Assembly: GCF_025506355.1 (NCBI RefSeq)
Contig: NZ_JANZYP010000004.1
Location: 115,667-179,666, forward strand
Length of the DNA stretch: 64,000 nucleotides
DNA from: Sphaerisporangium corydalis
GTDB lineage: Bacteria; Actinomycetota; Actinomycetes; Streptosporangiales; Streptosporangiaceae
Reading direction: 5' to 3'
The notes beneath the pieces were generated by a model. That model did no database searches, was not told the DNA's origin, and worked only from the letters and a program-made list of their open reading frames with translations. How positions within the stretch are numbered: the stretch's first letter is position 1; each line of letters begins with the position of its first letter. The translations under genes were made by a program, and so were the position numbers. This document shows positions 1 to 64,000 of this stretch, one piece after another.

Positions 1-52
1 GGGGGGGGGGGGGGGTTGGTCTGCCCCCCCCCGGGCGGGGTGGGCCGGTCGG
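1..52. other. Homopolymer-rich window edge
   Basis: Fifteen consecutive G open the window, followed after a few bases by a run of nine C. No gene is seen. A G run of this length at the very start may be a contig-end or sequencing artefact. Confidence 0.5.
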
Positions 53-79
53 GCGGCTCGTCCCGTGAGGACGAGCCGC
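53..79 (-). terminator. Hairpin terminator after the fasciclin gene
   Basis: A perfect 11-bp stem (GCGGCTCGTCC at 53-63 with its complement at 69-79) closes a five-base loop, CGTGA. It lies 12 bases past the stop of the minus-strand fasciclin gene. No U-tract is visible, which is common for actinomycete terminators. Confidence 0.75.
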
Positions 80-91
80 GTCAGTGCCGGG

Positions 92-718
92 TCAGGCCCC
101 CGGCTTCAGGACGGAGTCGATGACGTAGACGGTGGCGTTCTGGGTCTGCAGATCACCGCAGAGCACCTCGGCTCCGCCGATCTTGACCGTGTCGCCGTCG
201 CGCTTGGTGGCGACCTTGGCGCCCTCCACCGTCGCGACGTCGCCCTTCTCCAGGTCGGCGGGCGTCTTGCGCCCCTGGACCACGTGGTAGGTGAGGATCT
301 TGGTCAGCTCACCCTTGTTGGCCAGCAGCTTGTCGAGCTGGTCCTTGGGGATCTTGTCGAAGGCGGCGTTGCTGGGCGCGAAGATCGTGATGTCCTTGGC
401 CGAGTTCAGCGTGTCGACCAAGCCCGCCTTCTTCGCGGCGTCGACGAGGGTGGAAAGGTCGGGGATGTGCGAGGCGGCGGTGGCCACCGGCTCGTTGGCG
501 ATCTCCCCCGGGCTGCCGGGCCCGGACTGCGGCAGCGCCGAGCAGCCCTTCCCGATCGGCGAGGAGGTAGGAGAGGCGGACGTCGACGGGTCTGAGGTGC
601 GGGCGGTCTCGGGCGTCATCGCGCCCGTACCGCTGGTGAGGGCGCCCGCTGCGGTGCCGTAGGCGGCGGCGAGCGACATGGCCGCTACGACCGGAAAGGC
701 GAGAAGACGAGTGTTCAT
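92..718 (-). CDS. Secreted fasciclin (FAS1) domain protein
   Basis: A 208-residue secreted protein. A signal peptide (about residues 1-25, basic NTR start then alanine-rich core) is followed by a Ser/Thr/Pro linker and one FAS1 domain (about 78-207). The domain carries the FAS1 H1 motif (TIFAPSNAAFDKIP), the H2-like YHVVQGRKTP and the terminal VIDSVLKP strand. FAS1 proteins mediate adhesion or surface interaction; MPT70/MPT83 of mycobacteria are the familiar relatives. The ATG at 718 is chosen because an AAGGGGA ribosome site precedes it and the signal peptide begins there; the longer upstream reading frame has neither. Single gene with its own terminator. The cysteine at residue 59 does not form a lipobox, so the protein is probably released or wall-associated rather than lipidated. 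The partner is unknown. Confidence 0.88.
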   Translation of the reverse strand: MNTRLLAFPVVAAMSLAAAYGTAAGALTSGTGAMTPETARTSDPSTSASPTSSPIGKGCSALPQSGPGSPGEIANEPVATAASHIPDLSTLVDAAKKAGLVDTLNSAKDITIFAPSNAAFDKIPKDQLDKLLANKGELTKILTYHVVQGRKTPADLEKGDVATVEGAKVATKRDGDTVKIGGAEVLCGDLQTQNATVYVIDSVLKPGA

Positions 719-1408
719 GTGCCTGTCCCCTTTTGCGCTCTTTTGAAGGGCGGTCACTTCGGCGGTGGCCCCGGCTGGATGCCCGGCGACCCCTGACGGT
801 CCGGCGTACGCCGCCCGCCTGCCCGGTCCGCGGGACCCCCCGGTCCTTCGCGGATCCACGTGACCGCGGCCCTTTTGTGAGAAGACCGTGCGCTCGGCCT
901 TCGCTCATTCAAGACGACCCTGTACGAGGACGTTTCCACACGTACACGTACATAACGGCTCCTTTCATTATCGCCAGGCAGCGGCCGTCGCCACCCTCGC
1001 GCAGGGCGGCACCCGGGAAAGCGTCCGCCAAATCGATCATTTACCGAACCCGAAACCGCCGCCCCGGACATCCCTGCGCCAAGGTTCGGGCGAGAGCGGG
1101 TACGGCCGCCCGGCAGCGAACGCCTCGGAGGTCGCCATGTCCAGAGCTGACGGAATCTGATCGATAGTGACTGGACATCGATCTGACCCCTCGGGTCATG
1201 GCCACTGGTCAGGTCCACCTGGGCCGTGCCCGCAGGCGCGGGAACCCTGACCTGGCCGTGCGTGGGAGGCCGGGCGCCGGGCGCGTCCAGTCGGGGATTC
1301 ACCTATTTTCGTCAGGACTTGTGCGATGTATGGTCGGCTCACGATCGAATGCAGTCAAGTTCGGTCTTCTTCGGTCTCGGGGACCCCTTCGTTCCGCCAA
1401 GGAGTGAG
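719..1408. other. Intergenic region between fasciclin and GH2 genes
   Basis: About 690 bases with no convincing gene; open frames here lack ribosome sites and recognisable composition. It must hold the divergent promoters of both neighbours. A short perfect inverted repeat, TGACCC-CTC-GGGTCA (1184-1198), lies about 210 bases before the GH2 start and could be a weak hairpin or a regulator site. Confidence 0.5.
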
Positions 1409-4165
1409 ATGGTCAGACCCTCCGGCTGGGCCCGCCGCGTGACCGCGGCCCTGCTCCTCACTGCCGCGACCCTGGTCGGGCAGGCCCAGCTCACCTCCCC
1501 CGCCGCCCAGGCGGCACCGCCCCTCACCACACCGTGGACCGCCCAGGCCGGCCCGGACAACGCCCTGCCGGACTACCCCCGGCCGCAGATGGTCCGCCCC
1601 GAGTGGCAGAACCTCAACGGGCTGTGGCAGTTCGCCGGTACCACGTCGATCGGCACCCCGCCCACCGGCCAGAACCTGGCCGAGCAGGTCCTGGTCCCGT
1701 ACCCGATCGAGTCCGGGCTCTCGCGCGTCCAGCGCCACGAGGACCGCATGTGGTACCGCCGCACCTTCACCGTCCCCTCCTCGTGGTCCGGCCGGCACGT
1801 CCGGCTGAACTTCGGCGCGGTGAGCTGGGAGGCGCGGGTCTGGGTCAACGGCGTGTCCGTGGCCACCCACACCGGCGGCTACGACCCGTTCGGCGCCGAC
1901 ATCACCGCGGCGCTGCGCGCGGGCACCAACGAGATCATCGTCGGCGTGTACGCGCCCGTCGACGCCGCGGGCGCCCCCATCGGCAAGCAGCGCCGCTCAC
2001 CCAGCGGGATCTTCTACACCGCGTCGTCGGGGATCTGGCAGACCGTCTGGCTGGAACCCGTCAACGCCGCCCAGATCACCCGCCTGGACACCGTCCCCGA
2101 CGTCCCCGCCGGGGTGCTCGACGTGGTGGTCCAGACGGCCGGCCTGTCCGGGCAGAGCGTGCGCGCCGAAGCGCTCACCGGCGGGCAGGTGGTGGGCACC
2201 GCCACCGGCGCGGCCGGCGCGCACCTGCGGGTCCCCGTGCCGAACGCCCACCTGTGGTCGCCCGACGACCCGTTCCTGTACGACCTGCGGGTGACCCTCA
2301 CCGGCACCGGCGGCGGGGACGTCGTGACCGGGTACTTCGGCATGCGGTCGGTCGGCAAGGCGATGATCGGCGGCGTGCTGCGCCCGACCCTGAACGGCAG
2401 GTTCCTGTTCCAGATGGGCACCCTGGACCAGGGCTACTGGCCGGACGGCATCTCCACCGCGCCCACCGACGAGGCCCTGCGCTTCGACCTGGAGCAGCAG
2501 AAGGCCCTCGGCTTCAACATGGTCCGCAAGCACATCAAGGTCGAACCCGCCCGCTGGTACTACTGGGCCGACCGACTCGGCCTGCTCGTCTGGCAGGACA
2601 TGCCCGCCATGCGCACCGGCGTGACCCCCTCCGCGAGCGACCGGGCGAACTTCGAGAGCGAGCTGCGACGCGTGGTCGACAGCCTGCGCGGCATCACCTC
2701 GATCGTCCAGTGGATCCCGTTCAACGAGGGCTGGGGCGAGTACGACCCGGCGCGCATCGCCGACCTGGTCAAGAGCTGGGACCCCTCGCGCCTGGTCGAC
2801 AACAACTCCGGTTCCAACTGCTGCGGCTTCGACGGCGGCAACGGCGACGTCGCCGACGACCACATCTACGTCGGCCCCGGCACCCCGCAACGTCCCAGCG
2901 CCACCCGCGTGGCCGTGCTCGGCGAGTTCGGCGGGCTGGGCCTGCGCAGCCCCGGCCACGAATGGCCCGGCACCGGCTTCGCGTACGAGATGACGCCCGA
3001 CGCGGCGACGCTCACCGACCGGTACGTCCAGATCAACGAGCAGCTCAAGCCGCTGATCACCGGTGGCGGCCTGTCGGCCTCGGTCTACACCCAGCCGACC
3101 GACGTGGAGAACGAGGTCAACGGCATCTGGACCTACGACCGCAGGGTGCGGAAGATGGACGCGGCCCGCGTCCGGGCCGTGAACCTGTCGGTGATCCAGT
3201 CGGCGGGCGGGCTGACCGCCGACGCGCCGGCCTCGCTCCGCGTGACGACCCCCGGCTTCACCGACCGGTACCTGCGGCACAGCGCGTCACTGGCCCGCAC
3301 CGACGTGGTCACCCCGGCGAGCGCCGACGGCCTCAAACAGGACGCCACCTTCCACGTCCGGCGCGGCCTGGCCAACACGAGCTGCTACTCCTTCGAGTCA
3401 CGCAACTTCGCCGGGCACTACCTGCGCCACCAGGGGTTCCGCGTACGAAAGGACCCCCGTGACGGGACCGCCCTGTTCGACCAGGACGCGACGTTCTGCC
3501 TGCGCGACGGCCGCACGGGCAACGGCGTCTCGTTCGAGTCCCTGAACCTGCCCGGCTCCTTCCTGCGCCACTACGCCGAGGCGGTCTACGTCGCGCGCTC
3601 CGGCGGCCCCAACACCTGGGACACCGCCACGTCCTTCGCCGACGACTCCACCTGGCAGGTGGCCACACCCTGGTGGCGCAGCGGCGCCGACCTGACCGTC
3701 GGGGCGGCCCAGTCGCTGCGGGTGGTGACCCCGGGCTTCACCGACCGGTACCTGCGGCACAGCGCGTCACTGGCCCGCACCGACGTGGTCACCTCGGCCA
3801 GCGCCGACGGCCTCAAACAGGACGCCACCTTCTACGTGCGGCGCGGCCTCGCCGACGGGAGCTGCTACTCCTTCGAATCCCGCAACTTCGCCGGGCACTA
3901 CCTGCGCCACCAGGACTTCCGCCTGCGCAAAGACCCCCGCGACGGCTCGGCCCTGTTCGACCAGGACGCCACGTTCTGCGCACAGCCGCCCCGGTACGGC
4001 TCCTCCGGCGTGAGCCTCACCTCGATCAACATCGCCGGCACGAGCATCCGGCACTACGCCGAGGAGGTCTTCATCGCCTCCAACGGCGGCTCCCACCCCT
4101 TCGACGCCCCCACCCACTACAACGAAGACACCACCTGGACCATCTCCCCACCCTGGTCCCCCTGA
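1409..4165 (+). CDS. Secreted GH2-family glycosidase with two AbfB (CBM42-like) modules
   Basis: A 918-residue secreted glycoside hydrolase. The order is: signal peptide (1 to about 36, SPAAQA cleavage region), GH2 N-terminal beta-sandwich (about 50-220), Ig-like linker domain, and a TIM barrel to about 600. The expected acid/base is E440 in WIPFNEGWGEYD and the nucleophile is E506 in LGEFGG. Two AbfB modules follow (about 610-752 and 770-918), which in known enzymes bind arabinofuranose side chains. Likely substrate is therefore an arabinose-decorated plant polysaccharide, but beta-galactosidase, beta-glucuronidase and other GH2 specificities cannot be separated by eye. The ATG at 1409 follows AAGGAGTGAG. 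The two AbfB modules come from a 480-bp duplication that is still nearly identical at the DNA level. Confidence 0.9.
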   Translation: MVRPSGWARRVTAALLLTAATLVGQAQLTSPAAQAAPPLTTPWTAQAGPDNALPDYPRPQMVRPEWQNLNGLWQFAGTTSIGTPPTGQNLAEQVLVPYPIESGLSRVQRHEDRMWYRRTFTVPSSWSGRHVRLNFGAVSWEARVWVNGVSVATHTGGYDPFGADITAALRAGTNEIIVGVYAPVDAAGAPIGKQRRSPSGIFYTASSGIWQTVWLEPVNAAQITRLDTVPDVPAGVLDVVVQTAGLSGQSVRAEALTGGQVVGTATGAAGAHLRVPVPNAHLWSPDDPFLYDLRVTLTGTGGGDVVTGYFGMRSVGKAMIGGVLRPTLNGRFLFQMGTLDQGYWPDGISTAPTDEALRFDLEQQKALGFNMVRKHIKVEPARWYYWADRLGLLVWQDMPAMRTGVTPSASDRANFESELRRVVDSLRGITSIVQWIPFNEGWGEYDPARIADLVKSWDPSRLVDNNSGSNCCGFDGGNGDVADDHIYVGPGTPQRPSATRVAVLGEFGGLGLRSPGHEWPGTGFAYEMTPDAATLTDRYVQINEQLKPLITGGGLSASVYTQPTDVENEVNGIWTYDRRVRKMDAARVRAVNLSVIQSAGGLTADAPASLRVTTPGFTDRYLRHSASLARTDVVTPASADGLKQDATFHVRRGLANTSCYSFESRNFAGHYLRHQGFRVRKDPRDGTALFDQDATFCLRDGRTGNGVSFESLNLPGSFLRHYAEAVYVARSGGPNTWDTATSFADDSTWQVATPWWRSGADLTVGAAQSLRVVTPGFTDRYLRHSASLARTDVVTSASADGLKQDATFYVRRGLADGSCYSFESRNFAGHYLRHQDFRLRKDPRDGSALFDQDATFCAQPPRYGSSGVSLTSINIAGTSIRHYAEEVFIASNGGSHPFDAPTHYNEDTTWTISPPWSP
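3241..3960 (+). repeat. 480-bp-period duplication encoding the AbfB modules
   Basis: Bases from 3241 and from 3721 align with a constant offset of 480 and long identical blocks, for example the stretches from 3253 and from 3733. Reading frame is preserved. The close DNA identity points to recent duplication or ongoing gene conversion. Confidence 0.85.
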
Positions 4166-4174
4166 CCTCAGGGT

Positions 4175-4225
4175 TCTCGCCGTTCGATCCCCCTGACCTC
4201 ATGCTCTCGCCGTTCGATCCCCCTG
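4175..4225. repeat. 30-bp tandem repeat after the GH2 stop codon
   Basis: TCTCGCCGTTCGATCCCC-CTG occurs at 4175-4195 and 4205-4225. A partial copy (the CCCCTGACCTCA part) overlaps the GH2 stop codon at 4163-4165. Confidence 0.8.
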
Positions 4226-4230
4226 CTTAA

Positions 4231-4420
4231 GGTCCTCGCCTTCGGCTCGGGCAGTATTTCCAAGGCCTACCGGCCCTACCGACCCCCCGACACACCAAGG
4301 GCCTATCGGCCTAGCCAGCCCCTGACCCCGCTCGCGTCCGCGCCCGACCCTGCTTCGCCATCTGGGTCTCCACTTCGGCGCCGACGCGGCGGGACGGGGA
4401 ACGGCGAATCCGGCGCCCTG
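4231..4420. repeat. Dispersed intergenic element, copy A
   Basis: The core at 4231-4285 begins GGTCCTCGCCTTCGGCTCGG and contains GGGCAGTATTTCC and the AAGGCCTACCGGCC segment. The longer unit, through the GACGCGGCGGGACG block to about 4420, is repeated in copy B. The core recurs inverted at 35.94 and 42.58 kb. Confidence 0.85.
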
Positions 4421-4488
4421 TGCGGCGCCAAACCAGCCAACCCCACCCCTCCAGCCGATCACTCCCATCACCCAGCGCCTCCGTTAAA

Positions 4489-4697
4489 GGTCCTCGCCTT
4501 CGGCTCGGGCAGTATTTCCAGGCCTACCGGCTCTACCGATTCCCCGACACACCAAGGGCCCATCGGCCTAGCCAGCCCCCGACCCCGCTCCCGTTCCCGC
4601 TCGCGCTCGCGCCTGACCCCTCCTTCCCCATCGGGGGTCTCCTCCTCGGCGCCGACGCGGCGGGACGAGGAACGGCGATACCGGCGCCTCGTACGGC
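4489..4697. repeat. Dispersed intergenic element, copy B
   Basis: Same orientation as copy A, about 258 bases further on, and similar over roughly 200 bases. One A is missing in the core (TTTCCAGGCC instead of TTTCCAAGGCC). That changes any reading frame, so the element is unlikely to be kept for a protein. Confidence 0.85.
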
Positions 4698-4712
4698 GGC
4701 CGACCGGATCAC

Positions 4713-4768
4713 GGGGAGCTTGACCTTCCCGATCACGTGCCGGGAGCTGGACCTTCCCCGTCACGTGC
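4713..4768. repeat. 28-bp tandem duplication at the DUF4166 3' end
   Basis: Two diverged units, 4713-4740 and 4741-4768, share GGGAGCT-GACCTTCCC and the TCACGTGC end. The second unit spans the stop codon of the minus-strand gene (4761-4763). Confidence 0.75.
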
Positions 4769-5417
4769 CGTCCGGCCGTAGCTCGCAGATGTGGCCTTGG
4801 TAGGACAGCAGCGTGCCGACGAGGGGGACGGAGACGCGGACCTCAATGTGGAACCGTGGCGGCCTCGGGGCCTGGTCCTGCGGGTCGATCCACGCACGCG
4901 CCGAGACCTTGGGCGCGAACGCCCCAGGAAACGGGACATCCCACCGGCCGAGCCGGAGCGTGGTGCCGTCCTGGACGACGGTTACCTCTGTGGGGGTGGC
5001 CACGGTGCGGGTGCGGATCACCAGGGGGCCGTGCGGTTCCCAGCCCACTTCACCGGCCCGGACCTGACGGCTGACCAGCCTCCGCCCACCGATCGACCGC
5101 TCCCACGTCTCGGCCACCGCCGCCTCCCCCGGCTCCCCTCCTCGGCCCGGCCCCGAATGGCCCGGCCACGACCCCGAACCAGACCTCGACCCTGGCCTCG
5201 GCCCCGGCGCCGACCCCGGCCTCAGCGTCGCCATGCGCGTGACGGTGACCCTGGTCGGGGCGGCCGTGCACGTACGAGGAAGGCCGAGCACCACGCACGC
5301 CAACCGGCCCAGCAGCCCCGGACCCCGGCGGACCTCCAGCACCCCCGTGCCAGAGACCGACTCGTCCCCGAGATGGAACCGGTACATCCACGCATAAGGC
5401 TCGCCGCCCACATCCAC
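4761..5417 (-). CDS. DUF4166 domain protein
   Basis: A 218-residue protein without signal peptide or membrane helix. It resembles DUF4166, a domain often found alone or behind an NAD-binding saccharopine-dehydrogenase-like domain. Visible family features are the N-terminal RRGPGLLGRLACVVLGLP block, the central WERSIGGRR segment and the C-terminal VSVPLVGTLLSYQGHI, which matches the usual PLVG-x-L-x-x-Y-x-G ending. A low-complexity Gly/Pro/Ser insert of about 30 residues sits in the middle (near 72-100) and looks like local repeat growth. The GTG at 5417 has an AGGGG ribosome site about nine bases upstream. The biochemical role of the domain is not known. No operon partner; the downstream side is repeat DNA. 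Confidence 0.7.
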   Translation of the reverse strand: MDVGGEPYAWMYRFHLGDESVSGTGVLEVRRGPGLLGRLACVVLGLPRTCTAAPTRVTVTRMATLRPGSAPGPRPGSRSGSGSWPGHSGPGRGGEPGEAAVAETWERSIGGRRLVSRQVRAGEVGWEPHGPLVIRTRTVATPTEVTVVQDGTTLRLGRWDVPFPGAFAPKVSARAWIDPQDQAPRPPRFHIEVRVSVPLVGTLLSYQGHICELRPDGT

Positions 5418-5659
5418 CCCGCCACCCCTGGTATCGCGTACCCGCTGTCCTTCTCAAGAAGCGCCGACCTCGGTCACGGGTTTGGATCCGAGGCCGTGAC
5501 CCCTGCCGCTCCTCGGCGATCGGTCGCATCAATGCCGCGTCAAATTTCACCGGGTCACCGTCAGAATCCCGTCACGATCGCGCTGGACGATGCGAGAGGG
5601 ATCTAGTGTTCCTCATGTCGGGTTCGTCCCCAAGGGACCCGTTCGCCCCGGAGGAATGC

Positions 5660-5935
5660 ATGGCAGAGCAGGCCCAACCCCCGTTAGTGGTCCCCGTCCG
5701 AGTGGGCGCGATGACGCAGTCGTTGCGGCTGTTCCGTACGGTGAACGGCACCAGAACGGCGGTCGCGTTCTCGACACCGGCGCGCCTGACGACGGTGCTC
5801 GGCACTGACCAGCGCTGGATCCACCTCAGCGAATCCGCCCTGCGCAGGATGGTCGACGACCTGCATCTTGAGGGCATCGTCGTCGACCCCTCGGGATCAT
5901 TCTCCGGCCGGACCGCCGAGCACCAGGCGGCCTGA
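5660..5935 (+). CDS. SAV_915 family protein
   Basis: A small (91-residue) soluble protein of the actinobacterial SAV_915 family. The family pattern is visible: an N-terminal VPVRVG strand, LRLFRTVNGTRTAVAFS, a conserved LG-x-x-Q-x-W segment (LGTDQRWIHLSESALRRM) and a C-terminal VDPSG. The family resembles SseB-like N-terminal domains, but no activity is established. An ATG further upstream (5606) is in frame, yet GGAGGAATGC directly before 5660 marks the better start. A single gene, 85 bases before the RidA gene on the same strand; the two may share transcription. Confidence 0.8.
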   Translation: MAEQAQPPLVVPVRVGAMTQSLRLFRTVNGTRTAVAFSTPARLTTVLGTDQRWIHLSESALRRMVDDLHLEGIVVDPSGSFSGRTAEHQAA

Positions 5936-6020
5936 CAGATCAACCGTTCGATCGCCGGCCACAGAATATGATCTACGGCAGGGCCGCCCAGGTTCGCGCA
6001 TCACGACCGACGGGAAATCC

Positions 6021-6407
6021 ATGGAACTCGTGACCCACAGCCCCGGCGACGGCGTCTACCCTCCCACCGGTGACTACGCTCACGCGATCGAAGTGCGCGG
6101 CGCCGAGCGTCTGGTGTTCCTGGCCGGCACGATGGGGCTCGACCCCTCGGGAGTGCCGGGCGCGACACTCGACGACCAGCTCGTCCTCATCTGGTCGAAC
6201 ATCCGGGTCATCCTCGCCTCCGCCGGCATGACCGTCGACAACATCGTTCGGCTCACCAGCTACCTCAGGGACGCCTCCTACGCCGGAGCGAACGCGAAGG
6301 CCCGCGTCGAGGCGCTGGGCGGCCGGGTCGTGCCGACCACGGCCATCGTCGCCCAGACGCTCGACAGCGAATGGCTCATAGAGATAGAGGTGACGGCGGC
6401 GAGCTGA
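6021..6407 (+). CDS. RidA family protein (reactive enamine/imine deaminase-like)
   Basis: A 128-residue YjgF/YER057c/UK114 (RidA) family protein. Typical members hydrolyse reactive 2-aminoacrylate-type imines made by PLP enzymes and work as homotrimers. Matching features are the GDYAHAIEVRGAERLVFLAGTMG start, Q-x-x-x-x-x-x-N (QLVLIWSNIRVILASAGMTVDNIVRLTSYL), and the closing LIEIEVTA strand. The usual R-x-x-V/P pair near the C-terminus is replaced: the end is RVVPTTAIVAQTL, so the catalytic Arg of archetypal RidA (in the PARS motif) is not obvious and the protein may belong to a Rid subgroup with another substrate. The ATG at 6021 has only a weak GGGAAA ribosome site. Confidence 0.82.
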   Translation: MELVTHSPGDGVYPPTGDYAHAIEVRGAERLVFLAGTMGLDPSGVPGATLDDQLVLIWSNIRVILASAGMTVDNIVRLTSYLRDASYAGANAKARVEALGGRVVPTTAIVAQTLDSEWLIEIEVTAAS

Positions 6408-6529
6408 ACGGCGGGCCGATCCGGCACCACCGGTACGTAAATACGATCATGTGTTGTCTTACGGCGACGTGAATATTCACCGCTCCTGGATCCGTCACAT
6501 GGTCTTTCCATCATCCCCCTCTTAGCATC

Positions 6530-7639
6530 ATGGTCGTGGTCACGACACGTGGGCGAATTCATCGCGTAAAGAAGTGGCGAAAGGGACAGGAAATCCCTCC
6601 GCCGGCCAAAAGCAAGCGCCGTCCCATACAGGTCAGCGTGATGTCGGAGTCCTCTTTCACCATTCGAGGACACGGCGTGCACAGCGTCTTCGAGGAGAGC
6701 CTGCGCGCGATCGACCTGATGCCCGATTTCGAGCGGGTCACCGGAATACGCGCGTACGGCAGGAACGTGGTCCTCCACGTGCACACGATGGGCATGTTCG
6801 CCCTGCTGCGACTGCTCGCCCACCGCGGGCCCCGCCTGATCAGCGCGCACGTCACCCCGCAGACGCTTCTGGGCAGCATCAAGGGCGCCCACCTCGTCGA
6901 CCCCCTCACGCGCAGGTACATGAGGGCGATGTTCAACCTGGCCACAGCGGTCCTGTCGGTCAGCGAGGCGACGACGCGGGAACTGGAGGAGATCGGGGTA
7001 CGAGCCCCGATCGTCCTGATGAGCAACGCGATCGACGAGAGGCGCGTCCAGCGCCATATCGGCAGGCGCGGCGAACTGCGCCGGTCGTTCGGGTGGGACG
7101 AACGTCCCGTCGTTCTCGGCGTGGGCCAGTTACAGCCGAGAAAGGGCGTCGAGGAATTCATCTCGTGTGCCCGCGCACTACCCGGGATGAATTTCGTCTG
7201 GGTGGGCGGGATGCAGTTCGGAATGCTGTCCGACGCCCGTCACGACGTGGCCCATCTGCGCGCGAACGCCCCGGAGAACGTCACGTTCACCGGGCTGGTC
7301 CCCCGCGACGAGGTGTTCCAATACTGCGCCGCGGCGGACGTGTTCTTCCTGCCGTCGAGACACGAGACGTTCGGGCTGGCGACGCTGGAGGCGGCCACCG
7401 CCGGGCTGCCGCTGGTCCTGACGGATCTTCCTTGTTACCAGGAGTGGCTCAAGGACGCCTACCTGCACGGCGAGACCGTGGCGGACTTCGTCGAGCTGCT
7501 CCGGTGCCTTCAGGACGAGGGCACGCGCGCGATGTGGGCGGAGAAGGCCCTCGAGACGGCCGCCGTCTACGACTCCCGGACCCTCACCACCGGCCTCCGC
7601 GACGCCTACCTCCTCGCCAGCCCCCAGGTGTCCGGCTGA
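6530..7639 (+). CDS. Family 4 glycosyltransferase (GT-B fold)
   Basis: A GT-B glycosyltransferase, 369 residues from the first ATG. The N-terminal Rossmann half begins IQVSVMSESSFTIRGHGVH and has the HVHTMG strand; the C-terminal half carries GVGQLQPRKGVEEFI, VTFTGLVPRDEV and the nucleotide-sugar-binding E-x7-E motif region (PSRHETFGLATLEAATAGLP). The layout resembles 1,2-diacylglycerol glucosyltransferases and similar lipid glycosyltransferases, so a glycolipid role is plausible but not shown. The start is uncertain: the ATG at 6641 would remove the first beta strand, so a start at 6530 or GTG 6536 is preferred although no ribosome site precedes either. It stands alone, convergent with the VOC gene 20 bases away. 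Confidence 0.8.
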   Translation: MVVVTTRGRIHRVKKWRKGQEIPPPAKSKRRPIQVSVMSESSFTIRGHGVHSVFEESLRAIDLMPDFERVTGIRAYGRNVVLHVHTMGMFALLRLLAHRGPRLISAHVTPQTLLGSIKGAHLVDPLTRRYMRAMFNLATAVLSVSEATTRELEEIGVRAPIVLMSNAIDERRVQRHIGRRGELRRSFGWDERPVVLGVGQLQPRKGVEEFISCARALPGMNFVWVGGMQFGMLSDARHDVAHLRANAPENVTFTGLVPRDEVFQYCAAADVFFLPSRHETFGLATLEAATAGLPLVLTDLPCYQEWLKDAYLHGETVADFVELLRCLQDEGTRAMWAEKALETAAVYDSRTLTTGLRDAYLLASPQVSG

Positions 7640-7656
7640 CACACCCCGAGGGTGTG
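7640..7656. terminator. Bidirectional hairpin between convergent genes
   Basis: A perfect 7-bp stem (CACACCC-CGA-GGGTGTG) fills almost all of the 20-base gap between the glycosyltransferase and VOC stop codons. Confidence 0.65.
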
Positions 7657-7659
7657 GCG

Positions 7660-8028
7660 TCACTGCTTGTCGTGGATCGTGACGGCGTACCCGTCCGGGT
7701 CGGTAAAGGTGAACGTGCGGCCGAACGGGCTGTCGAACGGCGGCGTCACGATCGGGACCCCGGCGGCGTCCAGCGCGTCGTGCATCTTCTGCGCGTCGGT
7801 GGCGTGCAGCCACAGCGCCACGCCGAGCCCCGGGCGGCCGTCCCCGTCCAGGTCGACGCCGGGCAGCGGCTCGCGCACCGCGAACGGGACGGGTGTCGTG
7901 GCGAACACGATCGCGCCGGGCGGGCTCGCCGGGGTGCGGCGCAGACCGAGCCGGTCTTCGTAGAAGGCGGCGGCGCGCTCCAGGTCGCGCACCTGCAGGG
8001 CGATGAAGTCGGGTCCGGTGACGGTCAT
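7660..8028 (-). CDS. VOC family (glyoxalase/bleomycin resistance-like) protein
   Basis: A 122-residue single-domain vicinal-oxygen-chelate protein. The fold signature is present: FIALQVRDLERAAAFYEDRLGL at the start and TFTFTDPDGYAVTIHD at the end. Such proteins range from metal-dependent dioxygenases and isomerases to binding proteins that sequester drugs. Start ATG at 8028 follows GAGGAGAG. It is transcribed divergently from the MarR gene, and both starts are separated by a 60-base region holding two identical-type operators, so the MarR protein very likely represses this gene. The substrate that relieves repression is unknown; small electrophiles or antibiotics are typical for this arrangement. 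Confidence 0.85.
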   Translation of the reverse strand: MTVTGPDFIALQVRDLERAAAFYEDRLGLRRTPASPPGAIVFATTPVPFAVREPLPGVDLDGDGRPGLGVALWLHATDAQKMHDALDAAGVPIVTPPFDSPFGRTFTFTDPDGYAVTIHDKQ

Positions 8029-8045
8029 ATCTCTCTCCTCAGCTA

Positions 8046-8089
8046 TGTCAGTATCCTGACATGGCTCATTGTGTGTCAGGATACTGACA
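8046..8089. promoter_or_regulatory. Twin MarR operators in the divergent VOC/MarR promoter
   Basis: Two 16-bp sites, TGTCAGTATCCTGACA (8046-8061) and TGTCAGGATACTGACA (8074-8089), each an inverted repeat TGTCAG-N4-CTGACA. They are also mutual inverted complements, centre to centre 28 bp. The second overlaps the AGGA ribosome site and the first base of the marR start codon. Confidence 0.85.
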
Positions 8090-8532
8090 TGAGTCAAGGC
8101 GAGATGCTCGGTCCGGTGGACAGCGCCGTCGGCTACGTCCTCAAACAGGTCACCGTGGCGCTCCGCAACTCCATGGACGTGGCGCTGCGCCCGCTGCACC
8201 TGACGGTGTCGCAGTACGCGTGCCTGGAACTGCTCGGACAGCGCCCGGGGCTGTCGAACGCCGAACTGGCCCGCGGCGCCTTCGTCACCCGCCAGTCGAT
8301 GAACGTCGTGCTGCGCGGGCTCGAGGACCGCGGCCTGGTCACGCGGCCCGCGACCGCGCTCCGCGGCCGCGAACTGCCCACCGTGCTCACCGATACCGGC
8401 CGCGCCCACCTGCGCACGGCCAGCGTGACGATCCGCGAGATCGAGAAGAAGATGTGCGCCGGCCTGACACCGGCCCAGCAGGAGGAACTACTCGCGGCCC
8501 TCGCGACCTGCGTCCGGAACCTCGCCCCTTAG
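8089..8532 (+). CDS. MarR family transcriptional regulator
   Basis: A 147-residue winged-helix regulator, the usual length for MarR. The core matches the family: LHLTVSQYACLELLGQRPGLSNAELARGAFVTRQSMNVVLRGLEDRGLVTR (recognition helix plus wing lead-in), then GRELPTVLTDTGR and a dimerisation helix at the C-terminus. The ATG at 8089 has AGGA seven bases upstream; ATG 8104 is the alternative. The start codon overlaps the second operator, so autoregulation would block both RNA polymerase and ribosome access. It faces the VOC gene, its most likely target. No cysteine lies in the DNA-binding core, which argues against simple thiol-oxidation sensing of the OhrR type. Confidence 0.9.
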   Translation: MSQGEMLGPVDSAVGYVLKQVTVALRNSMDVALRPLHLTVSQYACLELLGQRPGLSNAELARGAFVTRQSMNVVLRGLEDRGLVTRPATALRGRELPTVLTDTGRAHLRTASVTIREIEKKMCAGLTPAQQEELLAALATCVRNLAP

Positions 8533-8538
8533 GAGGCC

Positions 8539-9513
8539 CTAGAACTCGCGCACATACCTGATGTGCCGGTGCACCACGTGGAAGCCGGCAGAGCGATAAA
8601 GGCTCAGCGCACCGGTAGGGCTGTCAGCGTCGACGGCGAGCGCGGCCCGCGCGAAGCCCTGCCGCCTGGCCTCCGCCAGCGTCGCGCCGATCAGTGCGGT
8701 GGCCAGCCCGCGCTTGCGCCACGCCTGCCGCGTACCGATCGTGGAAATCCACGCCTCCCGGTGCCCCGTCGCCTCGGTATCGGCCTCGAAGTAATGCGTG
8801 AGCAGAATCGCCGCGACGTGATGCGGGGCGGCGGCGATGGCCAGGAAGGACAGGTCGGGGCGGAACGAGCGCGTCCCGGTGTACCACTGCCTCCACGACT
8901 CCTCGTTCTGCTGATCGCTGCCCCAGTGGTCGGCGAAGGACTCGTTGCGCACGCGGAGCGCCTCGGCGTCGTAGACCGAGCCGAAGCCGGCGATGCGGAC
9001 CCCCTCGGGGATCGTCACCTCCGGGACATCGTCCACCAGGTCACGTCTCATGACGAAGAACCAGCGCTGCGGCATGAACCTTTCCTGCTCGAACAGCGCC
9101 GCCTTACCGGTATTGCTCTCACTGACATCGGCGTGCACCTCAAAAGGCCGCCCAGGGTGACGCGCCTCGCTCAACCGCGGCGCGGCCTTCAACGCCCACA
9201 GCGTCAACTCACGACCGATGCCACGACGCCGGTACGCCGGATGCACGACCCCGTCGAAGAACACACGATGCGATGGATCACCGGTGGGACCGCATCGCAG
9301 CGTGCCGAAGGCGATCAGTTTGTCGCCGTCCCACACCGCACGGGTGCCGCTCTCGACGTCGAGCAGCGAATCACCGAGCTGCTCGGCGAGGTCCCCGGAA
9401 TCGTAAAGCTCACCGGTCTGATCCACGCCCTCCGCCGCCCCCAACAGAACGGCCCAGTCCACCACGTCCTCGGCCCGCAACGACCCCCAGCGCAGACCCA
9501 CGATTCCACTCAC
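8539..9513 (-). CDS. Tandem GNAT N-acetyltransferase
   Basis: About 324 residues with two Gcn5-related acetyltransferase folds, each with an acetyl-CoA loop: VHPAYRRRGIGREL in the first half and RQAWRKRGLATALIGATL in the second. Tandem GNAT proteins of this size include mycothiol synthase and several actinobacterial small-molecule acetyltransferases. The acceptor here is not predictable; it lacks enough similarity by eye to be called MshD. The start is uncertain: GTG 9513 is used because the domain begins just after it; a longer frame reaches ATG 9663. The end of the gene lies only six bases from the convergent marR stop codon. Confidence 0.75.
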   Translation of the reverse strand: MSGIVGLRWGSLRAEDVVDWAVLLGAAEGVDQTGELYDSGDLAEQLGDSLLDVESGTRAVWDGDKLIAFGTLRCGPTGDPSHRVFFDGVVHPAYRRRGIGRELTLWALKAAPRLSEARHPGRPFEVHADVSESNTGKAALFEQERFMPQRWFFVMRRDLVDDVPEVTIPEGVRIAGFGSVYDAEALRVRNESFADHWGSDQQNEESWRQWYTGTRSFRPDLSFLAIAAAPHHVAAILLTHYFEADTEATGHREAWISTIGTRQAWRKRGLATALIGATLAEARRQGFARAALAVDADSPTGALSLYRSAGFHVVHRHIRYVREF

Positions 9514-9740
9514 CCTCGGGAGCCTATGCGGCCACCCCGAACCCCGACCACCGAATTTCACCCCGTCGAACAGACAGGACCAGCCTTCTGCCAAACCGCC
9601 CCGACACGATCCCCTCAAAAGGAGCTTCGCACGAGCTTTTTCCGTTACCACAACGCCGGTCAAGCCACCAACACAGGGAATCGCACTCTATTGATGTCCA
9701 GGACCGCGTAATGACCATGGAGCAGCGAACCCGCTGATCA

Positions 9741-10046
9741 TCAGGCCCCGGCGTACGAACGCTCTCCCAGCTCACCCGCTCGCAGCCCAGTACGAAACGC
9801 ATCCCACTCAGCCGAGACAAAGAACAGCCACGGCCCGTCCGGCACCTTACTATCCCGAATAACAACGAACGGGGGCGCCATCTGGCAGGGAGCGTCTACC
9901 TGGTCCCACTTCGGCACAGCGTCTTCAGCGCGACCATCTTCGTCAGCGACTCCACTGCCATTAGGCCAAACGAACGCCACTTCGACACAGTTCGATTCCG
10001 TACCACTGTGACGCGACTTCCGCCATCGAGGCGCCGTCAGGTCCAT
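9741..10046 (-). CDS. DUF397 protein paired with an XRE regulator
   Basis: A 101-residue DUF397 protein: the family start W-R-K-S-x-x-S (PRWRKSRHSGTESNCVEVAF) and the ending VVIRDSKVPDGPWLFFVSAEWDAF are both present. A roughly 20-residue insert lies between the halves compared with the commonest 60-80-residue members. DUF397 genes in actinomycetes almost always follow an XRE + DUF5753 regulator, as here; known examples such as the BldB/WhiJ-type systems affect development, with the small protein thought to antagonise the regulator. The ATG at 10046 overlaps the end of the regulator gene by 10 bases, implying translational coupling. Confidence 0.9.
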   Translation of the reverse strand: MDLTAPRWRKSRHSGTESNCVEVAFVWPNGSGVADEDGRAEDAVPKWDQVDAPCQMAPPFVVIRDSKVPDGPWLFFVSAEWDAFRTGLRAGELGERSYAGA

Positions 10047-10861
10047 GTCTCCATCACCTTCGCGATCAGCTCGATCGACGCCCTCTGCGGCAACGCCTCC
10101 GCACGCAACGCGTCGAACCGATAGGCGACCTTCGCCAAGTCTTCCACACAGTCGACGGTTTGGCCGCCGAGGGCGTTTTCAAAGTAGCCGACGTCGGCGG
10201 ACCCAGGGATGGAGAACAGCACTATCGGCCCGTTGAGTCCAGGATGCGCTCCCACGGTCGACGGGATGACCTGAAGAGTGATCCTCGGATGCCTCGCGGC
10301 TTCGATCAGGTGCTGAAGTTGCTCTCGCATCACGTCCTTCCCGCCCACAGGCCGACGTAGGACCACCTCATCGATGACGATGACGAGCGCCGGAGGTGAC
10401 TTGCCCTGAAGGATCTTCTGCCGCTCCAATCTCTCGGCGATCTTCGCGTCAATGCGATCGTCCGTCTCGCCCGCACTCCCTGCTTCCATAAGAGCTTGAA
10501 CATACCGAGGTGTCTGCAACAAACCTGGCACGTTGATCTGCTCGAAATTCCGAATCGAGGAGGCTTCGCGTTCCATCTCGAAGTACGAGCGTGCCGAAGC
10601 ACGATGCACTGCTCGCCTGACCAAAGGCCATATACGGATGAAGTGACCGTCGGTCTTTAGTGCCTGGTCACAGCCTTCAGCGAAATCCTTCTTGGGATTC
10701 CGCTTGGCGTTTTCCACGGCACTGACTTGGGCCGCCGAATAGTTGATGAGAGCCCCGAGCTCCTCCTGGGTCAACCCCGCCTCCTCACGAACACGTCGTA
10801 GCTCTGAGGCAAAGAACTCCAGAGGGCTTCCGCTGGGGTCGTGGTCGTGTACGAGTGTCAT
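10037..10861 (-). CDS. XRE family regulator with DUF5753 (Scr1/WhiJ-like)
   Basis: A 274-residue regulator. An N-terminal Cro/C1 helix-turn-helix (about 15-70; LRRVREEAGLTQEELGALINYSAAQVSAVENAKRN) precedes a DUF5753 ligand-like domain with the recognisable FEQINVPGLLQTPRYVQAL, ERQKIL and VIDEVVLRRPVGG blocks. The ATG at 10861 follows GGGAGG with seven bases spacing; the upstream frame start at 10894 lacks a site. It is the first gene of a two-gene unit with the DUF397 gene, and faces a divergent pair of small unknown genes across 200 bases. The pair probably forms a local developmental or stress switch, as in other actinomycetes. Confidence 0.9.
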   Translation of the reverse strand: MTLVHDHDPSGSPLEFFASELRRVREEAGLTQEELGALINYSAAQVSAVENAKRNPKKDFAEGCDQALKTDGHFIRIWPLVRRAVHRASARSYFEMEREASSIRNFEQINVPGLLQTPRYVQALMEAGSAGETDDRIDAKIAERLERQKILQGKSPPALVIVIDEVVLRRPVGGKDVMREQLQHLIEAARHPRITLQVIPSTVGAHPGLNGPIVLFSIPGSADVGYFENALGGQTVDCVEDLAKVAYRFDALRAEALPQRASIELIAKVMETWT

Positions 10862-11061
10862 CTCCAGGCCTCCCGGCTCTCTACAGGTCGACAAAACCCT
10901 CCACAGGACACTCGCGAATCCACAGAAGGCTCCAGGATCGGCCCGGACGAGACATTAGCACTTGTCGTCACCGATCCCTTACACAACGCCACCATCGTCG
11001 GCAACCTTGGAAGTCCGCGCAACGGTTTCCTTGAAATCCAGTTCGAAAGGTGGACAGGTCA

Positions 11062-11391
11062 GTGACCGATTCCTCGTCCGAGATCGTCGGGGCGCTCGAC
11101 GCCCTGGCTCGCGCCTTGGACCCGAAGCGCTTCTCGGCTCTGGTCGTACGTGGCTACGCGCTCCCGTTCCTCCGGGTGGTCTCGCTGGAGGCTCCGTCCC
11201 TCGCCGAGCGGATCACCGTGCGCCTCGACGAAGCGGGCGCGCCCTCCTTCTGGTGGAGCTGGAACGAGCGCATGGCCCCGGTGCAAGACGTCAGCCACGC
11301 GGCGGAGCACCTGTCCAGAGTGCTCAGCCCGGCGACCACGTCCGCCAAACCCGTGAACCCGGAGAAGACCGAGACGGCGGATCACACATGA
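11062..11391 (+). CDS. Small hypothetical protein next to an XRE/DUF397 locus
   Basis: A 109-residue soluble protein I recognise only as a type common beside XRE/DUF397 genes in this bacterial group. It has a short helix (ALDALARAL), a strand-rich middle (LPFLRVVSLEAP), a conserved-looking aromatic block FWWSWNERMAPV and a helix (DVSHAAEHLSRVLSP). No enzyme motif is seen. GTG 11062 is preferred over GTG 11050 because AGGTGGA lies at a better distance. It overlaps the next gene by four bases (ATGA), so the two are co-translated. It is divergent from the XRE gene and could be a regulatory target. Confidence 0.65.
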   Translation: MTDSSSEIVGALDALARALDPKRFSALVVRGYALPFLRVVSLEAPSLAERITVRLDEAGAPSFWWSWNERMAPVQDVSHAAEHLSRVLSPATTSAKPVNPEKTETADHT

Positions 11392-11759
11392 GGTACGAGA
11401 TGGGACGCGGGCAGGGGTTGCTGACAGAGCCCGTCGAGCAGCGGTTCGTGGCGATGCTGAGCGATCTTGGAGAAAGGCTGCGCGCTGATGGCCTGCGTAC
11501 GCTCCTGATCAGGAAGGTCGGCCTCAGACTGCGCTCACCTGGTGGCGTCCGCGCCACGACCTACGCCAGCCCAGAGTTGTCAGTTCGCATGCCCGGAGAC
11601 ACCCGTACAGCACTCATAGCCGTCGAACCTGGCCGATGTGGACCTGCCCTGCACGTCGCGTTTCCAAGCGGAGGCGTCCCGGCCCTCCGCCTGCGACCGA
11701 CCGACGTAGACCTCCTCACAAGCGCTCTTCGTCAACTCTTCAACGCCTCCTCCGACTGA
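11388..11759 (+). CDS. Hypothetical protein, second gene of the small divergent operon
   Basis: A 123-residue protein without signal peptide. It begins with a helical part (EPVEQRFVAMLSDLGERLRADGL) followed by short strands and ends with a helix (PTDVDLLTSALRQLF). The ATG overlaps the upstream stop codon as ATGA. No family could be assigned. The tight coupling suggests that the two products act together, and their position opposite an XRE/DUF397 pair suggests a shared regulatory circuit. Confidence 0.6.
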   Translation: MRYEMGRGQGLLTEPVEQRFVAMLSDLGERLRADGLRTLLIRKVGLRLRSPGGVRATTYASPELSVRMPGDTRTALIAVEPGRCGPALHVAFPSGGVPALRLRPTDVDLLTSALRQLFNASSD

Positions 11760-11802
11760 GCGAACCTCGTCGGCTAAACGTGACCGGCGCCGACACGGCC
11801 TG

Positions 11803-12340
11803 GGGTGAAGATCAATACTTCACGAGCCGGACGGAAGAACGCGGCAGCCAAAAACAAAAAGGTCAGTCGGGAATGAAGCCGTCAACCTTGGCGCGATCGG
11901 CCAGGGCAGCGCGCGGCAGCTCCATTTGTCGGCACGGGCACGCGATCTCTGTCGATCGCGCGGGCGACGTCCTCGATCGCGTCCCGTACGTATTCGTCGG
12001 TGATCCGGTTTTCCTTGGTGTCGTAGATCTCATCGGACGCGCCGTCGATCTCGGCATCACGGTCCGGGACCAGTTCGATGTCTTCCGGTGGCCAAACCAT
12101 CTCGTGCTCGGTCATGGATTCTTCCTCCTCAGCGCGATCAGCACTGCGTGAATTATCACTTGGTACTTGTCGGTAGAGCTGCCGATCGCTTCAGACAACT
12201 GAGCTGGGAATCAACCTCGCCAAGGTGGTCTCGATACAGAAAGAGCGCGGCAGCCAAAATTAGACAAAGACCGGGCAGAGTGAAGACGTCAACCTAGGCA
12301 CAAGTCGGCCAGGCGGGGCGCGGCAGCTCCATTGGATGGT
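11803..12340. repeat. Imperfect duplication of about 110 bases
   Basis: The segment 11830-11930 and the segment 12240-12340 share blocks in the same order: CGCGGCAGCCAAAA, GTCAACCT-GGC, TCGGCCAGG and CGCGGCAGCTCCATT. Copies are diverged by substitutions and indels and are less GC-rich than the surroundings. Confidence 0.65.
11882..12115 (-). CDS. Small acidic hypothetical protein, possibly frameshifted at its end
   Basis: A 77-residue, strongly acidic protein (MTEHEMVWPPEDIELVPDRD...). An excellent GGAGGAA ribosome site lies before the ATG at 12115. After about residue 60 the sequence turns arginine-rich; the neighbouring frame instead continues MELPRAALADRAKVDGFIPD to a stop at 11863. That alternative tail reads more naturally, so a frameshift near 11930 is possible. 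No family was recognised. It lies in an A/T-richer stretch beside a diverged duplication, which points to remodelled DNA. Confidence 0.55.
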   Translation of the reverse strand: MTEHEMVWPPEDIELVPDRDAEIDGASDEIYDTKENRITDEYVRDAIEDVARAIDRDRVPVPTNGAAARCPGRSRQG

Positions 12341-12356
12341 CGGCGCGGAAAGGTTG

Positions 12357-13313
12357 CTAGAAGCCTAGGCCGAGGAGGGTGGTGTGGGCGTTTTCTGGGG
12401 TGTGGGTGTGTTTTCTTAGTTTTGTTAGGGAGGGGACCTTCTCTGTTTTGAGGATTTCGATGAGGTGCCGGGCCAGTCGGGCGCCGTCTACTTCGCCGGG
12501 GGCGCCGGCGTCGAGGGTCCATGAGCGTACGGGGTGGTCGGTGCGCAGGGACCAGCCTTGTTCCTCGTTCGGGGAGAAGTGCTTGAACCAGCCAACGACG
12601 GTCAGGCGTTCGGCGGAGCGGATGGAGAGGGTCTCGCGGCCTCCGGCGAATATGGTGACGGCCACGCTTCTGCCGATCGCGAGAGTTTCGGCGGGCAGGG
12701 TACGGAGGAATGCCGACAGCGGGCCTGGCAGTGCCGACCACCGGGGTACGCGCCAGGCGCCCGGCGTGTAGAGCCCTTCGTTGGCGGCGTCCAGGTATTC
12801 GATGACGAAGCCGCCCGGTAAGTGCGGCGGCTCTCCCCATTCGGACGCGGTTCGCCGCCATTCCTCGTACGGCTGTGTCGGCTGGAGGGAGAGCTCCGCG
12901 CCGGTCCCGGCGGCGCGGAGTTCGAGCGATTCGGTGCCGGGGCGGCGCCAGCGCAGGAAAGGGGCTCCCCAGTCCGGCGACGGCTCGTACCAGGGGCCTG
13001 TCGGGCCGTGGCCGCCGGCGCTGTTGGCAGGTCCGATCGCGGCCTCGGCCGCCTCGGCGTGCCGGTGGAACGCGGTGGCCGGGTGGAACGCGGTGGCCGG
13101 TTCGCCGTCCAGGGGAATGGAGATGACGAGCCCGCGGTACTCCCGGGCGCCGGTGTGCCGCCGCTCGTGCTCCTGTACCGGGACCAGCCTGCCACGCCTC
13201 TCTGCCAGCGGCCGGAGGGCCTCGCCGGACCAGTCGCCGGGGTCCGCCTCGCGCCACAACCACCCGGCGAGGTCGGCCGTCCTGGCGAAGGCGGCGGTGT
13301 CGTCCTTCCTCAT
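12357..13313 (-). CDS. Conserved-looking hypothetical protein of unknown function
   Basis: A 318-residue soluble protein, tryptophan- and proline-rich, with no signal peptide, membrane helix or known catalytic motif that I can see. It starts with a short region on a DNA-unrelated theme (LAGWLWREADPGDWSGEAL) and has a mixed alpha/beta central part (GFVIEYLDAANEGLYTPGAW, SVAVTIFAGGRETLSI). The last 30 residues (KLRKHTHTPENAHTTLLGLGF) come from noticeably A/T-richer DNA. An 18-bp perfect tandem duplication (13065-13100) doubles the residues PATAFH. The start at 13313 has no strong ribosome site and is the first ATG of the frame. It is not obviously linked to either neighbour. Confidence 0.6.
   Translation of the reverse strand: MRKDDTAAFARTADLAGWLWREADPGDWSGEALRPLAERRGRLVPVQEHERRHTGAREYRGLVISIPLDGEPATAFHPATAFHRHAEAAEAAIGPANSAGGHGPTGPWYEPSPDWGAPFLRWRRPGTESLELRAAGTGAELSLQPTQPYEEWRRTASEWGEPPHLPGGFVIEYLDAANEGLYTPGAWRVPRWSALPGPLSAFLRTLPAETLAIGRSVAVTIFAGGRETLSIRSAERLTVVGWFKHFSPNEEQGWSLRTDHPVRSWTLDAGAPGEVDGARLARHLIEILKTEKVPSLTKLRKHTHTPENAHTTLLGLGF
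13065..13100. repeat. 18-bp perfect tandem duplication inside a coding region
   Basis: GTGGAACGCGGTGGCCGG is present twice back to back. Being a multiple of three, it keeps the frame and adds six residues. Confidence 0.9.
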
Positions 13314-13387
13314 GGGCGCGATCTTAGTGGCCGGCTCCAGAAAACCTTCGGGGGTTGATCATGCTGCGGGGGCGGCAGAGGAGCCGG

Positions 13388-14380
<993 letters not shown>

Positions 14381-14448
14381 GACGCCACCGTAGCCACGGC
14401 TTATACTGGTATCCACAGGTTGTTTTTCCTAGTAATGAAAGTACCAGG

Positions 14449-15273
14449 ATGTCCCACTCCGCGATCCGGGCGAAAGAGCTGGGGGACCTGCTGCGTTCCC
14501 GCCGCGAGCGGCTCCGGCCCGCCGACGTCGGCCTGCCCGCGGGGACCCGGCGCCGGACGCGCGGGCTGCGCCGTGAAGAGGTGGCCCAGCTCGCGGCCAT
14601 CTCCTCGACGTACTACACCTACCTGGAGCAGGGCCGCGAGGTGCGTCCGTCGCGCCAGGTCCTCGACGCGCTCTCGGCGGCGCTGCGCCTCGACGCCGCC
14701 GAGCGGAGCCACGTCCACGAGCTCATCCACGGCGCCCCGCCCGCCGAGACGCGCGCCGCCGCCGAATCGCTCCCACCCTCCGTCGTCTCGCTGGTCGACC
14801 GGCTCGACCCGTGCCCGGCCTATGTGACCGGCCGGTGCTGGGATGTGCTGGCCTCCAACCGGGCCGCCCGTGCGCTGTGGACCGACTGGACGGCCCGCCC
14901 ACCGGAGGCCCGCAACATGCTCTGGTGGATGTTCACCGATCCCGAGGCCCGGAAGGTCATGGTCGACTGGCCGGGCGAGGCGTCCGCGCTGCTCGGCCGG
15001 TTCCGTACAGCCGCGGCACGGCATCCGGGCGACGCCGGCTTCAGCGCGTTGCTCGATCGCCTGCGCGCGGCGAGCCCCGAGGTGCGGGACTGGTGGCCGC
15101 AGCACAAGGTCACCCCTCTGAGCTCCGGCACCAAGCGGCTGCGCCATCCAGCCCTCGGAGAGCTCGAGCTGAACCACGTCGTGCTCCAGCTCGCCGACGA
15201 ACCCGAGCAGAAGCTCGTCACCTTCATCGCCACGGACCAGGACCAGGCCCGGATCTCCGCGCTGCTGCGGTAG
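14449..15273 (+). CDS. XRE regulator with MmyB-like ligand-binding domain
   Basis: A 274-residue regulator. The N-terminal helix-turn-helix (about 8-85) has the typical LGDLLRSRRERLRPADVGLP, RRTRGLRREEVAQLAAIS and YYTYLEQGREVRPSRQVLDAL blocks; the rest is the PAS-like MmyB domain (RCWDVLASNRAARALWTDW, WWPQHKV, RHPALGELEL), which in one solved example binds a fatty acid. ATG 14449 follows a purine stretch. The divergent aldo/keto reductase is the likely target. Its stop lies seven bases from the stop of the convergent response-regulator gene, with no room for a terminator hairpin. Confidence 0.9.
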   Translation: MSHSAIRAKELGDLLRSRRERLRPADVGLPAGTRRRTRGLRREEVAQLAAISSTYYTYLEQGREVRPSRQVLDALSAALRLDAAERSHVHELIHGAPPAETRAAAESLPPSVVSLVDRLDPCPAYVTGRCWDVLASNRAARALWTDWTARPPEARNMLWWMFTDPEARKVMVDWPGEASALLGRFRTAAARHPGDAGFSALLDRLRAASPEVRDWWPQHKVTPLSSGTKRLRHPALGELELNHVVLQLADEPEQKLVTFIATDQDQARISALLR

Positions 15274-15279
15274 GACCGG

Positions 15280-15954
15280 TCAGGCGGGGGTGGGACGGCG
15301 CGGGGTCACCAGGCCGGTCTCGTAGGCGAGGGCCACGGCCTGGGCGCGGCTGGAGAGGGCGAGTTTGGTCATGGTGCGGTTGAGGTGGGTCTTGACGGTG
15401 GCCTCGCTGACGCACAGGCGTGCGGCGATCTCCCCGTTCGACAGCGCGTGGCCCACCAGTTCGAGTACCTCCACCTCCCGGCCCGTCAGCGTCTCCAGGT
15501 CCCGGGAGGTGTGGACGACCTGGTCGGCGCGGCTGGTGTAGGTCTCGATCAGGCGCCGGGTGACCGTGGGCGCGAAGAGCATCTCCCCGGAGGCGATGGT
15601 CTGGATGGCGGTGAGCAGCCGCTCGGGCGGGGTGTCCTTGAGCAGGAAACCCGACGCCCCGGCCCGCAGCGCGTTGTACACGTAGTCGTCCAGGTCGAAG
15701 GTGGTGAGGATCACGACCTTCGGCCGGGGCTCGGCGGACTCGGCGAGGATGCGCTCGGTGGCGGCGACCCCGCTCATGCCCGGCATCCTGATGTCCATGA
15801 GGATCACGTCGGGGCGGGCCGAGGCGGCCAGGCGTACGGCCTCCTCGCCGGTGGCGGCCTCCCCGACCACCTCGAGCTCGGGCATGGCGCGGATCAGCGC
15901 CGCAAGGCCGGCGCGTACGAGGATCTGATCGTCTACGACGAGGACCTTGGTCAT
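15280..15954 (-). CDS. NarL/LuxR-type response regulator
   Basis: A 224-residue response regulator. The receiver domain (1-120) has the acidic pair D8/D9, phospho-acceptor D54 (ILMDIRMPG), T85 region and K106 (FLLKD). A LuxR-type helix-turn-helix (about 155-215) follows with LTGREVEVLELVGHALSNGEIAARLCVSEATVKTHL. It overlaps the upstream histidine kinase gene by four bases, so kinase and regulator are made together. Targets cannot be deduced; the immediate neighbours in the other direction are the LamG/RHS genes, which would be natural candidates but no binding site is visible. Confidence 0.93.
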   Translation of the reverse strand: MTKVLVVDDQILVRAGLAALIRAMPELEVVGEAATGEEAVRLAASARPDVILMDIRMPGMSGVAATERILAESAEPRPKVVILTTFDLDDYVYNALRAGASGFLLKDTPPERLLTAIQTIASGEMLFAPTVTRRLIETYTSRADQVVHTSRDLETLTGREVEVLELVGHALSNGEIAARLCVSEATVKTHLNRTMTKLALSSRAQAVALAYETGLVTPRRPTPA

Positions 15955-17216
15955 TCGGATGTCTCACCGGCCGGAGTAGGAGGATGCTCGTCCGCGGTCG
16001 CGGACGAGAGCGGCAGGGTCACGACGACCTCGAACCCGCCTCGCGGCCGGGGCCCGGCCACGATGGTTCCCTTGTAGAGCTTGACCCGTTCCCGCATCCC
16101 CATCAAGCCGTGCCCGCCGGAGTCGGTTCCGGATCCCGCCCTGCCCCGGCCGTCGTCGGTGACCCGCAGTTCCAGCTCCGCGGGACGGTACGAAAGGGTC
16201 ACTTCAGCCCGCGCGGGACCGGCGTGTTTGAGCACGTTCGTCAGGCATTCCTGGACGACCCGGAACGCGCACAGGTCGATGCCCGGCGCCAGCGGCCGCG
16301 CGGTCCCCCGTACGGTCACCTCCACGGGCACCCCGGCGGAGCGCACCCGCTCGGCGAGCTGGCCGAGCCGGTCCAGGCCGGGCGCCGGGTCGTAGCTGAC
16401 GCCGTCGTCCTCGGGTTCGATGCGCAGGACCGACAGCAACCGCCTCATCTCGCCCATGACCTCGCTGCCGGTCTCGGCGATCGTGGCGAGCGCGTCGCGG
16501 GCGGTGCCCGGGTCGGAGGTGAAGACGTACCGGGCCAGCCCGGCCTGCACGGAGATGACGGACATGTGGTGGGCGACGACGTCGTGCAGCTCGCGGGCGA
16601 TGCGCACCCGTTCCTGGGTGACCGCGCGCCGCGCCATGTCCTCCTGGTCGTGCCTGAGCCGCTCGGACAGGCTCTCCAGGCTGTGGCTCTTCTCGGTGAG
16701 GGTCCGCGCGGTGTTGCCGAAGCCCCAGGCGACGCCGATCAGGACGCACGCCTGCACCGTTCCCGCCAGCAGGAGGCTGGCCGGCACGGTGAGAAAGGTG
16801 TGCGCCCACATGGCCAGGGTGATCGCCGCGCCCACGGCCGTAACGCCGGGCGCCCGCCGGGCGGCGACCGTGTAGAGGGCCAGTAGCGGCGGCATGGTGT
16901 TGAACCCGTAGTAGTAGCCCAGCGCGTGGTAGACGAATGCCGCGCCGCAACTGACCAGCAGGATCGTGAACGGTGCCCGCCTGCGTAACGCGAGCGGGAG
17001 GTTCACCACGACGCTCAGGGCCATGGACACCCGGTCCGGCGGCAGGTACGCGAATCCCGCCGCGGGGTCCCCCAGTCCGAGCATCTCCGGATTCCGGGCC
17101 ACCACCGCTTCGAACGCCAAGGTCATGCCGGTGATCACGACGGCGAGCGCGGTGTCGGCGACGAGCGGGTTCATCGCGGCGATCCGCCGCACCGACTCCA
17201 CCGCCCTTGTCACCAT
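15951..17216 (-). CDS. NarL-type sensor histidine kinase
   Basis: A 421-residue membrane kinase. About six hydrophobic segments occupy residues 15-165 with little extracellular sequence, so the signal is probably sensed in or near the membrane. A coiled linker precedes the HisKA_3 dimerisation domain with phospho-acceptor H211 (IARELHDVVAHHMSVISVQAG). The ATPase domain shows the N box (VVQECLTNVLKHA) and G boxes (DDGRGRAG...GGHGLMGMRERV). The start at 17216 has no clear ribosome site; the next codons offer GTG 17213. Gene order is kinase then regulator with a four-base overlap. Divergent from the LamG gene across 230 bases. Confidence 0.92.
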   Translation of the reverse strand: MVTRAVESVRRIAAMNPLVADTALAVVITGMTLAFEAVVARNPEMLGLGDPAAGFAYLPPDRVSMALSVVVNLPLALRRRAPFTILLVSCGAAFVYHALGYYYGFNTMPPLLALYTVAARRAPGVTAVGAAITLAMWAHTFLTVPASLLLAGTVQACVLIGVAWGFGNTARTLTEKSHSLESLSERLRHDQEDMARRAVTQERVRIARELHDVVAHHMSVISVQAGLARYVFTSDPGTARDALATIAETGSEVMGEMRRLLSVLRIEPEDDGVSYDPAPGLDRLGQLAERVRSAGVPVEVTVRGTARPLAPGIDLCAFRVVQECLTNVLKHAGPARAEVTLSYRPAELELRVTDDGRGRAGSGTDSGGHGLMGMRERVKLYKGTIVAGPRPRGGFEVVVTLPLSSATADEHPPTPAGETSE

Positions 17217-17448
17217 CGGCGCATGGTAACCGCCCGGGCACCGATTCCTCGTCCTCCGCGGGATTGAGGACCCCTGCCACGAAGGTTACGGGCCCGGGGT
17301 CACGTACCACGAGGGTTTACCCGCGACGGCACCTGAGGCCTCCCAGAACATCAATCCGGTGCTGGACGACCCGGGGACCCGGCGTCCGTAGCGTCCTGCG
17401 CAGAAGCCGGCCGGCCATCGTGGACCGGATCTCCCGAAGGAGAACGCG

Positions 17449-20400
17449 TTGCGTCGTCCCCGTATCCCCCGTCATGCGCTGCGCGCCGTAGCGGCGGCGG
17501 CCCTGCTTCTCGCGTCGCCGGGTCTTCCCGGCGCGGCCCTGGCGAGCGCCGGAAACGCTGGAACAGCCGGAACAGCCGGAACAGCCGGACAGCCCGAGCC
17601 TGTGGAGCGGACCGAGGCGGCTGCCGTCGAGCTGGCCCGGGACTCGGGCCGCAGGGTCGAGGTGATGGCGCTGCGCACCGAGAACCGCCAGGTGTTCGCG
17701 AACCCCGACGGCAGCCGCACCTCCGAGACCGCCGCGCTGCCCGAGCGCGTACGACGCGGCACCGGCTGGGCCGACGTGGACACGACGTTGCGCTTCGCGG
17801 CGGACGGCACCGTCCAGCCGGTCGCCACCGTGCTCGACCTGGCCTTCTCCGGCGGCGGCACGGCCCCGCTGGCGACCATCGGCGACCAGGGCCGTTCGGT
17901 CGCGATGACCTGGCCGGGCGCGTTGCCGAAGCCGGTGCTGGAGGGGGACACCGCGACGTACGGGTCGGTGCTCCCGGGGGTCGACCTGAAGGTCACCGCC
18001 TCGGTGCTCGGGTACTCCGAGGTGCTGGTGGTGAAGACGCGGGAGGCCGCCGCGAACCCGGCGCTGGCGAAGATCCGGTTCGGGACGAGCGGCACCGGGG
18101 TCTCTGTGCGCGCGACCCCGGCGGGCGGGCTGAGCGCGGTGACCGGGGACGGCACCGCCGTGTTCCACTCACCGGCGCCGCGCATGTGGGACTCGTCCGG
18201 GTCCGTCCTGGCCCGTCCCCTCACCGACGCGCCGAAGCTCGACGGCCGGCAGGCGCTGATGGGCGTCCGGGCCGCGCCCGGCGAGGTGACGCTGACCCCG
18301 GACCAGGCGCTGCTCACCGGCCCGGACACCACCTACCCGGTGTACATCGACCCGCAGTGGTCCGGTTCCAAGCAGGCCTGGACGTACGTGGACCGCGCGT
18401 TCCCGAGCCAGGAGTACTGGAACTCCAGCCACATGGCGGAGGCCGGGAACTACGGAAGCGGGATCAAGCGGTCGTTCTTCCGGATGGACTCCAACAACGT
18501 CAACGGCAAGCACGTGCTCAAGGCGACGTTCCGGATCAACCAGATCAAGTCGTGGGGCTGCACCTCCGACCCGCAGGCCGTGCAGCTGTGGCTCACCAGC
18601 GGGATCTCCTCGTCCACGACGTGGAACCACCAGCCGTCCTGGTCGGACTGGCAGGACAGCGTGTCCTCCGACGCCGGATACAGCTCCTCCTGCCCCGACA
18701 AGGGCGTCGAGTTCAACGTCACGGCCACCATCGTGAAGGCCGCCAAGTCGGGCTGGCCGAACACCACGTTCGGGCTGAAGGACTACGACGACACCGGCAG
18801 CGGCACGTGGGGGTGGAAGGGGTTCAGCAGCGCCCCGAAGCTGGTCATCGACTACAACACGCCGCCCTCGGCGCCCTCGGGCGTGAGCACCTACCCGGCC
18901 ACGCCCTGCGTCACCGGGGCAGGGCGCCCGACCGTCAACGCGGGCGACACCGAGAACCCGATCAGGCTCAAGGCGAAGATCTACGACCCGGACAAGGCCA
19001 ACGACGGCGTGCGCGCCGAGTTCGTCCTCCATCACTACAACACCGCGACAGCCGCCTGGGACGACGTCACCACGACGATGCCCGGCGACGGCAAGACCGC
19101 CTACAAGTACACGACAGCGGCGACCGACCACTCCGTGACCCTGTCCGGCCTGGTCAACGGGCAGGCGTACTCGTACAGGGTGAAGGCCTACGACGGCACC
19201 GACTCCAGCGCGTGGAGCGCCTGGTGCGAGTTCACGGTCGACACCGTGGACCCGGCGCAACTGCCGAAGGTGACCTCGCCCGACTACCCCGCGGGCACCC
19301 CCGACGACTGGAAGGGCGGCGTCGGCTCGGCGGGCGGGTTCACGTTCGCGCCGGGCGACGGCGAGACCGACGTGTCGGCGTTCCGGTTCGCGCTGGACGA
19401 CCAGAGCCTCGCCACGCCGGCCACGCAGGTCGCGATCCCCGCCGGGCAGACCTCCGTCACCGTCCCGGTCGCACCGCGCCACGACTGGCTCAACGCCCTG
19501 TACGTCTTCCCGGTCGACCGGGCCGGCAACGTCGGCAAGACGCCCGCCGTCTACAGCTTCTACGTCAAGGCGGGCGCCGGCCCGGTGGGCCGATGGCGGC
19601 TGGACGAGACGGGCGGGACGACGGCGGCCGACTCGGCGGCGGCGCCGCACCCGGTGGCCCTGACCGGGGGCGTCTCCTGGGTGGGCGGCCGGTCCGGGGG
19701 CGCGGCGCGGATGGACGGGACGACCGGGTACGGGGCCACGTCCGGGCCGGTGGTGCGCACCGACAAGGGCCTGACCGTCTCGGCATGGGTCCGGCTCACC
19801 GGCAAGACCGTCAACTCCTCGGTACTGAGCCAGGCGGGCGCGCGTAACTCCGGCTTCCAGCTGTACTACTCCTCCGGCTACGACCGGTGGATCTTCGGCA
19901 AGTACGCCACCGACGTCGACGGCACCGCGCTGGCCCGGGCGACCAGCGCCGCCGCGCCGCAGCTCAACGTCTGGACCCATCTGACCGGTGTCTACGACGC
20001 CCCCGCCAAGCAGGTCCGGCTGTACGTCAACGGGACGCTCCAGCCGGCCCCGGCGGCCTTCACGTACACGCCGTGGGACGCGAACGGGCCGCTGCAGATC
20101 GGGCGCACCAAATGGGAGGGCGGCTTCCACGAGAACTTCGCCGGCGACATCGACGACGTCACCGCCTGGGACCGGATCCTGTCCGACGACCCGCGCACGG
20201 TTAACGACCCGATGCTCGGCAACGAGATCGCGGCCCTGGCCAAGCAGCCGCCGGCCGCGCTCGGCCTGTGGACGCTGGACGAGGGGACCGGCACCGTCAC
20301 CGCGGACACCTCGGGCTACGGCAGGACCGCCATCCTCAAGGACGGCGCCACCTGGACCGGAGACGGCCTGAACGACACGGCCGCGCTCCGCCTGAACGGC

Positions 20401-20949
20401 ACCACCGCCTTCGCGTCCGCTCCGACCGCCCCCGTGCGCACCGACCACAGCTACACGGTGTCGGCCCGGGTGCGCCTGACCGGTGACGACACCTGCGCCA
20501 TGCCCACCCACACGCTGACGGCCGTCGCGCAGGACGGTGTCAGGAACAGCGGCTTCTACCTCGGCTACCGGACCTTCACCGAGAACGGCGCCACGGTCTA
20601 CCGCTGGTCGTTCACGACGGCCTCTAACGACACCGACTCCTTCACCATGACGCACGCCAGGTCCGCCGAGACGGTCGGCTGTTCCTCGCTCGACACCTGG
20701 ACCCTGCTGACCGGGGTGTACGACGAGGTGGCCAAGGAACTGCGCCTGTACGTCAACGGGCAACTGGCCGACGTCCGGCCCGTCGCGGTGTGGAACGCGG
20801 GCGGCGCCCTGCAGATCGGCCGGGTCAGGAACAAGGGGATCTACGTCGACTTCTTCGCCGGCGACGTGGACGACGTCCGCGTCTACGCGGGCACCCTGAC
20901 CGACCGCCAGGTGCTCAACCTCGCCATGAACCTCCCGATCGACAGCTGA
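17449..20949 (+). CDS. Secreted DNRLRE/LamG-like domain protein upstream of an RHS toxin
   Basis: A 1,166-residue secreted protein starting at TTG 17449, preceded by AAGGAGA. Signal peptide about 1-33, then a short GTA repeat, an N-terminal region often seen in actinobacterial RHS partners (to about 300), a DNRLRE-type domain (about 305-475, with AWTYVDRAFPS and SWGWK-like blocks), a fibronectin-III-like region (480-600) and two LamG-like jelly-roll domains (about 714-920 and 939-1160). Each LamG domain has the ALRLNGT-x-x-x-A and WTLLTGVYD-x-x-x-x-x-LRLYVNG motifs. Such modules bind carbohydrates or proteins outside the cell. It lies 59 bases before the RHS gene on the same strand and is probably its co-expressed partner in delivery or surface attachment. 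Confidence 0.88.
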   Translation: MRRPRIPRHALRAVAAAALLLASPGLPGAALASAGNAGTAGTAGTAGQPEPVERTEAAAVELARDSGRRVEVMALRTENRQVFANPDGSRTSETAALPERVRRGTGWADVDTTLRFAADGTVQPVATVLDLAFSGGGTAPLATIGDQGRSVAMTWPGALPKPVLEGDTATYGSVLPGVDLKVTASVLGYSEVLVVKTREAAANPALAKIRFGTSGTGVSVRATPAGGLSAVTGDGTAVFHSPAPRMWDSSGSVLARPLTDAPKLDGRQALMGVRAAPGEVTLTPDQALLTGPDTTYPVYIDPQWSGSKQAWTYVDRAFPSQEYWNSSHMAEAGNYGSGIKRSFFRMDSNNVNGKHVLKATFRINQIKSWGCTSDPQAVQLWLTSGISSSTTWNHQPSWSDWQDSVSSDAGYSSSCPDKGVEFNVTATIVKAAKSGWPNTTFGLKDYDDTGSGTWGWKGFSSAPKLVIDYNTPPSAPSGVSTYPATPCVTGAGRPTVNAGDTENPIRLKAKIYDPDKANDGVRAEFVLHHYNTATAAWDDVTTTMPGDGKTAYKYTTAATDHSVTLSGLVNGQAYSYRVKAYDGTDSSAWSAWCEFTVDTVDPAQLPKVTSPDYPAGTPDDWKGGVGSAGGFTFAPGDGETDVSAFRFALDDQSLATPATQVAIPAGQTSVTVPVAPRHDWLNALYVFPVDRAGNVGKTPAVYSFYVKAGAGPVGRWRLDETGGTTAADSAAAPHPVALTGGVSWVGGRSGGAARMDGTTGYGATSGPVVRTDKGLTVSAWVRLTGKTVNSSVLSQAGARNSGFQLYYSSGYDRWIFGKYATDVDGTALARATSAAAPQLNVWTHLTGVYDAPAKQVRLYVNGTLQPAPAAFTYTPWDANGPLQIGRTKWEGGFHENFAGDIDDVTAWDRILSDDPRTVNDPMLGNEIAALAKQPPAALGLWTLDEGTGTVTADTSGYGRTAILKDGATWTGDGLNDTAALRLNGTTAFASAPTAPVRTDHSYTVSARVRLTGDDTCAMPTHTLTAVAQDGVRNSGFYLGYRTFTENGATVYRWSFTTASNDTDSFTMTHARSAETVGCSSLDTWTLLTGVYDEVAKELRLYVNGQLADVRPVAVWNAGGALQIGRVRNKGIYVDFFAGDVDDVRVYAGTLTDRQVLNLAMNLPIDS

Positions 20950-21008
20950 ACCCGGCTTTCGCCCGGCATGTCCCGCACCCCCCTCAGTGACGAACCCGGA
21001 GGAAAGCC

Positions 21009-24000
21009 GTGCTCGGTTCTTGGCGAGGCCTGGTCAAGGTCGCCGGAATGCTGGCTGTCGTGGTACCCGCCACGCTGATCAGCCCGGTGGCCGCCCGAGC
21101 GGTGGGCGACCCCGCGTGGCACACGGCCCAGGAGCAGCGTCCTGTTCCCGGCCACGAGCTCAAGGCCCGCGCGCCGATCGCGGACCCCGGGGCCAAATAC
21201 GACCTGACCGGCGCACCGCCGGTGACGTGGCCTTCGCCGGGGACGGCGCTCGTCCGGCTGCCGGCGACCGGGACCCCGGACCCGGCGGGTACGGACGGCG
21301 ACGGCGCTAGGACAGGGGCGGCGGACAGCGGGAAGGCGCGGGCCGGGGATCTGCCGGTCTGGCTGGGCCCAGCGACCCAGAAGGGCGGCCGGGATCCCGT
21401 CGAGGGGGCGGGATCCAGCCGCAGCGCCACGCTCGCGGCAGCGCCCGCCATGCGGGTGACCACGCTGGATCCGCGTACCTGGGAGATAGCCGGGCTGGGC
21501 CTGCGGCTGACGCCTCAGGCGGCGCCGTCCGGGCCGGCGCGTATGGCGGTCGAGGTGGATTACTCCGGGTTCCGGTACGCCTACGGCGGTGACTGGGGGT
21601 CGCGGTTGCGGCTGGTCCGGTTGCCGGAGTGCGCGGCCACGACACCCGACAGGGCCGAGTGTCAGACCCGGACGCCACTCGCGACGCGTAATGACGTCAA
21701 GACCGGCCGGTTGTCGGCCGATGTCGAGTTCGCCTCGGCGGCACCGATGACGCTGGCCGCCGTGGCCGCCCCGTCCGGGTCGGCGGGCACGTACGAGGCC
21801 ACCTCGCTCTCGCCGTCGGCGACCTGGAACGTGGGCAACCAGAGCGGGGCCTTCTCCTGGTCCTATCCCCTGCGGTTGCCACCGGCCCCGGGCGGGCCGA
21901 CGCCGAACATCGGGTTCGCGTACTCCTCGGGGAGCGTCGACGGCCGGACGGTGGCCAGCAACAACCAGGCGTCGTGGATCGGGGAGGGGTTCGACTACTC
22001 CCCCGGGTTCATCGAGCGCCGGTACAAGCAGTGCGCCGAGGACGGGGTGACGCCCAAGCGGGGCGATCAGTGCTGGCGGTACGACAACGCCACGATGTCG
22101 CTGAACGGCCAGGCCACCGAGCTGGTACGCGACGACGCCACGGGCACCTGGCAGCCGCAGAACGACGACGGGGCCAAGGTCGAGAAGCTCGGCGGCGCCG
22201 ACAACGGGGACAACGACGGCGAGCACTGGCGGGTCACCAGCCCGGACGGCACGCAGTACTACTTCGGGCTGAACCACCTGCCCGGGTGGGCCACCGGCAA
22301 GGCCGAGACGCAGTCGACCTGGACGGTGCCGATCTTCGGTAACAACGACGGCGAGCCGTGCCACAAGGACAGCGGGTTCTCCGACTCGTGGTGCCAGCAG
22401 GCCTGGCGATGGAACCTGGACTACGTCGTCGACCCGCACGGCACCGTCAGCACGTTCTGGTACACGCCGGAGAGCAACTACTACCGCCGTGACGTCACCA
22501 CGCTGACCAACGGCGAGCCCAACGGGACCCCGACCCGCTACACCCGCGGCGGCTACCTCAAGCGCGCCGACTACGGCCAGCGCTCTACAACCGTCTACAC
22601 CGCCTCCGCCCCCGCGCGCGTCGTCTTCGACACCGGCGAGCGCTGTATCCCCACCTCCGCCTTCGACTGCGCCGAGGGCAAGTTCACCAAGGACAACGCC
22701 AAGTACTGGCCGGACGTCCCGTACGACCAGAAATGCGACTCGGGCGAGAAGTGCCTGGACAACTACTCCCCCACGTTCTGGACGCGCAAGCGGCTGACCG
22801 GCGTCACCACGCAGGTGCTCGTCTCCGGCAGCACCTACAAGGATGTCGACACCTGGACCCTCGACCAGGAGATGCGCGCCCCCGGCGACGGCACCGCGGC
22901 CGGGCTGTGGCTGGCCTCGATCCAGCACACCGGCAAGGCCGGCGGGTCGGCCACGCTGCCGCCGGTGCGGTTCGCGGGCGTCCAGAAGCCGAACCGGGTC
23001 GACGCCCTGGAAGGCCGGCCACCACTGACCAAGTGGCGCGTCTCGGCGATCGACAACGAGACCGGCGGCGCCCTGTCCATCACCTACTCCGGCGCCGACT
23101 GCACCGCGGGCAATACCCCCGAACCCGACACCAACACCCGGCGGTGCTACCCGCAGTACTGGTCGCCCGAGGGCGCCACCGAGCCCATCCGCGACTGGTT
23201 CCACAAGTACGTCGTGACCCAGGTGCAGCAGATCGACCGCACCGGCGGGGCACCGGACGTGGTGGACACCTACGAGTACCTCGGCGGCGGCGCCTGGCAC
23301 CACGATGACGACGACGGGCTGACCAAGGAGAAGTACAAGACCTGGTCACAGTGGCGCGGCTACGGCAAGGTCCGCGTGCTGCACGGCGCCCCCACCGGGC
23401 AGCGATCCCAGGCCGAGTTCACCTACTTCCGCGGCATGGACGGCGACGAACTGTCCGGCGGCGGCACCCGCCACGTGACCGTGACCGACTCGGAGGGGGC
23501 GGCGGTCGCCGACGCCGAGGCACTGCAGGGGCAGACCCGCGAGCAGATCCACTACGACGGCCCCGGCGGCGCGGAGAAGATGGGAGAGATCACCGGCTAC
23601 TGGGTCAGGCAGACCGGCAAGCGGGTGCGTTCCTGGGGCACCGCGACGGCGAGCATGGTCCTGGTCGACAAGGTCCGCAGCCGCGCGGCCCTGGCGGCGG
23701 GCGGGTGGCGGCGCACCTCGTCCGACACCGACTACAACACCGACGGCCTGATCACCCAGATCAGCGACCTCGGCGACGAGTCGACCGCCGCCGACGACCA
23801 GTGCGTCCGCACCACCTACGCCCGCGACGACGCCCGATGGATGATCTCCTACGCCTCGCGGGTGGAGACGGTGAGCAAGGCGTGCTCGGCGACACCGTCC
23901 CGGCCCGGCGACGTGCTGTCCGACATGCGCAAGTACTACGACGGCAAGGCCTTCGGCGCGGCTCCCTCCAAGGGTGACGTCACCAAGACCGAGAAGCTCG

Positions 24001-27000
24001 GATCGTGGAACGGCGGCCCGCAGTACGTCACCCTCGGCAGCACCACCTTCGACGCGTACGGCCGGCCGCTGGTCGTCACCGACTCCGCCGGCGGCACGAC
24101 CACGACGGCGTACACCCCGGCCACGGGGCTGGTGACCGGCACCCAGGAGACCAACCCGGCCGGCCACGTGACCAGAACCGAGGTCGAGCCCGCGTGGGGC
24201 CTCGCCACGGCCGCCATCGACGTCAACGGCAAGCGCTCCGACCTGGCCTACGACCCGCTCGGCCGGCTCACCGGTGTGTGGTTGCCCGGCCGGGCCAAGG
24301 CCACGTACGCCACGACCCCGAACATGCGGTTCGGCTACCAGATCCGCACCGACGGGCCTACCGCCGTCTCCACCGCGACCCTGCGCAACGACAGCACCTA
24401 CATGACCGGGTACGCCCTGTACGACGGGCTACTGCGGGCGCGGCAGACCCAGCAGCCCGCCCCCGGCGGCGGACGACTGGTCAATGACACGTTCTACGAC
24501 GCGCGCGGCCTGGTGGCCAAGTCCAATGACGACTACTACACCGAGGGCTCCCCGGGTACCACGCTGTGGACCCCGGCCAGCGACGACGACGTCCCCGGGC
24601 AGACCGTCACCCTCTACGACGGCATGGAGTGGGCCACCGCGGAGATCTTCCGCAAGCGCGGCACCGAGCAGTGGCGCACCACGACGACCTACGGCGGCGA
24701 CCGCGTCAGCGTGGATCCCCCTGTGGGCGCCACGCCGATCACGAAGATCACCGACGCCCGGGGCCGTACCGTCGAGGTGCGCCAGTACAAGGGCGACGGG
24801 CCCAGCGGCGCCTACGACGCGACCAAGACCACCTACGGCGCGAACGGGCAGCCCACGACGGTAACCGACGCGGCGGGCAGCGTCTGGCGGTACCTCTACG
24901 ACCTGCGGGGTCGCGTCAAGCAGGTCGACGATCCCGACAAGGGCACCGCGACCCTCGCCTACGACGACCGGACCGACGAGTTGCTGTCGAGCACCGACTC
25001 GCGCGGCAAGAGCGTCGCCTTCACCTACGACGTGCTGGGGCGCATGACCGCCGAATACGCCGGCACCGACGCCACCGGCGTCAAGCTCGCCTCCTGGACC
25101 TACGACACGTTGCCCGACGGCACGGTGGTCAAGGGCCAGCCGACCTCTTCGACGCGCTACGTCAAGAACTCCGCCACCGGCGGCACTGACGCCTACACGA
25201 GTGCGATCACCGGGTACGACAACGCCTACCGGCCCACCGGGACCCAGACCGTCATCCCCGCCGCCGAAGGCGCACTACAGGGCACCTACAGCACCACCAC
25301 CGACTACAACCTCGACGGCACCGTCCACCGCACCGTGCTGCCCGCCGCCGGAGGCCTGCTCGGCGAGACGATGCTGTACGACTACGACGAGCTCGGCAAT
25401 CCCACCACCACCCGCGGCCTGACCAACTACGTCACCTCCACGACCTACTCCAAGCTCGGCCAGCTCCTCGACATGACCATGTCCACCGGCGGCAAGCGGG
25501 TCAAGGAGACCAACTACTACGAAGAGGGCACCAACCGGCTCACCCGCTCCCTGTTCGAGCGCGAGACGGCCCCGATCTCGATCTCCGACGCCAACTACAG
25601 CTACGACGCCTCCGGCAACATCAACAAGATCGCCGACACCCCCTCCGGTCAGAGCGCCGACGTGCAGTGCTTCAAGCAGGACTATCTGCAGCGCCTGTCC
25701 GAGGCCTGGACCGCCACTGACGGCTGTGCGGCGAGTACCCCTTCGCAGGCGATCGTCGGCGGTCCCGCGCCGTACTGGCAGTCCTTCTCCTACGACGTGG
25801 TCGGCAACCGCACCAAGGAAATCGACCACGCCACGACCGGCGACGTCACCAAGACCTTCACCTACGCCGGTGCCGGCAACCCCCAGCCGCACACCCTGAC
25901 CTCCGTCGCCTACCAAGGCGGCCCGCGCAACGGCCAGACCGACACCTACGACTACGACCAAACCGGCAACACCACCGAACGCGGAGACGGCCGCGTCCTG
26001 GAATGGGACGTCGAAGGCCACCTCGCCAAATCCACCGACCCCTCCGGCGTCAGCACCTACCTCTACGACGCCGGCGGCGAGCGGCTCATCCGCCGCGACC
26101 CCACCTCGACGACCCTCTACGTCGCGGGGATGGAGGTCCGACTCGACACGACCACCGGCGCCAAGACCGCTACCAGGTACTACACCCACGGCGACCAGGT
26201 CGTGGCCTGCCGGACCAACCAGGGCGTGACCTGGCTCGGCGCCGACAACCACGGCAGCGCCGACACCTCGATCACCGACAACGCCGCCCAGACATCCGAC
26301 CGCAGGCGTTTCACCCCGTTCGGGCAGATGCGCGGCGTCCAACCCGCGTACTGGCCGGGCGAACGCGGCTTCGTCGGCGGCACCATCGACACCAGCACCG
26401 CCCTCACCCACCTCGGCGCCCGCGAATACGACGCCGAAACCGGCCGCTTCATCTCCGTCGACCCCGTCTTCGACAACACCGACCCGCAAAGCTGGAACGG
26501 CTACGCCTACTCCGGCAACAACCCGGTCACCACCTCCGACCCGAGCGGCCTGCTCAGGGACAGCGGTGGCTACGTCCCGATCCCGAACCCGAAGGACACC
26601 GGGATCATCGGCGCCATGTCCGGCATCTCCGTCGGCGGCGGCCACTACATCCACCACATCCCGCCCGCGACGCACCCCAAGCCGCACTGCGGCACCTGGG
26701 ACTTCGGGTGCAAGGCCAAGCAGGTCTGGCACGACCACAAGGGCATCATCGTCAACATCACGGTCGCGATCGTCGTGACCGTCGGCTGCGAGGCGGCCAC
26801 CGGCGGCGCGGGCAGCGTCGGCTGCCTCGCGGCCGGCGGCGCCGCCGGGAACCTGGCCGAGTACATGGTCACCAAGCCCCCGGACCAGTGGAGCCTCGGC
26901 GGGATGGTGAAGACCGCCACGGTCGGAGCCGTGATCAACGTGGCAGGCGGCGCCCTCGGCAAGGCAGCCGCCGCCGTCGTCGGCAGGGTCGCCACCACAG

Positions 27001-27929
27001 CCGCCGGCAAGGTCGTCGCCGGCGCCATCGGAAAAGCCGCAGGCAAGGCCAAATCCGCCATCGGCAAGGGCGGCGCCGCAGCCTCCGAAGGCGCGGAAGG
27101 AGCAGCGGCCAAGGGCGCCGGCAAAGCGGCAGGCAAGGGGGGCGAAAACCCCCGCGCCGAGTCCGGAGGGTCCGGCGGCGGCTGCAACAGCTTCGTCGCC
27201 GGCACCAAGGTCAAGATGGCCGACGGCACACTCAAGCCGATCGAGAAGATCAAGATCGGCGAAGAGGTCCTCGCCACCGACCCCCTGACCGGCGAGACCA
27301 CAGCCAAGGCCGTCCTCGCCACCTACTCCGGTCTCAGCTACCTCACCCTCGTCCAGGTCACCGTCGACGCCGACGGCAAGAAGGGCAACGCCGCCGGCAC
27401 CATCCTCACGACCGAACACCACCTCTTCTGGGACGCCAAGGACCATACCTGGGTCCGCGCCGACGAACTGACCACCACCGACCGCCTCCGAAACCCCGAC
27501 GGTAAGCCTTTGCCCGTCGTAGCTGCCTCCCTCCGGCAGGACCATCCAGTCGTGTACGACATCACGGTCGACAAAGTCCAGACCTTTTACGTTGCGGCGG
27601 CGGACACATCGGTACTGGTCCATAACTGTCCTGTTAACTGGGGACTGCCCAAGGGACCAAGAATCACCGTGTCTACGAACGGCCGGTTAGTGCCGGCGGG
27701 TATCAAGGCGGCCAATCGTTTTCTCGGGAAGCGACTGCCAAAGGGAGTCCTATCAGACGATTCCGTGGTCCGGCACGAAACTTTGGATGAACTCACAGAG
27801 GATCACGTCAGAACGCGCCTAGGTGAAAACGCCATCCAAGGAGCCAGGGCCATTGAAAAGATCGACCAGACACACGCCGTCGACATGGTGCATTCCCTTC
27901 TAGGGATGTTCTTCGGCGCCGGCGGCTGA
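21009..27929 (+). CDS. Secreted RHS-repeat polymorphic toxin with Hint domain and unknown C-terminal tip
   Basis: A 2,306-residue RHS protein (GTG start after GGAGGAAA). Signal peptide about 1-30; long N-terminal and RHS/YD repeats (for example YDPLGRLTGVW, YDLRGRVKQVDDP, YDVLGRMTAEY), forming the shell that encloses the toxin; RHS core near 1795-1850 (HLGAREYDAETGRFISVDP, NGYAYSGNNPVTTSDPSGL). A hydrophobic segment lies near 1915-1965. A Hint autoprotease domain (about 2058-2207) starts CNSFVAGTKVKMADG, has TTEHHLFW and ends VLVHNC. The last 99 residues are the released tip. It contains no nuclease, deaminase or ADP-ribosylation motif I recognise, and its DNA is visibly A/T-richer than the rest. 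No immunity gene follows directly. Toxin identity is therefore unknown. Confidence 0.92.
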   Translation: MLGSWRGLVKVAGMLAVVVPATLISPVAARAVGDPAWHTAQEQRPVPGHELKARAPIADPGAKYDLTGAPPVTWPSPGTALVRLPATGTPDPAGTDGDGARTGAADSGKARAGDLPVWLGPATQKGGRDPVEGAGSSRSATLAAAPAMRVTTLDPRTWEIAGLGLRLTPQAAPSGPARMAVEVDYSGFRYAYGGDWGSRLRLVRLPECAATTPDRAECQTRTPLATRNDVKTGRLSADVEFASAAPMTLAAVAAPSGSAGTYEATSLSPSATWNVGNQSGAFSWSYPLRLPPAPGGPTPNIGFAYSSGSVDGRTVASNNQASWIGEGFDYSPGFIERRYKQCAEDGVTPKRGDQCWRYDNATMSLNGQATELVRDDATGTWQPQNDDGAKVEKLGGADNGDNDGEHWRVTSPDGTQYYFGLNHLPGWATGKAETQSTWTVPIFGNNDGEPCHKDSGFSDSWCQQAWRWNLDYVVDPHGTVSTFWYTPESNYYRRDVTTLTNGEPNGTPTRYTRGGYLKRADYGQRSTTVYTASAPARVVFDTGERCIPTSAFDCAEGKFTKDNAKYWPDVPYDQKCDSGEKCLDNYSPTFWTRKRLTGVTTQVLVSGSTYKDVDTWTLDQEMRAPGDGTAAGLWLASIQHTGKAGGSATLPPVRFAGVQKPNRVDALEGRPPLTKWRVSAIDNETGGALSITYSGADCTAGNTPEPDTNTRRCYPQYWSPEGATEPIRDWFHKYVVTQVQQIDRTGGAPDVVDTYEYLGGGAWHHDDDDGLTKEKYKTWSQWRGYGKVRVLHGAPTGQRSQAEFTYFRGMDGDELSGGGTRHVTVTDSEGAAVADAEALQGQTREQIHYDGPGGAEKMGEITGYWVRQTGKRVRSWGTATASMVLVDKVRSRAALAAGGWRRTSSDTDYNTDGLITQISDLGDESTAADDQCVRTTYARDDARWMISYASRVETVSKACSATPSRPGDVLSDMRKYYDGKAFGAAPSKGDVTKTEKLGSWNGGPQYVTLGSTTFDAYGRPLVVTDSAGGTTTTAYTPATGLVTGTQETNPAGHVTRTEVEPAWGLATAAIDVNGKRSDLAYDPLGRLTGVWLPGRAKATYATTPNMRFGYQIRTDGPTAVSTATLRNDSTYMTGYALYDGLLRARQTQQPAPGGGRLVNDTFYDARGLVAKSNDDYYTEGSPGTTLWTPASDDDVPGQTVTLYDGMEWATAEIFRKRGTEQWRTTTTYGGDRVSVDPPVGATPITKITDARGRTVEVRQYKGDGPSGAYDATKTTYGANGQPTTVTDAAGSVWRYLYDLRGRVKQVDDPDKGTATLAYDDRTDELLSSTDSRGKSVAFTYDVLGRMTAEYAGTDATGVKLASWTYDTLPDGTVVKGQPTSSTRYVKNSATGGTDAYTSAITGYDNAYRPTGTQTVIPAAEGALQGTYSTTTDYNLDGTVHRTVLPAAGGLLGETMLYDYDELGNPTTTRGLTNYVTSTTYSKLGQLLDMTMSTGGKRVKETNYYEEGTNRLTRSLFERETAPISISDANYSYDASGNINKIADTPSGQSADVQCFKQDYLQRLSEAWTATDGCAASTPSQAIVGGPAPYWQSFSYDVVGNRTKEIDHATTGDVTKTFTYAGAGNPQPHTLTSVAYQGGPRNGQTDTYDYDQTGNTTERGDGRVLEWDVEGHLAKSTDPSGVSTYLYDAGGERLIRRDPTSTTLYVAGMEVRLDTTTGAKTATRYYTHGDQVVACRTNQGVTWLGADNHGSADTSITDNAAQTSDRRRFTPFGQMRGVQPAYWPGERGFVGGTIDTSTALTHLGAREYDAETGRFISVDPVFDNTDPQSWNGYAYSGNNPVTTSDPSGLLRDSGGYVPIPNPKDTGIIGAMSGISVGGGHYIHHIPPATHPKPHCGTWDFGCKAKQVWHDHKGIIVNITVAIVVTVGCEAATGGAGSVGCLAAGGAAGNLAEYMVTKPPDQWSLGGMVKTATVGAVINVAGGALGKAAAAVVGRVATTAAGKVVAGAIGKAAGKAKSAIGKGGAAASEGAEGAAAKGAGKAAGKGGENPRAESGGSGGGCNSFVAGTKVKMADGTLKPIEKIKIGEEVLATDPLTGETTAKAVLATYSGLSYLTLVQVTVDADGKKGNAAGTILTTEHHLFWDAKDHTWVRADELTTTDRLRNPDGKPLPVVAASLRQDHPVVYDITVDKVQTFYVAAADTSVLVHNCPVNWGLPKGPRITVSTNGRLVPAGIKAANRFLGKRLPKGVLSDDSVVRHETLDELTEDHVRTRLGENAIQGARAIEKIDQTHAVDMVHSLLGMFFGAGG

Positions 27930-28062
27930 GTTGGAAGTTGCTCACGGTGCTCGCGAACGTGTCGTAACCTCGCGTAACGGGCGGTCAGAAGCGCGAGTCC
28001 AGCTTGTCCAGAGCAACTTGTAGCCAGAGGCGGCCATGATCGGTTCGACCCGGTCGTGGCTG

Positions 28063-28290
28063 TCAGTCGGCTGAGAAGTTGAATTCGCCGGATTTGGCGC
28101 CGGTGATGAAGGCTTGCCATTCGGTGCGGGTGTAGACGATCACTTCGCGGTCGGGGTGGTGGCTGTGGCGTACGGCGACGCGGCCGGTGCCGTCGGTCAA
28201 GGGTCCTGCTTCGACGCATTCGGCGTCCCCGTTGGGGCTGTAGGTGCTGATGTGCCAGGCGACACTTGCCAGTTCCTCAGGTGCGGCCAT
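28063..28290 (-). CDS. DUF397 protein (second locus)
   Basis: A 75-residue DUF397 protein. The start is atypical (ELASVAWHISTYSPNGDAECVEAGPL instead of W-R-K-S), but the central NGDAECVEAG and the ending REVIVYTRTEWQAFITGAKSGEF are characteristic. It follows an XRE regulator by 19 bases in the same direction and is presumably its antagonist or partner. It lies directly downstream of, and convergent with, the RHS toxin gene. That is where an immunity gene would usually sit, but nothing in it suggests an immunity role. Confidence 0.85.
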   Translation of the reverse strand: MAAPEELASVAWHISTYSPNGDAECVEAGPLTDGTGRVAVRHSHHPDREVIVYTRTEWQAFITGAKSGEFNFSAD

Positions 28291-28309
28291 GGGAGCGTCT
28301 CCCTCTCGA

Positions 28310-29164
28310 TCAAGCCATGCGGTCAGCCGTGGCGGCGATGAGTGCCGCTGACTCTTCTGGAGTCAGTGCTGCCTTGTGCAGATAGTCGTACGCTTGAGCG
28401 AAATTTCCAACCCGGTCAGACTCGACATAAATACAACCGGCACGCGTCTCCGTGAACGCTATGTCCGAATATGGGACCGCCATGCCAAAGATCATGAACG
28501 GTCCACGTGGGCTGGCGTGGGCTCCGGCGCTGAAGGGCAGCACCCGAATGGCGATATTCGGCCGCGCCCCGAGGTGGACGAGGTGCTGGAGTTGCGTACG
28601 CATCACCGGCGCGCCACCGACGACGCGGCACAACAAGGCCTCGTCCAATATGGCGGCGAATCGCATGGGTTCCTCTCTGGTGAGCACCTGCTGACGGATC
28701 ATGCGAAATCGCACCCAGCGCGCGACGTAGGCCGGGTCCGCTTCCGGGTCAGCCGCCCTGATCACGGCTTCCGCGTACTCGGCTGTCTGAAGGAGACCAG
28801 GGATCACCAGCACGTCGAACGAGCGCAATGTCTCGGCACGCGATTCCAGCCAGGCGTGATCGATGACCTTTCCCGAGGTCTCTCCGGCATAGTCGTCCCA
28901 CCAGCCTTTCTGCCAGATGTCGCGGCTGAGCCGTTCCAGGCCGTCGCGGACGTCGGGGTCGTCGACTCCGTAGAGGTTGAGCAGCGCCAGCACATCGGGT
29001 ACCCGCGCCGGGGTGAGGCCCTGCTCCCATCGGCTGAGCGCCGCCTGGTCGCGTTGGACGTGGTCCCCCGCCTCCCGGAGCGTCAGCTTGGCGGCTTCTC
29101 GTAGCTCGCGAAGTTGCTTGCCGAGCCATTGGGCACGAAGTGTCGGGCCTTTCCTCGGTGCCAC
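28310..29164 (-). CDS. XRE family regulator with DUF5753 (second locus)
   Basis: A 284-residue regulator with an N-terminal helix-turn-helix (about 10-65; LGKQLRELREAAKLTLREAGDHVQRDQAALSRWEQG) and a DUF5753 domain (FDVLVIPGLLQTAEYAEAVIR, RQQVL, AILDEALLCRVVGG). GTG 29164 is chosen over the ATG at 29215 since AGGGAGAGC directly precedes it and the family N-terminus begins there. Operon with the DUF397 gene. It differs clearly from the first XRE protein in the window, so the two loci are separate circuits and not a recent duplication. Confidence 0.9.
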   Translation of the reverse strand: MAPRKGPTLRAQWLGKQLRELREAAKLTLREAGDHVQRDQAALSRWEQGLTPARVPDVLALLNLYGVDDPDVRDGLERLSRDIWQKGWWDDYAGETSGKVIDHAWLESRAETLRSFDVLVIPGLLQTAEYAEAVIRAADPEADPAYVARWVRFRMIRQQVLTREEPMRFAAILDEALLCRVVGGAPVMRTQLQHLVHLGARPNIAIRVLPFSAGAHASPRGPFMIFGMAVPYSDIAFTETRAGCIYVESDRVGNFAQAYDYLHKAALTPEESAALIAATADRMA

Positions 29165-29350
29165 GCGCTCTCCCTGTTGATCCTCAAAATGGATGATTTG
29201 GCCGATTGCAGCCATTTCTCAATTCAGTTTTCGCTCAATATTGCGCAGCGGTCGAACAGCTGTCACTCTACTGCTGAGGGCTCCATTACGCAGTGCGATG
29301 GCGCGAACTCACAAAGGTATGAATAAGGGCCGGGGTGGGTAATTTGTCCA

Positions 29351-29379
29351 TTGACTGGCCCTTTGCCGATGAATACCAG
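29351..29379 (+). promoter_or_regulatory. Candidate promoter for the 98-residue protein gene
   Basis: TTGACT (29351-29356) and TACCAG (29374-29379) with a 17-bp spacer lie 16 bases before the start codon. The -35 is good and the -10 is weak, so this is tentative. Confidence 0.35.
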
Positions 29380-29395
29380 AGAAAGGAGTGATTCG

Positions 29396-29692
29396 ATGGA
29401 TCAGCGAACCGATTCCAGCGTGCCGACTGTCCATCACGGCGACGGGGAGTACACGAACGGGCCCTGGTCGCGGATGGAGAGTCAGGCCCGGTTGTTCGCG
29501 TTGTTGCGGTATGCGGATGAGGAGTGCGGGGACGAGGGGGGCGTGGAGTTGTACGGGGTGCAGTTGCCTGGGGGTGCGGCGGCGACGATCACCGTGAAGG
29601 GGCGGCCGCACGGGTGCTGGTCGAGTATCGATCGGGCGGCGGACCGGCTCGGGCTGGACCTGGTCTGGCTCGATCCCAGCGCCGGCCGCTGA
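29396..29692 (+). CDS. Small hypothetical protein divergent from the second XRE locus
   Basis: A 98-residue protein. ATG 29396 follows AAGGAGTG at ideal distance. The N-terminus is disordered, then comes SQARLFALLRYADEECGDEGGVELYGVQLPGGAAATITVKG, a helix with strands, and a closing helix-like segment (SIDRAADRLGLDLVWLDP). No known family assigned. Its position, divergent from an XRE/DUF397 pair, parallels the small operon at 11.06 kb, so it may be a target or third component of this circuit. Confidence 0.65.
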   Translation: MDQRTDSSVPTVHHGDGEYTNGPWSRMESQARLFALLRYADEECGDEGGVELYGVQLPGGAAATITVKGRPHGCWSSIDRAADRLGLDLVWLDPSAGR

Positions 29693-29778
29693 CGCCGACG
29701 GTCAAAGCCGGGCCCGCGCCCCGGCCACGGCCGGTTCCGATCACCAGCGCCTGCTGAACGTTCCCATGGATTGGTGAC

Positions 29779-29784
29779 TATAAT
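29779..29784 (+). promoter_or_regulatory. Consensus -10 element giving a leaderless antitoxin mRNA
   Basis: TATAAT ends seven bases before the antitoxin ATG (29792), which would place the transcription start at or next to the A of the start codon. A TGAC-N10-GTCA inverted repeat (29775-29793) surrounds the -10 element and is a candidate autoregulatory operator. No convincing -35 was seen. Confidence 0.5.
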
Positions 29785-29791
29785 TCTGGTC

Positions 29792-30085
29792 ATGACGACG
29801 ATTCCGTTGGCTGATGCCAAGGCGCGGCTGTCCGCGGTGCTGGATGAGGTTCGCGACACGCACGAGCGGGTCGTGATCACGCGTAACGGCCGCCCGGAGG
29901 CGGTCATCATGTCGGTGTCCGATCTGAACGCGCTGGAGGAGACCTTGGACCTGCTGTCCACTCCGGGGGCGCTCGAAGAGATACACGAGGCGGAGAGCGA
30001 GATCGCCCGTGGTGAGGCGACCGGCGCCGATGAGCTGCGCCGCTTGATGGCCGAGCGGGCGCGCATTGACCAGGCGGACATGTGA
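29792..30085 (+). CDS. Phd/YefM family antitoxin
   Basis: A 97-residue type II antitoxin. The N-terminal DNA-binding Phd/YefM fold is clear (TTIPLADAKARLSAVLDEVRDTHERVVITRNGRPEAVIMSVSDLNAL), and the acidic C-terminal helix (EEIHEAESEIARGEATGADEL) would wrap the toxin. No ribosome site precedes the ATG, while a TATAAT element lies just upstream, so a leaderless transcript is likely. It overlaps the toxin gene by four bases (GTGA). As in this family generally, antitoxin and toxin-antitoxin complex should repress their own promoter. Confidence 0.92.
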   Translation: MTTIPLADAKARLSAVLDEVRDTHERVVITRNGRPEAVIMSVSDLNALEETLDLLSTPGALEEIHEAESEIARGEATGADELRRLMAERARIDQADM

Positions 30086-30372
30086 GCGACGAAGCGTACG
30101 CTTTGTCGCTGGCCCGTTCGGCGCGCCGCGTCCTGGTCGAAGGTCCCCCACGGGGGCTCCCTCTGGCGGTGGCGACGGCGGTGAGCGAATTCTTGACGGG
30201 ACCGCTGCTGGACAACCCCCAGCGAGTCGGCAAGCCGCTCACTCGGGAGCTGAGCGACTACCACTCCGCCAGGCGTGGCGCCTACCGGGTCGTCTACCGC
30301 GTCGACGAGGACAGCCGGATCGTTCACGTCCTGCGGGTCGACCATCGCTCCGACGTCTACCGCACTCACTGA
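30082..30372 (+). CDS. RelE/ParE superfamily toxin
   Basis: A 96-residue RelE-fold toxin paired with the YefM-like antitoxin. The C-terminal beta sheet is recognisable (GAYRVVYRVDEDSRIVHVLRVDHRSDVYR); R-x-x-Y-R-V-x-Y-R and the terminal H-R-x-x-x-Y-R are typical of mRNA-cleaving RelE relatives. Catalysis in this group uses basic and tyrosine residues in that sheet, present here. The GTG start overlaps the antitoxin stop. ParE-type gyrase poisoning cannot be excluded by eye, but the YefM partner and the YRVVYR core favour ribosome-dependent RNA cleavage. Confidence 0.88.
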   Translation: MSDEAYALSLARSARRVLVEGPPRGLPLAVATAVSEFLTGPLLDNPQRVGKPLTRELSDYHSARRGAYRVVYRVDEDSRIVHVLRVDHRSDVYRTH

Positions 30373-30537
30373 GCGTGGGAGTGCGCATGGCGGGAACTGG
30401 AGGGCGGGAGTGGGTGGAGAGGGATAGGTTTGGGGGGTAAGGGGCGGCTCTTGGACGTGCTTCCTTCTTCATCTTTCAAATGGCTCTAGCGCGTCCGCTC
30501 TCCGCCCCTTCGTCATGTCCTGCGGGAGGGGGTGGCC

Positions 30538-33249
30538 GTGGATCCGGTGGCCGAGGTGCTGTTGCGGAGGCGGCGGCGGGTGGCGGCCGGGGTGATCGCG
30601 GCTGAGCCGTTCTCGGCGGAGACGACCGGGGGACGGCCGCATCGGGGGGCCGTGTTGAAGCCCGCGGTGGGCTCGGGCGTGGTGGCGCTGGAGGCGGAGC
30701 TGTTGCAGGCCGGGTTCCTGCTGTCCGCCGAGCTGCACCAATGGCTGGCCGGTACCGATGCCACCGAGCTGAGCAGGGTGGGGCACCATCTCGTGCGCGC
30801 GATCCTGGCCGAGCTGGGGGCGGACGTCCAGCATGTCCCGCTGTTTCGTGACTTCCCGAGAAGCGTGCCAACGGACACCGCCGAGTTCTACGTCCGGCGC
30901 GTATTCACGCTTCTGCTCCAGGAGTCGGAGCGGCCGTGCGTGCTGTGCGGGACGGCCGGCACCGTGCACCCCGTCGCGCCGTGCGCGCACCTGGTCTGCC
31001 GGACCTGCTGGGACGGCGCCGTCTTCAGCGCCTGCCCGATCTGCCACCGCCGCGTCGACCCGGACGACCCCTTCCTGCGCCCGGCGGACGATCCGGTGGC
31101 CGAGGCCACCACCGCACGGGCTCCCCGGACGCAACTGACCGTGCTGGGGTTGTGCGAGGACGCGGAGGCGGCGTCCCGTGACCTGCTGGAGGGCCTGCTC
31201 GCCCGGCAGACCCCCCTGTCGGCGGAGGACCGGGCCGACGTCATGACGCTCGTCGAGCGGAACCGGCCCGCCTCGGGCGGGTGGCTGCCCGAGACCATCC
31301 CGCTCCGGGAGACCCGGGCGACCGTCCTGGCGGCGCTGATCGCGGACGGCGATGCCGATGACCTGCTCGCCCGGCACACCGACACCGCGACCGACGTGCT
31401 GCGCCTGCTGTACGCGCTGATGGGCGGCGACCCGGGTTTGCGCACTCCTCCGCCGCGCCGTACGACGCTCCCCCGCGGCCTGCGGCGTGCCCTTCTCGGC
31501 CGGCTGGACGCGATGCCCATGGCACGCCTGACCGAGGACGTGCTCCGCTACACAGGGCCGTGGACCCGTATGGCCGAGGTCCTGCACCCGCACGAGCACC
31601 ACCTGCGGTTCCCCGGCGCGGCGCTGGCGTTCGCGGTCCTGCGGGGGACGCGGCTGGACGCGGAGACCCCCTTCGGGCGGGCCATGCTCTCCCAGGCCGC
31701 CCGCCACCCCGGCGTCCTGCGGGTCGACGGCCGCCGGCTGCGGACCGTCACGTTCGCCGCCCAGGTCGAGAACGCCCTGCGGGACGGCGACCTCGCGACG
31801 GCCCTCGCCCTGCTGGCGCGACGCCCCGGCGAGCTGCTGCGGCGCCTGTCCCACCTGCTACGGCTGGTCCAGCCATCAGGTTCCACGAGGGCGAGCGAGC
31901 AGGGCGCCCTCGCGCCTGGTGTCCCCGTACGGGACGTCGTCGGGGCGGGTTCGCTTCTGGCCGTGCTGGAGGAGGCGGTACGGAAGGTGGCGCCCGGGGT
32001 GGTGGTGGCCACGCTCGGGCAGGTGCGGACGCCATCGGGTGGCACCCGGTTGTTCCAGCCGCGCGGCGGTGCCCTGTTCTGGGCGCAGCCCGACTCCCGG
32101 CCCGAGCTGCCCGCCCGGCTGGTCGGTGACGTCGCGGACGTGCTCACCCGTGAGATGCTGCGGCGCGCCGGCACGCTGCCGCCGCTGGACAGGGTCGTGC
32201 TGGACGAGGGGCTCACCGACCTCATCGCCCCGGCGTCCGAGCGGAGCGCCACCTCGGCCCTGGTACGGATCGCGCGCGGCGGCCTGCAGCCGATCCCGCG
32301 CGGGGAGCGGATCCGGCTGTTCCTGCACTGGACCGAGCCCGAGGGCACCCGCGTCGACCTCGACCTGTCGGTTGCGGTGTACGACGAGCGGTGGGAGTTC
32401 GTCGGGCTGTGCGACTACACCAGCCTGCGCATTGGCGGCGACGCGGCGGTGCACTCCGGCGACCTGACGTCGGCCCCCGGGCCGCTCGGGTCGTCGGAGT
32501 TCGTCGACCTCGACGTGCGTGCCCTGCGCGAGCTGGGCGGCCGGTACGTCATGCCGGTCGTGTTCAGCTTCGACGACGTTCCGTTCGACCAGCTCGTCCG
32601 CGGGTTCGCCGGGTTCATGGAGAGCCCCGCGGGCCTGTTCGACCCGCTCGCGGTCCGCCAGCGCTTCGACCTGGCCGGACCGGCCAAGACCCTGGTCCCC
32701 CTGGTGGCCGACCTGTGGTCGCGGACCATGCGCTGGGCCGACCTCAACCTGAGCACCAGGGGCCGGGGCCACGACGTCGACGGGTACGCCGCACAGCTCG
32801 CCCGGCTCGGGTCGGCGCTGGAGGACTTCTACGGCCTGGGCGAGCGCGTCACCCTGTGGGAGGTGGCCTGCTGGCACGCCGCCGCCCGCGCCGGGGAGGT
32901 TCTCGTACGGCGGGGCGACGGCGCGCCCCTGCGCTACGCGAGGCGCGCCGGTGAGGACGCGTGGGCGTTCGCCTCCCGGCTGATGGCGGCGCGCGATCCC
33001 GACGGCACCGTGGACGGCCCGGTGGGCGCGGCCTCTCTGGCGGCGGTGATCGACGGGGACGTGGCGCTCGCGCCCGGGGCCGAGGTCTACGCGCTGTACC
33101 CGGACCGGCTGGAGGGCACCGGCCTGCGACTGCTGGACGCCGCCGACCTGCTCAGCGGCCTGGCCGTGGAACCCGAGGAGGTCGGGGGCGGTGAGGTGCT
33201 CTCCTCGGCGGGGTCGACCGCCGGCGCGGTCGAGGTTCAGAAGCGGTAG
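30538..33249 (+). CDS. MXAN_6230/SCO0854-type RING-finger protein with TerD-like domain
   Basis: A 903-residue protein, a rare bacterial RING-finger type. After PVAEVLLRRRRR and an unassigned N-terminal part, a zinc-binding C-x2-C...C-x-H-x2-C-x2-C...C-x2-C cluster (about 132-172: CVLCGTAGTVHPVAPCAH, LVCRTCW, CPIC) forms a C3HC4-like RING. A long helical region follows, then near 580-690 a TerD-like beta sandwich (VDLDLSVAVYDERWEFVG, HSGDLTSAP, EFVDLDV), which in TerD binds calcium. GTG 30538 is better spaced from GGGAGG than GTG 30532. The family is found in actinomycetes and myxobacteria with no proven activity; a link to Ter-type stress systems is inferred. No E2 or ubiquitin-like gene lies near. 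Confidence 0.8.
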   Translation: MDPVAEVLLRRRRRVAAGVIAAEPFSAETTGGRPHRGAVLKPAVGSGVVALEAELLQAGFLLSAELHQWLAGTDATELSRVGHHLVRAILAELGADVQHVPLFRDFPRSVPTDTAEFYVRRVFTLLLQESERPCVLCGTAGTVHPVAPCAHLVCRTCWDGAVFSACPICHRRVDPDDPFLRPADDPVAEATTARAPRTQLTVLGLCEDAEAASRDLLEGLLARQTPLSAEDRADVMTLVERNRPASGGWLPETIPLRETRATVLAALIADGDADDLLARHTDTATDVLRLLYALMGGDPGLRTPPPRRTTLPRGLRRALLGRLDAMPMARLTEDVLRYTGPWTRMAEVLHPHEHHLRFPGAALAFAVLRGTRLDAETPFGRAMLSQAARHPGVLRVDGRRLRTVTFAAQVENALRDGDLATALALLARRPGELLRRLSHLLRLVQPSGSTRASEQGALAPGVPVRDVVGAGSLLAVLEEAVRKVAPGVVVATLGQVRTPSGGTRLFQPRGGALFWAQPDSRPELPARLVGDVADVLTREMLRRAGTLPPLDRVVLDEGLTDLIAPASERSATSALVRIARGGLQPIPRGERIRLFLHWTEPEGTRVDLDLSVAVYDERWEFVGLCDYTSLRIGGDAAVHSGDLTSAPGPLGSSEFVDLDVRALRELGGRYVMPVVFSFDDVPFDQLVRGFAGFMESPAGLFDPLAVRQRFDLAGPAKTLVPLVADLWSRTMRWADLNLSTRGRGHDVDGYAAQLARLGSALEDFYGLGERVTLWEVACWHAAARAGEVLVRRGDGAPLRYARRAGEDAWAFASRLMAARDPDGTVDGPVGAASLAAVIDGDVALAPGAEVYALYPDRLEGTGLRLLDAADLLSGLAVEPEEVGGGEVLSSAGSTAGAVEVQKR

Positions 33250-33354
33250 TCGAGGCCAAGTAGGCGACCGTCCTGCTCCAGGGGCGATCGTCGCGGATCA
33301 CGCGGTTGCGGGCGGATCACCCGGTTGCGGAGGGTTCAGAAGCGGTAGTGGAGG
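33234..33354. repeat. 22-bp direct repeat at the ends of two convergent genes
   Basis: GGTTCAGAAGCGGTAGT-x-GAGG occurs at 33234-33255 and 33333-33354 (one mismatch, offset 99). The left copy spans the stop codon of the RING gene; the right copy spans the stop codon of the opposite methyltransferase gene. A diverged 20-bp tandem, ATCACxCGGTTGCGG, lies between. Confidence 0.85.
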
Positions 33355-34301
33355 ATGCGGCCGATTCTGCGGAGGAAGTAGAAGCGGTTCATCACGGCGA
33401 GGGCGGCGCGGTAGCCGGCGGGGAAGCGTTCCACCTCGGGGACGTCGGAGAAGAAGAGCTCTGAGACCAGGTGGAGGCGGGGGTTGGCGGCGGTGAGTTC
33501 GGCGGGGTCGTCCAGGCCCCAGTGGAGTGTGGCGCCGGTGGCCCTGAGCTGCGGCTGGAAGCGGCTCAGTTTCACGGCGAGGTGGCTGATGGCGTCGAAG
33601 ACGATGTCGCCGGAGGGGAACCGGCCGGTGATCCCGCGCAGCAGGGCGTCGACCTCGCCCGGGGTGAGGTACATCATCAGGCCCTCGGCGACGACCAGGA
33701 CGGGGCCGTCAGCGGGGACCGGTTCCATCCAGCCCGGGTCGGTGGCGGGCAGCCCGATCATCGTGTAGCCGGGGCGGGGCGGGAACAGGCGCTCGCGCAG
33801 CGCGATGATCTCGGGGAAGTCGACGTCGAACCATCGCACGGTCGGCGGCGGGTCGAGGCGGTAGACGCGGGTGTCCAGGCCACAGGCCAGGTGAACGACG
33901 GTCGTGCCCGTGGCCGTGTCGAGATGGGCGGCCGTCGGGTCTGGGGCCTTGTCGATGCGGGCGGCCGTCGTTTTCGGGGCCGCCGTGTCGAGTTGGGTGG
34001 TCGTTTCCGGGGCCGTGTCGGAGTGGGGGGCCGTCGCGTCCGGGGTCGGGGGTAGGTGGGCGGCGGTGATGGTGTCCAGGGTCTTGGCCCGGATGGCCAC
34101 GCCCAGGGCATCGGTGGAGCGCATCTTGAGCTTGTGGAAGTCGTAGTCGAGGCGCTCGACCGCCTGCTCGGCGAGCGGGTCCCGCAGGACCGGGTCCTCC
34201 GAGCGGCTGTGCACGGCGCGGCCGTACAGGGTGATGAGGAGGGTCTCCTTCTCCTTGGTGAGGCGAGTCTCCTTGGTGAGGTGAAGCTTCTCGTTCCCCA
34301 T
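33336..34301 (-). CDS. Class I SAM-dependent methyltransferase (Ppm1/LCM-like) with repeat insert
   Basis: A 321-residue O-methyltransferase of the Ppm1/leucine-carboxyl-methyltransferase-like family common in actinomycete polyketide and lipid metabolism. Family hallmarks: ETLLITLYGRAV near the start, SAM-binding VVHLACGLDTRVYRLD (135-150), WFDVDFPEII, VVAEGLMMYLTPGEVDALL and the terminal RILHYRF. Unusually, a 45-50-residue Thr/Ala/Pro/Asp insert (about 84-132) made of 11-residue repeats sits directly before the SAM-binding strand, where relatives have a short loop. The N-terminus also repeats LTKE. The ATG at 34301 has only a poorly spaced AAGG. Substrate unknown. Confidence 0.85.
   Translation of the reverse strand: MGNEKLHLTKETRLTKEKETLLITLYGRAVHSRSEDPVLRDPLAEQAVERLDYDFHKLKMRSTDALGVAIRAKTLDTITAAHLPPTPDATAPHSDTAPETTTQLDTAAPKTTAARIDKAPDPTAAHLDTATGTTVVHLACGLDTRVYRLDPPPTVRWFDVDFPEIIALRERLFPPRPGYTMIGLPATDPGWMEPVPADGPVLVVAEGLMMYLTPGEVDALLRGITGRFPSGDIVFDAISHLAVKLSRFQPQLRATGATLHWGLDDPAELTAANPRLHLVSELFFSDVPEVERFPAGYRAALAVMNRFYFLRRIGRILHYRF
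33906..34052. repeat. 33-bp coding minisatellite in the methyltransferase gene
   Basis: About four diverged units of 33 bp encode 11-residue blocks such as TTTQLDTAAPK, TTAARIDKAPD and PTAAHLDTATG. The pattern resembles the following authentic motif TTVVHLACG, suggesting that the insert grew by slippage from the SAM-binding strand. Confidence 0.75.
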
Positions 34302-34389
34302 GCCTTCAATGTAGCCCCGGCGACCTCCCCCTCCCCGGCCACCGTACGAGGCGCCGTATTCCCGGTTAACGGTCTAGAGCGCATAATGG

Positions 34390-35628
34390 CTAGAGCCCGT
34401 CGATGGACAGCAACCTGTTGTGAGTGGTCGCGGGGACACCGGTCAAGACGTCCGTCTCCGCCTCATCGATCATCCATTTCACGATGGTGGCCACCGGCTT
34501 GTCGCCGTACTTCTCCTTGTACAGTGCGGCGATCCCAGTGGCATAGGGAGCAGCGAAGGAAGTCCCGTCGCCGATCTTGCCGCCGCCCCCTTTCCGGGCC
34601 GAGACGACCGCGTAACCCGGCGCGAGCATGTCGACGCAGGGGCCGACGTTACTGAACGAGGCCAGCGCGTCCCGGTAGGTTGTGGCACCGACCGCCAGCA
34701 CCCGAGGGGCGCCCGCCGGAGACACGTTGCAAGCGTCGGCGCGGCTGTTCCCGGCCGCCGCAGCCACAAAGACCCCGGCGTCGGCCAGCTCGGTGACCGC
34801 AGCGTTGGTCGCGGCGGACTTCGAGCCGCCGAACGAGAGGTTGGCGACCGCCGGTTTGACGGCATTCGCCGCGATCCAATCAAGCCCGGCGATGATCCCC
34901 GAGTAGGTCCCGGACCCATCACAGCCAAGGACGCGGACCGGAACGAGCTTGACGCCGGTGGCCACACCCCAGGTCGTGCCGCCCACGATGCCGGCCACCT
35001 GAGTGCCATGCCCCAGACAGTCGGCTGTGCCCTTACCGTCCTGGATGACGCTGTAGCCAGGAACGATGCGACCGGTGAACTCGCTGTGACCCGCCTCGAT
35101 GCCACTGTCGAGGATGTACGCGGTCACCCCGGTTCCATGGTGTGCAGGCTTGAAGACGTGGTCGAGCGGCAGACGACGCTGGTTGAGGCGATCCAGACCC
35201 CACGAGTAGTCAGGGACCGCCGGAGGCGGACTGCCCGACGACCCCGCCATCCCCTCTTGCGGATCGAAAGCCTCAGCGAGCGCGTCCTCCTCGATCGCGA
35301 TGACCTGAGGACTGAGACGCACCTTGGTCAGCTCGGCAGGCGTCAGCCGCACCGCGAAACCGCTCGCCACGAGCTGATAGCTGTACAAGGGGGTGACGCC
35401 TAAAGGAACGATCACGTCCGAGGTGCCCACGCCCGGTTTGAGCCGCACGATGTACTGACCGGCTATGGCCGAGGCGGCGGGGGCCCTCGTCACCTCGACC
35501 ATCCCACGGTACGGTGCCGCCTCAGCCGGGAACATCACCAAAATGCCGAGCAGGAACGACAACCCCGCCAATCCGCGTAGCACGCTCCCTGTGCTCACGC
35601 GGATGACTCCTGCCTGACGCGTCCTCAT
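34390..35628 (-). CDS. Secreted subtilisin-like serine protease (S8)
   Basis: A 412-residue secreted protease. Signal peptide (about 16-37, LAGLSFLLGILVMFPAEA), an inhibitor_I9-type propeptide (about 55-118; GQYIVRLKPGV...IEEDALAEA) and an S8 catalytic domain similar to proteinase K. The triad is D174 (YILDSGIEAGHSEF), H207 (GHGTQVAG) and S357 (GTSFAAP), with oxyanion N294 (AAGNS). Length and order match the family without a C-terminal wall anchor. ATG 35628 is preferred: GGAG lies at suitable distance and the signal peptide starts there. Single gene; upstream lies a 700-base gap. Confidence 0.93.
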   Translation of the reverse strand: MRTRQAGVIRVSTGSVLRGLAGLSFLLGILVMFPAEAAPYRGMVEVTRAPAASAIAGQYIVRLKPGVGTSDVIVPLGVTPLYSYQLVASGFAVRLTPAELTKVRLSPQVIAIEEDALAEAFDPQEGMAGSSGSPPPAVPDYSWGLDRLNQRRLPLDHVFKPAHHGTGVTAYILDSGIEAGHSEFTGRIVPGYSVIQDGKGTADCLGHGTQVAGIVGGTTWGVATGVKLVPVRVLGCDGSGTYSGIIAGLDWIAANAVKPAVANLSFGGSKSAATNAAVTELADAGVFVAAAAGNSRADACNVSPAGAPRVLAVGATTYRDALASFSNVGPCVDMLAPGYAVVSARKGGGGKIGDGTSFAAPYATGIAALYKEKYGDKPVATIVKWMIDEAETDVLTGVPATTHNRLLSIDGL

Positions 35629-35940
35629 CGCGGCCACTCCATCCCCCGGCCGCCATCTCACGATCGGCCCGACCACAACGATAACGATCAGCTACAGCGA
35701 GTAGTCGGCACTGGCCTCTCACGACATGGACTCACCCTGGTCAAGATCACCTATGTCGGACACCCGTTCGAGAGGACCGACATGATCAACCACCCCCGCA
35801 TCCCTCACGGTCTTCAAGAAGCGACGCCAGCCGGATCGTTCCTAAAGAAGATCGCATTCATGGACACGCAATCACTCAACGCAGAAGTCTCAAGGCCGTA
35901 CACGACGACGCGAACAACAGGGGGTGGCCGAGGTCGGGTT

Positions 35941-35994
35941 GGTCGGCAGGGCCGGTAGGCCTTGAAAGAACTGCCCGAGCCGAAGGTGAGGACC
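35941..35994. repeat. Dispersed intergenic element, copy C (inverted)
   Basis: Inverted relative to copies A and B. It reads GGTCGGCAGGGCCGGTAGGC, then CTTGAAAGAACTGCCC and GAGCCGAAGGTGAGGACC. It differs from copy A at a handful of positions only. Confidence 0.85.
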
Positions 35995-36098
35995 TTTTCA
36001 GCCTGGCCCGGCGCCGTATTCGGCCTGGCTTGGCGCCGTACAGGGCGCCGGATCCCCAGCGGAGCGCCGTCGGCGCACGCACGCCCTTCCGGGGGCGG

Positions 36099-36147
36099 TC
36101 GAACGCACGCCCGGAGCCGGGCGGTCCGGCGCGGGGCGTGCGTTCGA
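36099..36147. terminator. Perfect 14-bp inverted repeat, possible terminator of the MFS unit
   Basis: TCGAACGCACGCCC (36099-36112) and its exact complement (36134-36147) flank a 21-base spacer. As the strongest hairpin downstream of the minus-strand MFS gene, it may end that transcript. A mobile-element relic is the alternative. Confidence 0.5.
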
Positions 36148-36237
36148 TTTGGCTCCCTGGTGCTGCTCGTCGCGGCGGGCGCTTCTCCCGCGCCATGCCC
36201 GTTCCGTGACGGGTCAGGAACCAGGGCGATGGGAGTT

Positions 36238-36261
36238 CTAGCCCTCGCGCGTCTTGGTCAT
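36238..36261 (-). CDS. Seven-codon ORF with strong ribosome site
   Basis: ATG at 36261 encodes MTKTREG then TAG. A near-perfect AAAGGAGG lies seven bases upstream, the best ribosome site in this part of the window, so initiation here is likely. It begins 67 bases after the MFS stop codon on the same strand. No longer frame resumes after the stop, so it could be the 5' remnant of a lost gene, a leader peptide, or a genuine micro-peptide. Function unknown. Confidence 0.4.
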   Translation of the reverse strand: MTKTREG

Positions 36262-36328
36262 CGTGTTCCTCCTTTCTCCTCTACGTCTCCGCGGCGGTTG
36301 CGGAGAGGGACGCCCGCGAATCCGGGGT

Positions 36329-37561
36329 TCAGCGGGCAAGTTCGGCGTTCATGGGACTGGGCGACCGCAGCGCGCGGGTCCAGGTGAGAGCGGGCTGGGC
36401 GCCGATGACGACGGCCGCCGCCCCGGCCACGGCCACCGTGACCGCGGGGCCGATCACGTCGGCCAGCGCGCCCGCGGCCAGCGTGCCCAGGCCCTGTGCA
36501 GTGATCAGCCCGGACGACATGACCCCGAGGCCCTGCGCGCGGCTCTCGTCCGGCACGATCCGCACGAACGACGCGCCCACCTGCAACTGGTAGCTCATCG
36601 CCAGGGCACCGCAGAACGCGAAGATCACAATGGAGGCGACCAGCCCAGGGTGGAACACGCAGAGGATCAGCGGCAGGCCGGTGATCGCGCCCAGGAGCCC
36701 GACCGTCTTGACCCTGATCCGTTCCGGTACCAGCCGGCCGAAGACGAAGGCGCCGATGACGCTGCCCACGGGATCGCTGGCCAGGATCAGGCCGACCGCG
36801 ACCGATCCCGCGCCGAGGGTGGCCGCGTACGGGGCGGCGAGGCCCTCGGGCGCGACGTGGAAGCCCGCCAGCCAGCACAGCGCGGTGAGGGAGCGCAACC
36901 GGGGATCACGCCACACCACCATGAGCCCGCTACCAGGCGAGATGCGTTTCCGGTCCTCCCTTGCCATCGCCGGGCGATGACGGCACCCGAACGCGATCAG
37001 GAGCGCGGCGGCCACGAACGTCACCGCGTCGATCGCCAGTCCGCTGGACGCGCCGACCCGCGCGACCAGCACGCCGCCACCAGCGAATCCCGCGACCTGC
37101 GCCGACTGGATGATGATGTGGCGGATCACCAGCCCCGCCGTGTACCTGTCACCCGTGAGGACGTCGGCGAGGAACGCGAGTTGCGCGGCCTTGTACGGGC
37201 CACGCAGGAACGTCACCGCCGACAGCAGCGCGCACATCGGCAGCAGCGGCATGCCGGGGATCGCCATCAGGCCGAGGAACGCCGCGCACAGCAGGTCCAG
37301 GGTGATCATCACTTCGCGACGCGGATACCGGTCGGCCAGGCCGCCCAACAGGACGCCGCCCAGCATCGAGGGCAGGAACGTCAGGGCGTAGGTCAGCCCC
37401 GTCAGGCCGGCGGAGGATGTGCGCTGGTAGACCAGGATCGTCAGCGCGACCCGGGCCAGCTGGTCGCCGATCCAGGAGAGCAGTTCCGCCGCGCACAGGG
37501 CGCGGAATTCGCCGACCGCCAGGACCACCCGAAGGCTCACACGATCCGCAGAATCCATCAT
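36329..37561 (-). CDS. MFS transporter (drug exporter-like)
   Basis: A 410-residue major facilitator with about 12 hydrophobic segments. It has the MFS-3/enterobactin-exporter-like layout common in actinomycetes: an N-terminal FRALCAAELLSWIGDQLARVALTILVY helix and the loop 2-3 signature GGLADRYPRREVMI. Members export siderophores, macrolides or other small molecules; the substrate here is unknown. Start uncertain: ATG 37561 is the first codon of a sensible N-terminus, with only a distant GAGAGG upstream. It lies downstream of a LysR gene in the same orientation, separated by 188 bases and a hairpin, so it probably has its own promoter, possibly controlled by LysR or TetR. Confidence 0.88.
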   Translation of the reverse strand: MMDSADRVSLRVVLAVGEFRALCAAELLSWIGDQLARVALTILVYQRTSSAGLTGLTYALTFLPSMLGGVLLGGLADRYPRREVMITLDLLCAAFLGLMAIPGMPLLPMCALLSAVTFLRGPYKAAQLAFLADVLTGDRYTAGLVIRHIIIQSAQVAGFAGGGVLVARVGASSGLAIDAVTFVAAALLIAFGCRHRPAMAREDRKRISPGSGLMVVWRDPRLRSLTALCWLAGFHVAPEGLAAPYAATLGAGSVAVGLILASDPVGSVIGAFVFGRLVPERIRVKTVGLLGAITGLPLILCVFHPGLVASIVIFAFCGALAMSYQLQVGASFVRIVPDESRAQGLGVMSSGLITAQGLGTLAAGALADVIGPAVTVAVAGAAAVVIGAQPALTWTRALRSPSPMNAELAR

Positions 37562-37737
37562 CGTCCGCTGACAACACCTCTCCGCGGCCCGGCTGGGGGA
37601 GATATTCCACGCAGTTTTGAGCAACCCCTCACGTGTTGTTCGAGCGATTCTCCAAAAACCGCCGGCGCGATATTCCGCCGTCTGATCCGAGTCTTTCGGA
37701 GCGACCGGAAACGATCAACGCTCGATTCTCGAACGCT

Positions 37738-37756
37738 CGATTAGCCGGGCTAATCG
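37738..37756 (-). terminator. Hairpin overlapping the LysR stop codon
   Basis: CGATTAG-CCGGG-CTAATCG forms a perfect 7-bp stem whose right arm contains the LysR stop codon (37750-37752). Confidence 0.6.
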
Positions 37757-38721
37757 GCTGGCCGGGGCTGATCGGCGCCGAAGCACCGCCGGTAGGTGGC
37801 GGCGAGCCGGGCGAAGGCGCGGACGGCGGCGTTGTCGGCCGCCGTCAGCCAGACCGGGACGATGACCATGGGCGGCATGTCGGAGATCGGGACCACAGTG
37901 AGGCCAGGAAAGGGAAAGCGTTCCAGAAGGGGGGCCACCGTGCAGTGGAGGCCACGGCCTCGGGCGACGAGGGTGAGCACGTCCTCGACGAGGATTTCGG
38001 TTCTGCCGGTCAGGGTGGTGAAGTCGTCGGCGGTGAACGTCAGCGGGCGGCCCGAGGGCGTGAACCGGGGTGTCCATCGGTCGCGGAGAAGCGAACTCTC
38101 GGTGGCCGGGAATTCCACCAACTCGTGGCCCGCGAGATCCTCCAGGCTCACCGCCAGGCGCCCGGCCAGCGGATGGCCGGCCGGGAGCAGAATGCCACGC
38201 GGCACCTCGGCGAGCACCGGCCCGACGGTCAGATCGTGCGCCCGCACCGCCCGCCCGTCACCACCGGGCGACCACACCAGCGCCACATCGACGTCGCCGT
38301 TCTTGAGCGCGCCCGCCGGGATGAGGGTCTCGCGGAACGTGCTGGCGTTGAGGGTGACCGTGCACGGGGCGTGCTGGGCCTCGAAGGCGGTGGCCACGCG
38401 GGTGGCGAACTCACCGCCTATGGTCGGCGCGTAGGCGACGCGCAGCCGCCTGCCGGTGTCCAGCGCGGCGGCCTGGCACTCCCGCAAAGTGCGGACGAGC
38501 TCGTCGTACCCCTGCGTCGCGCCCTGGCGGAACCGCTCCCCGAGAGCGGTCAGCCGGACCTGCCGGCTGGTGCGCTCGAACAGCGCCGCGCCGACCTCGC
38601 GTTCGAGTGCCTGGATCGTCTGGCTCACCCGCCCCTGGGAGAGGTGCAGGCGTGCCGCGGTCCGCCCGAAATGGAGTTCCTCGGACAGTGCCAGGAACGT
38701 CTCGACCCCGCGCAGTTCCAC
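37750..38721 (-). CDS. LysR family transcriptional regulator
   Basis: A 323-residue LysR-type regulator. Winged helix-turn-helix in residues 1-60 (ELRGVETFLALSEELHFGRTAARLHLSQGRVSQTIQALEREVGAALFER), then the two-lobed effector domain (about 88-300; LRVAYAPTIGGEFATRV, DVALVWSPGGD, GRGLHCTVAPLLERF). GTG 38721 is chosen because AGGTGG stands at good distance and the family normally begins with ELR. Unlike the classical layout it is not divergent from its target; its neighbours in the same direction are TetR (upstream) and MFS (downstream). Effector unknown. Confidence 0.92.
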   Translation of the reverse strand: MELRGVETFLALSEELHFGRTAARLHLSQGRVSQTIQALEREVGAALFERTSRQVRLTALGERFRQGATQGYDELVRTLRECQAAALDTGRRLRVAYAPTIGGEFATRVATAFEAQHAPCTVTLNASTFRETLIPAGALKNGDVDVALVWSPGGDGRAVRAHDLTVGPVLAEVPRGILLPAGHPLAGRLAVSLEDLAGHELVEFPATESSLLRDRWTPRFTPSGRPLTFTADDFTTLTGRTEILVEDVLTLVARGRGLHCTVAPLLERFPFPGLTVVPISDMPPMVIVPVWLTAADNAAVRAFARLAATYRRCFGADQPRPAD

Positions 38722-38773
38722 TACGACCACCTGACCGTCGGCCGGACATCCGAAGCGCGGCGCGCCGCCGCGA

Positions 38774-39394
38774 TCACGCCCCTCCCCCGTCGCGCACGCC
38801 GAGGGTGCGGGCGGCGTGCTCGATCCACGTGGCCAGGAAGACGTCCCGGTCCAGGTCGCCAGGGGTGTGCCCGATGAGGATGTTCAGGAGCGGGAAGTAC
38901 GTCAGCGACGAGATCAGCACGGTGGCGGTCGCATGCGGGTCGGCGGCCTCCACGAGGCCGAGCTCACGCTGGGCGGCGATCCACTGGGCGCACTCGTGGT
39001 AGAGGCTCGCGACCACGCCCTGCCACATCCGCTCGAAGATGTCGGGGAACCCGGTGAACTCCCGCAGCATGATCCGGACCAGGTCCCGGTCGGCCTCGAT
39101 GACGCCCCAGACGACGGTCGCCATCAGGTGGAGCGCCTCGCGCGGGTCGGCGGGCGCCCGCGCGACGGTTTCGCGGTTGCGCTCGGTCATCGTCTCCAGG
39201 TTCCGCTGGACGGCGGCCTCCAGCAGCGCCTTCTTGGAGGGGAAGTGCTTGTAGAGCGCACCGGATCCCGCGGTCAGCCCGCAGGCGACCTGGATGTCGG
39301 CCACCGACGTCGCGTCGTACCCCCTGGTCGCGAACAGCCGGATGGCCTCGGTGAGGATGCGTTCCCGCGTCAGGCCAGGGGTGGTTCTCGCCAT
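38774..39394 (-). CDS. TetR family transcriptional regulator
   Basis: A 206-residue TetR regulator. The N-terminal helix-turn-helix (about 8-55: TRERILTEAIRLFATRGYDATSVADIQVACGLTAGSGALYKHFPSKKALLEAAV) is textbook; the remainder is a helical ligand domain. The start codon lies only 22 bases from the start of the divergent SRPBCC gene, and a 14-bp palindrome occupies the centre. Neither gene has a ribosome site, so both appear leaderless, with autorepression and repression of the SRPBCC gene through the same operator. Ligand unknown. Confidence 0.92.
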   Translation of the reverse strand: MARTTPGLTRERILTEAIRLFATRGYDATSVADIQVACGLTAGSGALYKHFPSKKALLEAAVQRNLETMTERNRETVARAPADPREALHLMATVVWGVIEADRDLVRIMLREFTGFPDIFERMWQGVVASLYHECAQWIAAQRELGLVEAADPHATATVLISSLTYFPLLNILIGHTPGDLDRDVFLATWIEHAARTLGVRDGGGA

Positions 39395-39398
39395 AGTG

Positions 39399-39412
39399 AG
39401 AGAGTACTCTCT
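39399..39412. promoter_or_regulatory. Symmetric operator with back-to-back -10 elements (TetR/SRPBCC)
   Basis: AGAGAGTACTCTCT is a perfect 14-bp palindrome. On each strand TACTCT lies six bases before the respective ATG, the spacing of a -10 element for a leaderless mRNA. The two -10 elements share the central TA, so the intergenic region of 22 bp is both operator and promoter pair. Confidence 0.7.
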
Positions 39413-39416
39413 TTCT

Positions 39417-39884
39417 ATGGTCGAAGTCACCGTGCGAGAGGTCATCCGCTGCACGCCGGAGGAGTTCCTGGAGTTCGTGATGGATCCGGAACGGTACGCG
39501 GAGGTCGACGACAAGATCGGGCCGATCGACTGGGTGCGCCGCACCGGCGACGTCACCGAGTTCAGGTTCCGGCCCGCCCTGCCGGGGGTCCCCGGGCCCG
39601 CTCCGAAGCTGGTGTCACAGATGCGGCTCACCCCGGGCGAGCGGGTCGATGTCCGGTACGCGCCACTGCCGCGCAACAGGCTCAACCACCGCCTGTCGCG
39701 GTTCGCGGCGAGTTTCGCCGCCGAACGCATCGACGGCGGCACCCGGGTCACGCGGACGATCTCGATAGATTTCGCCCCCTTCGTGAGGTGGATGCTGGAA
39801 CCGATCCTGCGCCGCCGCCTCCCTGCGGACATCGAGAAGGAGATCCGCCAGGCCAGGAACCGCCTCGAAGCGGAAGCAGGTTGA
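39417..39884 (+). CDS. SRPBCC family (polyketide-cyclase/START-like) protein
   Basis: A 155-residue single-domain SRPBCC protein. It begins with VREVIRCTPEEFLEFVMDPERYAEVDDKIGPIDWV, the usual strand-helix-helix entry, and ends with a long helix (PADIEKEIRQARNRLEAEA). Members bind or modify hydrophobic ligands. ATG 39417 lacks a ribosome site and is probably leaderless. The TetR gene faces it across a palindromic operator, so it is the most likely TetR target; the protein may handle the same hydrophobic ligand that TetR senses. Confidence 0.85.
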   Translation: MVEVTVREVIRCTPEEFLEFVMDPERYAEVDDKIGPIDWVRRTGDVTEFRFRPALPGVPGPAPKLVSQMRLTPGERVDVRYAPLPRNRLNHRLSRFAASFAAERIDGGTRVTRTISIDFAPFVRWMLEPILRRRLPADIEKEIRQARNRLEAEAG

Positions 39885-39935
39885 GCGCGGGGACCCGGAC
39901 GACGACGGGCCGCGGCCTTAACTAGGCTGCCAGAT

Positions 39936-41186
39936 GTGGTGATCCCGGCACGACCCACGGTCCGCGACGGCGCGCCGGCCGTCATCGGCATCGTCCTCGT
40001 CGCGCTCGGATCATGGCGGGCCGCCACCTGGCAGCAGGCGCCCCGTCCGCTCGACGCGTGGGCCTTGCTGCTCATCGGCGTGGCCGCCGGCGTCCTCGCC
40101 TGGCGGCGCTCGGCCCCGATGCCGGCCCTGACCGTCAGCACGGTCGCCACCAGCGGCTATCTCCTTCTCGGCTATGCGTACGGCCCGATCCTGCTGTGCG
40201 CGGGGTGGGCGATGTTCGAGGTCGCCCGGCGGCGGCCATTACGGTCGTCCGCCGTGACCGGGGTGATCGTGGCGCTGGTGTCGGTGGCCGCGGTGCTGCC
40301 GAGGCTGTCCGGCGAGGTGCGCCTGCTCGTGGTGGCGCTGGCGTTGTGGGCCGGGTGCTGGCTGGCGCTGCCGTGGTCGCTGGGCGCCGTCGTGTACGTC
40401 CGGACGATGGCGGCCGATCAGGCACGGCGCGACCTGGTCGAACGGACGGCGCTCGAGGAGCGGATCCGGGTGTCCCGGGAGGTGCATGACGTCGCCGGGC
40501 ACGGGTTCGCGGTGATCGCCATGCAGGCCGCCGTGGCCCTGGTCGTGCTCGACGAACGGCCCGAGCAGGCGCGCGCCTCGCTGGAGGCGATCCGCGCCAC
40601 CAGCACGGCGGCGCTGGACGAGCTCCGCGGCGTCCTGCACCTGGAGCGGCCGTCCGAGCCGGTTCCGGGCGACGGCGTGCGGGACCTCGTGCCCCTGGTG
40701 GAGCGGGCGCGTGCCGCCGGGCTGCCGGTGGACCTGCGGCTGGGCGACGTCGAAGGCGTGCCGGCCGAGGTGGGAGAGATCATCTACAAGGTGGTGCGCG
40801 AGTCGCTGACCAATGTCATGCGGCACACCGGGCGGGCCGGGGCCACGGTCACCGTCGGCCACGAGAACGGGCGACTGGCGGCGGCGATCGTCGACCGGGG
40901 AACGGGCCCGGCCCCCGGCGGCGCGGGTCAGGGCTTGCCGCCCGGCAGCGCGGGTATGAGCCCGGCGCCCGGCGACGCGGGTATGGGCCTGGGGCCCGGC
41001 GACGCGGGTGTGGGTCTGGCGCCCGGCGACGCGGGTATAAGCCTGCCGCCTGGCGACGCGGGTCTGGGTCTGGCCGGGATGCGGGCGCGCGTCGAGGCCG
41101 CCGGGGGTGGCTTCACCGCCGGTGCCCGGGACGGCGGCGGCTTCGCCGTGCGGGTGTGGTTCCCCTCGCCGGGGGGTGCCGGGTGA
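39936..41186 (+). CDS. NarL-type sensor histidine kinase with expanded ATP-lid region
   Basis: A 416-residue membrane kinase with about five hydrophobic segments in residues 12-155. Phospho-acceptor H184 lies in VSREVHDVAGHGFAVIAMQ (HisKA_3). The ATPase N box is KVVRESLTNVMRHTGR. Between the first G box (IVDRGTGPAPG) and the second (GLAGMRARVEAAGG) lies an unusual 54-residue insert of six 9-residue repeats, PGDAGMGLG-like, from a 27-bp minisatellite; relatives have a short Gly-rich lid there. GTG 39936 has no clear ribosome site and may be leaderless. It overlaps the response-regulator gene by four bases. Confidence 0.9.
   Translation: MVIPARPTVRDGAPAVIGIVLVALGSWRAATWQQAPRPLDAWALLLIGVAAGVLAWRRSAPMPALTVSTVATSGYLLLGYAYGPILLCAGWAMFEVARRRPLRSSAVTGVIVALVSVAAVLPRLSGEVRLLVVALALWAGCWLALPWSLGAVVYVRTMAADQARRDLVERTALEERIRVSREVHDVAGHGFAVIAMQAAVALVVLDERPEQARASLEAIRATSTAALDELRGVLHLERPSEPVPGDGVRDLVPLVERARAAGLPVDLRLGDVEGVPAEVGEIIYKVVRESLTNVMRHTGRAGATVTVGHENGRLAAAIVDRGTGPAPGGAGQGLPPGSAGMSPAPGDAGMGLGPGDAGVGLAPGDAGISLPPGDAGLGLAGMRARVEAAGGGFTAGARDGGGFAVRVWFPSPGGAG
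40914..41075 (+). repeat. Six 27-bp units inside the histidine kinase gene
   Basis: Units of the form CCCGGCGACGCGGGT plus 12 variable bases, in frame, encode PGGAGQGLP, PGSAGMSPA, PGDAGMGLG, PGDAGVGLA, PGDAGISLP and PGDAGLGLA. The array is exactly 162 bp with no partial unit. Confidence 0.92.
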
Positions 41187-41854
41187 TCCGGGTGGTCGTG
41201 GCCGACGATCAGTCGCTGGTGCGGATGGGGCTGTGCGTGCTGATCGAGCGCGAGCCCGACATCGAGCTGGCCGGTGAGGCGGGCGACGGTTTCGCGACCC
41301 TTGAGCTGGTGCGCCGCACGCGCCCGGACGTCGTGCTGCTGGACATCCGGATGCCCGGCATGGACGGGCTGGACGTGTCACGAGCGATCACCGCCGACCC
41401 CGGCCTGTCCGGCACCAAGGTGGTGATCGTGACGACGTTCGAGACCGACGATTACGTCATCGCCGCCCTGCGGGCCGGCGCCGGCGGGTTCGTGCTGAAG
41501 GACGCCGACCCCGCCGACCTGATCCGGGCGATCCGGGTCGTCTGGGCCGGCGACGCGCTGCTCTCCCCGTCGGTCACCCGCCGCCTGATCGGCCTCCTGA
41601 GCGGGCACGTGACCGGCGGCATCGCGCCGGGCCCGTCCCTGGACGCGCTGACCGCGCGCGAGCGCGACATCGTCGCGTGGGTGGCCACGGGCCGGTCCAA
41701 CGACGAGATCGCCGCCGAGCTGTTCATCAGCCCAGCGACGGTCCGCACCCATGTCGGGCGCGCGATGCTCAAGCTTCGGGCGCGCGACCGCGCCCAGCTC
41801 GTGGTCTTCGCCGTCCAGGCCGGGCTGACCGTTCCGGGGGTACGGAAGGGCTGA
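41183..41854 (+). CDS. NarL/LuxR-type response regulator
   Basis: A 223-residue response regulator translated from GTG 41183, overlapping the kinase stop codon (GTGA) with a G-rich ribosome site inside the kinase gene. Receiver domain: D8/D9, phospho-acceptor D54 (VLLDIRMPG) and K106 (FVLKD). LuxR helix-turn-helix about 150-215 (LTARERDIVAWVATGRSNDEIAAELFISPATVRTHVGRAML). With the upstream kinase it forms a complete two-component system. Targets are unknown; the small membrane protein gene downstream is convergent. Confidence 0.93.
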   Translation: MIRVVVADDQSLVRMGLCVLIEREPDIELAGEAGDGFATLELVRRTRPDVVLLDIRMPGMDGLDVSRAITADPGLSGTKVVIVTTFETDDYVIAALRAGAGGFVLKDADPADLIRAIRVVWAGDALLSPSVTRRLIGLLSGHVTGGIAPGPSLDALTARERDIVAWVATGRSNDEIAAELFISPATVRTHVGRAMLKLRARDRAQLVVFAVQAGLTVPGVRKG

Positions 41855-41985
41855 CGCCGAGCGGGCCCGCCGCCGCGATCGCCGCACGGGCGCGGCATCC
41901 GGGTCGTGGTGTGCGTCACCACCGATGGCGCCTCCGGCCGTGGCGTGAAGTCGCCGTCCATGAGGCATCCGGCCCACGCGCGGAG

Positions 41986-42351
41986 TCACCGCCGGCCGGC
42001 GGCGCGGTAGCCGTCGCGGGTGGCGATCACACCTGTGACCAGTGCCGTCAGCACACCGACCAGCTGGATGACCGAGCCGATCGACACGCTCGCCCCGTGG
42101 TCGCCCACCAGGTTGCCCACCCCGGTCGGGCTGATCAGGAACCCGACGATCACGAACAGCCCGAGAAGGCTCCCGACGGCCGGCGACCACCGCCACGGGG
42201 TGAGGCCGACGAACAGGGCGCCCGCCAGCAGGATCAGAATCCCCGGCGGGATGGCGATCGGGAACTTCACCCCGGACGCCCAGAGGATGCCGATCCCGGC
42301 GGCCCCGACGACAAGACCCACGATCGTGTACATCCGTGCGTGTGCTTTCAT
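41986..42351 (-). CDS. Small four-helix membrane protein
   Basis: A 121-residue protein with four hydrophobic segments (MYTIVGLVVGAAGIGILWA, IPPGILILLAGALFVGL, GSLLGLFVIVGFLI, VIQLVGVLTALVTGVI), short loops and a basic C-terminus. No family motif was recognised; similar small proteins are usually annotated only as integral membrane. ATG 42351 is chosen since the hydrophobic part begins just after it; the longer frame from 42432 adds an unlikely arginine/glycine tail. Confidence 0.7.
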   Translation of the reverse strand: MKAHARMYTIVGLVVGAAGIGILWASGVKFPIAIPPGILILLAGALFVGLTPWRWSPAVGSLLGLFVIVGFLISPTGVGNLVGDHGASVSIGSVIQLVGVLTALVTGVIATRDGYRAAGRR

Positions 42352-42578
42352 GCCGCCAGCCTGCCCGCGCAGCCGTCCCACGGCGTCCCCTCCGGGCGGC
42401 AGCGAGCGTACGAAGATCTGCGTACGTCCCAAAGAAGCGCTGTCGGCGCACGCCCTCCCGCGCGCCCCTCACGACTGATCATCTTCAGGAACGTTGGCCG
42501 TTGAAACGACGAATACCCCACTGCGTGCCGATGATCTCCTCTCGGCCGAAAGCAAGGGGCCAAGCCGGAGGACGGGCG

Positions 42579-42632
42579 GGTCGGCAGGGCCGGTAGGCCT
42601 TGGAAATACTGCCCGAGCCGGAGGCGAGGACC
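42579..42632. repeat. Dispersed intergenic element, copy D (inverted)
   Basis: GGTCGGCAGGGCCGGTAGGC, then CTTGGAAATACTGCCC and GAGCCGGAGGCGAGGACC: the same orientation as copy C and nearly identical to the complement of copy A. Similarity to copy C continues a few bases past the core (CTTTTC-GC). Confidence 0.85.
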
Positions 42633-42670
42633 TTTTCGGCTGGGCTTGGCGCGTCTGGAAGGCACTGTGT

Positions 42671-42716
42671 GGGGTGGGGGTGGCCGTATGTGGACGGGGG
42701 TGGGGGGTGGGGGTGG
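42671..42716 (+). other. G-quadruplex-prone tract upstream of a small operon
   Basis: GGGGTGGGGGTGG (42671-42683) and GGGGGTGGGGGGTGGGGGTGG (42696-42716, written GGGGG-T-GGGGGG-T-GGGGG-T-GG) give several G runs with one-base loops on the coding strand, about 70-110 bases before the start codon. Confidence 0.55.
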
Positions 42717-42786
42717 CTTTACAGGGGCGTGGTGGTGACCTTACGTTACGAACAGGTTACCCATAGTGTTTCTGGAGGTGAGTCAC

Positions 42787-42996
42787 ATGCCTGAAGGTGG
42801 TAGCGGGCGAGAGCCTGACCCGCAGGTGGCGTTCACGAACGTCCTGGCGGCGGACGCGGGCGAGACCGACGAGAGCCCGGGGGTGGCGGAGCGGGCCGTG
42901 ACGACCGCGCGCGCGGGCGGGCACCTGCCGCCGCACGCCGAGCGGGCCGTCGACAGCAGGCCGCTGTCCCAGCGGTTCACCGAGCCGGAGGAGTAG
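42787..42996 (+). CDS. Small hydrophilic protein preceding a DUF1036 gene
   Basis: A 69-residue hydrophilic, probably disordered protein (Gly, Glu, Ala-rich; no hydrophobic core). ATG 42787 follows GGAGGTGA at good distance, a strong site. Five bases separate its stop from the DUF1036 start, whose ribosome site lies within its last codons (GGAGGAG), so the two are translated together. No family assigned. It may be a partner of the DUF1036 protein; a precursor-peptide role is conceivable because of the size, but no leader or core motif is seen. Confidence 0.65.
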   Translation: MPEGGSGREPDPQVAFTNVLAADAGETDESPGVAERAVTTARAGGHLPPHAERAVDSRPLSQRFTEPEE

Positions 42997-43001
42997 TCGA
43001 C

Positions 43002-43346
43002 ATGGAGCTGCACTTCCGTAACCGCTACACCTCGAAGGTGTGGGTCGCGATCATGTTCTACAGTCCCGACGTCTGCCGCGACGACGGTAAGTGGGGCACC
43101 CGGGGCTGGTGGGCGATCGACCCGGGTGGTGAGGCGTACGTCCTCAACACCAGCAACCGGTACGCCGCGTTCTACGCCGAGGCCGCCAACGGCGCGATCT
43201 GGACCGGCCCGTACGGCCCGATCTACGTCTACCAGAACGCCTTCGACTCCTGTATCAACATCGGCAGCACCGCGGCCCGGCGGGTCGGCACCCGCCTGGT
43301 CGACCTGAACGGTTCCTCGGTCTACTACGTGAACCTCACCGCCTGA
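43002..43346 (+). CDS. DUF1036 domain protein
   Basis: A 114-residue aromatic-rich protein matching DUF1036: FRNRYTSKVWVAIMFYSPDVC, GWGTRGWW-like WGTRGWWAIDPGGEAYVL, and NRYAAFYAEAANG. A C-terminal FDSCINIGSTAARRVGTRLVDL completes it. Two cysteines (in PDVC and FDSC) could form a disulphide. There is no signal peptide. The domain's role is not established; it is predicted to be an all-beta small domain. It forms a two-gene unit with the preceding 69-residue protein. Confidence 0.82.
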   Translation: MELHFRNRYTSKVWVAIMFYSPDVCRDDGKWGTRGWWAIDPGGEAYVLNTSNRYAAFYAEAANGAIWTGPYGPIYVYQNAFDSCINIGSTAARRVGTRLVDLNGSSVYYVNLTA

Positions 43347-43365
43347 CCGGAAAGCGTCCGCGAGC

Positions 43366-43391
43366 GGCCCCGGCACCGCGCCTTCGGGGCC
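43366..43391. terminator. Hairpin between DUF1036 gene and ABC permease gene
   Basis: GGCCCCG and CGGGGCC (7-bp stem, 12-base loop) lie 20 bases after the DUF1036 stop and may serve both convergent transcripts. Confidence 0.5.
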
Positions 43392-43442
43392 CGCCCGCAC
43401 CGCACCACACCACACCGGACCGGACCGTCCAGCGCGGGCGGG

Positions 43443-44351
43443 TCAATGAAGTTTGGGGTCGAGGGCGTCGCGGACGACGTCGCCGAGCATGAGGAAGCTC
43501 AGCACGGTGGCGGTGAGGAACAGGGCGGGGAAGACCAGCAGGTGGGGGTACTCCGCGAAGAACACCTGGGCCACGTTGAGCTGCAGCCCCCATGACACGT
43601 CGGGGTACTGGAGCCCCACCCCGAGGTAGTCCAGGGTCGCCTCGCCGGAGATGACGTTGCCGACGTTCAGCATCGCGACGACGAACACCGGGGCGATGGC
43701 GTTGGGCAGGATGTGCTTCAGCATGATCCGCAGGTCGCCGGCCCCGAGCGCCCGCGCTGCCTGGACGTAGTCGGTGTCCCTGATGGCGATCACCTGGCCG
43801 CGCATCAGCCGGGTCATGGTCGTCCACCCGAGGAGCACCAGGACGATCGTCATGGCCCAGATCCCGTGCCCGGGGAAGGCGACCAGGACGACGGTGGCCC
43901 CGAGGACGAACGGGATGCCGAAGAACACGTCGGTGACCCTGGAGATGATCGCGTCCAGCGCGCCGCCGTAGTAGCCGCCGAGCAGGCCGAGGGCGACGGC
44001 GATCAGCAGCGCGAAGACCGTGACCGCGACGCCGATGAGCACCGACGCGCGGGTGCCGTGCACGATCTGCGACCAGTAGTCGCAGCCCTGCAGGTCGTAC
44101 CCGAAGATCGCGCCACCGCCGGGCCCTTTCTTGGACATCCGCAGGTTGCAGTGCTCGTTCGGTCCGAGCCGGGCGAACAGCGAGGGGAACGCGGCCATCG
44201 CGCAGGCGACGACGAGGATCACCATGGACAGCCAGAAGATGACCCGGCGGCGCAGTTCGAGCCAGGCGTCGTGCCACAGCGAGCCGCGGACGTCCCGCGC
44301 GGGCCGCGCGCCGGGCGCGGCCCCCTCCACGGAGGCCTTGAGGTCAACCAC
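43443..44351 (-). CDS. Peptide/nickel-type ABC transporter permease (DppC/OppC family)
   Basis: A 302-residue inner-membrane permease with about six helices. The N-terminal OppC_N helix (RRVIFWLSMVILVVACAMAAF) and the EAA loop (YVQAARALGAGDLRIMLKHILPNAIAPV) mark the DppC/OppC type. The GTG start overlaps the DppB-like gene by eight bases. Third gene of the transporter operon. No ATPase gene follows, so energy must come from subunits encoded elsewhere. Confidence 0.92.
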   Translation of the reverse strand: MVDLKASVEGAAPGARPARDVRGSLWHDAWLELRRRVIFWLSMVILVVACAMAAFPSLFARLGPNEHCNLRMSKKGPGGGAIFGYDLQGCDYWSQIVHGTRASVLIGVAVTVFALLIAVALGLLGGYYGGALDAIISRVTDVFFGIPFVLGATVVLVAFPGHGIWAMTIVLVLLGWTTMTRLMRGQVIAIRDTDYVQAARALGAGDLRIMLKHILPNAIAPVFVVAMLNVGNVISGEATLDYLGVGLQYPDVSWGLQLNVAQVFFAEYPHLLVFPALFLTATVLSFLMLGDVVRDALDPKLH

Positions 44352-45270
44352 GGCGGATCCTCGGGTCGAGCACGCCGTACAGCAGGTCGACGAGCAGGCT
44401 GGCCACGATGAAGATCATCACCAGCAGGGTGGTGACGCCGACGACCACCGGGCCCTCCTGGAGCTGGATGGACTGGAAGACCTGCTGGCCGATGCCCGGC
44501 AGGTTGAAGATCCCCTCGGTGACGACGGCGCCGGCCATGAGGTTGCCGATGTCGACGCCGAGGTAGGTGACGACGGGGATGAGCGAGTTGCGCAGGGTGT
44601 GCCGGCCGATGATCCTCGACCGCCGCAGCCCCTTGGCGGCGGCGGTGCGCACGTAGTCGGCCCGCAGGTTCTCGACCACGCTGGTGCGGGTGAGCCGGGC
44701 GACGTAGGCCAGGCCGAAAGAGCCGAGGACCATGCCGGGCAGCAGATAGCTGGTGGGCCAGCCGTCGTCGGTGCCGGCGGTGGGGAACAGCCCGAGGTTG
44801 AGGCCCAGCACGATCTGGGCGGTGTACCCGACGACGAAGACCGGGACGGCGATCACGAACGTGGTCCCGGCCAGCACCGCGGTGTCGGCGAGCTTGCCCC
44901 GGCGCAGCCCGGCGACCACGCCGAGGCCGATCCCGACGACCAGCTCGAAGATCCACGCGGTGGCGGCGAGCTGCGCGGTCACCGCCCAGCGGTCGGTCAG
45001 CAGCTCGCTGACCGGCTGGCCGGTGAAGGTCTCCCCGAGGTCGCCCCGCAGGAAGACCCCGGCCATGTACAGGCCGTACTGCACGATCAGCGGGTCGTTG
45101 AGGTGGTAGTGGTCGCGCAGCGCCTGGAGCACGGCCTCGGGGACGGGTTTGTCCCCGGCGAGCGCCAGGATCGGGTCTCCGGGGAGGGAGAACACCATGG
45201 CGTAGATCAGGAACGTCGTCGCCACGAAGACCGGGACGGCCTGGAGCAGGCGGTGGACGGCGTACCTCAC
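44344..45270 (-). CDS. Peptide/nickel-type ABC transporter permease (DppB/OppB family)
   Basis: A 308-residue permease of the DppB/OppB type. Markers are the first helix with RLLQAVPVFVATTFLIYAMVFSLPGDP, the RGDLGETFTGQPVSELL loop and the EAA motif (YVRTAAAKGLRRSRIIGRHTLRNSLIPVV). It starts at GTG 45270, 68 bases after the solute-binding protein gene; two hairpins lie in that gap. With the following gene it forms the heteromeric membrane channel of an oligopeptide-type importer. Confidence 0.92.
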   Translation of the reverse strand: MRYAVHRLLQAVPVFVATTFLIYAMVFSLPGDPILALAGDKPVPEAVLQALRDHYHLNDPLIVQYGLYMAGVFLRGDLGETFTGQPVSELLTDRWAVTAQLAATAWIFELVVGIGLGVVAGLRRGKLADTAVLAGTTFVIAVPVFVVGYTAQIVLGLNLGLFPTAGTDDGWPTSYLLPGMVLGSFGLAYVARLTRTSVVENLRADYVRTAAAKGLRRSRIIGRHTLRNSLIPVVTYLGVDIGNLMAGAVVTEGIFNLPGIGQQVFQSIQLQEGPVVVGVTTLLVMIFIVASLLVDLLYGVLDPRIRRG

Positions 45271-45276
45271 GGCCGC

Positions 45277-45313
45277 TCCCCCACGGGGGACCCTCGGCGG
45301 CCGGGGGCCGCCG
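45277..45313 (-). terminator. Two hairpins between binding-protein and permease genes
   Basis: TCCCCC-AC-GGGGGA (45277-45290) and CGGCGGCC-GGG-GGCCGCCG (45295-45313, perfect 8-bp stem) lie in the 67-base gap. Such hairpins often let the binding protein be made in excess by partial termination or mRNA stabilisation. Confidence 0.55.
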
Positions 45314-45337
45314 GCGGGGTCCCCTTCATGCGCATCC

Positions 45338-46954
45338 TTACTTGACCGTGATCGTGTCGAGGTTGGGGCTGTACGGGTCGATCGTCACGTTCGTGATCTT
45401 GTTGGAGTAGCCCGCCTGATCCTGCCAGTTCCACAGCGGGATCATCGGCATCTCGGCGAGCGCCACGTCCTCGGCCTGCTGGTAGAGCGGGATGCTGGCC
45501 TCCATCGTGGCCGCCGAGTTGGCCTTGGCGATCAGGTCGGTGAACTGCTTGTTCTCCCAGCCCATCCGGTTACCGGCGCCCCACATGGATTCGAGGTAGT
45601 TCTGCGGGCTCGGGTAGTCCATGACCCAGTTGTTGCGGTACGGGCCGTCCTCCTTCTTGGCGCGCAGCGTGGCCAGGTAGTCGGCGGCCGGGATCTTGCG
45701 GAACTGGATGTCGGCGATGCCGAGGTTCTCCTTGAGCTGGTTGGCCACGGCCTGCATCCACTGCTCGTAGCTCGGGTCGGCGTTGGAGAAGTACAGGTTC
45801 AGCGTGCCGGTGAGCCCGCCGGCCTTGTCGAACAGCGCCTTGGCCTTGGCGGCGTCGTACACGCACGTCTCGCCGCAGGCGTCCTCGCGGTACCCCGGCA
45901 CCAGCGGCGCCACCAGCGAGGACATCGGCTTGAAGGTGCCGTTGTACACGGCGTCCACGATGCCCTGCCGGTCGATCGACATCGAGATCGCCTTGCGCAG
46001 GTCGGCGTTCTGGAACCGCTTGTCGAACACCGGGAAGCCGAGGTAGTCCATGGTGCCGCTGGCGGTGGGCACGAACCGGTCGCCGAGCAGCTTCTTGGCC
46101 TCGGTGGCGCTCGCCGGCGGGATGGTCTGCAGCAGGTCGACCTTGCCGGCCCGCAGGTCGGTGTACGCGGTGTCGCGGCTGGCGTAGATCTTGAACTGGA
46201 CCGCCGCGGACTTGGCCGGACGGGGCCCGGCGTAGCCTTCGAACCTCTTGAGCTTGATCTGCTGGTTGTGCGCCCAGTCGCCGTCCAGGGCGAAGGGGCC
46301 GTTGCCGATCGGCTTCTGGTCGTAGGTCTTGAGGTCGGTGAAGGCGGCCTTCGGCATGGGGGCGAAGCCCGTGTAGGCCAGGGTGATCGGGAACTGGCTG
46401 AACGGCGCGGTGAGGTGCACCTCGAGGGTGCTCGGGTCGACGACCTTGAGCCCGCTGAGCTTCTCGGCGGTGGGCTTGGCGCCCTCGGCCTCGGGGTTGA
46501 GCTTGTCGTACCCCTCGATGTTGGCGAAGTAGTAGTTGTTGGTCCAGGCGTTGGGCCCGTAGGCGGCGGCGTTCCAGGCGTCGGCGAAGCTGTCGGCGGT
46601 GACCGCCTCGCCGTTGTGGAACTTCTGCCCCGACTTGATCTTGATGGTCCAGGTCTGCTGGTCGTCGCTGGTCACCGACTCGGCGGCCCGCATCTGGGTC
46701 TGCCCCTTGGCGTCGATCACGACGAGCGTGTCGAACAGCGCCTGCAGCACCGTGATCGAGTAGCTGCTCGACGTGTTCCCCGGTGTGAGGTGGTCGGGCT
46801 CGGTGAGCGCGACCGAGAACGTGCCGGCCCCGGGGCCGGTGCTCTTGCCCGCCTGGTCACCACCGGTATTCTCACTGGAACCCCCGCAGGCGCCCAGGGT
46901 GAGCACCGCCGTGAGGAGGACGGCGGCACCTCGCGCCTTTTTCAGGACCGTCAC
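45338..46954 (-). CDS. Peptide-type ABC transporter solute-binding lipoprotein (SBP family 5)
   Basis: A 538-residue extracellular lipoprotein. The lipobox LTLGAC places the lipidated cysteine at C23; the mature part has the SBP_bac_5 layout: SLTEPDHLTPGN-like start, DSFADAWNAAAYG (the family signature region) and a C-terminal YANWVMDYPSPQNYLE-like lobe hinge (read as NNWVMDYPSPQNYLESMW). It captures oligopeptides or similar cargo for the two permeases downstream. First gene of the operon, divergent from the LuxR gene. Cargo unknown. Confidence 0.92.
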   Translation of the reverse strand: MTVLKKARGAAVLLTAVLTLGACGGSSENTGGDQAGKSTGPGAGTFSVALTEPDHLTPGNTSSSYSITVLQALFDTLVVIDAKGQTQMRAAESVTSDDQQTWTIKIKSGQKFHNGEAVTADSFADAWNAAAYGPNAWTNNYYFANIEGYDKLNPEAEGAKPTAEKLSGLKVVDPSTLEVHLTAPFSQFPITLAYTGFAPMPKAAFTDLKTYDQKPIGNGPFALDGDWAHNQQIKLKRFEGYAGPRPAKSAAVQFKIYASRDTAYTDLRAGKVDLLQTIPPASATEAKKLLGDRFVPTASGTMDYLGFPVFDKRFQNADLRKAISMSIDRQGIVDAVYNGTFKPMSSLVAPLVPGYREDACGETCVYDAAKAKALFDKAGGLTGTLNLYFSNADPSYEQWMQAVANQLKENLGIADIQFRKIPAADYLATLRAKKEDGPYRNNWVMDYPSPQNYLESMWGAGNRMGWENKQFTDLIAKANSAATMEASIPLYQQAEDVALAEMPMIPLWNWQDQAGYSNKITNVTIDPYSPNLDTITVK

Positions 46955-47083
46955 TGTTCCTCTGCCTCTCCGTCGCTCCGGCGTGATGCCGGAGAGGCTA
47001 AATAGCCGGGCAGGGCTCTACATCGGAAGGTTTACGTATTCCCGGGAAAGATCTCGGTCGGGCAAGCTGAGCGTGGAGGATCA

Positions 47084-48058
47084 ATGGATCAGATCACCCT
47101 GAGCGCACGCCACCTCCACGCGTTCACCGAAGTCGGGTTCCAGGTGGCCGGAGGGTCGGGGGCGCACGGCGCCATGACCGCGCTCCGGAAGATCATCCCG
47201 GTGGAAGCGTACGAGTTCGTCGCCTTCGACCCGGCGACGGGCCGCCACCGCAGCCTGGTGTCGTCGGGGTACGCGCGGGTCGACGAGGACGCCGCCGAGG
47301 AGTACGCGCGCCTGGACCCCTACCGGCGCGCCATGGCCTCCCGCGTCCCGCTGCCCATGGGCTCCCCCGGCACCGAGCTGTACTACCGCAGGCATCTGGA
47401 ACCGTACGGGTGGCGCTCAGGGCTGACCGCTCCCCTGTTCGTCGGCGAGAGCAGGTACACCGGGCTGCTGCACGTCAACTCCCGCGAGGCGCTGCCGCCC
47501 GAGACCACCACGGTGATCAACGCGGTGTCCGGCACCCTGGCGCACGTCACCGACCTGACCCGCTGCGTGATCGACCCGGTCGGGCTGCCGCCGGGGTTCC
47601 ACGCCGTCGCCTTCGAGCGCGGCGGGCGGCGGCGCGCGGTCGCCGGGCGGCCCGCCTCCGAGGCGGTGGACCGCGAGCCCGCGATGGCCGCCCTGGCCAG
47701 GGACTTCATCGACTCGCGCGAGCTGTCGCGGCGCGGGCTGTGGCTCGACCCCTCCGGCCAGTGGCGTGAGGTCCGCGTCCACCGCGCGGGGGTCGGCTTC
47801 CACGGCGCGATCCAGGGGGCGGTGATCGCCGAGCGGCCGTGCACCCTGCCCTACGACCTGACGGCCAGGGAGATCGGGGTGCTCACCCGGGTCGCCCTGG
47901 GCGACTCCAACCCGCAGATCGCGGCGGCGCTGGTGCTGAGCGTCCGCACGGTGACCACCCACCTGGAGCACATCTTCGCCAAGCTCGGCTGCGACAGCCG
48001 CACCCGCCTGACCACCAAGGTCCTCGGCGAGGGCCTGTGCCGCCTCGACCTGCCCTGA
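47084..48058 (+). CDS. LuxR family regulator with GAF-like sensor domain
   Basis: A 324-residue one-component regulator. The N-terminal two thirds look GAF-like (VEAYEFVAFDPATGRHRSLVSSGY, SGLTAPLFVGESRYTGLLHVNSRE), and the C-terminal 65 residues form a LuxR helix-turn-helix (LTAREIGVLTRVALGDSNPQIAAALVLSVRTVTTHLEHIFAKLGC). ATG 47084 follows GGAGGATCA. It is divergent from the peptide-type ABC operon across 130 bases and may control it. The ligand is unknown; the absence of a receiver domain argues against phosphorylation control. Confidence 0.88.
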   Translation: MDQITLSARHLHAFTEVGFQVAGGSGAHGAMTALRKIIPVEAYEFVAFDPATGRHRSLVSSGYARVDEDAAEEYARLDPYRRAMASRVPLPMGSPGTELYYRRHLEPYGWRSGLTAPLFVGESRYTGLLHVNSREALPPETTTVINAVSGTLAHVTDLTRCVIDPVGLPPGFHAVAFERGGRRRAVAGRPASEAVDREPAMAALARDFIDSRELSRRGLWLDPSGQWREVRVHRAGVGFHGAIQGAVIAERPCTLPYDLTAREIGVLTRVALGDSNPQIAAALVLSVRTVTTHLEHIFAKLGCDSRTRLTTKVLGEGLCRLDLP

Positions 48059-48089
48059 CCCCGCCCTGGCCTGCCCTGACCCCGTCCTC

Positions 48090-48110
48090 GCACCGGCCGC
48101 GACCCGGTGC
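48090..48110. terminator. Hairpin between convergent LuxR and ATP-binding protein genes
   Basis: GCACCGG-CCGCGAC-CCGGTGC, a perfect 7-bp stem, lies about midway in the 88-base gap. Confidence 0.55.
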
Positions 48111-48146
48111 CGCCCCGCCTCGCCCCGCCCCGGCCTCGTACGGTCG

Positions 48147-48614
48147 TCAGCGGGCGACCCGCAGGTTGGCCTGGGGGCCGTGGGCGGCGGGGTTGAGCAG
48201 GTCGATGTGCATCTCGAACCAGACGTTGTTGGTCCCGGTCTCCCGGATGAAGCCCCAGCGGTGCGCGAGCGCCTCCAGCAGGAGCAGGCCCCGCCCCCCG
48301 GTGTCCAGCGGGGAGGAGGGGCGCCACCCGAAAGGGGGGTCGAGGGAGCCGGCGTCCTGCACGGCTATGCGCACCCAGTCGGCGGAGTAGGACACGCTCA
48401 GCGTGAAGGTGCCGCCGTCGCCCGAGTCCGAGTGCACGACGGCGTTCGTGGCGATCTCGCTGGTGAGCAGGACGCAGTCGTCGTGCAGCGGATGCCCGTT
48501 CCCCAGCGCGGACGACACGAGCCGCCGTGCGCGTGCCACGGCGTCCGGATCACCGGCGAGGTGCAGGACGCGATCACTGTCCGAATCCGTCCTGCCATAT
48601 CCTGATGAAGTCAT
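48147..48614 (-). CDS. RsbW/SpoIIAB-like ATP-binding protein (anti-sigma-factor-type kinase)
   Basis: A 155-residue HATPase_c_2 protein of the short actinobacterial type. The N box is SEIATNAVVHS, the G1 box QDAGSLDPPF and the G2 box GGRGLLLLEALAHRWGF. Such proteins phosphorylate STAS antagonists and sequester sigma factors, or act without a sigma partner. A STAS protein gene lies 1.3 kb away beyond the PPK2 gene, so a partner-switching link is possible. ATG 48614 is the natural start. Confidence 0.85.
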   Translation of the reverse strand: MTSSGYGRTDSDSDRVLHLAGDPDAVARARRLVSSALGNGHPLHDDCVLLTSEIATNAVVHSDSGDGGTFTLSVSYSADWVRIAVQDAGSLDPPFGWRPSSPLDTGGRGLLLLEALAHRWGFIRETGTNNVWFEMHIDLLNPAAHGPQANLRVAR

Positions 48615-48724
48615 GCGACCCCCCGGTTACTGATTTGCCCGCACCTTGTAAGGACGCCGGGGTCATCAGTAGAGATGTCGCCAAAAGGTAGGAGTCTGGT
48701 GCCCGCCGAGCGTGCCCATATGGC

Positions 48725-49693
48725 CTAGGAGAGGGTCACTCCGTGGCCGGGGTCCGGCGGTGACAGGGCCGAGTGGTCCTCCTCGACGATGTCACCGGCC
48801 GAGCGGACGATGAGCGGGTCGGGGCTGCCGACGACCTCCTCGTCCTTGTTCTGGTAGTCGAACAGGCTGAGGACGTGGCGCATGGCCTCGATGCGGCCGC
48901 GCTTCTTGTCGTTGCTCTTGATCACGGTCCAGGGGGCGTCCTCGGTATCGGTGTTGTGGAACATGTCCTCTTTCGCCCTGGTGTACTCGTCCCACTTGTC
49001 GAGCGAGGCGAGGTCCATCGGGGACAGTTTCCACTGCCGGACCGGGTCGACCTGGCGGATGATGAACCGGGTGCGCTGCTCGCGGTGGGACACCGAGAAC
49101 CACAGCTTGATCAGGTGGATGCCGTCGCGGACCAGCATCTTCTCCAGCATCGGCGCCTGGATCATGAACTCCGCGTACTCCTCAGGCGAGCAGAATCCCA
49201 TGACCCACTCGACCCCGGCGCGGTTGTACCACGACCGGTCCATCAGGGCGATCTCCCCGGCGGCCGGCAGGTGGGCGACGTACCGCTGGAAGTACCACTG
49301 CGTGCGCTCGCGCTCGCTGGGCTTCTCCAGCGCCACGACGGTCGCGCCGCGCGGGTTGAGGTGCTCCATGAACCGCTTGATCGTCCCGCCCTTGCCCGCG
49401 GCGTCGCGGCCTTCGAAAAGGATCACCAGGCGCCCGCCGGTGTCCTTGATCCAGTACTGGAGCTTCAGGAGCTCGATCTGCAGCAGCCGCTTGGACTGCT
49501 CGTACTCGCTGCGTGACATGCGCTCGGTGTAGGGGTAGTGCTCGCGCCAGGTGTCCACCACGGTCCCGTCGGCGTACAGCAGGACCGGATCGTCGTCGTC
49601 GCTGGAGTCGACCCATAGCCCGGGGGTGCGGTCGAGCAGCTCGCTCGACTCGACGGCCTGCGGGTAGAGAACTTCCGAGGGGTCTGAGTCCAT
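48725..49693 (-). CDS. ppk2: Polyphosphate kinase 2 (PPK2)
   Basis: A 322-residue PPK2-family kinase that transfers phosphate between polyphosphate and nucleotides. Walker A is FEGRDAAGKGGTIKR (G95-T104 region), Walker B is LMDRSWYNRAGVE (D152), and the lid region includes FSVSHREQRTRF and SPMDLASLDKWDEYTRAKEDMF. The K-WKLSPMDL pattern and length fit class I PPK2 (NDP phosphorylation), but class III cannot be excluded. ATG 49693 is supported by the family N-terminus; no strong ribosome site is visible. It is divergent from a STAS gene and in the same direction as an anti-sigma-like ATPase gene, a context that hints at stress regulation. Confidence 0.92.
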   Translation of the reverse strand: MDSDPSEVLYPQAVESSELLDRTPGLWVDSSDDDDPVLLYADGTVVDTWREHYPYTERMSRSEYEQSKRLLQIELLKLQYWIKDTGGRLVILFEGRDAAGKGGTIKRFMEHLNPRGATVVALEKPSERERTQWYFQRYVAHLPAAGEIALMDRSWYNRAGVEWVMGFCSPEEYAEFMIQAPMLEKMLVRDGIHLIKLWFSVSHREQRTRFIIRQVDPVRQWKLSPMDLASLDKWDEYTRAKEDMFHNTDTEDAPWTVIKSNDKKRGRIEAMRHVLSLFDYQNKDEEVVGSPDPLIVRSAGDIVEEDHSALSPPDPGHGVTLS

Positions 49694-49903
49694 ATCTCTA
49701 ACATTACCTACGTTCGCGCCGGTCAGACGGGCCGGTGACGGCTCGGGCGGGCGGCGCCCGGCCGCCGGCGACCGGGCCGGAGGTCTCGATCGAAGTACAT
49801 AGCGGGTCAAACAAGTCCTGCCACCGCCACGCGGTGCGACCATTGGAACGCAATGATCAGGTAGGTCGACGCATCCGTCTTCGACAACGGCAGAGGGGGG
49901 CGG

Positions 49904-50281
49904 ATGGCTCTGCAGATGGCGGTCATCGACCACCGCGATCCCGGCTGCACCCTCGTGGAGATGACCGGCGCCCTGGACGCGACGAGCGGCCCCGCCGCGC
50001 AGGCCCGGCTGCGCGAGCTGATCGCCGGCGGCCGTGACCGGCTGGTCCTGGACGTGAGCGGTCTCGGGTTCTGCGACTCCGGCGGCATCTGGCTGCTGCT
50101 CGACGTCCACCGCCGGGCGGACGCGGCCGGCGGCTGGGTCCGGCTGGCCGGCGTGACCGGCTTCCTGTCACGCCTGTTCTCGATCACCCAGCTCCACGCG
50201 GCGTTCACCATCGACGCCGACGTGGCGGCCTCGCTGGCCGCCGTGGCCGCCGAGCGGAACAGCCCCGTCTCCGACTCCTGA
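49904..50281 (+). CDS. STAS domain protein (anti-sigma factor antagonist)
   Basis: A 125-residue single STAS domain. The diagnostic phosphorylation loop is VSGLGFCDSGGIWLLL, with the acceptor Ser in DSGG. Such antagonists bind RsbW-like kinases when dephosphorylated. ATG 49904 follows a G-rich ribosome site. Divergent from PPK2; the nearby RsbW-like gene (48.1 kb) is the obvious candidate partner. No serine phosphatase gene is seen here, so dephosphorylation would rely on one encoded elsewhere. Confidence 0.88.
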   Translation: MALQMAVIDHRDPGCTLVEMTGALDATSGPAAQARLRELIAGGRDRLVLDVSGLGFCDSGGIWLLLDVHRRADAAGGWVRLAGVTGFLSRLFSITQLHAAFTIDADVAASLAAVAAERNSPVSDS

Positions 50282-50296
50282 ACCGCGCGCCGGCGG

Positions 50297-50746
50297 TCAG
50301 GGGCGTTCGGCGGCGGCCTTGATCCTGCTCAGGGTGCCGCGCATCCCCTCCACCATCAGGGACTCACGGTCCCGGCCGAGCAGACCGGTGGACAGCACCG
50401 CGCGCACCGGCCCGATCGGCGACCCGATGTGCTCGCGCCACTCGTACAGCAGGGTGCCCGTGCCGTCGGGCACCAGGCGGTAGCCCCAGCGCATCCGCGA
50501 CAGGTCGACCTCGAAGGTGAACCGGCGGGGCCGCTCCCACTCGACGACGGTGCAGGTGGTGGCCCACCGGATCAGGCCGCGCCGGTTGCGCCCCCGGAAG
50601 GAGGCGCCGACGTGCCCGCCGCCGACCCCGGCGAGCCACCGGCCGCCGGTGCTCTCGGGGCTCCACTCGCCGTAGCGGGTGACGTCGGTGACCAGGTCCC
50701 AGACCTTCTTGGGGGGTGCCTCGATCCTCGTGCACACCTCGTCCAC
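50297..50746 (-). CDS. SRPBCC family protein
   Basis: A 149-residue SRPBCC/START-like protein: VCTRIEAPPKKVWDLVTDVTRYGEWSPESTGGRW start, central VVEWERPRRFTFEVDL and a long C-terminal helix (VEGMRGTLSRIKAAAE). It shares the fold but little obvious sequence with the TetR-linked SRPBCC protein at 39.4 kb. ATG 50746 is the family start. Gap to the convergent STAS gene is 15 bases. Function unknown; hydrophobic ligand binding is the usual theme. Confidence 0.82.
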   Translation of the reverse strand: MDEVCTRIEAPPKKVWDLVTDVTRYGEWSPESTGGRWLAGVGGGHVGASFRGRNRRGLIRWATTCTVVEWERPRRFTFEVDLSRMRWGYRLVPDGTGTLLYEWREHIGSPIGPVRAVLSTGLLGRDRESLMVEGMRGTLSRIKAAAERP

Positions 50747-50857
50747 TGCGGTGTCCTCTCAGCTCGGCCGACGGCCTCGGCCGGTCCTGGCGCGTCGTCC
50801 TCCAGGCGAAACCTACGTCCACGGGCGGGCCGGGGGAACACCGTGGGCGGTGACAGG

Positions 50858-52123
50858 TCAGGCCGGGGCGAGCAGGCGGACCGCCTCCAGGGCCAGGGCC
50901 AGCTCGACGATGTCGCGCGGCCGGGACACCGACCGCCCGGTGAGCTGCTCGACCCGCCGGATGCGGTTGAAGACGGTGTTGCGGTGGCAGTAGAGCTGCC
51001 CGGCGGCCCGCGCGGCCGAGCCCTCGCACCGCAGCCAGGCCGACAGGGTGGCCAGCAGGACCTCGCGGTCGGCCGGGTCCAGCGCGAGCAGCGACCCGAG
51101 GACCTCGGTGGTCAGGCGGCCGGCGAGCTCGGGCTGGCTGACCACCAGCGCCGACGGCAGCCGGCCGTCCAGGCGGGCGACCTCGGGGCCGCAGCCGGAG
51201 CAGGTGCGCATGGCCAGCTCGGCGAGCCTGCGTGCGGTGGCCAGCTCGCCGAGGCCGCCGACGACCGGGCTGACGCCCGCCGGGCCGTACACGACCGGGG
51301 TCATGCCCTCGACCAGTTCGTCCAGCGTGCCGTCGCCGAGCGCGACGACGGCCACCTCGTGCTGGGTGCGCATCCGCCACAGCAGCCGCATCGGGCCGAG
51401 CGCCCCGGGGTGGGCGTTCCTGGCGGAGGCGGGGCCGCCGAGGCCGCCCTGGCAGCTCGGGCACCCCTGGCCGGGCCGGTGGCCGTAGTGGTCGTGGCGG
51501 GCGGGCAGCCTGATTGTGACGACCGCATAACGACCGCGCTCGGGAAGGTCGAGCGCCGCCGCGGCCGAGCGTGCCACGGCCGCGTCGCCGCTGCCCTCAA
51601 GGAGGTCGTCGAGCAGGGCGTTGACCCGCTCGTTGCTGCGGCCGAGAAGCTCCTTCTCCCGCCGCCGGTAGGTCTCGGCCGCCATCAGGGCCTGCCGGTC
51701 GATCGCGTGCCAGACGTGGGTGGCCGTGCGCACCAGGGCGCCGAGCAGCTCGGGGTGCTCGCGCTCGATCAGTTCCACGAAGCCGGCCCAGGTGACCTGC
51801 GCGGCCAGGCGGTACATGCGCATGAGGGAGTCCATCGGCAGGCCCTGCTCGGCGCGGCGGCCGGCCATCTGCCGGGCGAAGGCGATGTCACGGCGCTCCT
51901 CCGGCGGCTGCAGGATCGCCTCGATGCCGATCCGCAGGCCCTCCTCGGTGCTCTTCCAGTGCTCTTCGAAGGTGACCAGCCGCCGGTAGACCTCGTCGCC
52001 CTCGCGGACGCGGGTCACCAGCTCCTCGGTCAGCTCGGGCAGCCGTTCCAGCAGGCGCGTCGCGGCGATGCACAACACGTGGCGGACCTTCTCGTCGACG
52101 TGCTCGTTTCGCTTGGCGGCCAT
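50858..52123 (-). CDS. PucR-type helix-turn-helix regulator
   Basis: A 421-residue regulator. A helical sensor-like N-terminal half (RsbRD-like, with ERHVLCIAATRLLERLPELTEELV and the EQGLPMDSLMRMYRLAAQVTW segment), a GGDEF-like middle and a C-terminal PucR helix-turn-helix (LLATLSAWLRCEGSAARAAGQLYCHRNTVFNRIRRVEQLTGRSV). The CPSC and CSGC cysteine pairs in the middle could bind metal. ATG 52123 starts the family-like N-terminus. It is divergent from a liv-type ABC operon across a region with a perfect 22-bp palindrome, so it most likely regulates that operon. Confidence 0.88.
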   Translation of the reverse strand: MAAKRNEHVDEKVRHVLCIAATRLLERLPELTEELVTRVREGDEVYRRLVTFEEHWKSTEEGLRIGIEAILQPPEERRDIAFARQMAGRRAEQGLPMDSLMRMYRLAAQVTWAGFVELIEREHPELLGALVRTATHVWHAIDRQALMAAETYRRREKELLGRSNERVNALLDDLLEGSGDAAVARSAAAALDLPERGRYAVVTIRLPARHDHYGHRPGQGCPSCQGGLGGPASARNAHPGALGPMRLLWRMRTQHEVAVVALGDGTLDELVEGMTPVVYGPAGVSPVVGGLGELATARRLAELAMRTCSGCGPEVARLDGRLPSALVVSQPELAGRLTTEVLGSLLALDPADREVLLATLSAWLRCEGSAARAAGQLYCHRNTVFNRIRRVEQLTGRSVSRPRDIVELALALEAVRLLAPA

Positions 52124-52183
52124 CCTTCAGAGACTGCCACCCGCTCCCATACGGAACAAGGTTCGGTTTCGTTTCGTGACAAC

Positions 52184-52205
52184 CCGTTGTGCGGGCGCAC
52201 AACGG
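52184..52205. promoter_or_regulatory. Palindromic operator candidate in the PucR/liv divergent region
   Basis: CCGTTGTGCG-GG-CGCACAACGG is a perfect 10-bp inverted repeat with a two-base centre, 61 bases before pucR and 105 bases before livF. A half site CGTTGTGTG recurs near 52272. Confidence 0.65.
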
Positions 52206-52309
52206 CCCTCCCGCGGTGGTGGGCACCGGTCCCGACTTCACCGCCGCATCTGGACGACGGTGCGCGTACGGCGTTGTGTGTGCCGCACCGACTGTCAGGA
52301 GGAAACAAC

Positions 52310-53137
52310 ATGGCGGCCACTGCGCCCCCGCCCGGTGACGCCGGGCTGGAGGTCAGCGATCTGGCGGTGAGCTACGGCCCGGTCCGCGCGCTGCGCGGGG
52401 TGTCCCTCCGCGTTACTCCCGGATCGATCGTCGCCGTCCTTGGCGCGAACGGCGCGGGGAAGACCACCCTTCTGCGGGCGATCTCGGGGACGCTGCGTTT
52501 CCACCGAGGGGCCGTCGGCGGCGGGGTGGTCACCTGGGCCGGGACCCGGCTGACCGGCCTGCCCGCCCCCTCGGTCGTGGCGCGCGGGGTGACGCAGGTC
52601 CCCGAGGGCCGGCGGGTGTTCGCCCGGATGACCGTCGAGGAGAACCTGCGGGCCGGCGCGCTCGGCGCACGCGGCGGGTCCAAGGGCGCGGCCCAGGCGC
52701 GGGAGCAGGTGCTGGAGCTGTTCCCCGTCCTCGGCGAACGCGCCCACCAGCGTGCCGGGCTGCTGTCCGGGGGTGAGCAGCAGATGCTGGCGATCGGCAG
52801 GGCGCTGATGGCCCGGCCCTCGATGCTGCTCCTGGACGAGCCCACGCTCGGGCTGGCCCCGCTGATGGCGGCCCGCATCGCCGAGACCGTCAAGGAGATC
52901 AACGCGCGCGGCACCTCGGTCCTGCTCATCGAGCAGAACGTGGCGCTGGCGATGTCGCTGGCCTCGCACGCGTACGTCCTGGAGGTGGGCGAGGTGGTGC
53001 TCGACGGGCCGTCCGCCGACCTCGCGGCCGGGGACGAGGTGCGGCGGCTGTACCTGGGCATTGCCGAGGCCGCGGGCCCGGCGGCCGCGGGGGAACGGGC
53101 GGCCGGGCGGCGGACGCTGTCGAGGTGGTCCGCGTGA
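52310..53137 (+). CDS. livF: Branched-chain amino acid-type ABC transporter ATPase LivF
   Basis: A 275-residue ABC ATPase of the LivF type. Walker A GANGAGKTT (45-53), signature LSGGEQQMLAIGRAL, Walker B LLLDEPTLGLAP and the LivF hallmark QVPEGRRVFARMTVEENL. It energises import by the HM permease pair. ATG 52310 follows AGGAGG. First gene of a five-gene operon (F-G-H-M-K) with overlapping stops and starts. The order differs from the usual binding-protein-first layout. Cargo may be branched-chain amino acids, urea, short amides or aromatic acids. Confidence 0.92.
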   Translation: MAATAPPPGDAGLEVSDLAVSYGPVRALRGVSLRVTPGSIVAVLGANGAGKTTLLRAISGTLRFHRGAVGGGVVTWAGTRLTGLPAPSVVARGVTQVPEGRRVFARMTVEENLRAGALGARGGSKGAAQAREQVLELFPVLGERAHQRAGLLSGGEQQMLAIGRALMARPSMLLLDEPTLGLAPLMAARIAETVKEINARGTSVLLIEQNVALAMSLASHAYVLEVGEVVLDGPSADLAAGDEVRRLYLGIAEAAGPAAAGERAAGRRTLSRWSA

Positions 53138-53940
53138 CCCCCTCATACCAACCGGACGGTATGCCGCTGCTCGACGTCCGGGACGTCACCGTCCGCTTCG
53201 CCGGGCTCACGGCCCTGGACGGGGTCGGCTTCGCCGTCGCGCCGGGCACCGTGCACGCCGTCATCGGGCCGAACGGCGCGGGGAAGTCCACCTTCTTCAA
53301 CGTCCTGTCGGGGGTGTACAAGGCCACGTCCGGCAGCGTCCGCCTCGACGGCGCCGAGCTGACCGCGCTGCCGCCGCACCGGGTCGCCGCGCTGGGGGTG
53401 GCCCGCACGTTCCAGAACATCGCGCTGTCGCGTCACCTGCCGGTGGTGGACAACCTCATGCTCGGCCGCCACCGGCTGACCCGGGCCGGGTTCGTCTCCT
53501 CCGGGCTGCGCCTGCCGCACGCCCGCCGCGAGTGGGCCCGCCACCTGGACAGGGTCACCGAGATCGCCGGATTCGTGGGCCTCGGCGACCGCCTCGGCAC
53601 GCCCGTGGGGCTGCTGCCGTACGGGGTGCAGAAACGGGTCGAGCTGGCCCGCGCGCTGTGCATGGAGCCCCGGCTGCTGCTGCTCGACGAGCCCGTGGCC
53701 GGGATGAACGGCGGCGAGCGCCTCGACATGGCCGAGCTGATCGTCGCCGTCCGGGAGAGCCTCGGCATCTCGGTCCTGCTCGTCGAGCACGACATGGGCA
53801 TGGTCATGCGCCTCGCCGACCGGGTCACCGTCCTGGACTTCGGCCGCCGCATCGCCGACGGCACCCCCGAGGAGGTGCAGCGCGACCCGCACGTCGTCCG
53901 CGCCTACCTCGGCACGAGCCCCGACCAGGAGGACATGTGA
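53134..53940 (+). CDS. livG: Branched-chain amino acid-type ABC transporter ATPase LivG
   Basis: A 268-residue ABC ATPase of the LivG type. Walker A GPNGAGKST (45-53), ARTFQNIALSRHLPVVDNL, degenerate signature LLPYGVQKRVELARAL (normal for LivG, which has PYG in place of SGG), Walker B LLLDEPVAGMN and the LivG-like EHDMGMVM. GTG 53134 overlaps the livF stop as GTGA and GAGGTGG stands upstream; GTG 53125 is the alternative. Partner of LivF. Confidence 0.92.
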   Translation: MTPSYQPDGMPLLDVRDVTVRFAGLTALDGVGFAVAPGTVHAVIGPNGAGKSTFFNVLSGVYKATSGSVRLDGAELTALPPHRVAALGVARTFQNIALSRHLPVVDNLMLGRHRLTRAGFVSSGLRLPHARREWARHLDRVTEIAGFVGLGDRLGTPVGLLPYGVQKRVELARALCMEPRLLLLDEPVAGMNGGERLDMAELIVAVRESLGISVLLVEHDMGMVMRLADRVTVLDFGRRIADGTPEEVQRDPHVVRAYLGTSPDQEDM

Positions 53941-54827
53941 TCACGTTCCTGGAGCTTCTCGTCAACGGGATCTCCATCGGGGCCGTCTACGCGCTGATCG
54001 CCCTCGGCTTCGTCGTCATCTTCAAGGCCACCGAGGTGGTCAACTTCGCCCACGCGTCGCTGCTGCTGGCCGGCGGCTACCTGGTCGCCCGGCTGCAGCC
54101 GCTGACCGGCTTCTGGGCGGCGCTGGTGATCGGCGTCGCGGCGGCGGCCGTCGTCGGGGCCGCGATCGAGTTCCTGATCATCCGGCGGGCGAACGTGGCC
54201 TCGCACAGCGTGCTAGCGATCGTCACCATCGGCGTGGACATCGTGCTCACCACCGAGCTGACCCGCCAGATCGGCACCGAGATCCTCGCGCTCGGCGACC
54301 CGTGGGGGGACTCGGTGGTCCACCTCGGCGAGGTGACCGTCGCCGAGACCCGCATCGTGGCGCTGTTCACCGCGGCGGCGCTGATCACGCTGTTCCTGCT
54401 GGCGTTCAAGTACACCGGCTGGGGCATCGCCATGCGGGCCACCGCCGAGGACTCCGAGACCGCGGCGCTCATGGGGATCCGGCTCGGCCGCGTCTCCCTG
54501 AGCGCGTGGGCGGTCGCGGGGGCGCTGGCGGCGGTCGCGGCGGTGTTCCTGTGCGTGTTCCCGACGCCGGGACTGGACCGTGGCACATCGCTCGCGGCGA
54601 TCAAGGCCTTTCCCGCGGCGATACTCGGCGGGCTGGACTCCACCACCGGTGCCCTGGTCGGCGGGCTGATCGTCGGCGTCACCGAGGCGCTGATGACCGG
54701 GTACCAGAACCAGCTCGCGTTCCTCGGCCGGGGCATCGGGGACGTCGCCCCGTTCCTGGTCATGGTCGTCATCCTGCTCCTCCGCCCGGCGGGGCTGTTC
54801 GGCATCAGGGAGACCGCGCGTGTCTGA
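53937..54827 (+). CDS. livH: Branched-chain amino acid-type ABC permease LivH
   Basis: A 296-residue permease with about eight hydrophobic segments. LivH markers: NGISIGAVYALIALGFVVIFKATEVVNFAHA at the start and the loop GIAMRATAEDSETAALMGIRLGRV. The end LRPAGLFG is typical. GTG 53937 overlaps livG by four bases after GGAGG. Forms the membrane channel with LivM. Confidence 0.92.
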   Translation: MITFLELLVNGISIGAVYALIALGFVVIFKATEVVNFAHASLLLAGGYLVARLQPLTGFWAALVIGVAAAAVVGAAIEFLIIRRANVASHSVLAIVTIGVDIVLTTELTRQIGTEILALGDPWGDSVVHLGEVTVAETRIVALFTAAALITLFLLAFKYTGWGIAMRATAEDSETAALMGIRLGRVSLSAWAVAGALAAVAAVFLCVFPTPGLDRGTSLAAIKAFPAAILGGLDSTTGALVGGLIVGVTEALMTGYQNQLAFLGRGIGDVAPFLVMVVILLLRPAGLFGIRETARV

Positions 54828-56016
54828 CCTCCACGAGACCGCCGCGACCGGCACGGAGGCGCGGGCCGTGGCCGTCCGCCGCCGGCTCACCCGGCCGCTC
54901 ATCTGGGTCGCGGCGGCGGCGCTGGCCATCGCCGTCCCGTTCTACCTGGAGGGGTTCTGGCTGCAGACCGGCCTGTTCGCGATGTCGGCGGCCGTCGGCG
55001 CCATCGGGATCAACCTGCTGACCGGCTCCACCGGGCAGCTCTCCATGGGTCACGCCTTCTTCCTGGCGATCGGCGCGTACGCCTACGTGTACTTCTCCGC
55101 CGACCCCGAGCAGGGCGCGCGGCAGGCGCTCGGCGGGCTCGGCCTGCCCACCCCGCTCGCGGCGGTGCTCGCGGTGCTGACCGCCGGAGTGGCGGGCGGC
55201 CTGTTCAGCCCGATCGCGGGACGGCTGAAGGGCGCCTACCTCGGCATCGCCACCCTCGCGCTGATCTTCCTCGGGCAGCACCTGCTGTTCAACGCCACAG
55301 CGGTCACCGGCGGCTACAACGGCCGCGCCGTCCCGCCGCTGCACCTGTTCGGGCTGACGTTCGCCGACACCCCGGCGCTGGTGGTGATGGACGTGCCGTT
55401 CGGCGCGCTGGAGCGGCTGTGGTTCCTCGGGCTGCTGCTGGTGCTGGGCGCCGCCGCGTTCGCGCGCGGGGTGCTGCGCGGTCGTCCTGGGCGGGCGATG
55501 AATACCATCCGCGACCACGAGATCGCGGCGGGGGTGATGGGCGTCCCCGTCGCCCGGTACCGGGCCGGCGTCTTCGTGCTGTCCTCGATGTACGGCGGGC
55601 TGGCCGGGGTGATGCTGGCCCTGGTCTTCCAGCGGACCGTCCCCGACTACTTCGGCGTGTTCCTCTCGCTGGACTACCTGGCCATGATCGTGATCGGCGG
55701 CCTGGGGTCGATCGGGGGCGCGGTCATCGGCGCGGTCTTCGTGTCGATGCTGCCCCAGCTCCTCACCCGTTACAGCGACAGCCTCCCGCTGATCGCCGAA
55801 CCCGGCTCCGGCGGGGTCTCCCCCGCCGAGGCGGCCCGCATCCTGTACGGCGCCGCCGTGGTCTCGGTGGTGCTGTTCCTGCCCGGCGGCCTGGCCGGGC
55901 TGTTCGCCCGGCTCCGCGCGGGGGGCGGCGGCCGTACGGGCCGGCCGGCCCGCGCGCGGGGGCTCCGGTTCTCCTCCTCACCCACTCCGACCCCTTCTCC
56001 CGACACCAGGAGCTGA
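54820..56016 (+). CDS. livM: Branched-chain amino acid-type ABC permease LivM
   Basis: A 398-residue permease. After a cytoplasmic lead it has LivM features: INLLTGSTGQLSMGHAFFLAIGAYAYVY, KGAYLGIATLALIFLGQ, and the cytoplasmic loop RAMNTIRDHEIAAGVMGVPVARYR, then GGLGSIGGAVIGAVFV. The C-terminal 45 residues are Gly/Arg/Pro/Ser-rich and beyond the normal fold end. GTG 54820 overlaps livH by eight bases. Confidence 0.92.
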   Translation: MSDLHETAATGTEARAVAVRRRLTRPLIWVAAAALAIAVPFYLEGFWLQTGLFAMSAAVGAIGINLLTGSTGQLSMGHAFFLAIGAYAYVYFSADPEQGARQALGGLGLPTPLAAVLAVLTAGVAGGLFSPIAGRLKGAYLGIATLALIFLGQHLLFNATAVTGGYNGRAVPPLHLFGLTFADTPALVVMDVPFGALERLWFLGLLLVLGAAAFARGVLRGRPGRAMNTIRDHEIAAGVMGVPVARYRAGVFVLSSMYGGLAGVMLALVFQRTVPDYFGVFLSLDYLAMIVIGGLGSIGGAVIGAVFVSMLPQLLTRYSDSLPLIAEPGSGGVSPAEAARILYGAAVVSVVLFLPGGLAGLFARLRAGGGGRTGRPARARGLRFSSSPTPTPSPDTRS

Positions 56017-56017
56017 C

Positions 56018-57280
56018 ATGGGCAAGTTCGGCATCCGTACCGGCGCGGCCACGATGGCCGCGCTCGCGCTGGCGCTCAGCGCGTGCGCCAGCGGCAAGGC
56101 CACGGGCGGTGAGCCCGCCACCGGCGGCGACGGGGTGAAGACCGGCCCCGGCGTGACCGCCGACAAGATCTCGCTCGGCATGCTCACCGACCTCACCGGC
56201 CCCTACGCCTCGCTGGGCAAGAGCATCACCCAGGCACAGCAGCTGTACTTCGAGCAGGTCAACGCGGCGGGCGGGGTGTGCGGGCGCAAGCTCGAGGGCA
56301 TCGTGCGCGACCACGGGTACGACGCGCAGAAGGCGGTCGCCGCCTACACCGAGATCGCGCCGAAGTCGGCGGCGATCACCCAGTTCATCGGGTCGCCGAT
56401 GGTCACCGCGCTCAAGCAGCGCATCGAGGGCGACCGGCTGCTGACGATCCCGATGGCGTGGGCCACCAGCCTGCTGGGCGGCCAGGCGATCCAGGTGACC
56501 GGCACGACGTACGACATCGACATGATCAACGGGGTGGACTTCCTGGCCAAGGAGAAGGGCATCAAGTCCGGCGACAAGATCGGCCACCTGTACTTCGAGG
56601 GCGACTACGGCCAGAGCGCGCTCAACGGGACCAAGTACGCGGCGGAGAAGCTCGGCCTGACGGTGGTCGAGCAGAAGATCAAGGCCACCGACCAGGACAT
56701 GAGCGCGCAGGTGTCGGCGTTCAAGGACGCGGGCGTCAAGGCGATCATGGTGTCGGTCGGGCCCAAGCAGGCGGCCTCGCTGGTCGGCGTGGCGGTCGCC
56801 AAGGGGATGGACATCCCGTTCGTCGCCAGCAACTCGGCCTACAGCCCGCAGCTCCTCGGCACGCCGGCCGCCCCGGCGCTGCTGAAGGACTACTACATCA
56901 TGACCGCGGCGGCGCCGATGAGCTCGCCGCTGCCGGCCATCAAGAAGCTGGTCGCCGACTACCAGGCCAAGTACGCCGGGCAGCCGGTGGACAGCGGGGT
57001 CGGCGCCGGCTACTCCGCGGCGGTGATCGTCGGGGACGCGCTCAAGCAGGCCTGCGCGTCCAAGGACCTCAGCCGGGAGGGCATCGTCAAGGCCCACCGC
57101 TCCCAGCCGTCGTGGGAGGGCGGGTTCGGCACGCCGATGGACTTCTCCCAGATCGACCGGCCCGCCTCGCGCGCGTCGTTCATCACCAAGCCGGACAAGG
57201 CGGCGGTCGGCGGCGCGGTGGTCTTCAAGGAGGCGGCCATCTCCGACCTGGCCAAGGACTACCAGGTGCCGGTCGGCTGA
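56018..57280 (+). CDS. livK: Branched-chain amino acid-type ABC solute-binding lipoprotein LivK
   Basis: A 420-residue extracellular lipoprotein, lipobox ALSAC with C23. A type I periplasmic-binding (Peripla_BP_6) fold follows: KISLGMLTDLTGPYASLGKSITQAQQLYFEQVNAAGGVCGRKLE. Last gene of the operon, one base after livM; AGGAGCTGAC precedes its ATG. Family-level similarity includes receptors for leucine, amides and aromatic acids, so the cargo is open. A long hairpin follows the stop. Confidence 0.92.
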   Translation: MGKFGIRTGAATMAALALALSACASGKATGGEPATGGDGVKTGPGVTADKISLGMLTDLTGPYASLGKSITQAQQLYFEQVNAAGGVCGRKLEGIVRDHGYDAQKAVAAYTEIAPKSAAITQFIGSPMVTALKQRIEGDRLLTIPMAWATSLLGGQAIQVTGTTYDIDMINGVDFLAKEKGIKSGDKIGHLYFEGDYGQSALNGTKYAAEKLGLTVVEQKIKATDQDMSAQVSAFKDAGVKAIMVSVGPKQAASLVGVAVAKGMDIPFVASNSAYSPQLLGTPAAPALLKDYYIMTAAAPMSSPLPAIKKLVADYQAKYAGQPVDSGVGAGYSAAVIVGDALKQACASKDLSREGIVKAHRSQPSWEGGFGTPMDFSQIDRPASRASFITKPDKAAVGGAVVFKEAAISDLAKDYQVPVG

Positions 57281-57293
57281 CCCGGCCTTGAAG

Positions 57294-57322
57294 CCCACCG
57301 GCGCCCGGGCGGCACCGGTGGG
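57294..57322. terminator. Hairpin after the liv operon
   Basis: CCCACCGG (57294-57301) pairs with CCGGTGGG (57315-57322), 13-base loop, between the convergent livK and beta-propeller genes. Confidence 0.6.
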
Positions 57323-57375
57323 TCACGGGCCCGCGGTGCCAGGCGGGACGCGGGTCCAGGTGGCCGGGCGGGTGG

Positions 57376-58548
57376 TCAGCGGAAGACGCCGGTGTGGCCG
57401 AGGGAGTGGCGGCCGGGCTGCGGGTAGACGGCCAGGCCGTGCGGCCCGGCACCCACCGGGATCTTCCGCAGGAGCCGGCCGTCGCGGGTGTCGAACACGT
57501 ACACGACGCCGTCGTAGCGGCCGGCCAGCCACAGGCGGCGGCCGTCGGCGGAGACCCCGCCCATGTCGGGCGACCCGCCGCCCGGAATACGCCAGGTCGC
57601 GACGGGCCGGCGCTTGGCGAAGGAGACGACCGACACCGACCCGGCGCCCCGGTTCGACACGTACAGGTTCCGTGAGTCCCTGCTGACGTAGAGCCCGTGG
57701 GCGCCGGCGCCGGTCCTGACGAAACGCCGCACCTTGAAGCCGCGGGCGCCGACCAGCCACACGCCGCCGGCCGCCATGTCGGCGACGTAGAACGTCCTGC
57801 CGTCCGGGGAGAGCTTCACGTCCTGCGGCATGCTGTGGCGGGCCGGCAGGCCGACCACCTTGGCCACCTCGCGCCGGGCCAGGTCGACGACCACCAGGTG
57901 GCCGGAGAACTCGCAGCTCGCCAGGAACGTCGAGCCGTCGAGGGTGAAGTCGGCGTGGTTGATGCCCCGGCACGGCACCTCCATCGAGGCGCGCAGCGCG
58001 AAGGTGCGCGGGTCGCGGAAGTCCAGCCGGTTGAGCCGCTCGGCCATCACCAGCGCGGTGGTGCCGTCCGGGGTGAAGTACAGGTTGTAGGGGTCCTCGA
58101 CCGGGATGGCCCTGCCGAGTTTTCCGGTCGCCGGGTCGATGGGCGTGAGCGTGTTGCCGTCGTTGTTGTTCACCCAGAGCGTCTTGAGGTCCCACGAGGG
58201 GACGACGTGCTGGGGCCGCCTGCCGACCCTGAAGGTCCTGATGACCCGGTAGGTCTTCGGGTCGATCACGCTGACGGTGCCGCTCTCGCTGTTCGGCACG
58301 TAGACCCGCGAGGGGAACCCGGCCACGACGGGGCTGAGCAGGCCGGGCCGGTCGTGGGCGTAGACGTCCACGGACGGCGCCCTCTTGGCGCCGCCGTGCG
58401 GGACCGGCGCGGCGGCGGCCGTCGAGGGCGGGGGCGCGTGCGGGATCGCGGCGTCGCGCGACAGGGCGACGTCACCGGAACAGGCGGTGAGGGCGAGGAC
58501 GGTGCCGGCCACGAGCAGCCGGGCGGCCCGCCGGGCGTTCCCCGTCAT
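57376..58548 (-). CDS. Beta-propeller (YVTN-repeat) lipoprotein
   Basis: A 390-residue lipoprotein (lipobox LALTAC, C23), then a Pro/Ala linker (to about 65) and a seven-bladed-type beta propeller with YVTN-like repeats: RVYVPNSESGTVSVIDPKTYRVIRTF, TLWVNNNDGNTLTPIDPATGKL, NLYVSNRGAGSVSVVSF and VVYVFDTRDGRLLRKIPVG. Such proteins bind partners or act as extracellular scaffolds. ATG 58548 is chosen because the lipoprotein signal begins there. It lies 153 bases downstream of the GH1 gene in the same direction; no functional link is evident. Confidence 0.85.
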   Translation of the reverse strand: MTGNARRAARLLVAGTVLALTACSGDVALSRDAAIPHAPPPSTAAAAPVPHGGAKRAPSVDVYAHDRPGLLSPVVAGFPSRVYVPNSESGTVSVIDPKTYRVIRTFRVGRRPQHVVPSWDLKTLWVNNNDGNTLTPIDPATGKLGRAIPVEDPYNLYFTPDGTTALVMAERLNRLDFRDPRTFALRASMEVPCRGINHADFTLDGSTFLASCEFSGHLVVVDLARREVAKVVGLPARHSMPQDVKLSPDGRTFYVADMAAGGVWLVGARGFKVRRFVRTGAGAHGLYVSRDSRNLYVSNRGAGSVSVVSFAKRRPVATWRIPGGGSPDMGGVSADGRRLWLAGRYDGVVYVFDTRDGRLLRKIPVGAGPHGLAVYPQPGRHSLGHTGVFR

Positions 58549-58701
58549 ACGTTCGGTGCCGCCGGTGTCCGCCGCCGCATGGTCCGCCCCTCCGCGTCCG
58601 CCCAGGGCCGGTGCCGGCCACGGCAGCAACGCTAGGAGGGCGACGGTCAGGGAACGCCCAAACCAGCGTCATCGGCGGGTCCCCTTTGCCACCTGTCCGG
58701 G

Positions 58702-59886
58702 TCAGTCCGGGAGGTGGCCGGTCCTGGCGATGTCGCCGTACACGCGGGCGCTCGGCTTGACCGTGCGCCGGAAGGTGGACCGGTCGACGGCGATCAGGCC
58801 GAAGGCCGGCGCGTAGCCGAGGAGCCATTCGAAGTTGTCGAGCAGGCTCCAGTGGAAGTACCCGCGCACGTCGGCGCCCTCGTCCATGACCGACCTGAGC
58901 GCGCGCAGGGCGCGGGTGACGTACTCGGCGCGGCGCGTGTCGTCGGCGGTGGCGACGCCGTTCTCGGTGACCATGATGGGGGTGCCGCCGGTGATCTCGG
59001 CGGCGTGCCGGACGGCGCCCGCGACGGCCTCGGGGTAGTACTCCCAGCCGATCTGGGTGGTCTCGGCCCCGTCGGGGACCGGGAGCCGTCCGTCGGGGCC
59101 GATCAGCTCGCGGGTGTAGACCTGCACGCCGACGAAGTCGTCCCCCCTGGCCGCCTCCAGGAAGACGTCCTGACGGAGCCGGGCCCATTCGTCGACGGCC
59201 TTCCCGGCGTCGCCGACCGGCTGGTAGTCGACGGCGCAGACCGTCCAGCCGGCCGACAGGCCCGGCACCGACCGGAGCACCTCCACCGACCTGCGGTGCG
59301 CGGTGACGAACGCCTCGACGGTCTCGGGAGCGGGGACGGCGGGGCCGGGGGGCGCGCTTCCCGGGGCCAGGTCGTACTCCAGCGTCGCGGCGAAGTTCGG
59401 CTCGTTGATCGTGCAGACCCAGCCGACCCCTTCCGACACCACGGGCAGCACGGCCTCGGTGAAGCGGGCGAACCGGTCGGCAGCCTCCGGGCCGGTCCAC
59501 CAGCCGGAGCGGCGGAACCAGCGGGGGACGGTGATGTGCTGAAGCGTCACCACCGGCGACACGCCCCGCTGGAGGCATCCCTCGACCATGCGCCGGTAGT
59601 GGTCCAGGGCGGCGCGGGAGAACGCGCCCTCCTCCGGTTCGATGCGGCTCCAGTCCAGGCTGAACCGGTAGGAGGTCAGGCCCAGGTCCGCAAGCAGGCC
59701 GACGTCCTCGCGCCAGCGGTGGTAGCTGTCGCAGGCGTCCCCGCTCGGCTCGGCGAACGGGCCGCCGGGGGTGTGCTCCAGCTCCCAGAAGTCGCTGGCG
59801 ACGTTCCCGCCCTCGATCTGGTGCGCGGCCGAGGACGCGCCCCAGAGGAATCCCTCGGGGAACGCGCCCCCGCCGTCGGTCGTCAT
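58702..59886 (-). CDS. GH1 family beta-glucosidase
   Basis: A 394-residue intracellular GH1 hydrolase, shorter than the usual 440-480. Catalytic acid/base E162 (TINEPN) and nucleophile E308 (VTENG) are present; FLWGASSAAHQIEG, the GH1 entry motif with Q and E contacts, and the aglycone-side HWSLLDNFEW are intact. It hydrolyses beta-glucosides or other short beta-glycosides taken up by the cell. The typical TLYHWDLP stretch reads TLQHITVPRW, a deviation that may shift the substrate. A palindrome, TACTTAAGTA, lies about 100 bases upstream. Confidence 0.9.
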   Translation of the reverse strand: MTTDGGGAFPEGFLWGASSAAHQIEGGNVASDFWELEHTPGGPFAEPSGDACDSYHRWREDVGLLADLGLTSYRFSLDWSRIEPEEGAFSRAALDHYRRMVEGCLQRGVSPVVTLQHITVPRWFRRSGWWTGPEAADRFARFTEAVLPVVSEGVGWVCTINEPNFAATLEYDLAPGSAPPGPAVPAPETVEAFVTAHRRSVEVLRSVPGLSAGWTVCAVDYQPVGDAGKAVDEWARLRQDVFLEAARGDDFVGVQVYTRELIGPDGRLPVPDGAETTQIGWEYYPEAVAGAVRHAAEITGGTPIMVTENGVATADDTRRAEYVTRALRALRSVMDEGADVRGYFHWSLLDNFEWLLGYAPAFGLIAVDRSTFRRTVKPSARVYGDIARTGHLPD

Positions 59887-59984
59887 CTCGGTCAGCCCCT
59901 CGCGTGCCGGTGGTGCGTCGATCAGGCCCCGATTATCCAGGCCACCGATCCAGCGGGTAAGGCATTACAAATCCCGATATTTCT

Positions 59985-59994
59985 TACTTAAGTA
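59985..59994. promoter_or_regulatory. AT-rich palindrome between GH1 and kinase genes
   Basis: TACTTAAGTA, a perfect 10-bp palindrome in an AT-rich patch of the 194-base divergent region. It could be a repressor site for the GH1 gene or part of a promoter. It stands alone; no second copy was found. Confidence 0.35.
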
Positions 59995-60080
59995 GGATCA
60001 AGCCGCTTTCGGCTTCTCCGGCCTTCGTACCGGGGTTATGGTGCTGTCCGACTGCACTTGTCAGACGGTCGGGAGCGCCG

Positions 60081-61532
60081 GTGGACACCGAAGGCTGGGC
60101 GGTCAGCGTGCCGTCCGGATACCGGGCCGGGAACTGGCGGGTCACCCGGCCGATCGCCACCGGGAGCTGGGCCAGCGTCTACGAGGCCAGGCACGACGAC
60201 GGGCGCACCCTGGCGGCCCTGAAGTTCCTGCCCACCGGCACCGTCACCCGCCGCCAGCTACGCCACCTGCACGACATGGCCCAGCGGGAGATCCGCCTGC
60301 ACCGGACCCTGCAGCACCCCCGGCTGATCTCGCTGCGGGAGACGCTGGAGATCGACGACGCGGCGCGCCCCGAGCTCGACGGCGCCTGCGTCCTGGTGAT
60401 GGACCTGGCGGCCCGCTCGCTGGCCGACACCCTGCGGGGCGGCGCGCCGGTCCCCGGGGCGCTGCGGCTGGTCACCGGGATCTGCGAGGGCCTCGCCCAC
60501 ATGCACGCCGAGGGCTGGGTGCACGGCGACCTCAAGCCGAGCAACGTCCTGGTCATGCCCGACGGCTCGGTCCGGCTCGCCGACTTCGGGCTGGCCACCG
60601 AGATCGACGGCACCCACGGCTACCTGCCGCCGGCGGGCTCGATGGACCACCTGCCCCCCGAGCGGTGGAACGAGCCGCTGACCGAACGCGGGCACCCCAT
60701 CAGGACCTCCGCCGACATGTGGGCGCTGGGCGTGACCGCCTGCCAGCTCCTCACCGGCCACCTGCCGTTCCTCGCCCCCACCCCCCGCGCCCGCTACGTC
60801 GCCGCCGCCGAGTACGCCGCCGGGGCCCGGCCGCTGGCGCTGCCCTCGTCGCTGCCCGAGGCGTGGCGCTCCTGGATCGGCGACTGCCTGGCGCCGCACC
60901 CCCGGTCCCGGCCCGGCGCGGCCCGGCAGCTCTACCGGCTGCGCGCCATGACCGGCACCGTCCCCGACCCGCACCCGAAACGGCGCCGCACGGCCGAGAT
61001 GGCCGCGGTCGCCGTCATGGTGCTGGCGCTCGGCACGGGCGCGAGCGGCAACTCCTCCCCCGCCGACCCCTTCGCCCAGTGGCTGCGCACCGGCTCCGAC
61101 ATCCCCCGGCAGTACCGGGCGCTGATCGTCCAGGCCGGCACGATGTGCGGGGAGCCGGGGCTCAGCCCGGCGCTGGTCGCCGCCATGCTCAAGGCGGAGA
61201 GCGGGTTCGACCCGGACCTGTCCGACGTGGCCAAGAACGAGTACGGGATCGCGCGCTGGACACCGTCGGTGCTGCAGTACTACCTGCCCCCGGGCAAACG
61301 CGGCACCGTGCCCGCCCCTCCCCTGTCGGCGGAGGACTCCATCCCGGCCGTCGGCCGCTACCTGTGCGTGCGGATGCCGTTGCTGTCGGGCGTGCGCGGG
61401 GACCCCGGCCTGCTGGGCGCGGCGGCCTTCCGCAGCTCCGACGAGGCCGTGCGCCGCGACCACGGCGTCCCCCCGCGGTTCCAGGCGCACATCGAGCGGG
61501 TGCGCCGGTACCGGGCCGAGTACCTGCCCTGA
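60081..61532 (+). CDS. Ser/Thr protein kinase fused to a lytic-transglycosylase-like domain
   Basis: A 483-residue predicted membrane protein. Residues about 18-290 are a eukaryotic-type protein kinase: glycine loop IATGSWASVYEA, K48 (LAALKFL), E70, HGDLKPSN catalytic loop with D150 (HGD, so non-RD type), and D168 (ADFGLA). A single hydrophobic segment (about 304-322) would cross the membrane. The extracellular part (about 340-483) looks like an SLT-type lysozyme fold: ALVAAMLKAESGFDPD with E373 where the catalytic Glu stands, then YGIARW, matching the G-x-x-Q-x-like stretch only loosely. GTG 60081 follows GGGAG. The gene is convergent with an FHA protein gene, a likely phospho-partner. Such a sensor of or actor on peptidoglycan is unusual. 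Confidence 0.8.
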   Translation: MDTEGWAVSVPSGYRAGNWRVTRPIATGSWASVYEARHDDGRTLAALKFLPTGTVTRRQLRHLHDMAQREIRLHRTLQHPRLISLRETLEIDDAARPELDGACVLVMDLAARSLADTLRGGAPVPGALRLVTGICEGLAHMHAEGWVHGDLKPSNVLVMPDGSVRLADFGLATEIDGTHGYLPPAGSMDHLPPERWNEPLTERGHPIRTSADMWALGVTACQLLTGHLPFLAPTPRARYVAAAEYAAGARPLALPSSLPEAWRSWIGDCLAPHPRSRPGAARQLYRLRAMTGTVPDPHPKRRRTAEMAAVAVMVLALGTGASGNSSPADPFAQWLRTGSDIPRQYRALIVQAGTMCGEPGLSPALVAAMLKAESGFDPDLSDVAKNEYGIARWTPSVLQYYLPPGKRGTVPAPPLSAEDSIPAVGRYLCVRMPLLSGVRGDPGLLGAAAFRSSDEAVRRDHGVPPRFQAHIERVRRYRAEYLP

Positions 61533-61549
61533 CCGCCCGGCGGCCGGCC

Positions 61550-62296
61550 TCACCCCTCCAGCCGATCCAGGTGCCTCTCGGTGACCAGGTCGAACCGGAG
61601 GGCGATGGACACCAGGGCGGCCCGCTGCCAGTCGGCCTTCCCCGGCCCGTCCGCCGCCTTGACGCGCAGCTTGGTGCGTGCCAGGTAGTCGATGTGGAAG
61701 TTCACCGCCGCCCGGGTCAGGCCCGCGCACCCCGGCACCCCCCGCAGCCGGTCCAGCACCTCGGGCACGGTCGGGATCACCGACGAGGAGCAGTCGCGAA
61801 GGCGCGTCTCGCACAGGGCCACCAGCACGAGGAAGTACTTCGCCGACTCGTCCAGCGGGAACGCCGAAATCGTCGCGTCGCCGCCGGACGGCAGGTCCTG
61901 CGCCTCGCAGTCGATGAAACTGTGCTGGGAGGCGAAGACGAGGAACGAGCACGACCCGTCGGTCACCGGCACCACCACGCGGGCGAACTCGAACGGCACG
62001 GGGGCGTTCACCCGCCTCGGCGGCACCTTCACGAACTCGCCGCCGCCCTCGGGGTTCTCCACGACCAGGGTGGCGGTGCGGCTCAGGTTCGTGAGCAGCC
62101 AGTAGTCGTCCACCGCCCTGATGACCCCGGCCCGCCGGGACACCCCGGGGTGGCCGAGCGGGAAGTCGACCGGCGCCGACCGGCCGCCGCGCCCGAACAC
62201 GACCTCGCGGCCGGGCTGGACCTCCAGCGGCGGCGGCCCGCCGGCGGCCGGTCCGGCGCCGGGGCCGTTCTCGATCTGGAGCAGGACAGTACGCAT
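61550..62296 (-). CDS. FHA domain protein
   Basis: A 248-residue protein. The FHA phospho-threonine-binding fold (about 25-95) shows the GREVVFGRGGR strand with the key Arg, HPGVSRRAGVI (S-R contact) and LTNLSRTATLVV where the usual S-x-x-G-x-x-V-N loop lies. The C-terminal 130 residues are helical, with a possible winged-helix-like segment (TRAAVNFHIDYLARTKLRV). ATG 62296 follows GAGGG. The gene is tail to tail with the kinase fusion gene, 17 bases apart; the FHA domain probably reads phosphorylation by that kinase. Confidence 0.85.
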   Translation of the reverse strand: MRTVLLQIENGPGAGPAAGGPPPLEVQPGREVVFGRGGRSAPVDFPLGHPGVSRRAGVIRAVDDYWLLTNLSRTATLVVENPEGGGEFVKVPPRRVNAPVPFEFARVVVPVTDGSCSFLVFASQHSFIDCEAQDLPSGGDATISAFPLDESAKYFLVLVALCETRLRDCSSSVIPTVPEVLDRLRGVPGCAGLTRAAVNFHIDYLARTKLRVKAADGPGKADWQRAALVSIALRFDLVTERHLDRLEG

Positions 62297-62417
62297 GCGC
62301 GGCACCCTCGCGACATCCTGGAAGCTTCCAGGTACCCCCGCCCACACCCTACGTCGCACAATGACGTCGTTCGCAGAAGACGGCACCGGCGACAGCGCGA
62401 CGCAACGGGAGGCGTAG

Positions 62418-62561
62418 ATGCCGAGGACGCGGCACGTACAAGGATCGTCGGTGGTGTGGGCGGCGGCACTGTTCCTGACCATCGCCGGCACGGCGCCCGG
62501 CGCCGATCCCACACCGCCCAAGGACCCGGCCGTCACGACCGGCACGACCCGGACCGGCTAG
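62418..62561 (+). CDS. Small secreted peptide
   Basis: A 47-residue protein (MPRTRHVQGSSVVWAAALFL...) with a signal-peptide-like hydrophobic core (VVWAAALFLTIAGTAPGA) and a Pro/Thr-rich mature part of about 20 residues. GGGAGG five bases before the ATG is a convincing ribosome site. No cysteine in the mature part. It is divergent from the FHA gene (121 bases) and followed by a strong hairpin. No family; it could be a cell-wall-exposed peptide sensed by the neighbouring kinase, which is speculation. Confidence 0.55.
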   Translation: MPRTRHVQGSSVVWAAALFLTIAGTAPGADPTPPKDPAVTTGTTRTG

Positions 62562-62580
62562 TCCGTCACCACGAGGGGCC

Positions 62581-62608
62581 CGCCGGGTGCCGTCACAGGC
62601 ACCCGGCG
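62581..62608. terminator. Strong hairpin after the small secreted peptide gene
   Basis: CGCCGGGTGCC-GTCACA-GGCACCCGGCG, a perfect 11-bp stem, 19 bases past the stop. It may also serve the convergent CU044_5270 gene. Confidence 0.75.
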
Positions 62609-62674
62609 GAACGGTCACGGCCGTCCGGCGGGACCGGTCACGGTCACCCGGCCGATCCACCACAGGCACCCGGC

Positions 62675-62718
62675 GGATCCGTCACGGGCGGTCGCCGGAT
62701 CCGTCACGGGCGGTCGCC
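62675..62718. repeat. 22-bp perfect tandem repeat at a gene end
   Basis: Two identical units, 62675-62696 and 62697-62718, each with GGATCCGTCACGGG and CGGTCGCC. The second contains the CU044_5270 stop codon (62704-62706); the first lies just downstream. Related fragments (GGTCACGGTCACCCGGC) lie further left. Confidence 0.9.
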
Positions 62719-63714
62719 GGCGCGGTCCACGATGCCGGAGGCCAGTTCGGTCACCGTCCATACGCTTCCCGCGCGGAAGGCGATCTCGCCGTTGATCTCC
62801 TCGCCCCGCAGCCAGACCATGCGCGTGCCCAGGTACCGGAAGGTGCCCGGTTCCAGGATCACGTACCGGCGGGTCACCGGGCCGGTGTCGCGGAAGACCC
62901 CGAGCCCCTTGCGGCCCGACCCGTCCTGGACGTCCAGCTCGATCCGGACACCGGGGATCCTGGCCAGCGCCCGGTAGATCGCCGCCTCCAGCTTCGGCGG
63001 CATGACCGCCTGCTGCCCGAGGTAGACCGAGAGCACGCGGAACGCCCGCGCGTCGGCGTCCTCCGCGCCGGCCGTGCCCCCGGCGGTCTCCACCGGCAGG
63101 TTGATCCAGTGCAGGTCCGCGCTCACCCGGGCGAGCAGCTTGGCGGGGTCGGTGGGCAGCTTCCTGAGCCTCTCCGCGTACCGCTGCGGCGAGAGGTCGT
63201 CGTCACCGGGATCCGGCGGCACTTTCGAGATCCTCAGCCGCCCGTCGTCGCCGAACACCGCGGCCCGTTTGCCGTCGTAGCGGATCCACTCTTCCTGGAC
63301 GCGGCCCGCGTCCGGGCCGTTGGCCTGCTTGTCCATGCTCCTGGAGTACTGCCACTGGTCCGGCCTCGGGGTCGGCGAGGTCGAGCGCGACCCGGCGACG
63401 AGAGCCGCCCGCTCCAGCGTCACGGCGGTGCCGGCGTACCTGCCCGCCGCGCTCGGAGGCGCGCCGCCGGTCTGGCCGGGATGGGCGAACACGGCCACAA
63501 GCGCGGCCACGGCGGCGAACGCCGCGGCGAGCAGCAGCGGCCGGGGGAAGGCGCGGAGCCCGCGCCCGCGCGGTCCCGCCGCGGCACGGGCGGCGGAGAA
63601 CCGTCCGGCCTCCGGGCCCTCGGACATGAAGCGGGCGCGCGTGGCGGAGAGCCGGCCGGCGTCCGGCAGGGGGGCGTCCGCGCGCAGTTCACGAAGCGTC
63701 TTCAGATCATCCAC
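62704..63714 (-). CDS. CU044_5270 family membrane-anchored protein
   Basis: A 336-residue protein with one transmembrane segment (about 57-78; RPLLLAAAFAAVAALVAVF) and an extracellular C-terminal domain. The MDDLKTLRELRADAPLPD start and WQYSRSMDKQANGP-like middle match CU044_5270 family proteins, which normally follow ECF sigma genes in actinobacteria and may act as membrane-linked modulators. GTG 63714 overlaps the sigma gene end by eight bases and has GAGGAG upstream. The domain's mode of action is not known. Confidence 0.85.
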   Translation of the reverse strand: MDDLKTLRELRADAPLPDAGRLSATRARFMSEGPEAGRFSAARAAAGPRGRGLRAFPRPLLLAAAFAAVAALVAVFAHPGQTGGAPPSAAGRYAGTAVTLERAALVAGSRSTSPTPRPDQWQYSRSMDKQANGPDAGRVQEEWIRYDGKRAAVFGDDGRLRISKVPPDPGDDDLSPQRYAERLRKLPTDPAKLLARVSADLHWINLPVETAGGTAGAEDADARAFRVLSVYLGQQAVMPPKLEAAIYRALARIPGVRIELDVQDGSGRKGLGVFRDTGPVTRRYVILEPGTFRYLGTRMVWLRGEEINGEIAFRAGSVWTVTELASGIVDRAGDRP

Positions 63715-64000
63715 GGTCCTGCTCCTCGTCGAAAGCGGTGGGGTCGACCCCGCCCAGCGCGGCACGGGTCCTCTTCCTGGCCCGGTGCAGGCGCGACCGC
63801 ACCGTCCCGACCGGGATGCCGAGCGCGTGGGCGACCTCGTCGTAGGTGAGGTCGGCCCACGCGATCAGCAGCAGCACGTCGCGGTCGCCCGCCGACAACC
63901 CCGCGAGCGCGACCGCCAGGTCCCGGTGGGCGGCGGACGCGCTGACCTCGGCGTCGACACGTTCGGTGTAGCTCTCGGCGACGACGTCCACGCCCGTGCG
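63707..64000 (-). CDS. ECF-type sigma factor, C-terminal part (runs off the window)
   Basis: The last 97 codons of a sigma-70 family protein; the 5' part is beyond the window. Region 4 is complete: LAGLSAGDRDVLLLIAWADLTYDEVAHALGIPVGTVRSRLHRARKRTRAAL, with the region 4.2 recognition helix. Region 2 is not visible. The gene is co-translated with a CU044_5270 gene. Frame remains open to base 64000. Confidence 0.88.
   Translation of the reverse strand, partial: RTGVDVVAESYTERVDAEVSASAAHRDLAVALAGLSAGDRDVLLLIAWADLTYDEVAHALGIPVGTVRSRLHRARKRTRAALGGVDPTAFDEEQDRG

Follow-up and report, generated by a model that had tools for sequence, protein, structure and literature searches.

The kinase gene and its convergent neighbor

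The window, i.e., the whole 64,000-nucleotide stretch of Sphaerisporangium corydalis DNA analyzed here, contains a gene for a membrane Ser/Thr kinase with an unusual extracytoplasmic end and, convergent with it, a gene for a protein with an FHA domain. These two genes, the domains and residues discussed below, and a palindrome in front of the FHA gene are listed in Table 1.

Table 1. Features of the kinase/FHA locus, with positions counted from the first nucleotide of the window.
Feature	Position	Strand	Remark
Membrane Ser/Thr kinase with lysozyme-like outer domain	60081..61532	+	483 aa ORF, GTG start
Cytosolic kinase domain, residues 21-282, HGD not HRD	60141..60926	+	PF00069, E 4.4e-37
Single membrane segment, residues 305-323, KRRRT just before	60993..61049	+	Mean hydropathy 1.51
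Extracytoplasmic SLT/lysozyme-like domain, residues 328-483	61062..61529	+	Predicted fold, pLDDT 96.9
Glu373, at the position of the catalytic acid in SLT enzymes	61197..61199	+	E in 112/119 relatives and 10/11 transglycosylase rows
Arg392, in place of motif II Gln	61254..61256	+	R in 116/119 relatives; Q in 11/11 transglycosylase rows
Arg451, in place of AYNAG Asn	61431..61433	+	R in 109/119 and N in 0/119 relatives; N in 10/11 transglycosylase rows
FHA protein (248 aa), encoded convergently to the kinase	62296-61550	-	17 bp from kinase stop
FHA domain, residues 1-122	61931..62296	-	Modeled beta strands; Foldseek matches to FHA domains
Thr142, candidate phospho-acceptor in low-confidence linker	61871..61873	-	Thr in 68/68 kinase-adjacent copies
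Helical C-terminal domain from residue 153 onward, possibly a winged helix-turn-helix	61550..61840	-	Five modeled helices; weak MarR match
Palindrome CCTGGAAGCTTCCAGG, candidate operator	62317..62332	.	20 bp upstream of FHA start codon

The GTG start codon is at the place where the relatives also start (MDTEGW in relative L068). A Pfam search of the 483-aa protein gave the Pkinase match listed in Table 1, and K48, D150, N155, and D168 are identical in 57/57 aligned rows, the window protein counted, which confirms the eukaryotic-type kinase with K48, D150, and D168 named in the first-pass annotation. The catalytic loop reads HGD, and the window protein is thus outside the Hanks-type kinases when these are defined by HRD and inside them when they are defined by a Pkinase domain with the Lys, the catalytic Asp, the Asn, and the DFG Asp; the middle residue of this loop is R in 36, G in 20, and A in one of the 57 aligned rows. 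No PASTA family was found among the Pfam matches of the window kinase up to E 1, and the PknB_PASTA model of NCBIfam reached 82.2 bits against a cut-off of 450, with a match confined to the kinase part.

The membrane segment of the window kinase is flanked by a charge of +3 before it and -1 after it. In the family, mean hydropathy of the hydrophobic segment is at least 1.3 in 112/113 rows and at least 1.6 in 104/113, and positive charge is greater on the kinase/HTH side in all 113. The protein is predicted to pass the membrane once, with the kinase/HTH side inside and the lysozyme-like domain outside, and this topology call agrees across 113/113 rows; the single hydrophobic segment and the joining of a kinase and a lysozyme-like domain in one polypeptide, both proposed at first pass, hold in the 483-aa ORF, and the fusion is conserved in relatives. 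Among other ORFs near the pair, four were checked in Pfam, giving one DUF3418 helicase, one enoyl-CoA hydratase, and two with no match. Clustering of the neighbors was swamped by antisense ORFs, and we judged the ORFs beyond the pair to be ordinary synteny.

Linkage and features of the FHA protein

The convergent FHA gene had been placed 17 bp from the kinase gene in the first-pass annotation, and its coordinates were confirmed. Full-length relatives of the kinase with 66-76% identity were found at 14 loci in five other genera (L009-L022), and an FHA homologue lies within about 1.2 kb in 14/14 relatives of this identity (L068-L081); since fusion and FHA neighbor are kept together across these genera, the arrangement is not a matter of chance. 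In a sample of 297 family genomes searched for linkage, 61 FHA places were found at 1e-20 and 61 kinase places at 1e-40, and 41/61 of the former and 41/61 of the latter lie within 3 kb of each other; at two of the 41 linked FHA places (L121 and L122), the adjoining kinases carry other ends. Inspection of the other 20 FHA places revealed an adjacent kinase at seven, and 48/61 FHA places are therefore beside a kinase. These seven kinases comprise one SLT-family-like form cut by a contig end, three with PQQ-type propellers (one of the three checked in Pfam), and three with other ends. For 13/61 FHA places, no kinase was found in the surrounding stretch.

Viewed from the outer domain, relatives are encoded in 262 stretches found on scanning GTDB genomes; the best 80 of the 262, which were analyzed, consist of 62 kinase fusions, 13 ORFs of Streptomyces/Kitasatospora without a kinase, and five loci cut by a contig end. 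An FHA gene accompanies 42 of these 62 kinases, and 18 of the 20 loci without it are titled Actinomadura; an FHA-linked HGD form is present in G174, a genome of the Actinomadura genus group. The expected retention of both domains together with the FHA neighbor is thus true of all 14 close relatives and fails at 20/62 kinase loci. The two genes are arranged convergently, divergently, or in tandem, and on two Streptomyces plasmids they overlap by 4 nt. Because the linkage has survived such changes of orientation, it provides good evidence of joint function.

PF00498 (FHA) reached 17.6 bits on the 248-aa protein, below its cut-off of 20.7. The model of this protein (pLDDT 88.4, pTM 0.56) consists of a beta domain, a linker at residues 128-143 with pLDDT under 50, and five helices at 153-245, and the Foldseek matches of the model to FHA domains include 19 below E 0.001, the best at 1.7e-5. 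The characteristic motifs of FHA domains are named as GR, SxxH, and NG in the part of PMC1262709 at hand. Among 81 rows, Arg36 of GR is found in 81 and Ser53 in 68; where SxxH has its His, 80 rows have Ala, and no conserved NG was seen. Given the kept Arg and Ser and the altered His and NG, phospho-peptide binding is plausible; the phospho-threonine reader claimed at first pass is thus half supported, by the predicted fold and by Arg36 and Ser53, and the His and NG positions do not conform to it.

In the otherwise variable linker, position 142 is Thr in 68/68 kinase-adjacent FHA proteins, of which 59 are linked to SLT-type kinases and nine to kinases with other sensors; the group of 59 comprises every row assigned neither to those nine nor to the proteins without a kinase nearby, one of them being L320, with a kinase truncated at a contig end. 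In the 13 FHA proteins without a kinase nearby, the same column holds Asp in six, Glu in four, Ser in two, and Thr in one. The ten acidic cases belong to one genus and read ERT[DE] or EHT[D], having a Thr one residue earlier. The idea that acidic residues replace Thr142 upon loss of the kinase was dropped, because the alignment register may be shifted by one.

For the C-terminal domain, a PDB profile search gave one match (TEF-3, E 0.14), and hhalign gave weak probabilities of 41.5% for MarR, 4.1% for GerE, and 0.2% for XRE, with 85.4% for MarR versus GerE as a positive control. The MarR match hints at a possible HTH-like domain. The palindrome before the FHA gene is a candidate operator of this gene and is conserved at some loci of the family. 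A pattern from other genomes led to the window site, with two mismatches at free positions, for which the chance mean is 0.81 in the window. Its 14-bp core CTGGAAGNTTCCAG occurs exactly once in the 9.48 Mb genome, and with one mismatch allowed the genome shows no excess (three forward and one reverse, versus two and three for the control). When the window site was compared with other loci at up to 4/16 mismatches, using shuffled sequences as control, a similar palindrome was found before the FHA gene in 11/17 convergent HGD-type loci (shuffled mean 0.10) and 5/5 convergent HRD-type loci (0.03), and in only 2/20 divergent (0.13) and 3/39 other loci (0.33); in these counts, which are not independent owing to the shared ancestry of the loci, L320 stands in two groups. 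At divergent loci, CTGGYAGCTRCCAG-like sites lie 56-69 bp before the kinase start in 11/14 loci chosen for alignment, a circular count in that the pattern was derived from the loci in which it was counted. Over the 80 loci, this pattern is rarer than in reversed sequence (27 versus 53 matches), and a wider pattern at one mismatch (27 versus 13) was counted among the controls against simple enrichment. Since the pattern is not enriched overall, its position rather than its number is notable.

We consider it rather unlikely that the FHA protein is an effector recruited by the kinase, or a metabolic regulator, instead of a transcription factor. In favor of this alternative, no HTH family of Pfam matched its C-terminal domain, and the FHA proteins OdhI and GarA do regulate metabolism according to the available part of PMC8546545; however, the helical C-terminal domain with its weak MarR-like profile match, the palindrome preceding the FHA gene in convergent loci, and the replacement of the kinase by an XRE DNA-binding domain in one lineage all speak against it, and a probable transcription factor is the reading that we prefer.

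Fold, spread, and probable role of the outer domain

By searches of Pfam, NCBIfam, and PDB sequences alone, the outer domain would have been missed. SLT (PF01464) reached 11.3 bits against a cut-off of 21.3, and no Pfam model scored above its cut-off on this domain; an SLT match at E up to 1 was obtained in 12/23 family members (best E 0.012), and PDB sequence searches with the outer domain gave no convincing relative. The AlphaFold2 model, built on an alignment of 71 sequences, one from the window and 70 from the best 80 loci, has a mean pLDDT of 96.9 and a pTM of 0.92. A Foldseek search of PDB with this model gave 148 matches; among the matches listed, 50 in number, there are only lytic transglycosylases and a related chitinase, with probabilities of 0.89-1.00 and query TM of 0.42-0.66; E-values are modest, the best being 3.1e-3 and 0/148 falling below 0.001. 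The claim of a lysozyme/SLT fold is in this way supported as a predicted fold, with no PDB match under E 0.001, and E373 is present in KAESGFDPD as the first-pass annotation had it.

The outer-domain profile matched 111/394 genomes of the class at 1e-10, and among the matches listed, 27 rows in 23 genomes score at least 120 bits and the others below 90; rows below 90 bits that were inspected are ordinary SLT enzymes, except L251. In the order sample, 75/297 genomes match at 1e-5, seven of these only at 29-52 bits. Since only two of the 11 same-genus genomes listed, its own included, match at E 1e-40, the gene is patchy; the second, G129, has the HRD-kinase kind. Among viral contigs, 13 pattern matches included no true relative.

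The outer domain occurs on three outputs, i.e., HGD-type kinase, HRD kinase, and, in Streptomyces/Kitasatospora, an XRE DNA-binding protein, and in sequence comparisons it behaves as an exchangeable sensor. An XRE-type N-terminus was recognized by pattern in 12 of the 13 kinase-less ORFs and in L228; in L183 it lies outside the ORF. Three kinase-less relatives were checked in Pfam, and 3/3 have HTH_31 above cut-off. HGD-kinase forms are also found in Streptomyces-type genomes. In the outer-domain tree, for which 69 of 130 rows were used with the 11 transglycosylase rows as root, the XRE-linked forms (a clade of 13 rows, 100/98) and the HRD kinases (a clade of 20 rows, 100/96) are nested inside the HGD-kinase forms; support of the enclosing branches is 97/80 and 96/91, with a warning from the program that long branches come together close to the root. 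The kinase tree (66 of 128 domains, midpoint root), which has long branches and controls chosen by similarity to the window kinase, places the 26 control kinases on one side (93/93) and gives no demonstration that HGD and HRD kinases are separate fusions. The L121 kinase, with an Inhibitor_I36 end (PF03995 above cut-off), falls inside the HGD clade at 100/100. As a side observation, a Streptomyces plasmid kinase has a similar I36-like end, as judged by eye.

Motif residues were counted in 119 distinct close relatives aligned with 11 lower-scoring transglycosylase-type rows, six of which were checked in Pfam and gave SLT above cut-off in 6/6 (Table 1). The motif II position (GxAQ changed to GxAR) is Arg in 116/119, Met in 3/119, and Gln in 0/119. 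Glu373 is replaced in 7/119 relatives that retain the domain (Leu 2, Gln 2, Ala 2, and Met 1), and these seven occupy at least two places of the outer-domain tree. Cys429 is found in every row, in the relatives as well as in all 11 transglycosylase rows, and Cys356 is invariant in the 71-row alignment. The altered active site and a fold that outlasts the loss of its acid argue for binding without cleavage, and the presence of the domain on different outputs, including an XRE DNA-binding protein, points to sensing. The outer domain is thus probably a pseudoenzyme sensor and not a wall cutter; we infer the loss of cleavage from the motif changes, and the Glu373 kept in 112/119 relatives would still permit activity.

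That the sensor responds to a signal that is not the wall (a lysozyme inhibitor, an antibiotic that binds transglycosylases, or a lipoprotein partner, for instance) would be in keeping with the altered residues of the substrate-site motifs and with the Inhibitor_I36-like outer domain, by name no wall binder, in the same kinase clade; we regard it as improbable because the SLT fold class binds glycan strands and the pocket Glu is strongly retained. Slightly less probable still is an active lytic enzyme that couples wall cleavage and phospho-signaling in one chain, as the first-pass annotation had proposed: it would fit Glu373 in 112/119, the predicted SLT fold, and a Cys429 common to all 11 transglycosylase rows, but it has against it the change of motif II Gln to Arg in 116/119, the AYNAG Asn in 0/119, the seven losses of Glu with the domain retained, and the same domain borne by a DNA-binding protein, which suggests sensing.

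A putative relay and related systems

On balance, we think it probable that the pair forms a two-protein, one-way Ser/Thr phospho-relay with exchangeable sensors, the sensor here being a lysozyme-like pseudoenzyme. The outer domain, having retained its fold and lost its catalytic surroundings, would most likely bind a wall-derived ligand or a glycan strand uncut, and the bound ligand would alter the pairing or activity of the kinase in the cytosol. The kinase would then phosphorylate the neighboring FHA protein, most likely at the invariant linker Thr142, and the protein's own FHA domain could clamp the phosphorylated Thr142. Comparable clamping of a phospho-Thr by an FHA domain is known for OdhI and GarA. 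Such clamping may free or close the C-terminal helical domain, probably a helix-turn-helix, which would bind the palindrome before its own gene and perhaps few sites besides.

With slightly less than even confidence, we extend this to a widespread Ser/Thr counterpart of two-component systems in actinobacteria, in which the sensor of a membrane kinase could be exchanged (a lysozyme-like pseudoenzyme, an I36 inhibitor-like domain, a beta-propeller, or others) and the kinase would act on a dedicated FHA-linker-HTH response regulator, switched by phosphorylation of one invariant linker Thr; the lysozyme-like sensor would have arisen from an enzyme that cuts the wall and have moved among kinases and DNA-binding proteins. 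Little is known of how filamentous actinobacteria sense wall state other than through PASTA kinases. A fold for cutting the wall seems to have been turned into a sensor here and to occur on three kinds of output, and the FHA partner offers one residue (Thr142) and one DNA site as test points. A Ser/Thr relay with one dedicated regulator, if true, would give a simple, testable logic for many kinases of these bacteria.

Parts of this logic are known from PASTA kinases, PknH-EmbR, and PknG-OdhI/GarA, and the window pair shares parts of these. The window kinase resembles PASTA kinases (PknB, PrkC, and Stk1) in its cytosolic kinase, one membrane segment, and wall-facing outer domain, and differs from them in having, instead of PASTA, a predicted SLT/lysozyme fold, an HGD loop, and an adjacent FHA gene. 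PknH-EmbR of mycobacteria is also a membrane Ser/Thr kinase with an FHA-bearing regulator. EmbR has the domain order wHTH, BTAD, and FHA, whereas in the FHA protein of the window the FHA domain comes first and a different helical domain after it; this protein is not of the EmbR type. In OdhI/GarA with PknG, a Thr that lies outside the FHA fold is the target of the kinase, which docks on the FHA domain, according to the part of PMC8546545 at hand; Thr142, which is only a candidate, likewise lies outside the fold, but it is between the FHA domain and C-terminal helices, and the window kinase is membrane-bound with an outer sensor.

Descriptions of parts of such systems are found in the literature: the available portion of review PMC6213207 covers EmbR as well as sensors of the PASTA and propeller types, and the word transglycosylase is absent from it; that of PMC7159879 mentions actinobacterial kinases fused to propellers or PASTA, and the word lysozyme occurs in a single place of this paper. 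The words transglycosylase and lysozyme are both absent from the portions at hand of a survey of prokaryotic kinase architectures (PMC1262709) and a kinase classification paper (PMC2877116), and a search of open-licence papers, covering mostly titles and the openings of abstracts, gave no description of a kinase with a lysozyme-like domain and an FHA partner in this layout.

The outer domain itself shares its predicted fold, the catalytic Glu, and cysteines with GH23/SLT lytic transglycosylases (MltE, Slt70, and actinobacterial SLT + NlpC/P60 enzymes), from which it differs by GxAR for GxAQ, AYRSS or similar for AYNAG, a Pfam SLT score below cut-off, and its tether to a signaling protein. The relatives in Streptomyces/Kitasatospora resemble membrane-bound XRE-type regulators in that they join HTH_31 to the same outer domain by way of a membrane segment; in the window protein, a kinase domain stands where these have the HTH, and its output would require a second protein.

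Outer domain on other proteins

The lysozyme-like outer domain of the window kinase is also found, behind an XRE helix-turn-helix and a membrane segment, in proteins of the loci L142, L152 and L178 and of further Streptomyces and Kitasatospora loci, and these proteins are a one-component version of the sensor. At another locus, L251, an ORF (2970-961, - strand) was seen by eye to hold two SLT-like stretches followed by a C-terminal part that resembles ricin; the catalytic Glu is missing from the second stretch.

FHA partner in other settings

At L321, L322, L324, L326, L327 and L328 the FHA partner adjoins a kinase that has a PQQ-type propeller or some other end at its C-terminus. In the ten loci L330-L339, all from one genus, the FHA protein is retained and no nearby kinase was found; its linker, which in the window protein holds the candidate phospho-acceptor Thr142, carries ERT[DE] at nine of these loci and EHTD at the tenth.

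Surroundings of the pair

The 14-bp core of the conserved palindrome occurs as a perfect copy only once in the 9.48 Mb genome. The window has a sigma-factor-like ORF close to the kinase-FHA pair, and an annotated sigma factor also lies near the pair on a Streptomyces plasmid (L319).

Features around the kinase-FHA pair in the window
Feature	Position	Strand	Remark
Branched-chain amino acid type ABC transporter genes	53900-57280		by eye
GH1 glycosidase	58702-59886	-	PF00232; after ABC transporter genes
Palindrome CCTGGAAGCTTCCAGG	62317-62332		conserved; precedes FHA gene
Protein without Pfam match	62704-63765	-	immediately adjoins the pair, next to sigma-factor-like ORF
Sigma-factor-like ORF	63707-63991	-	by eye
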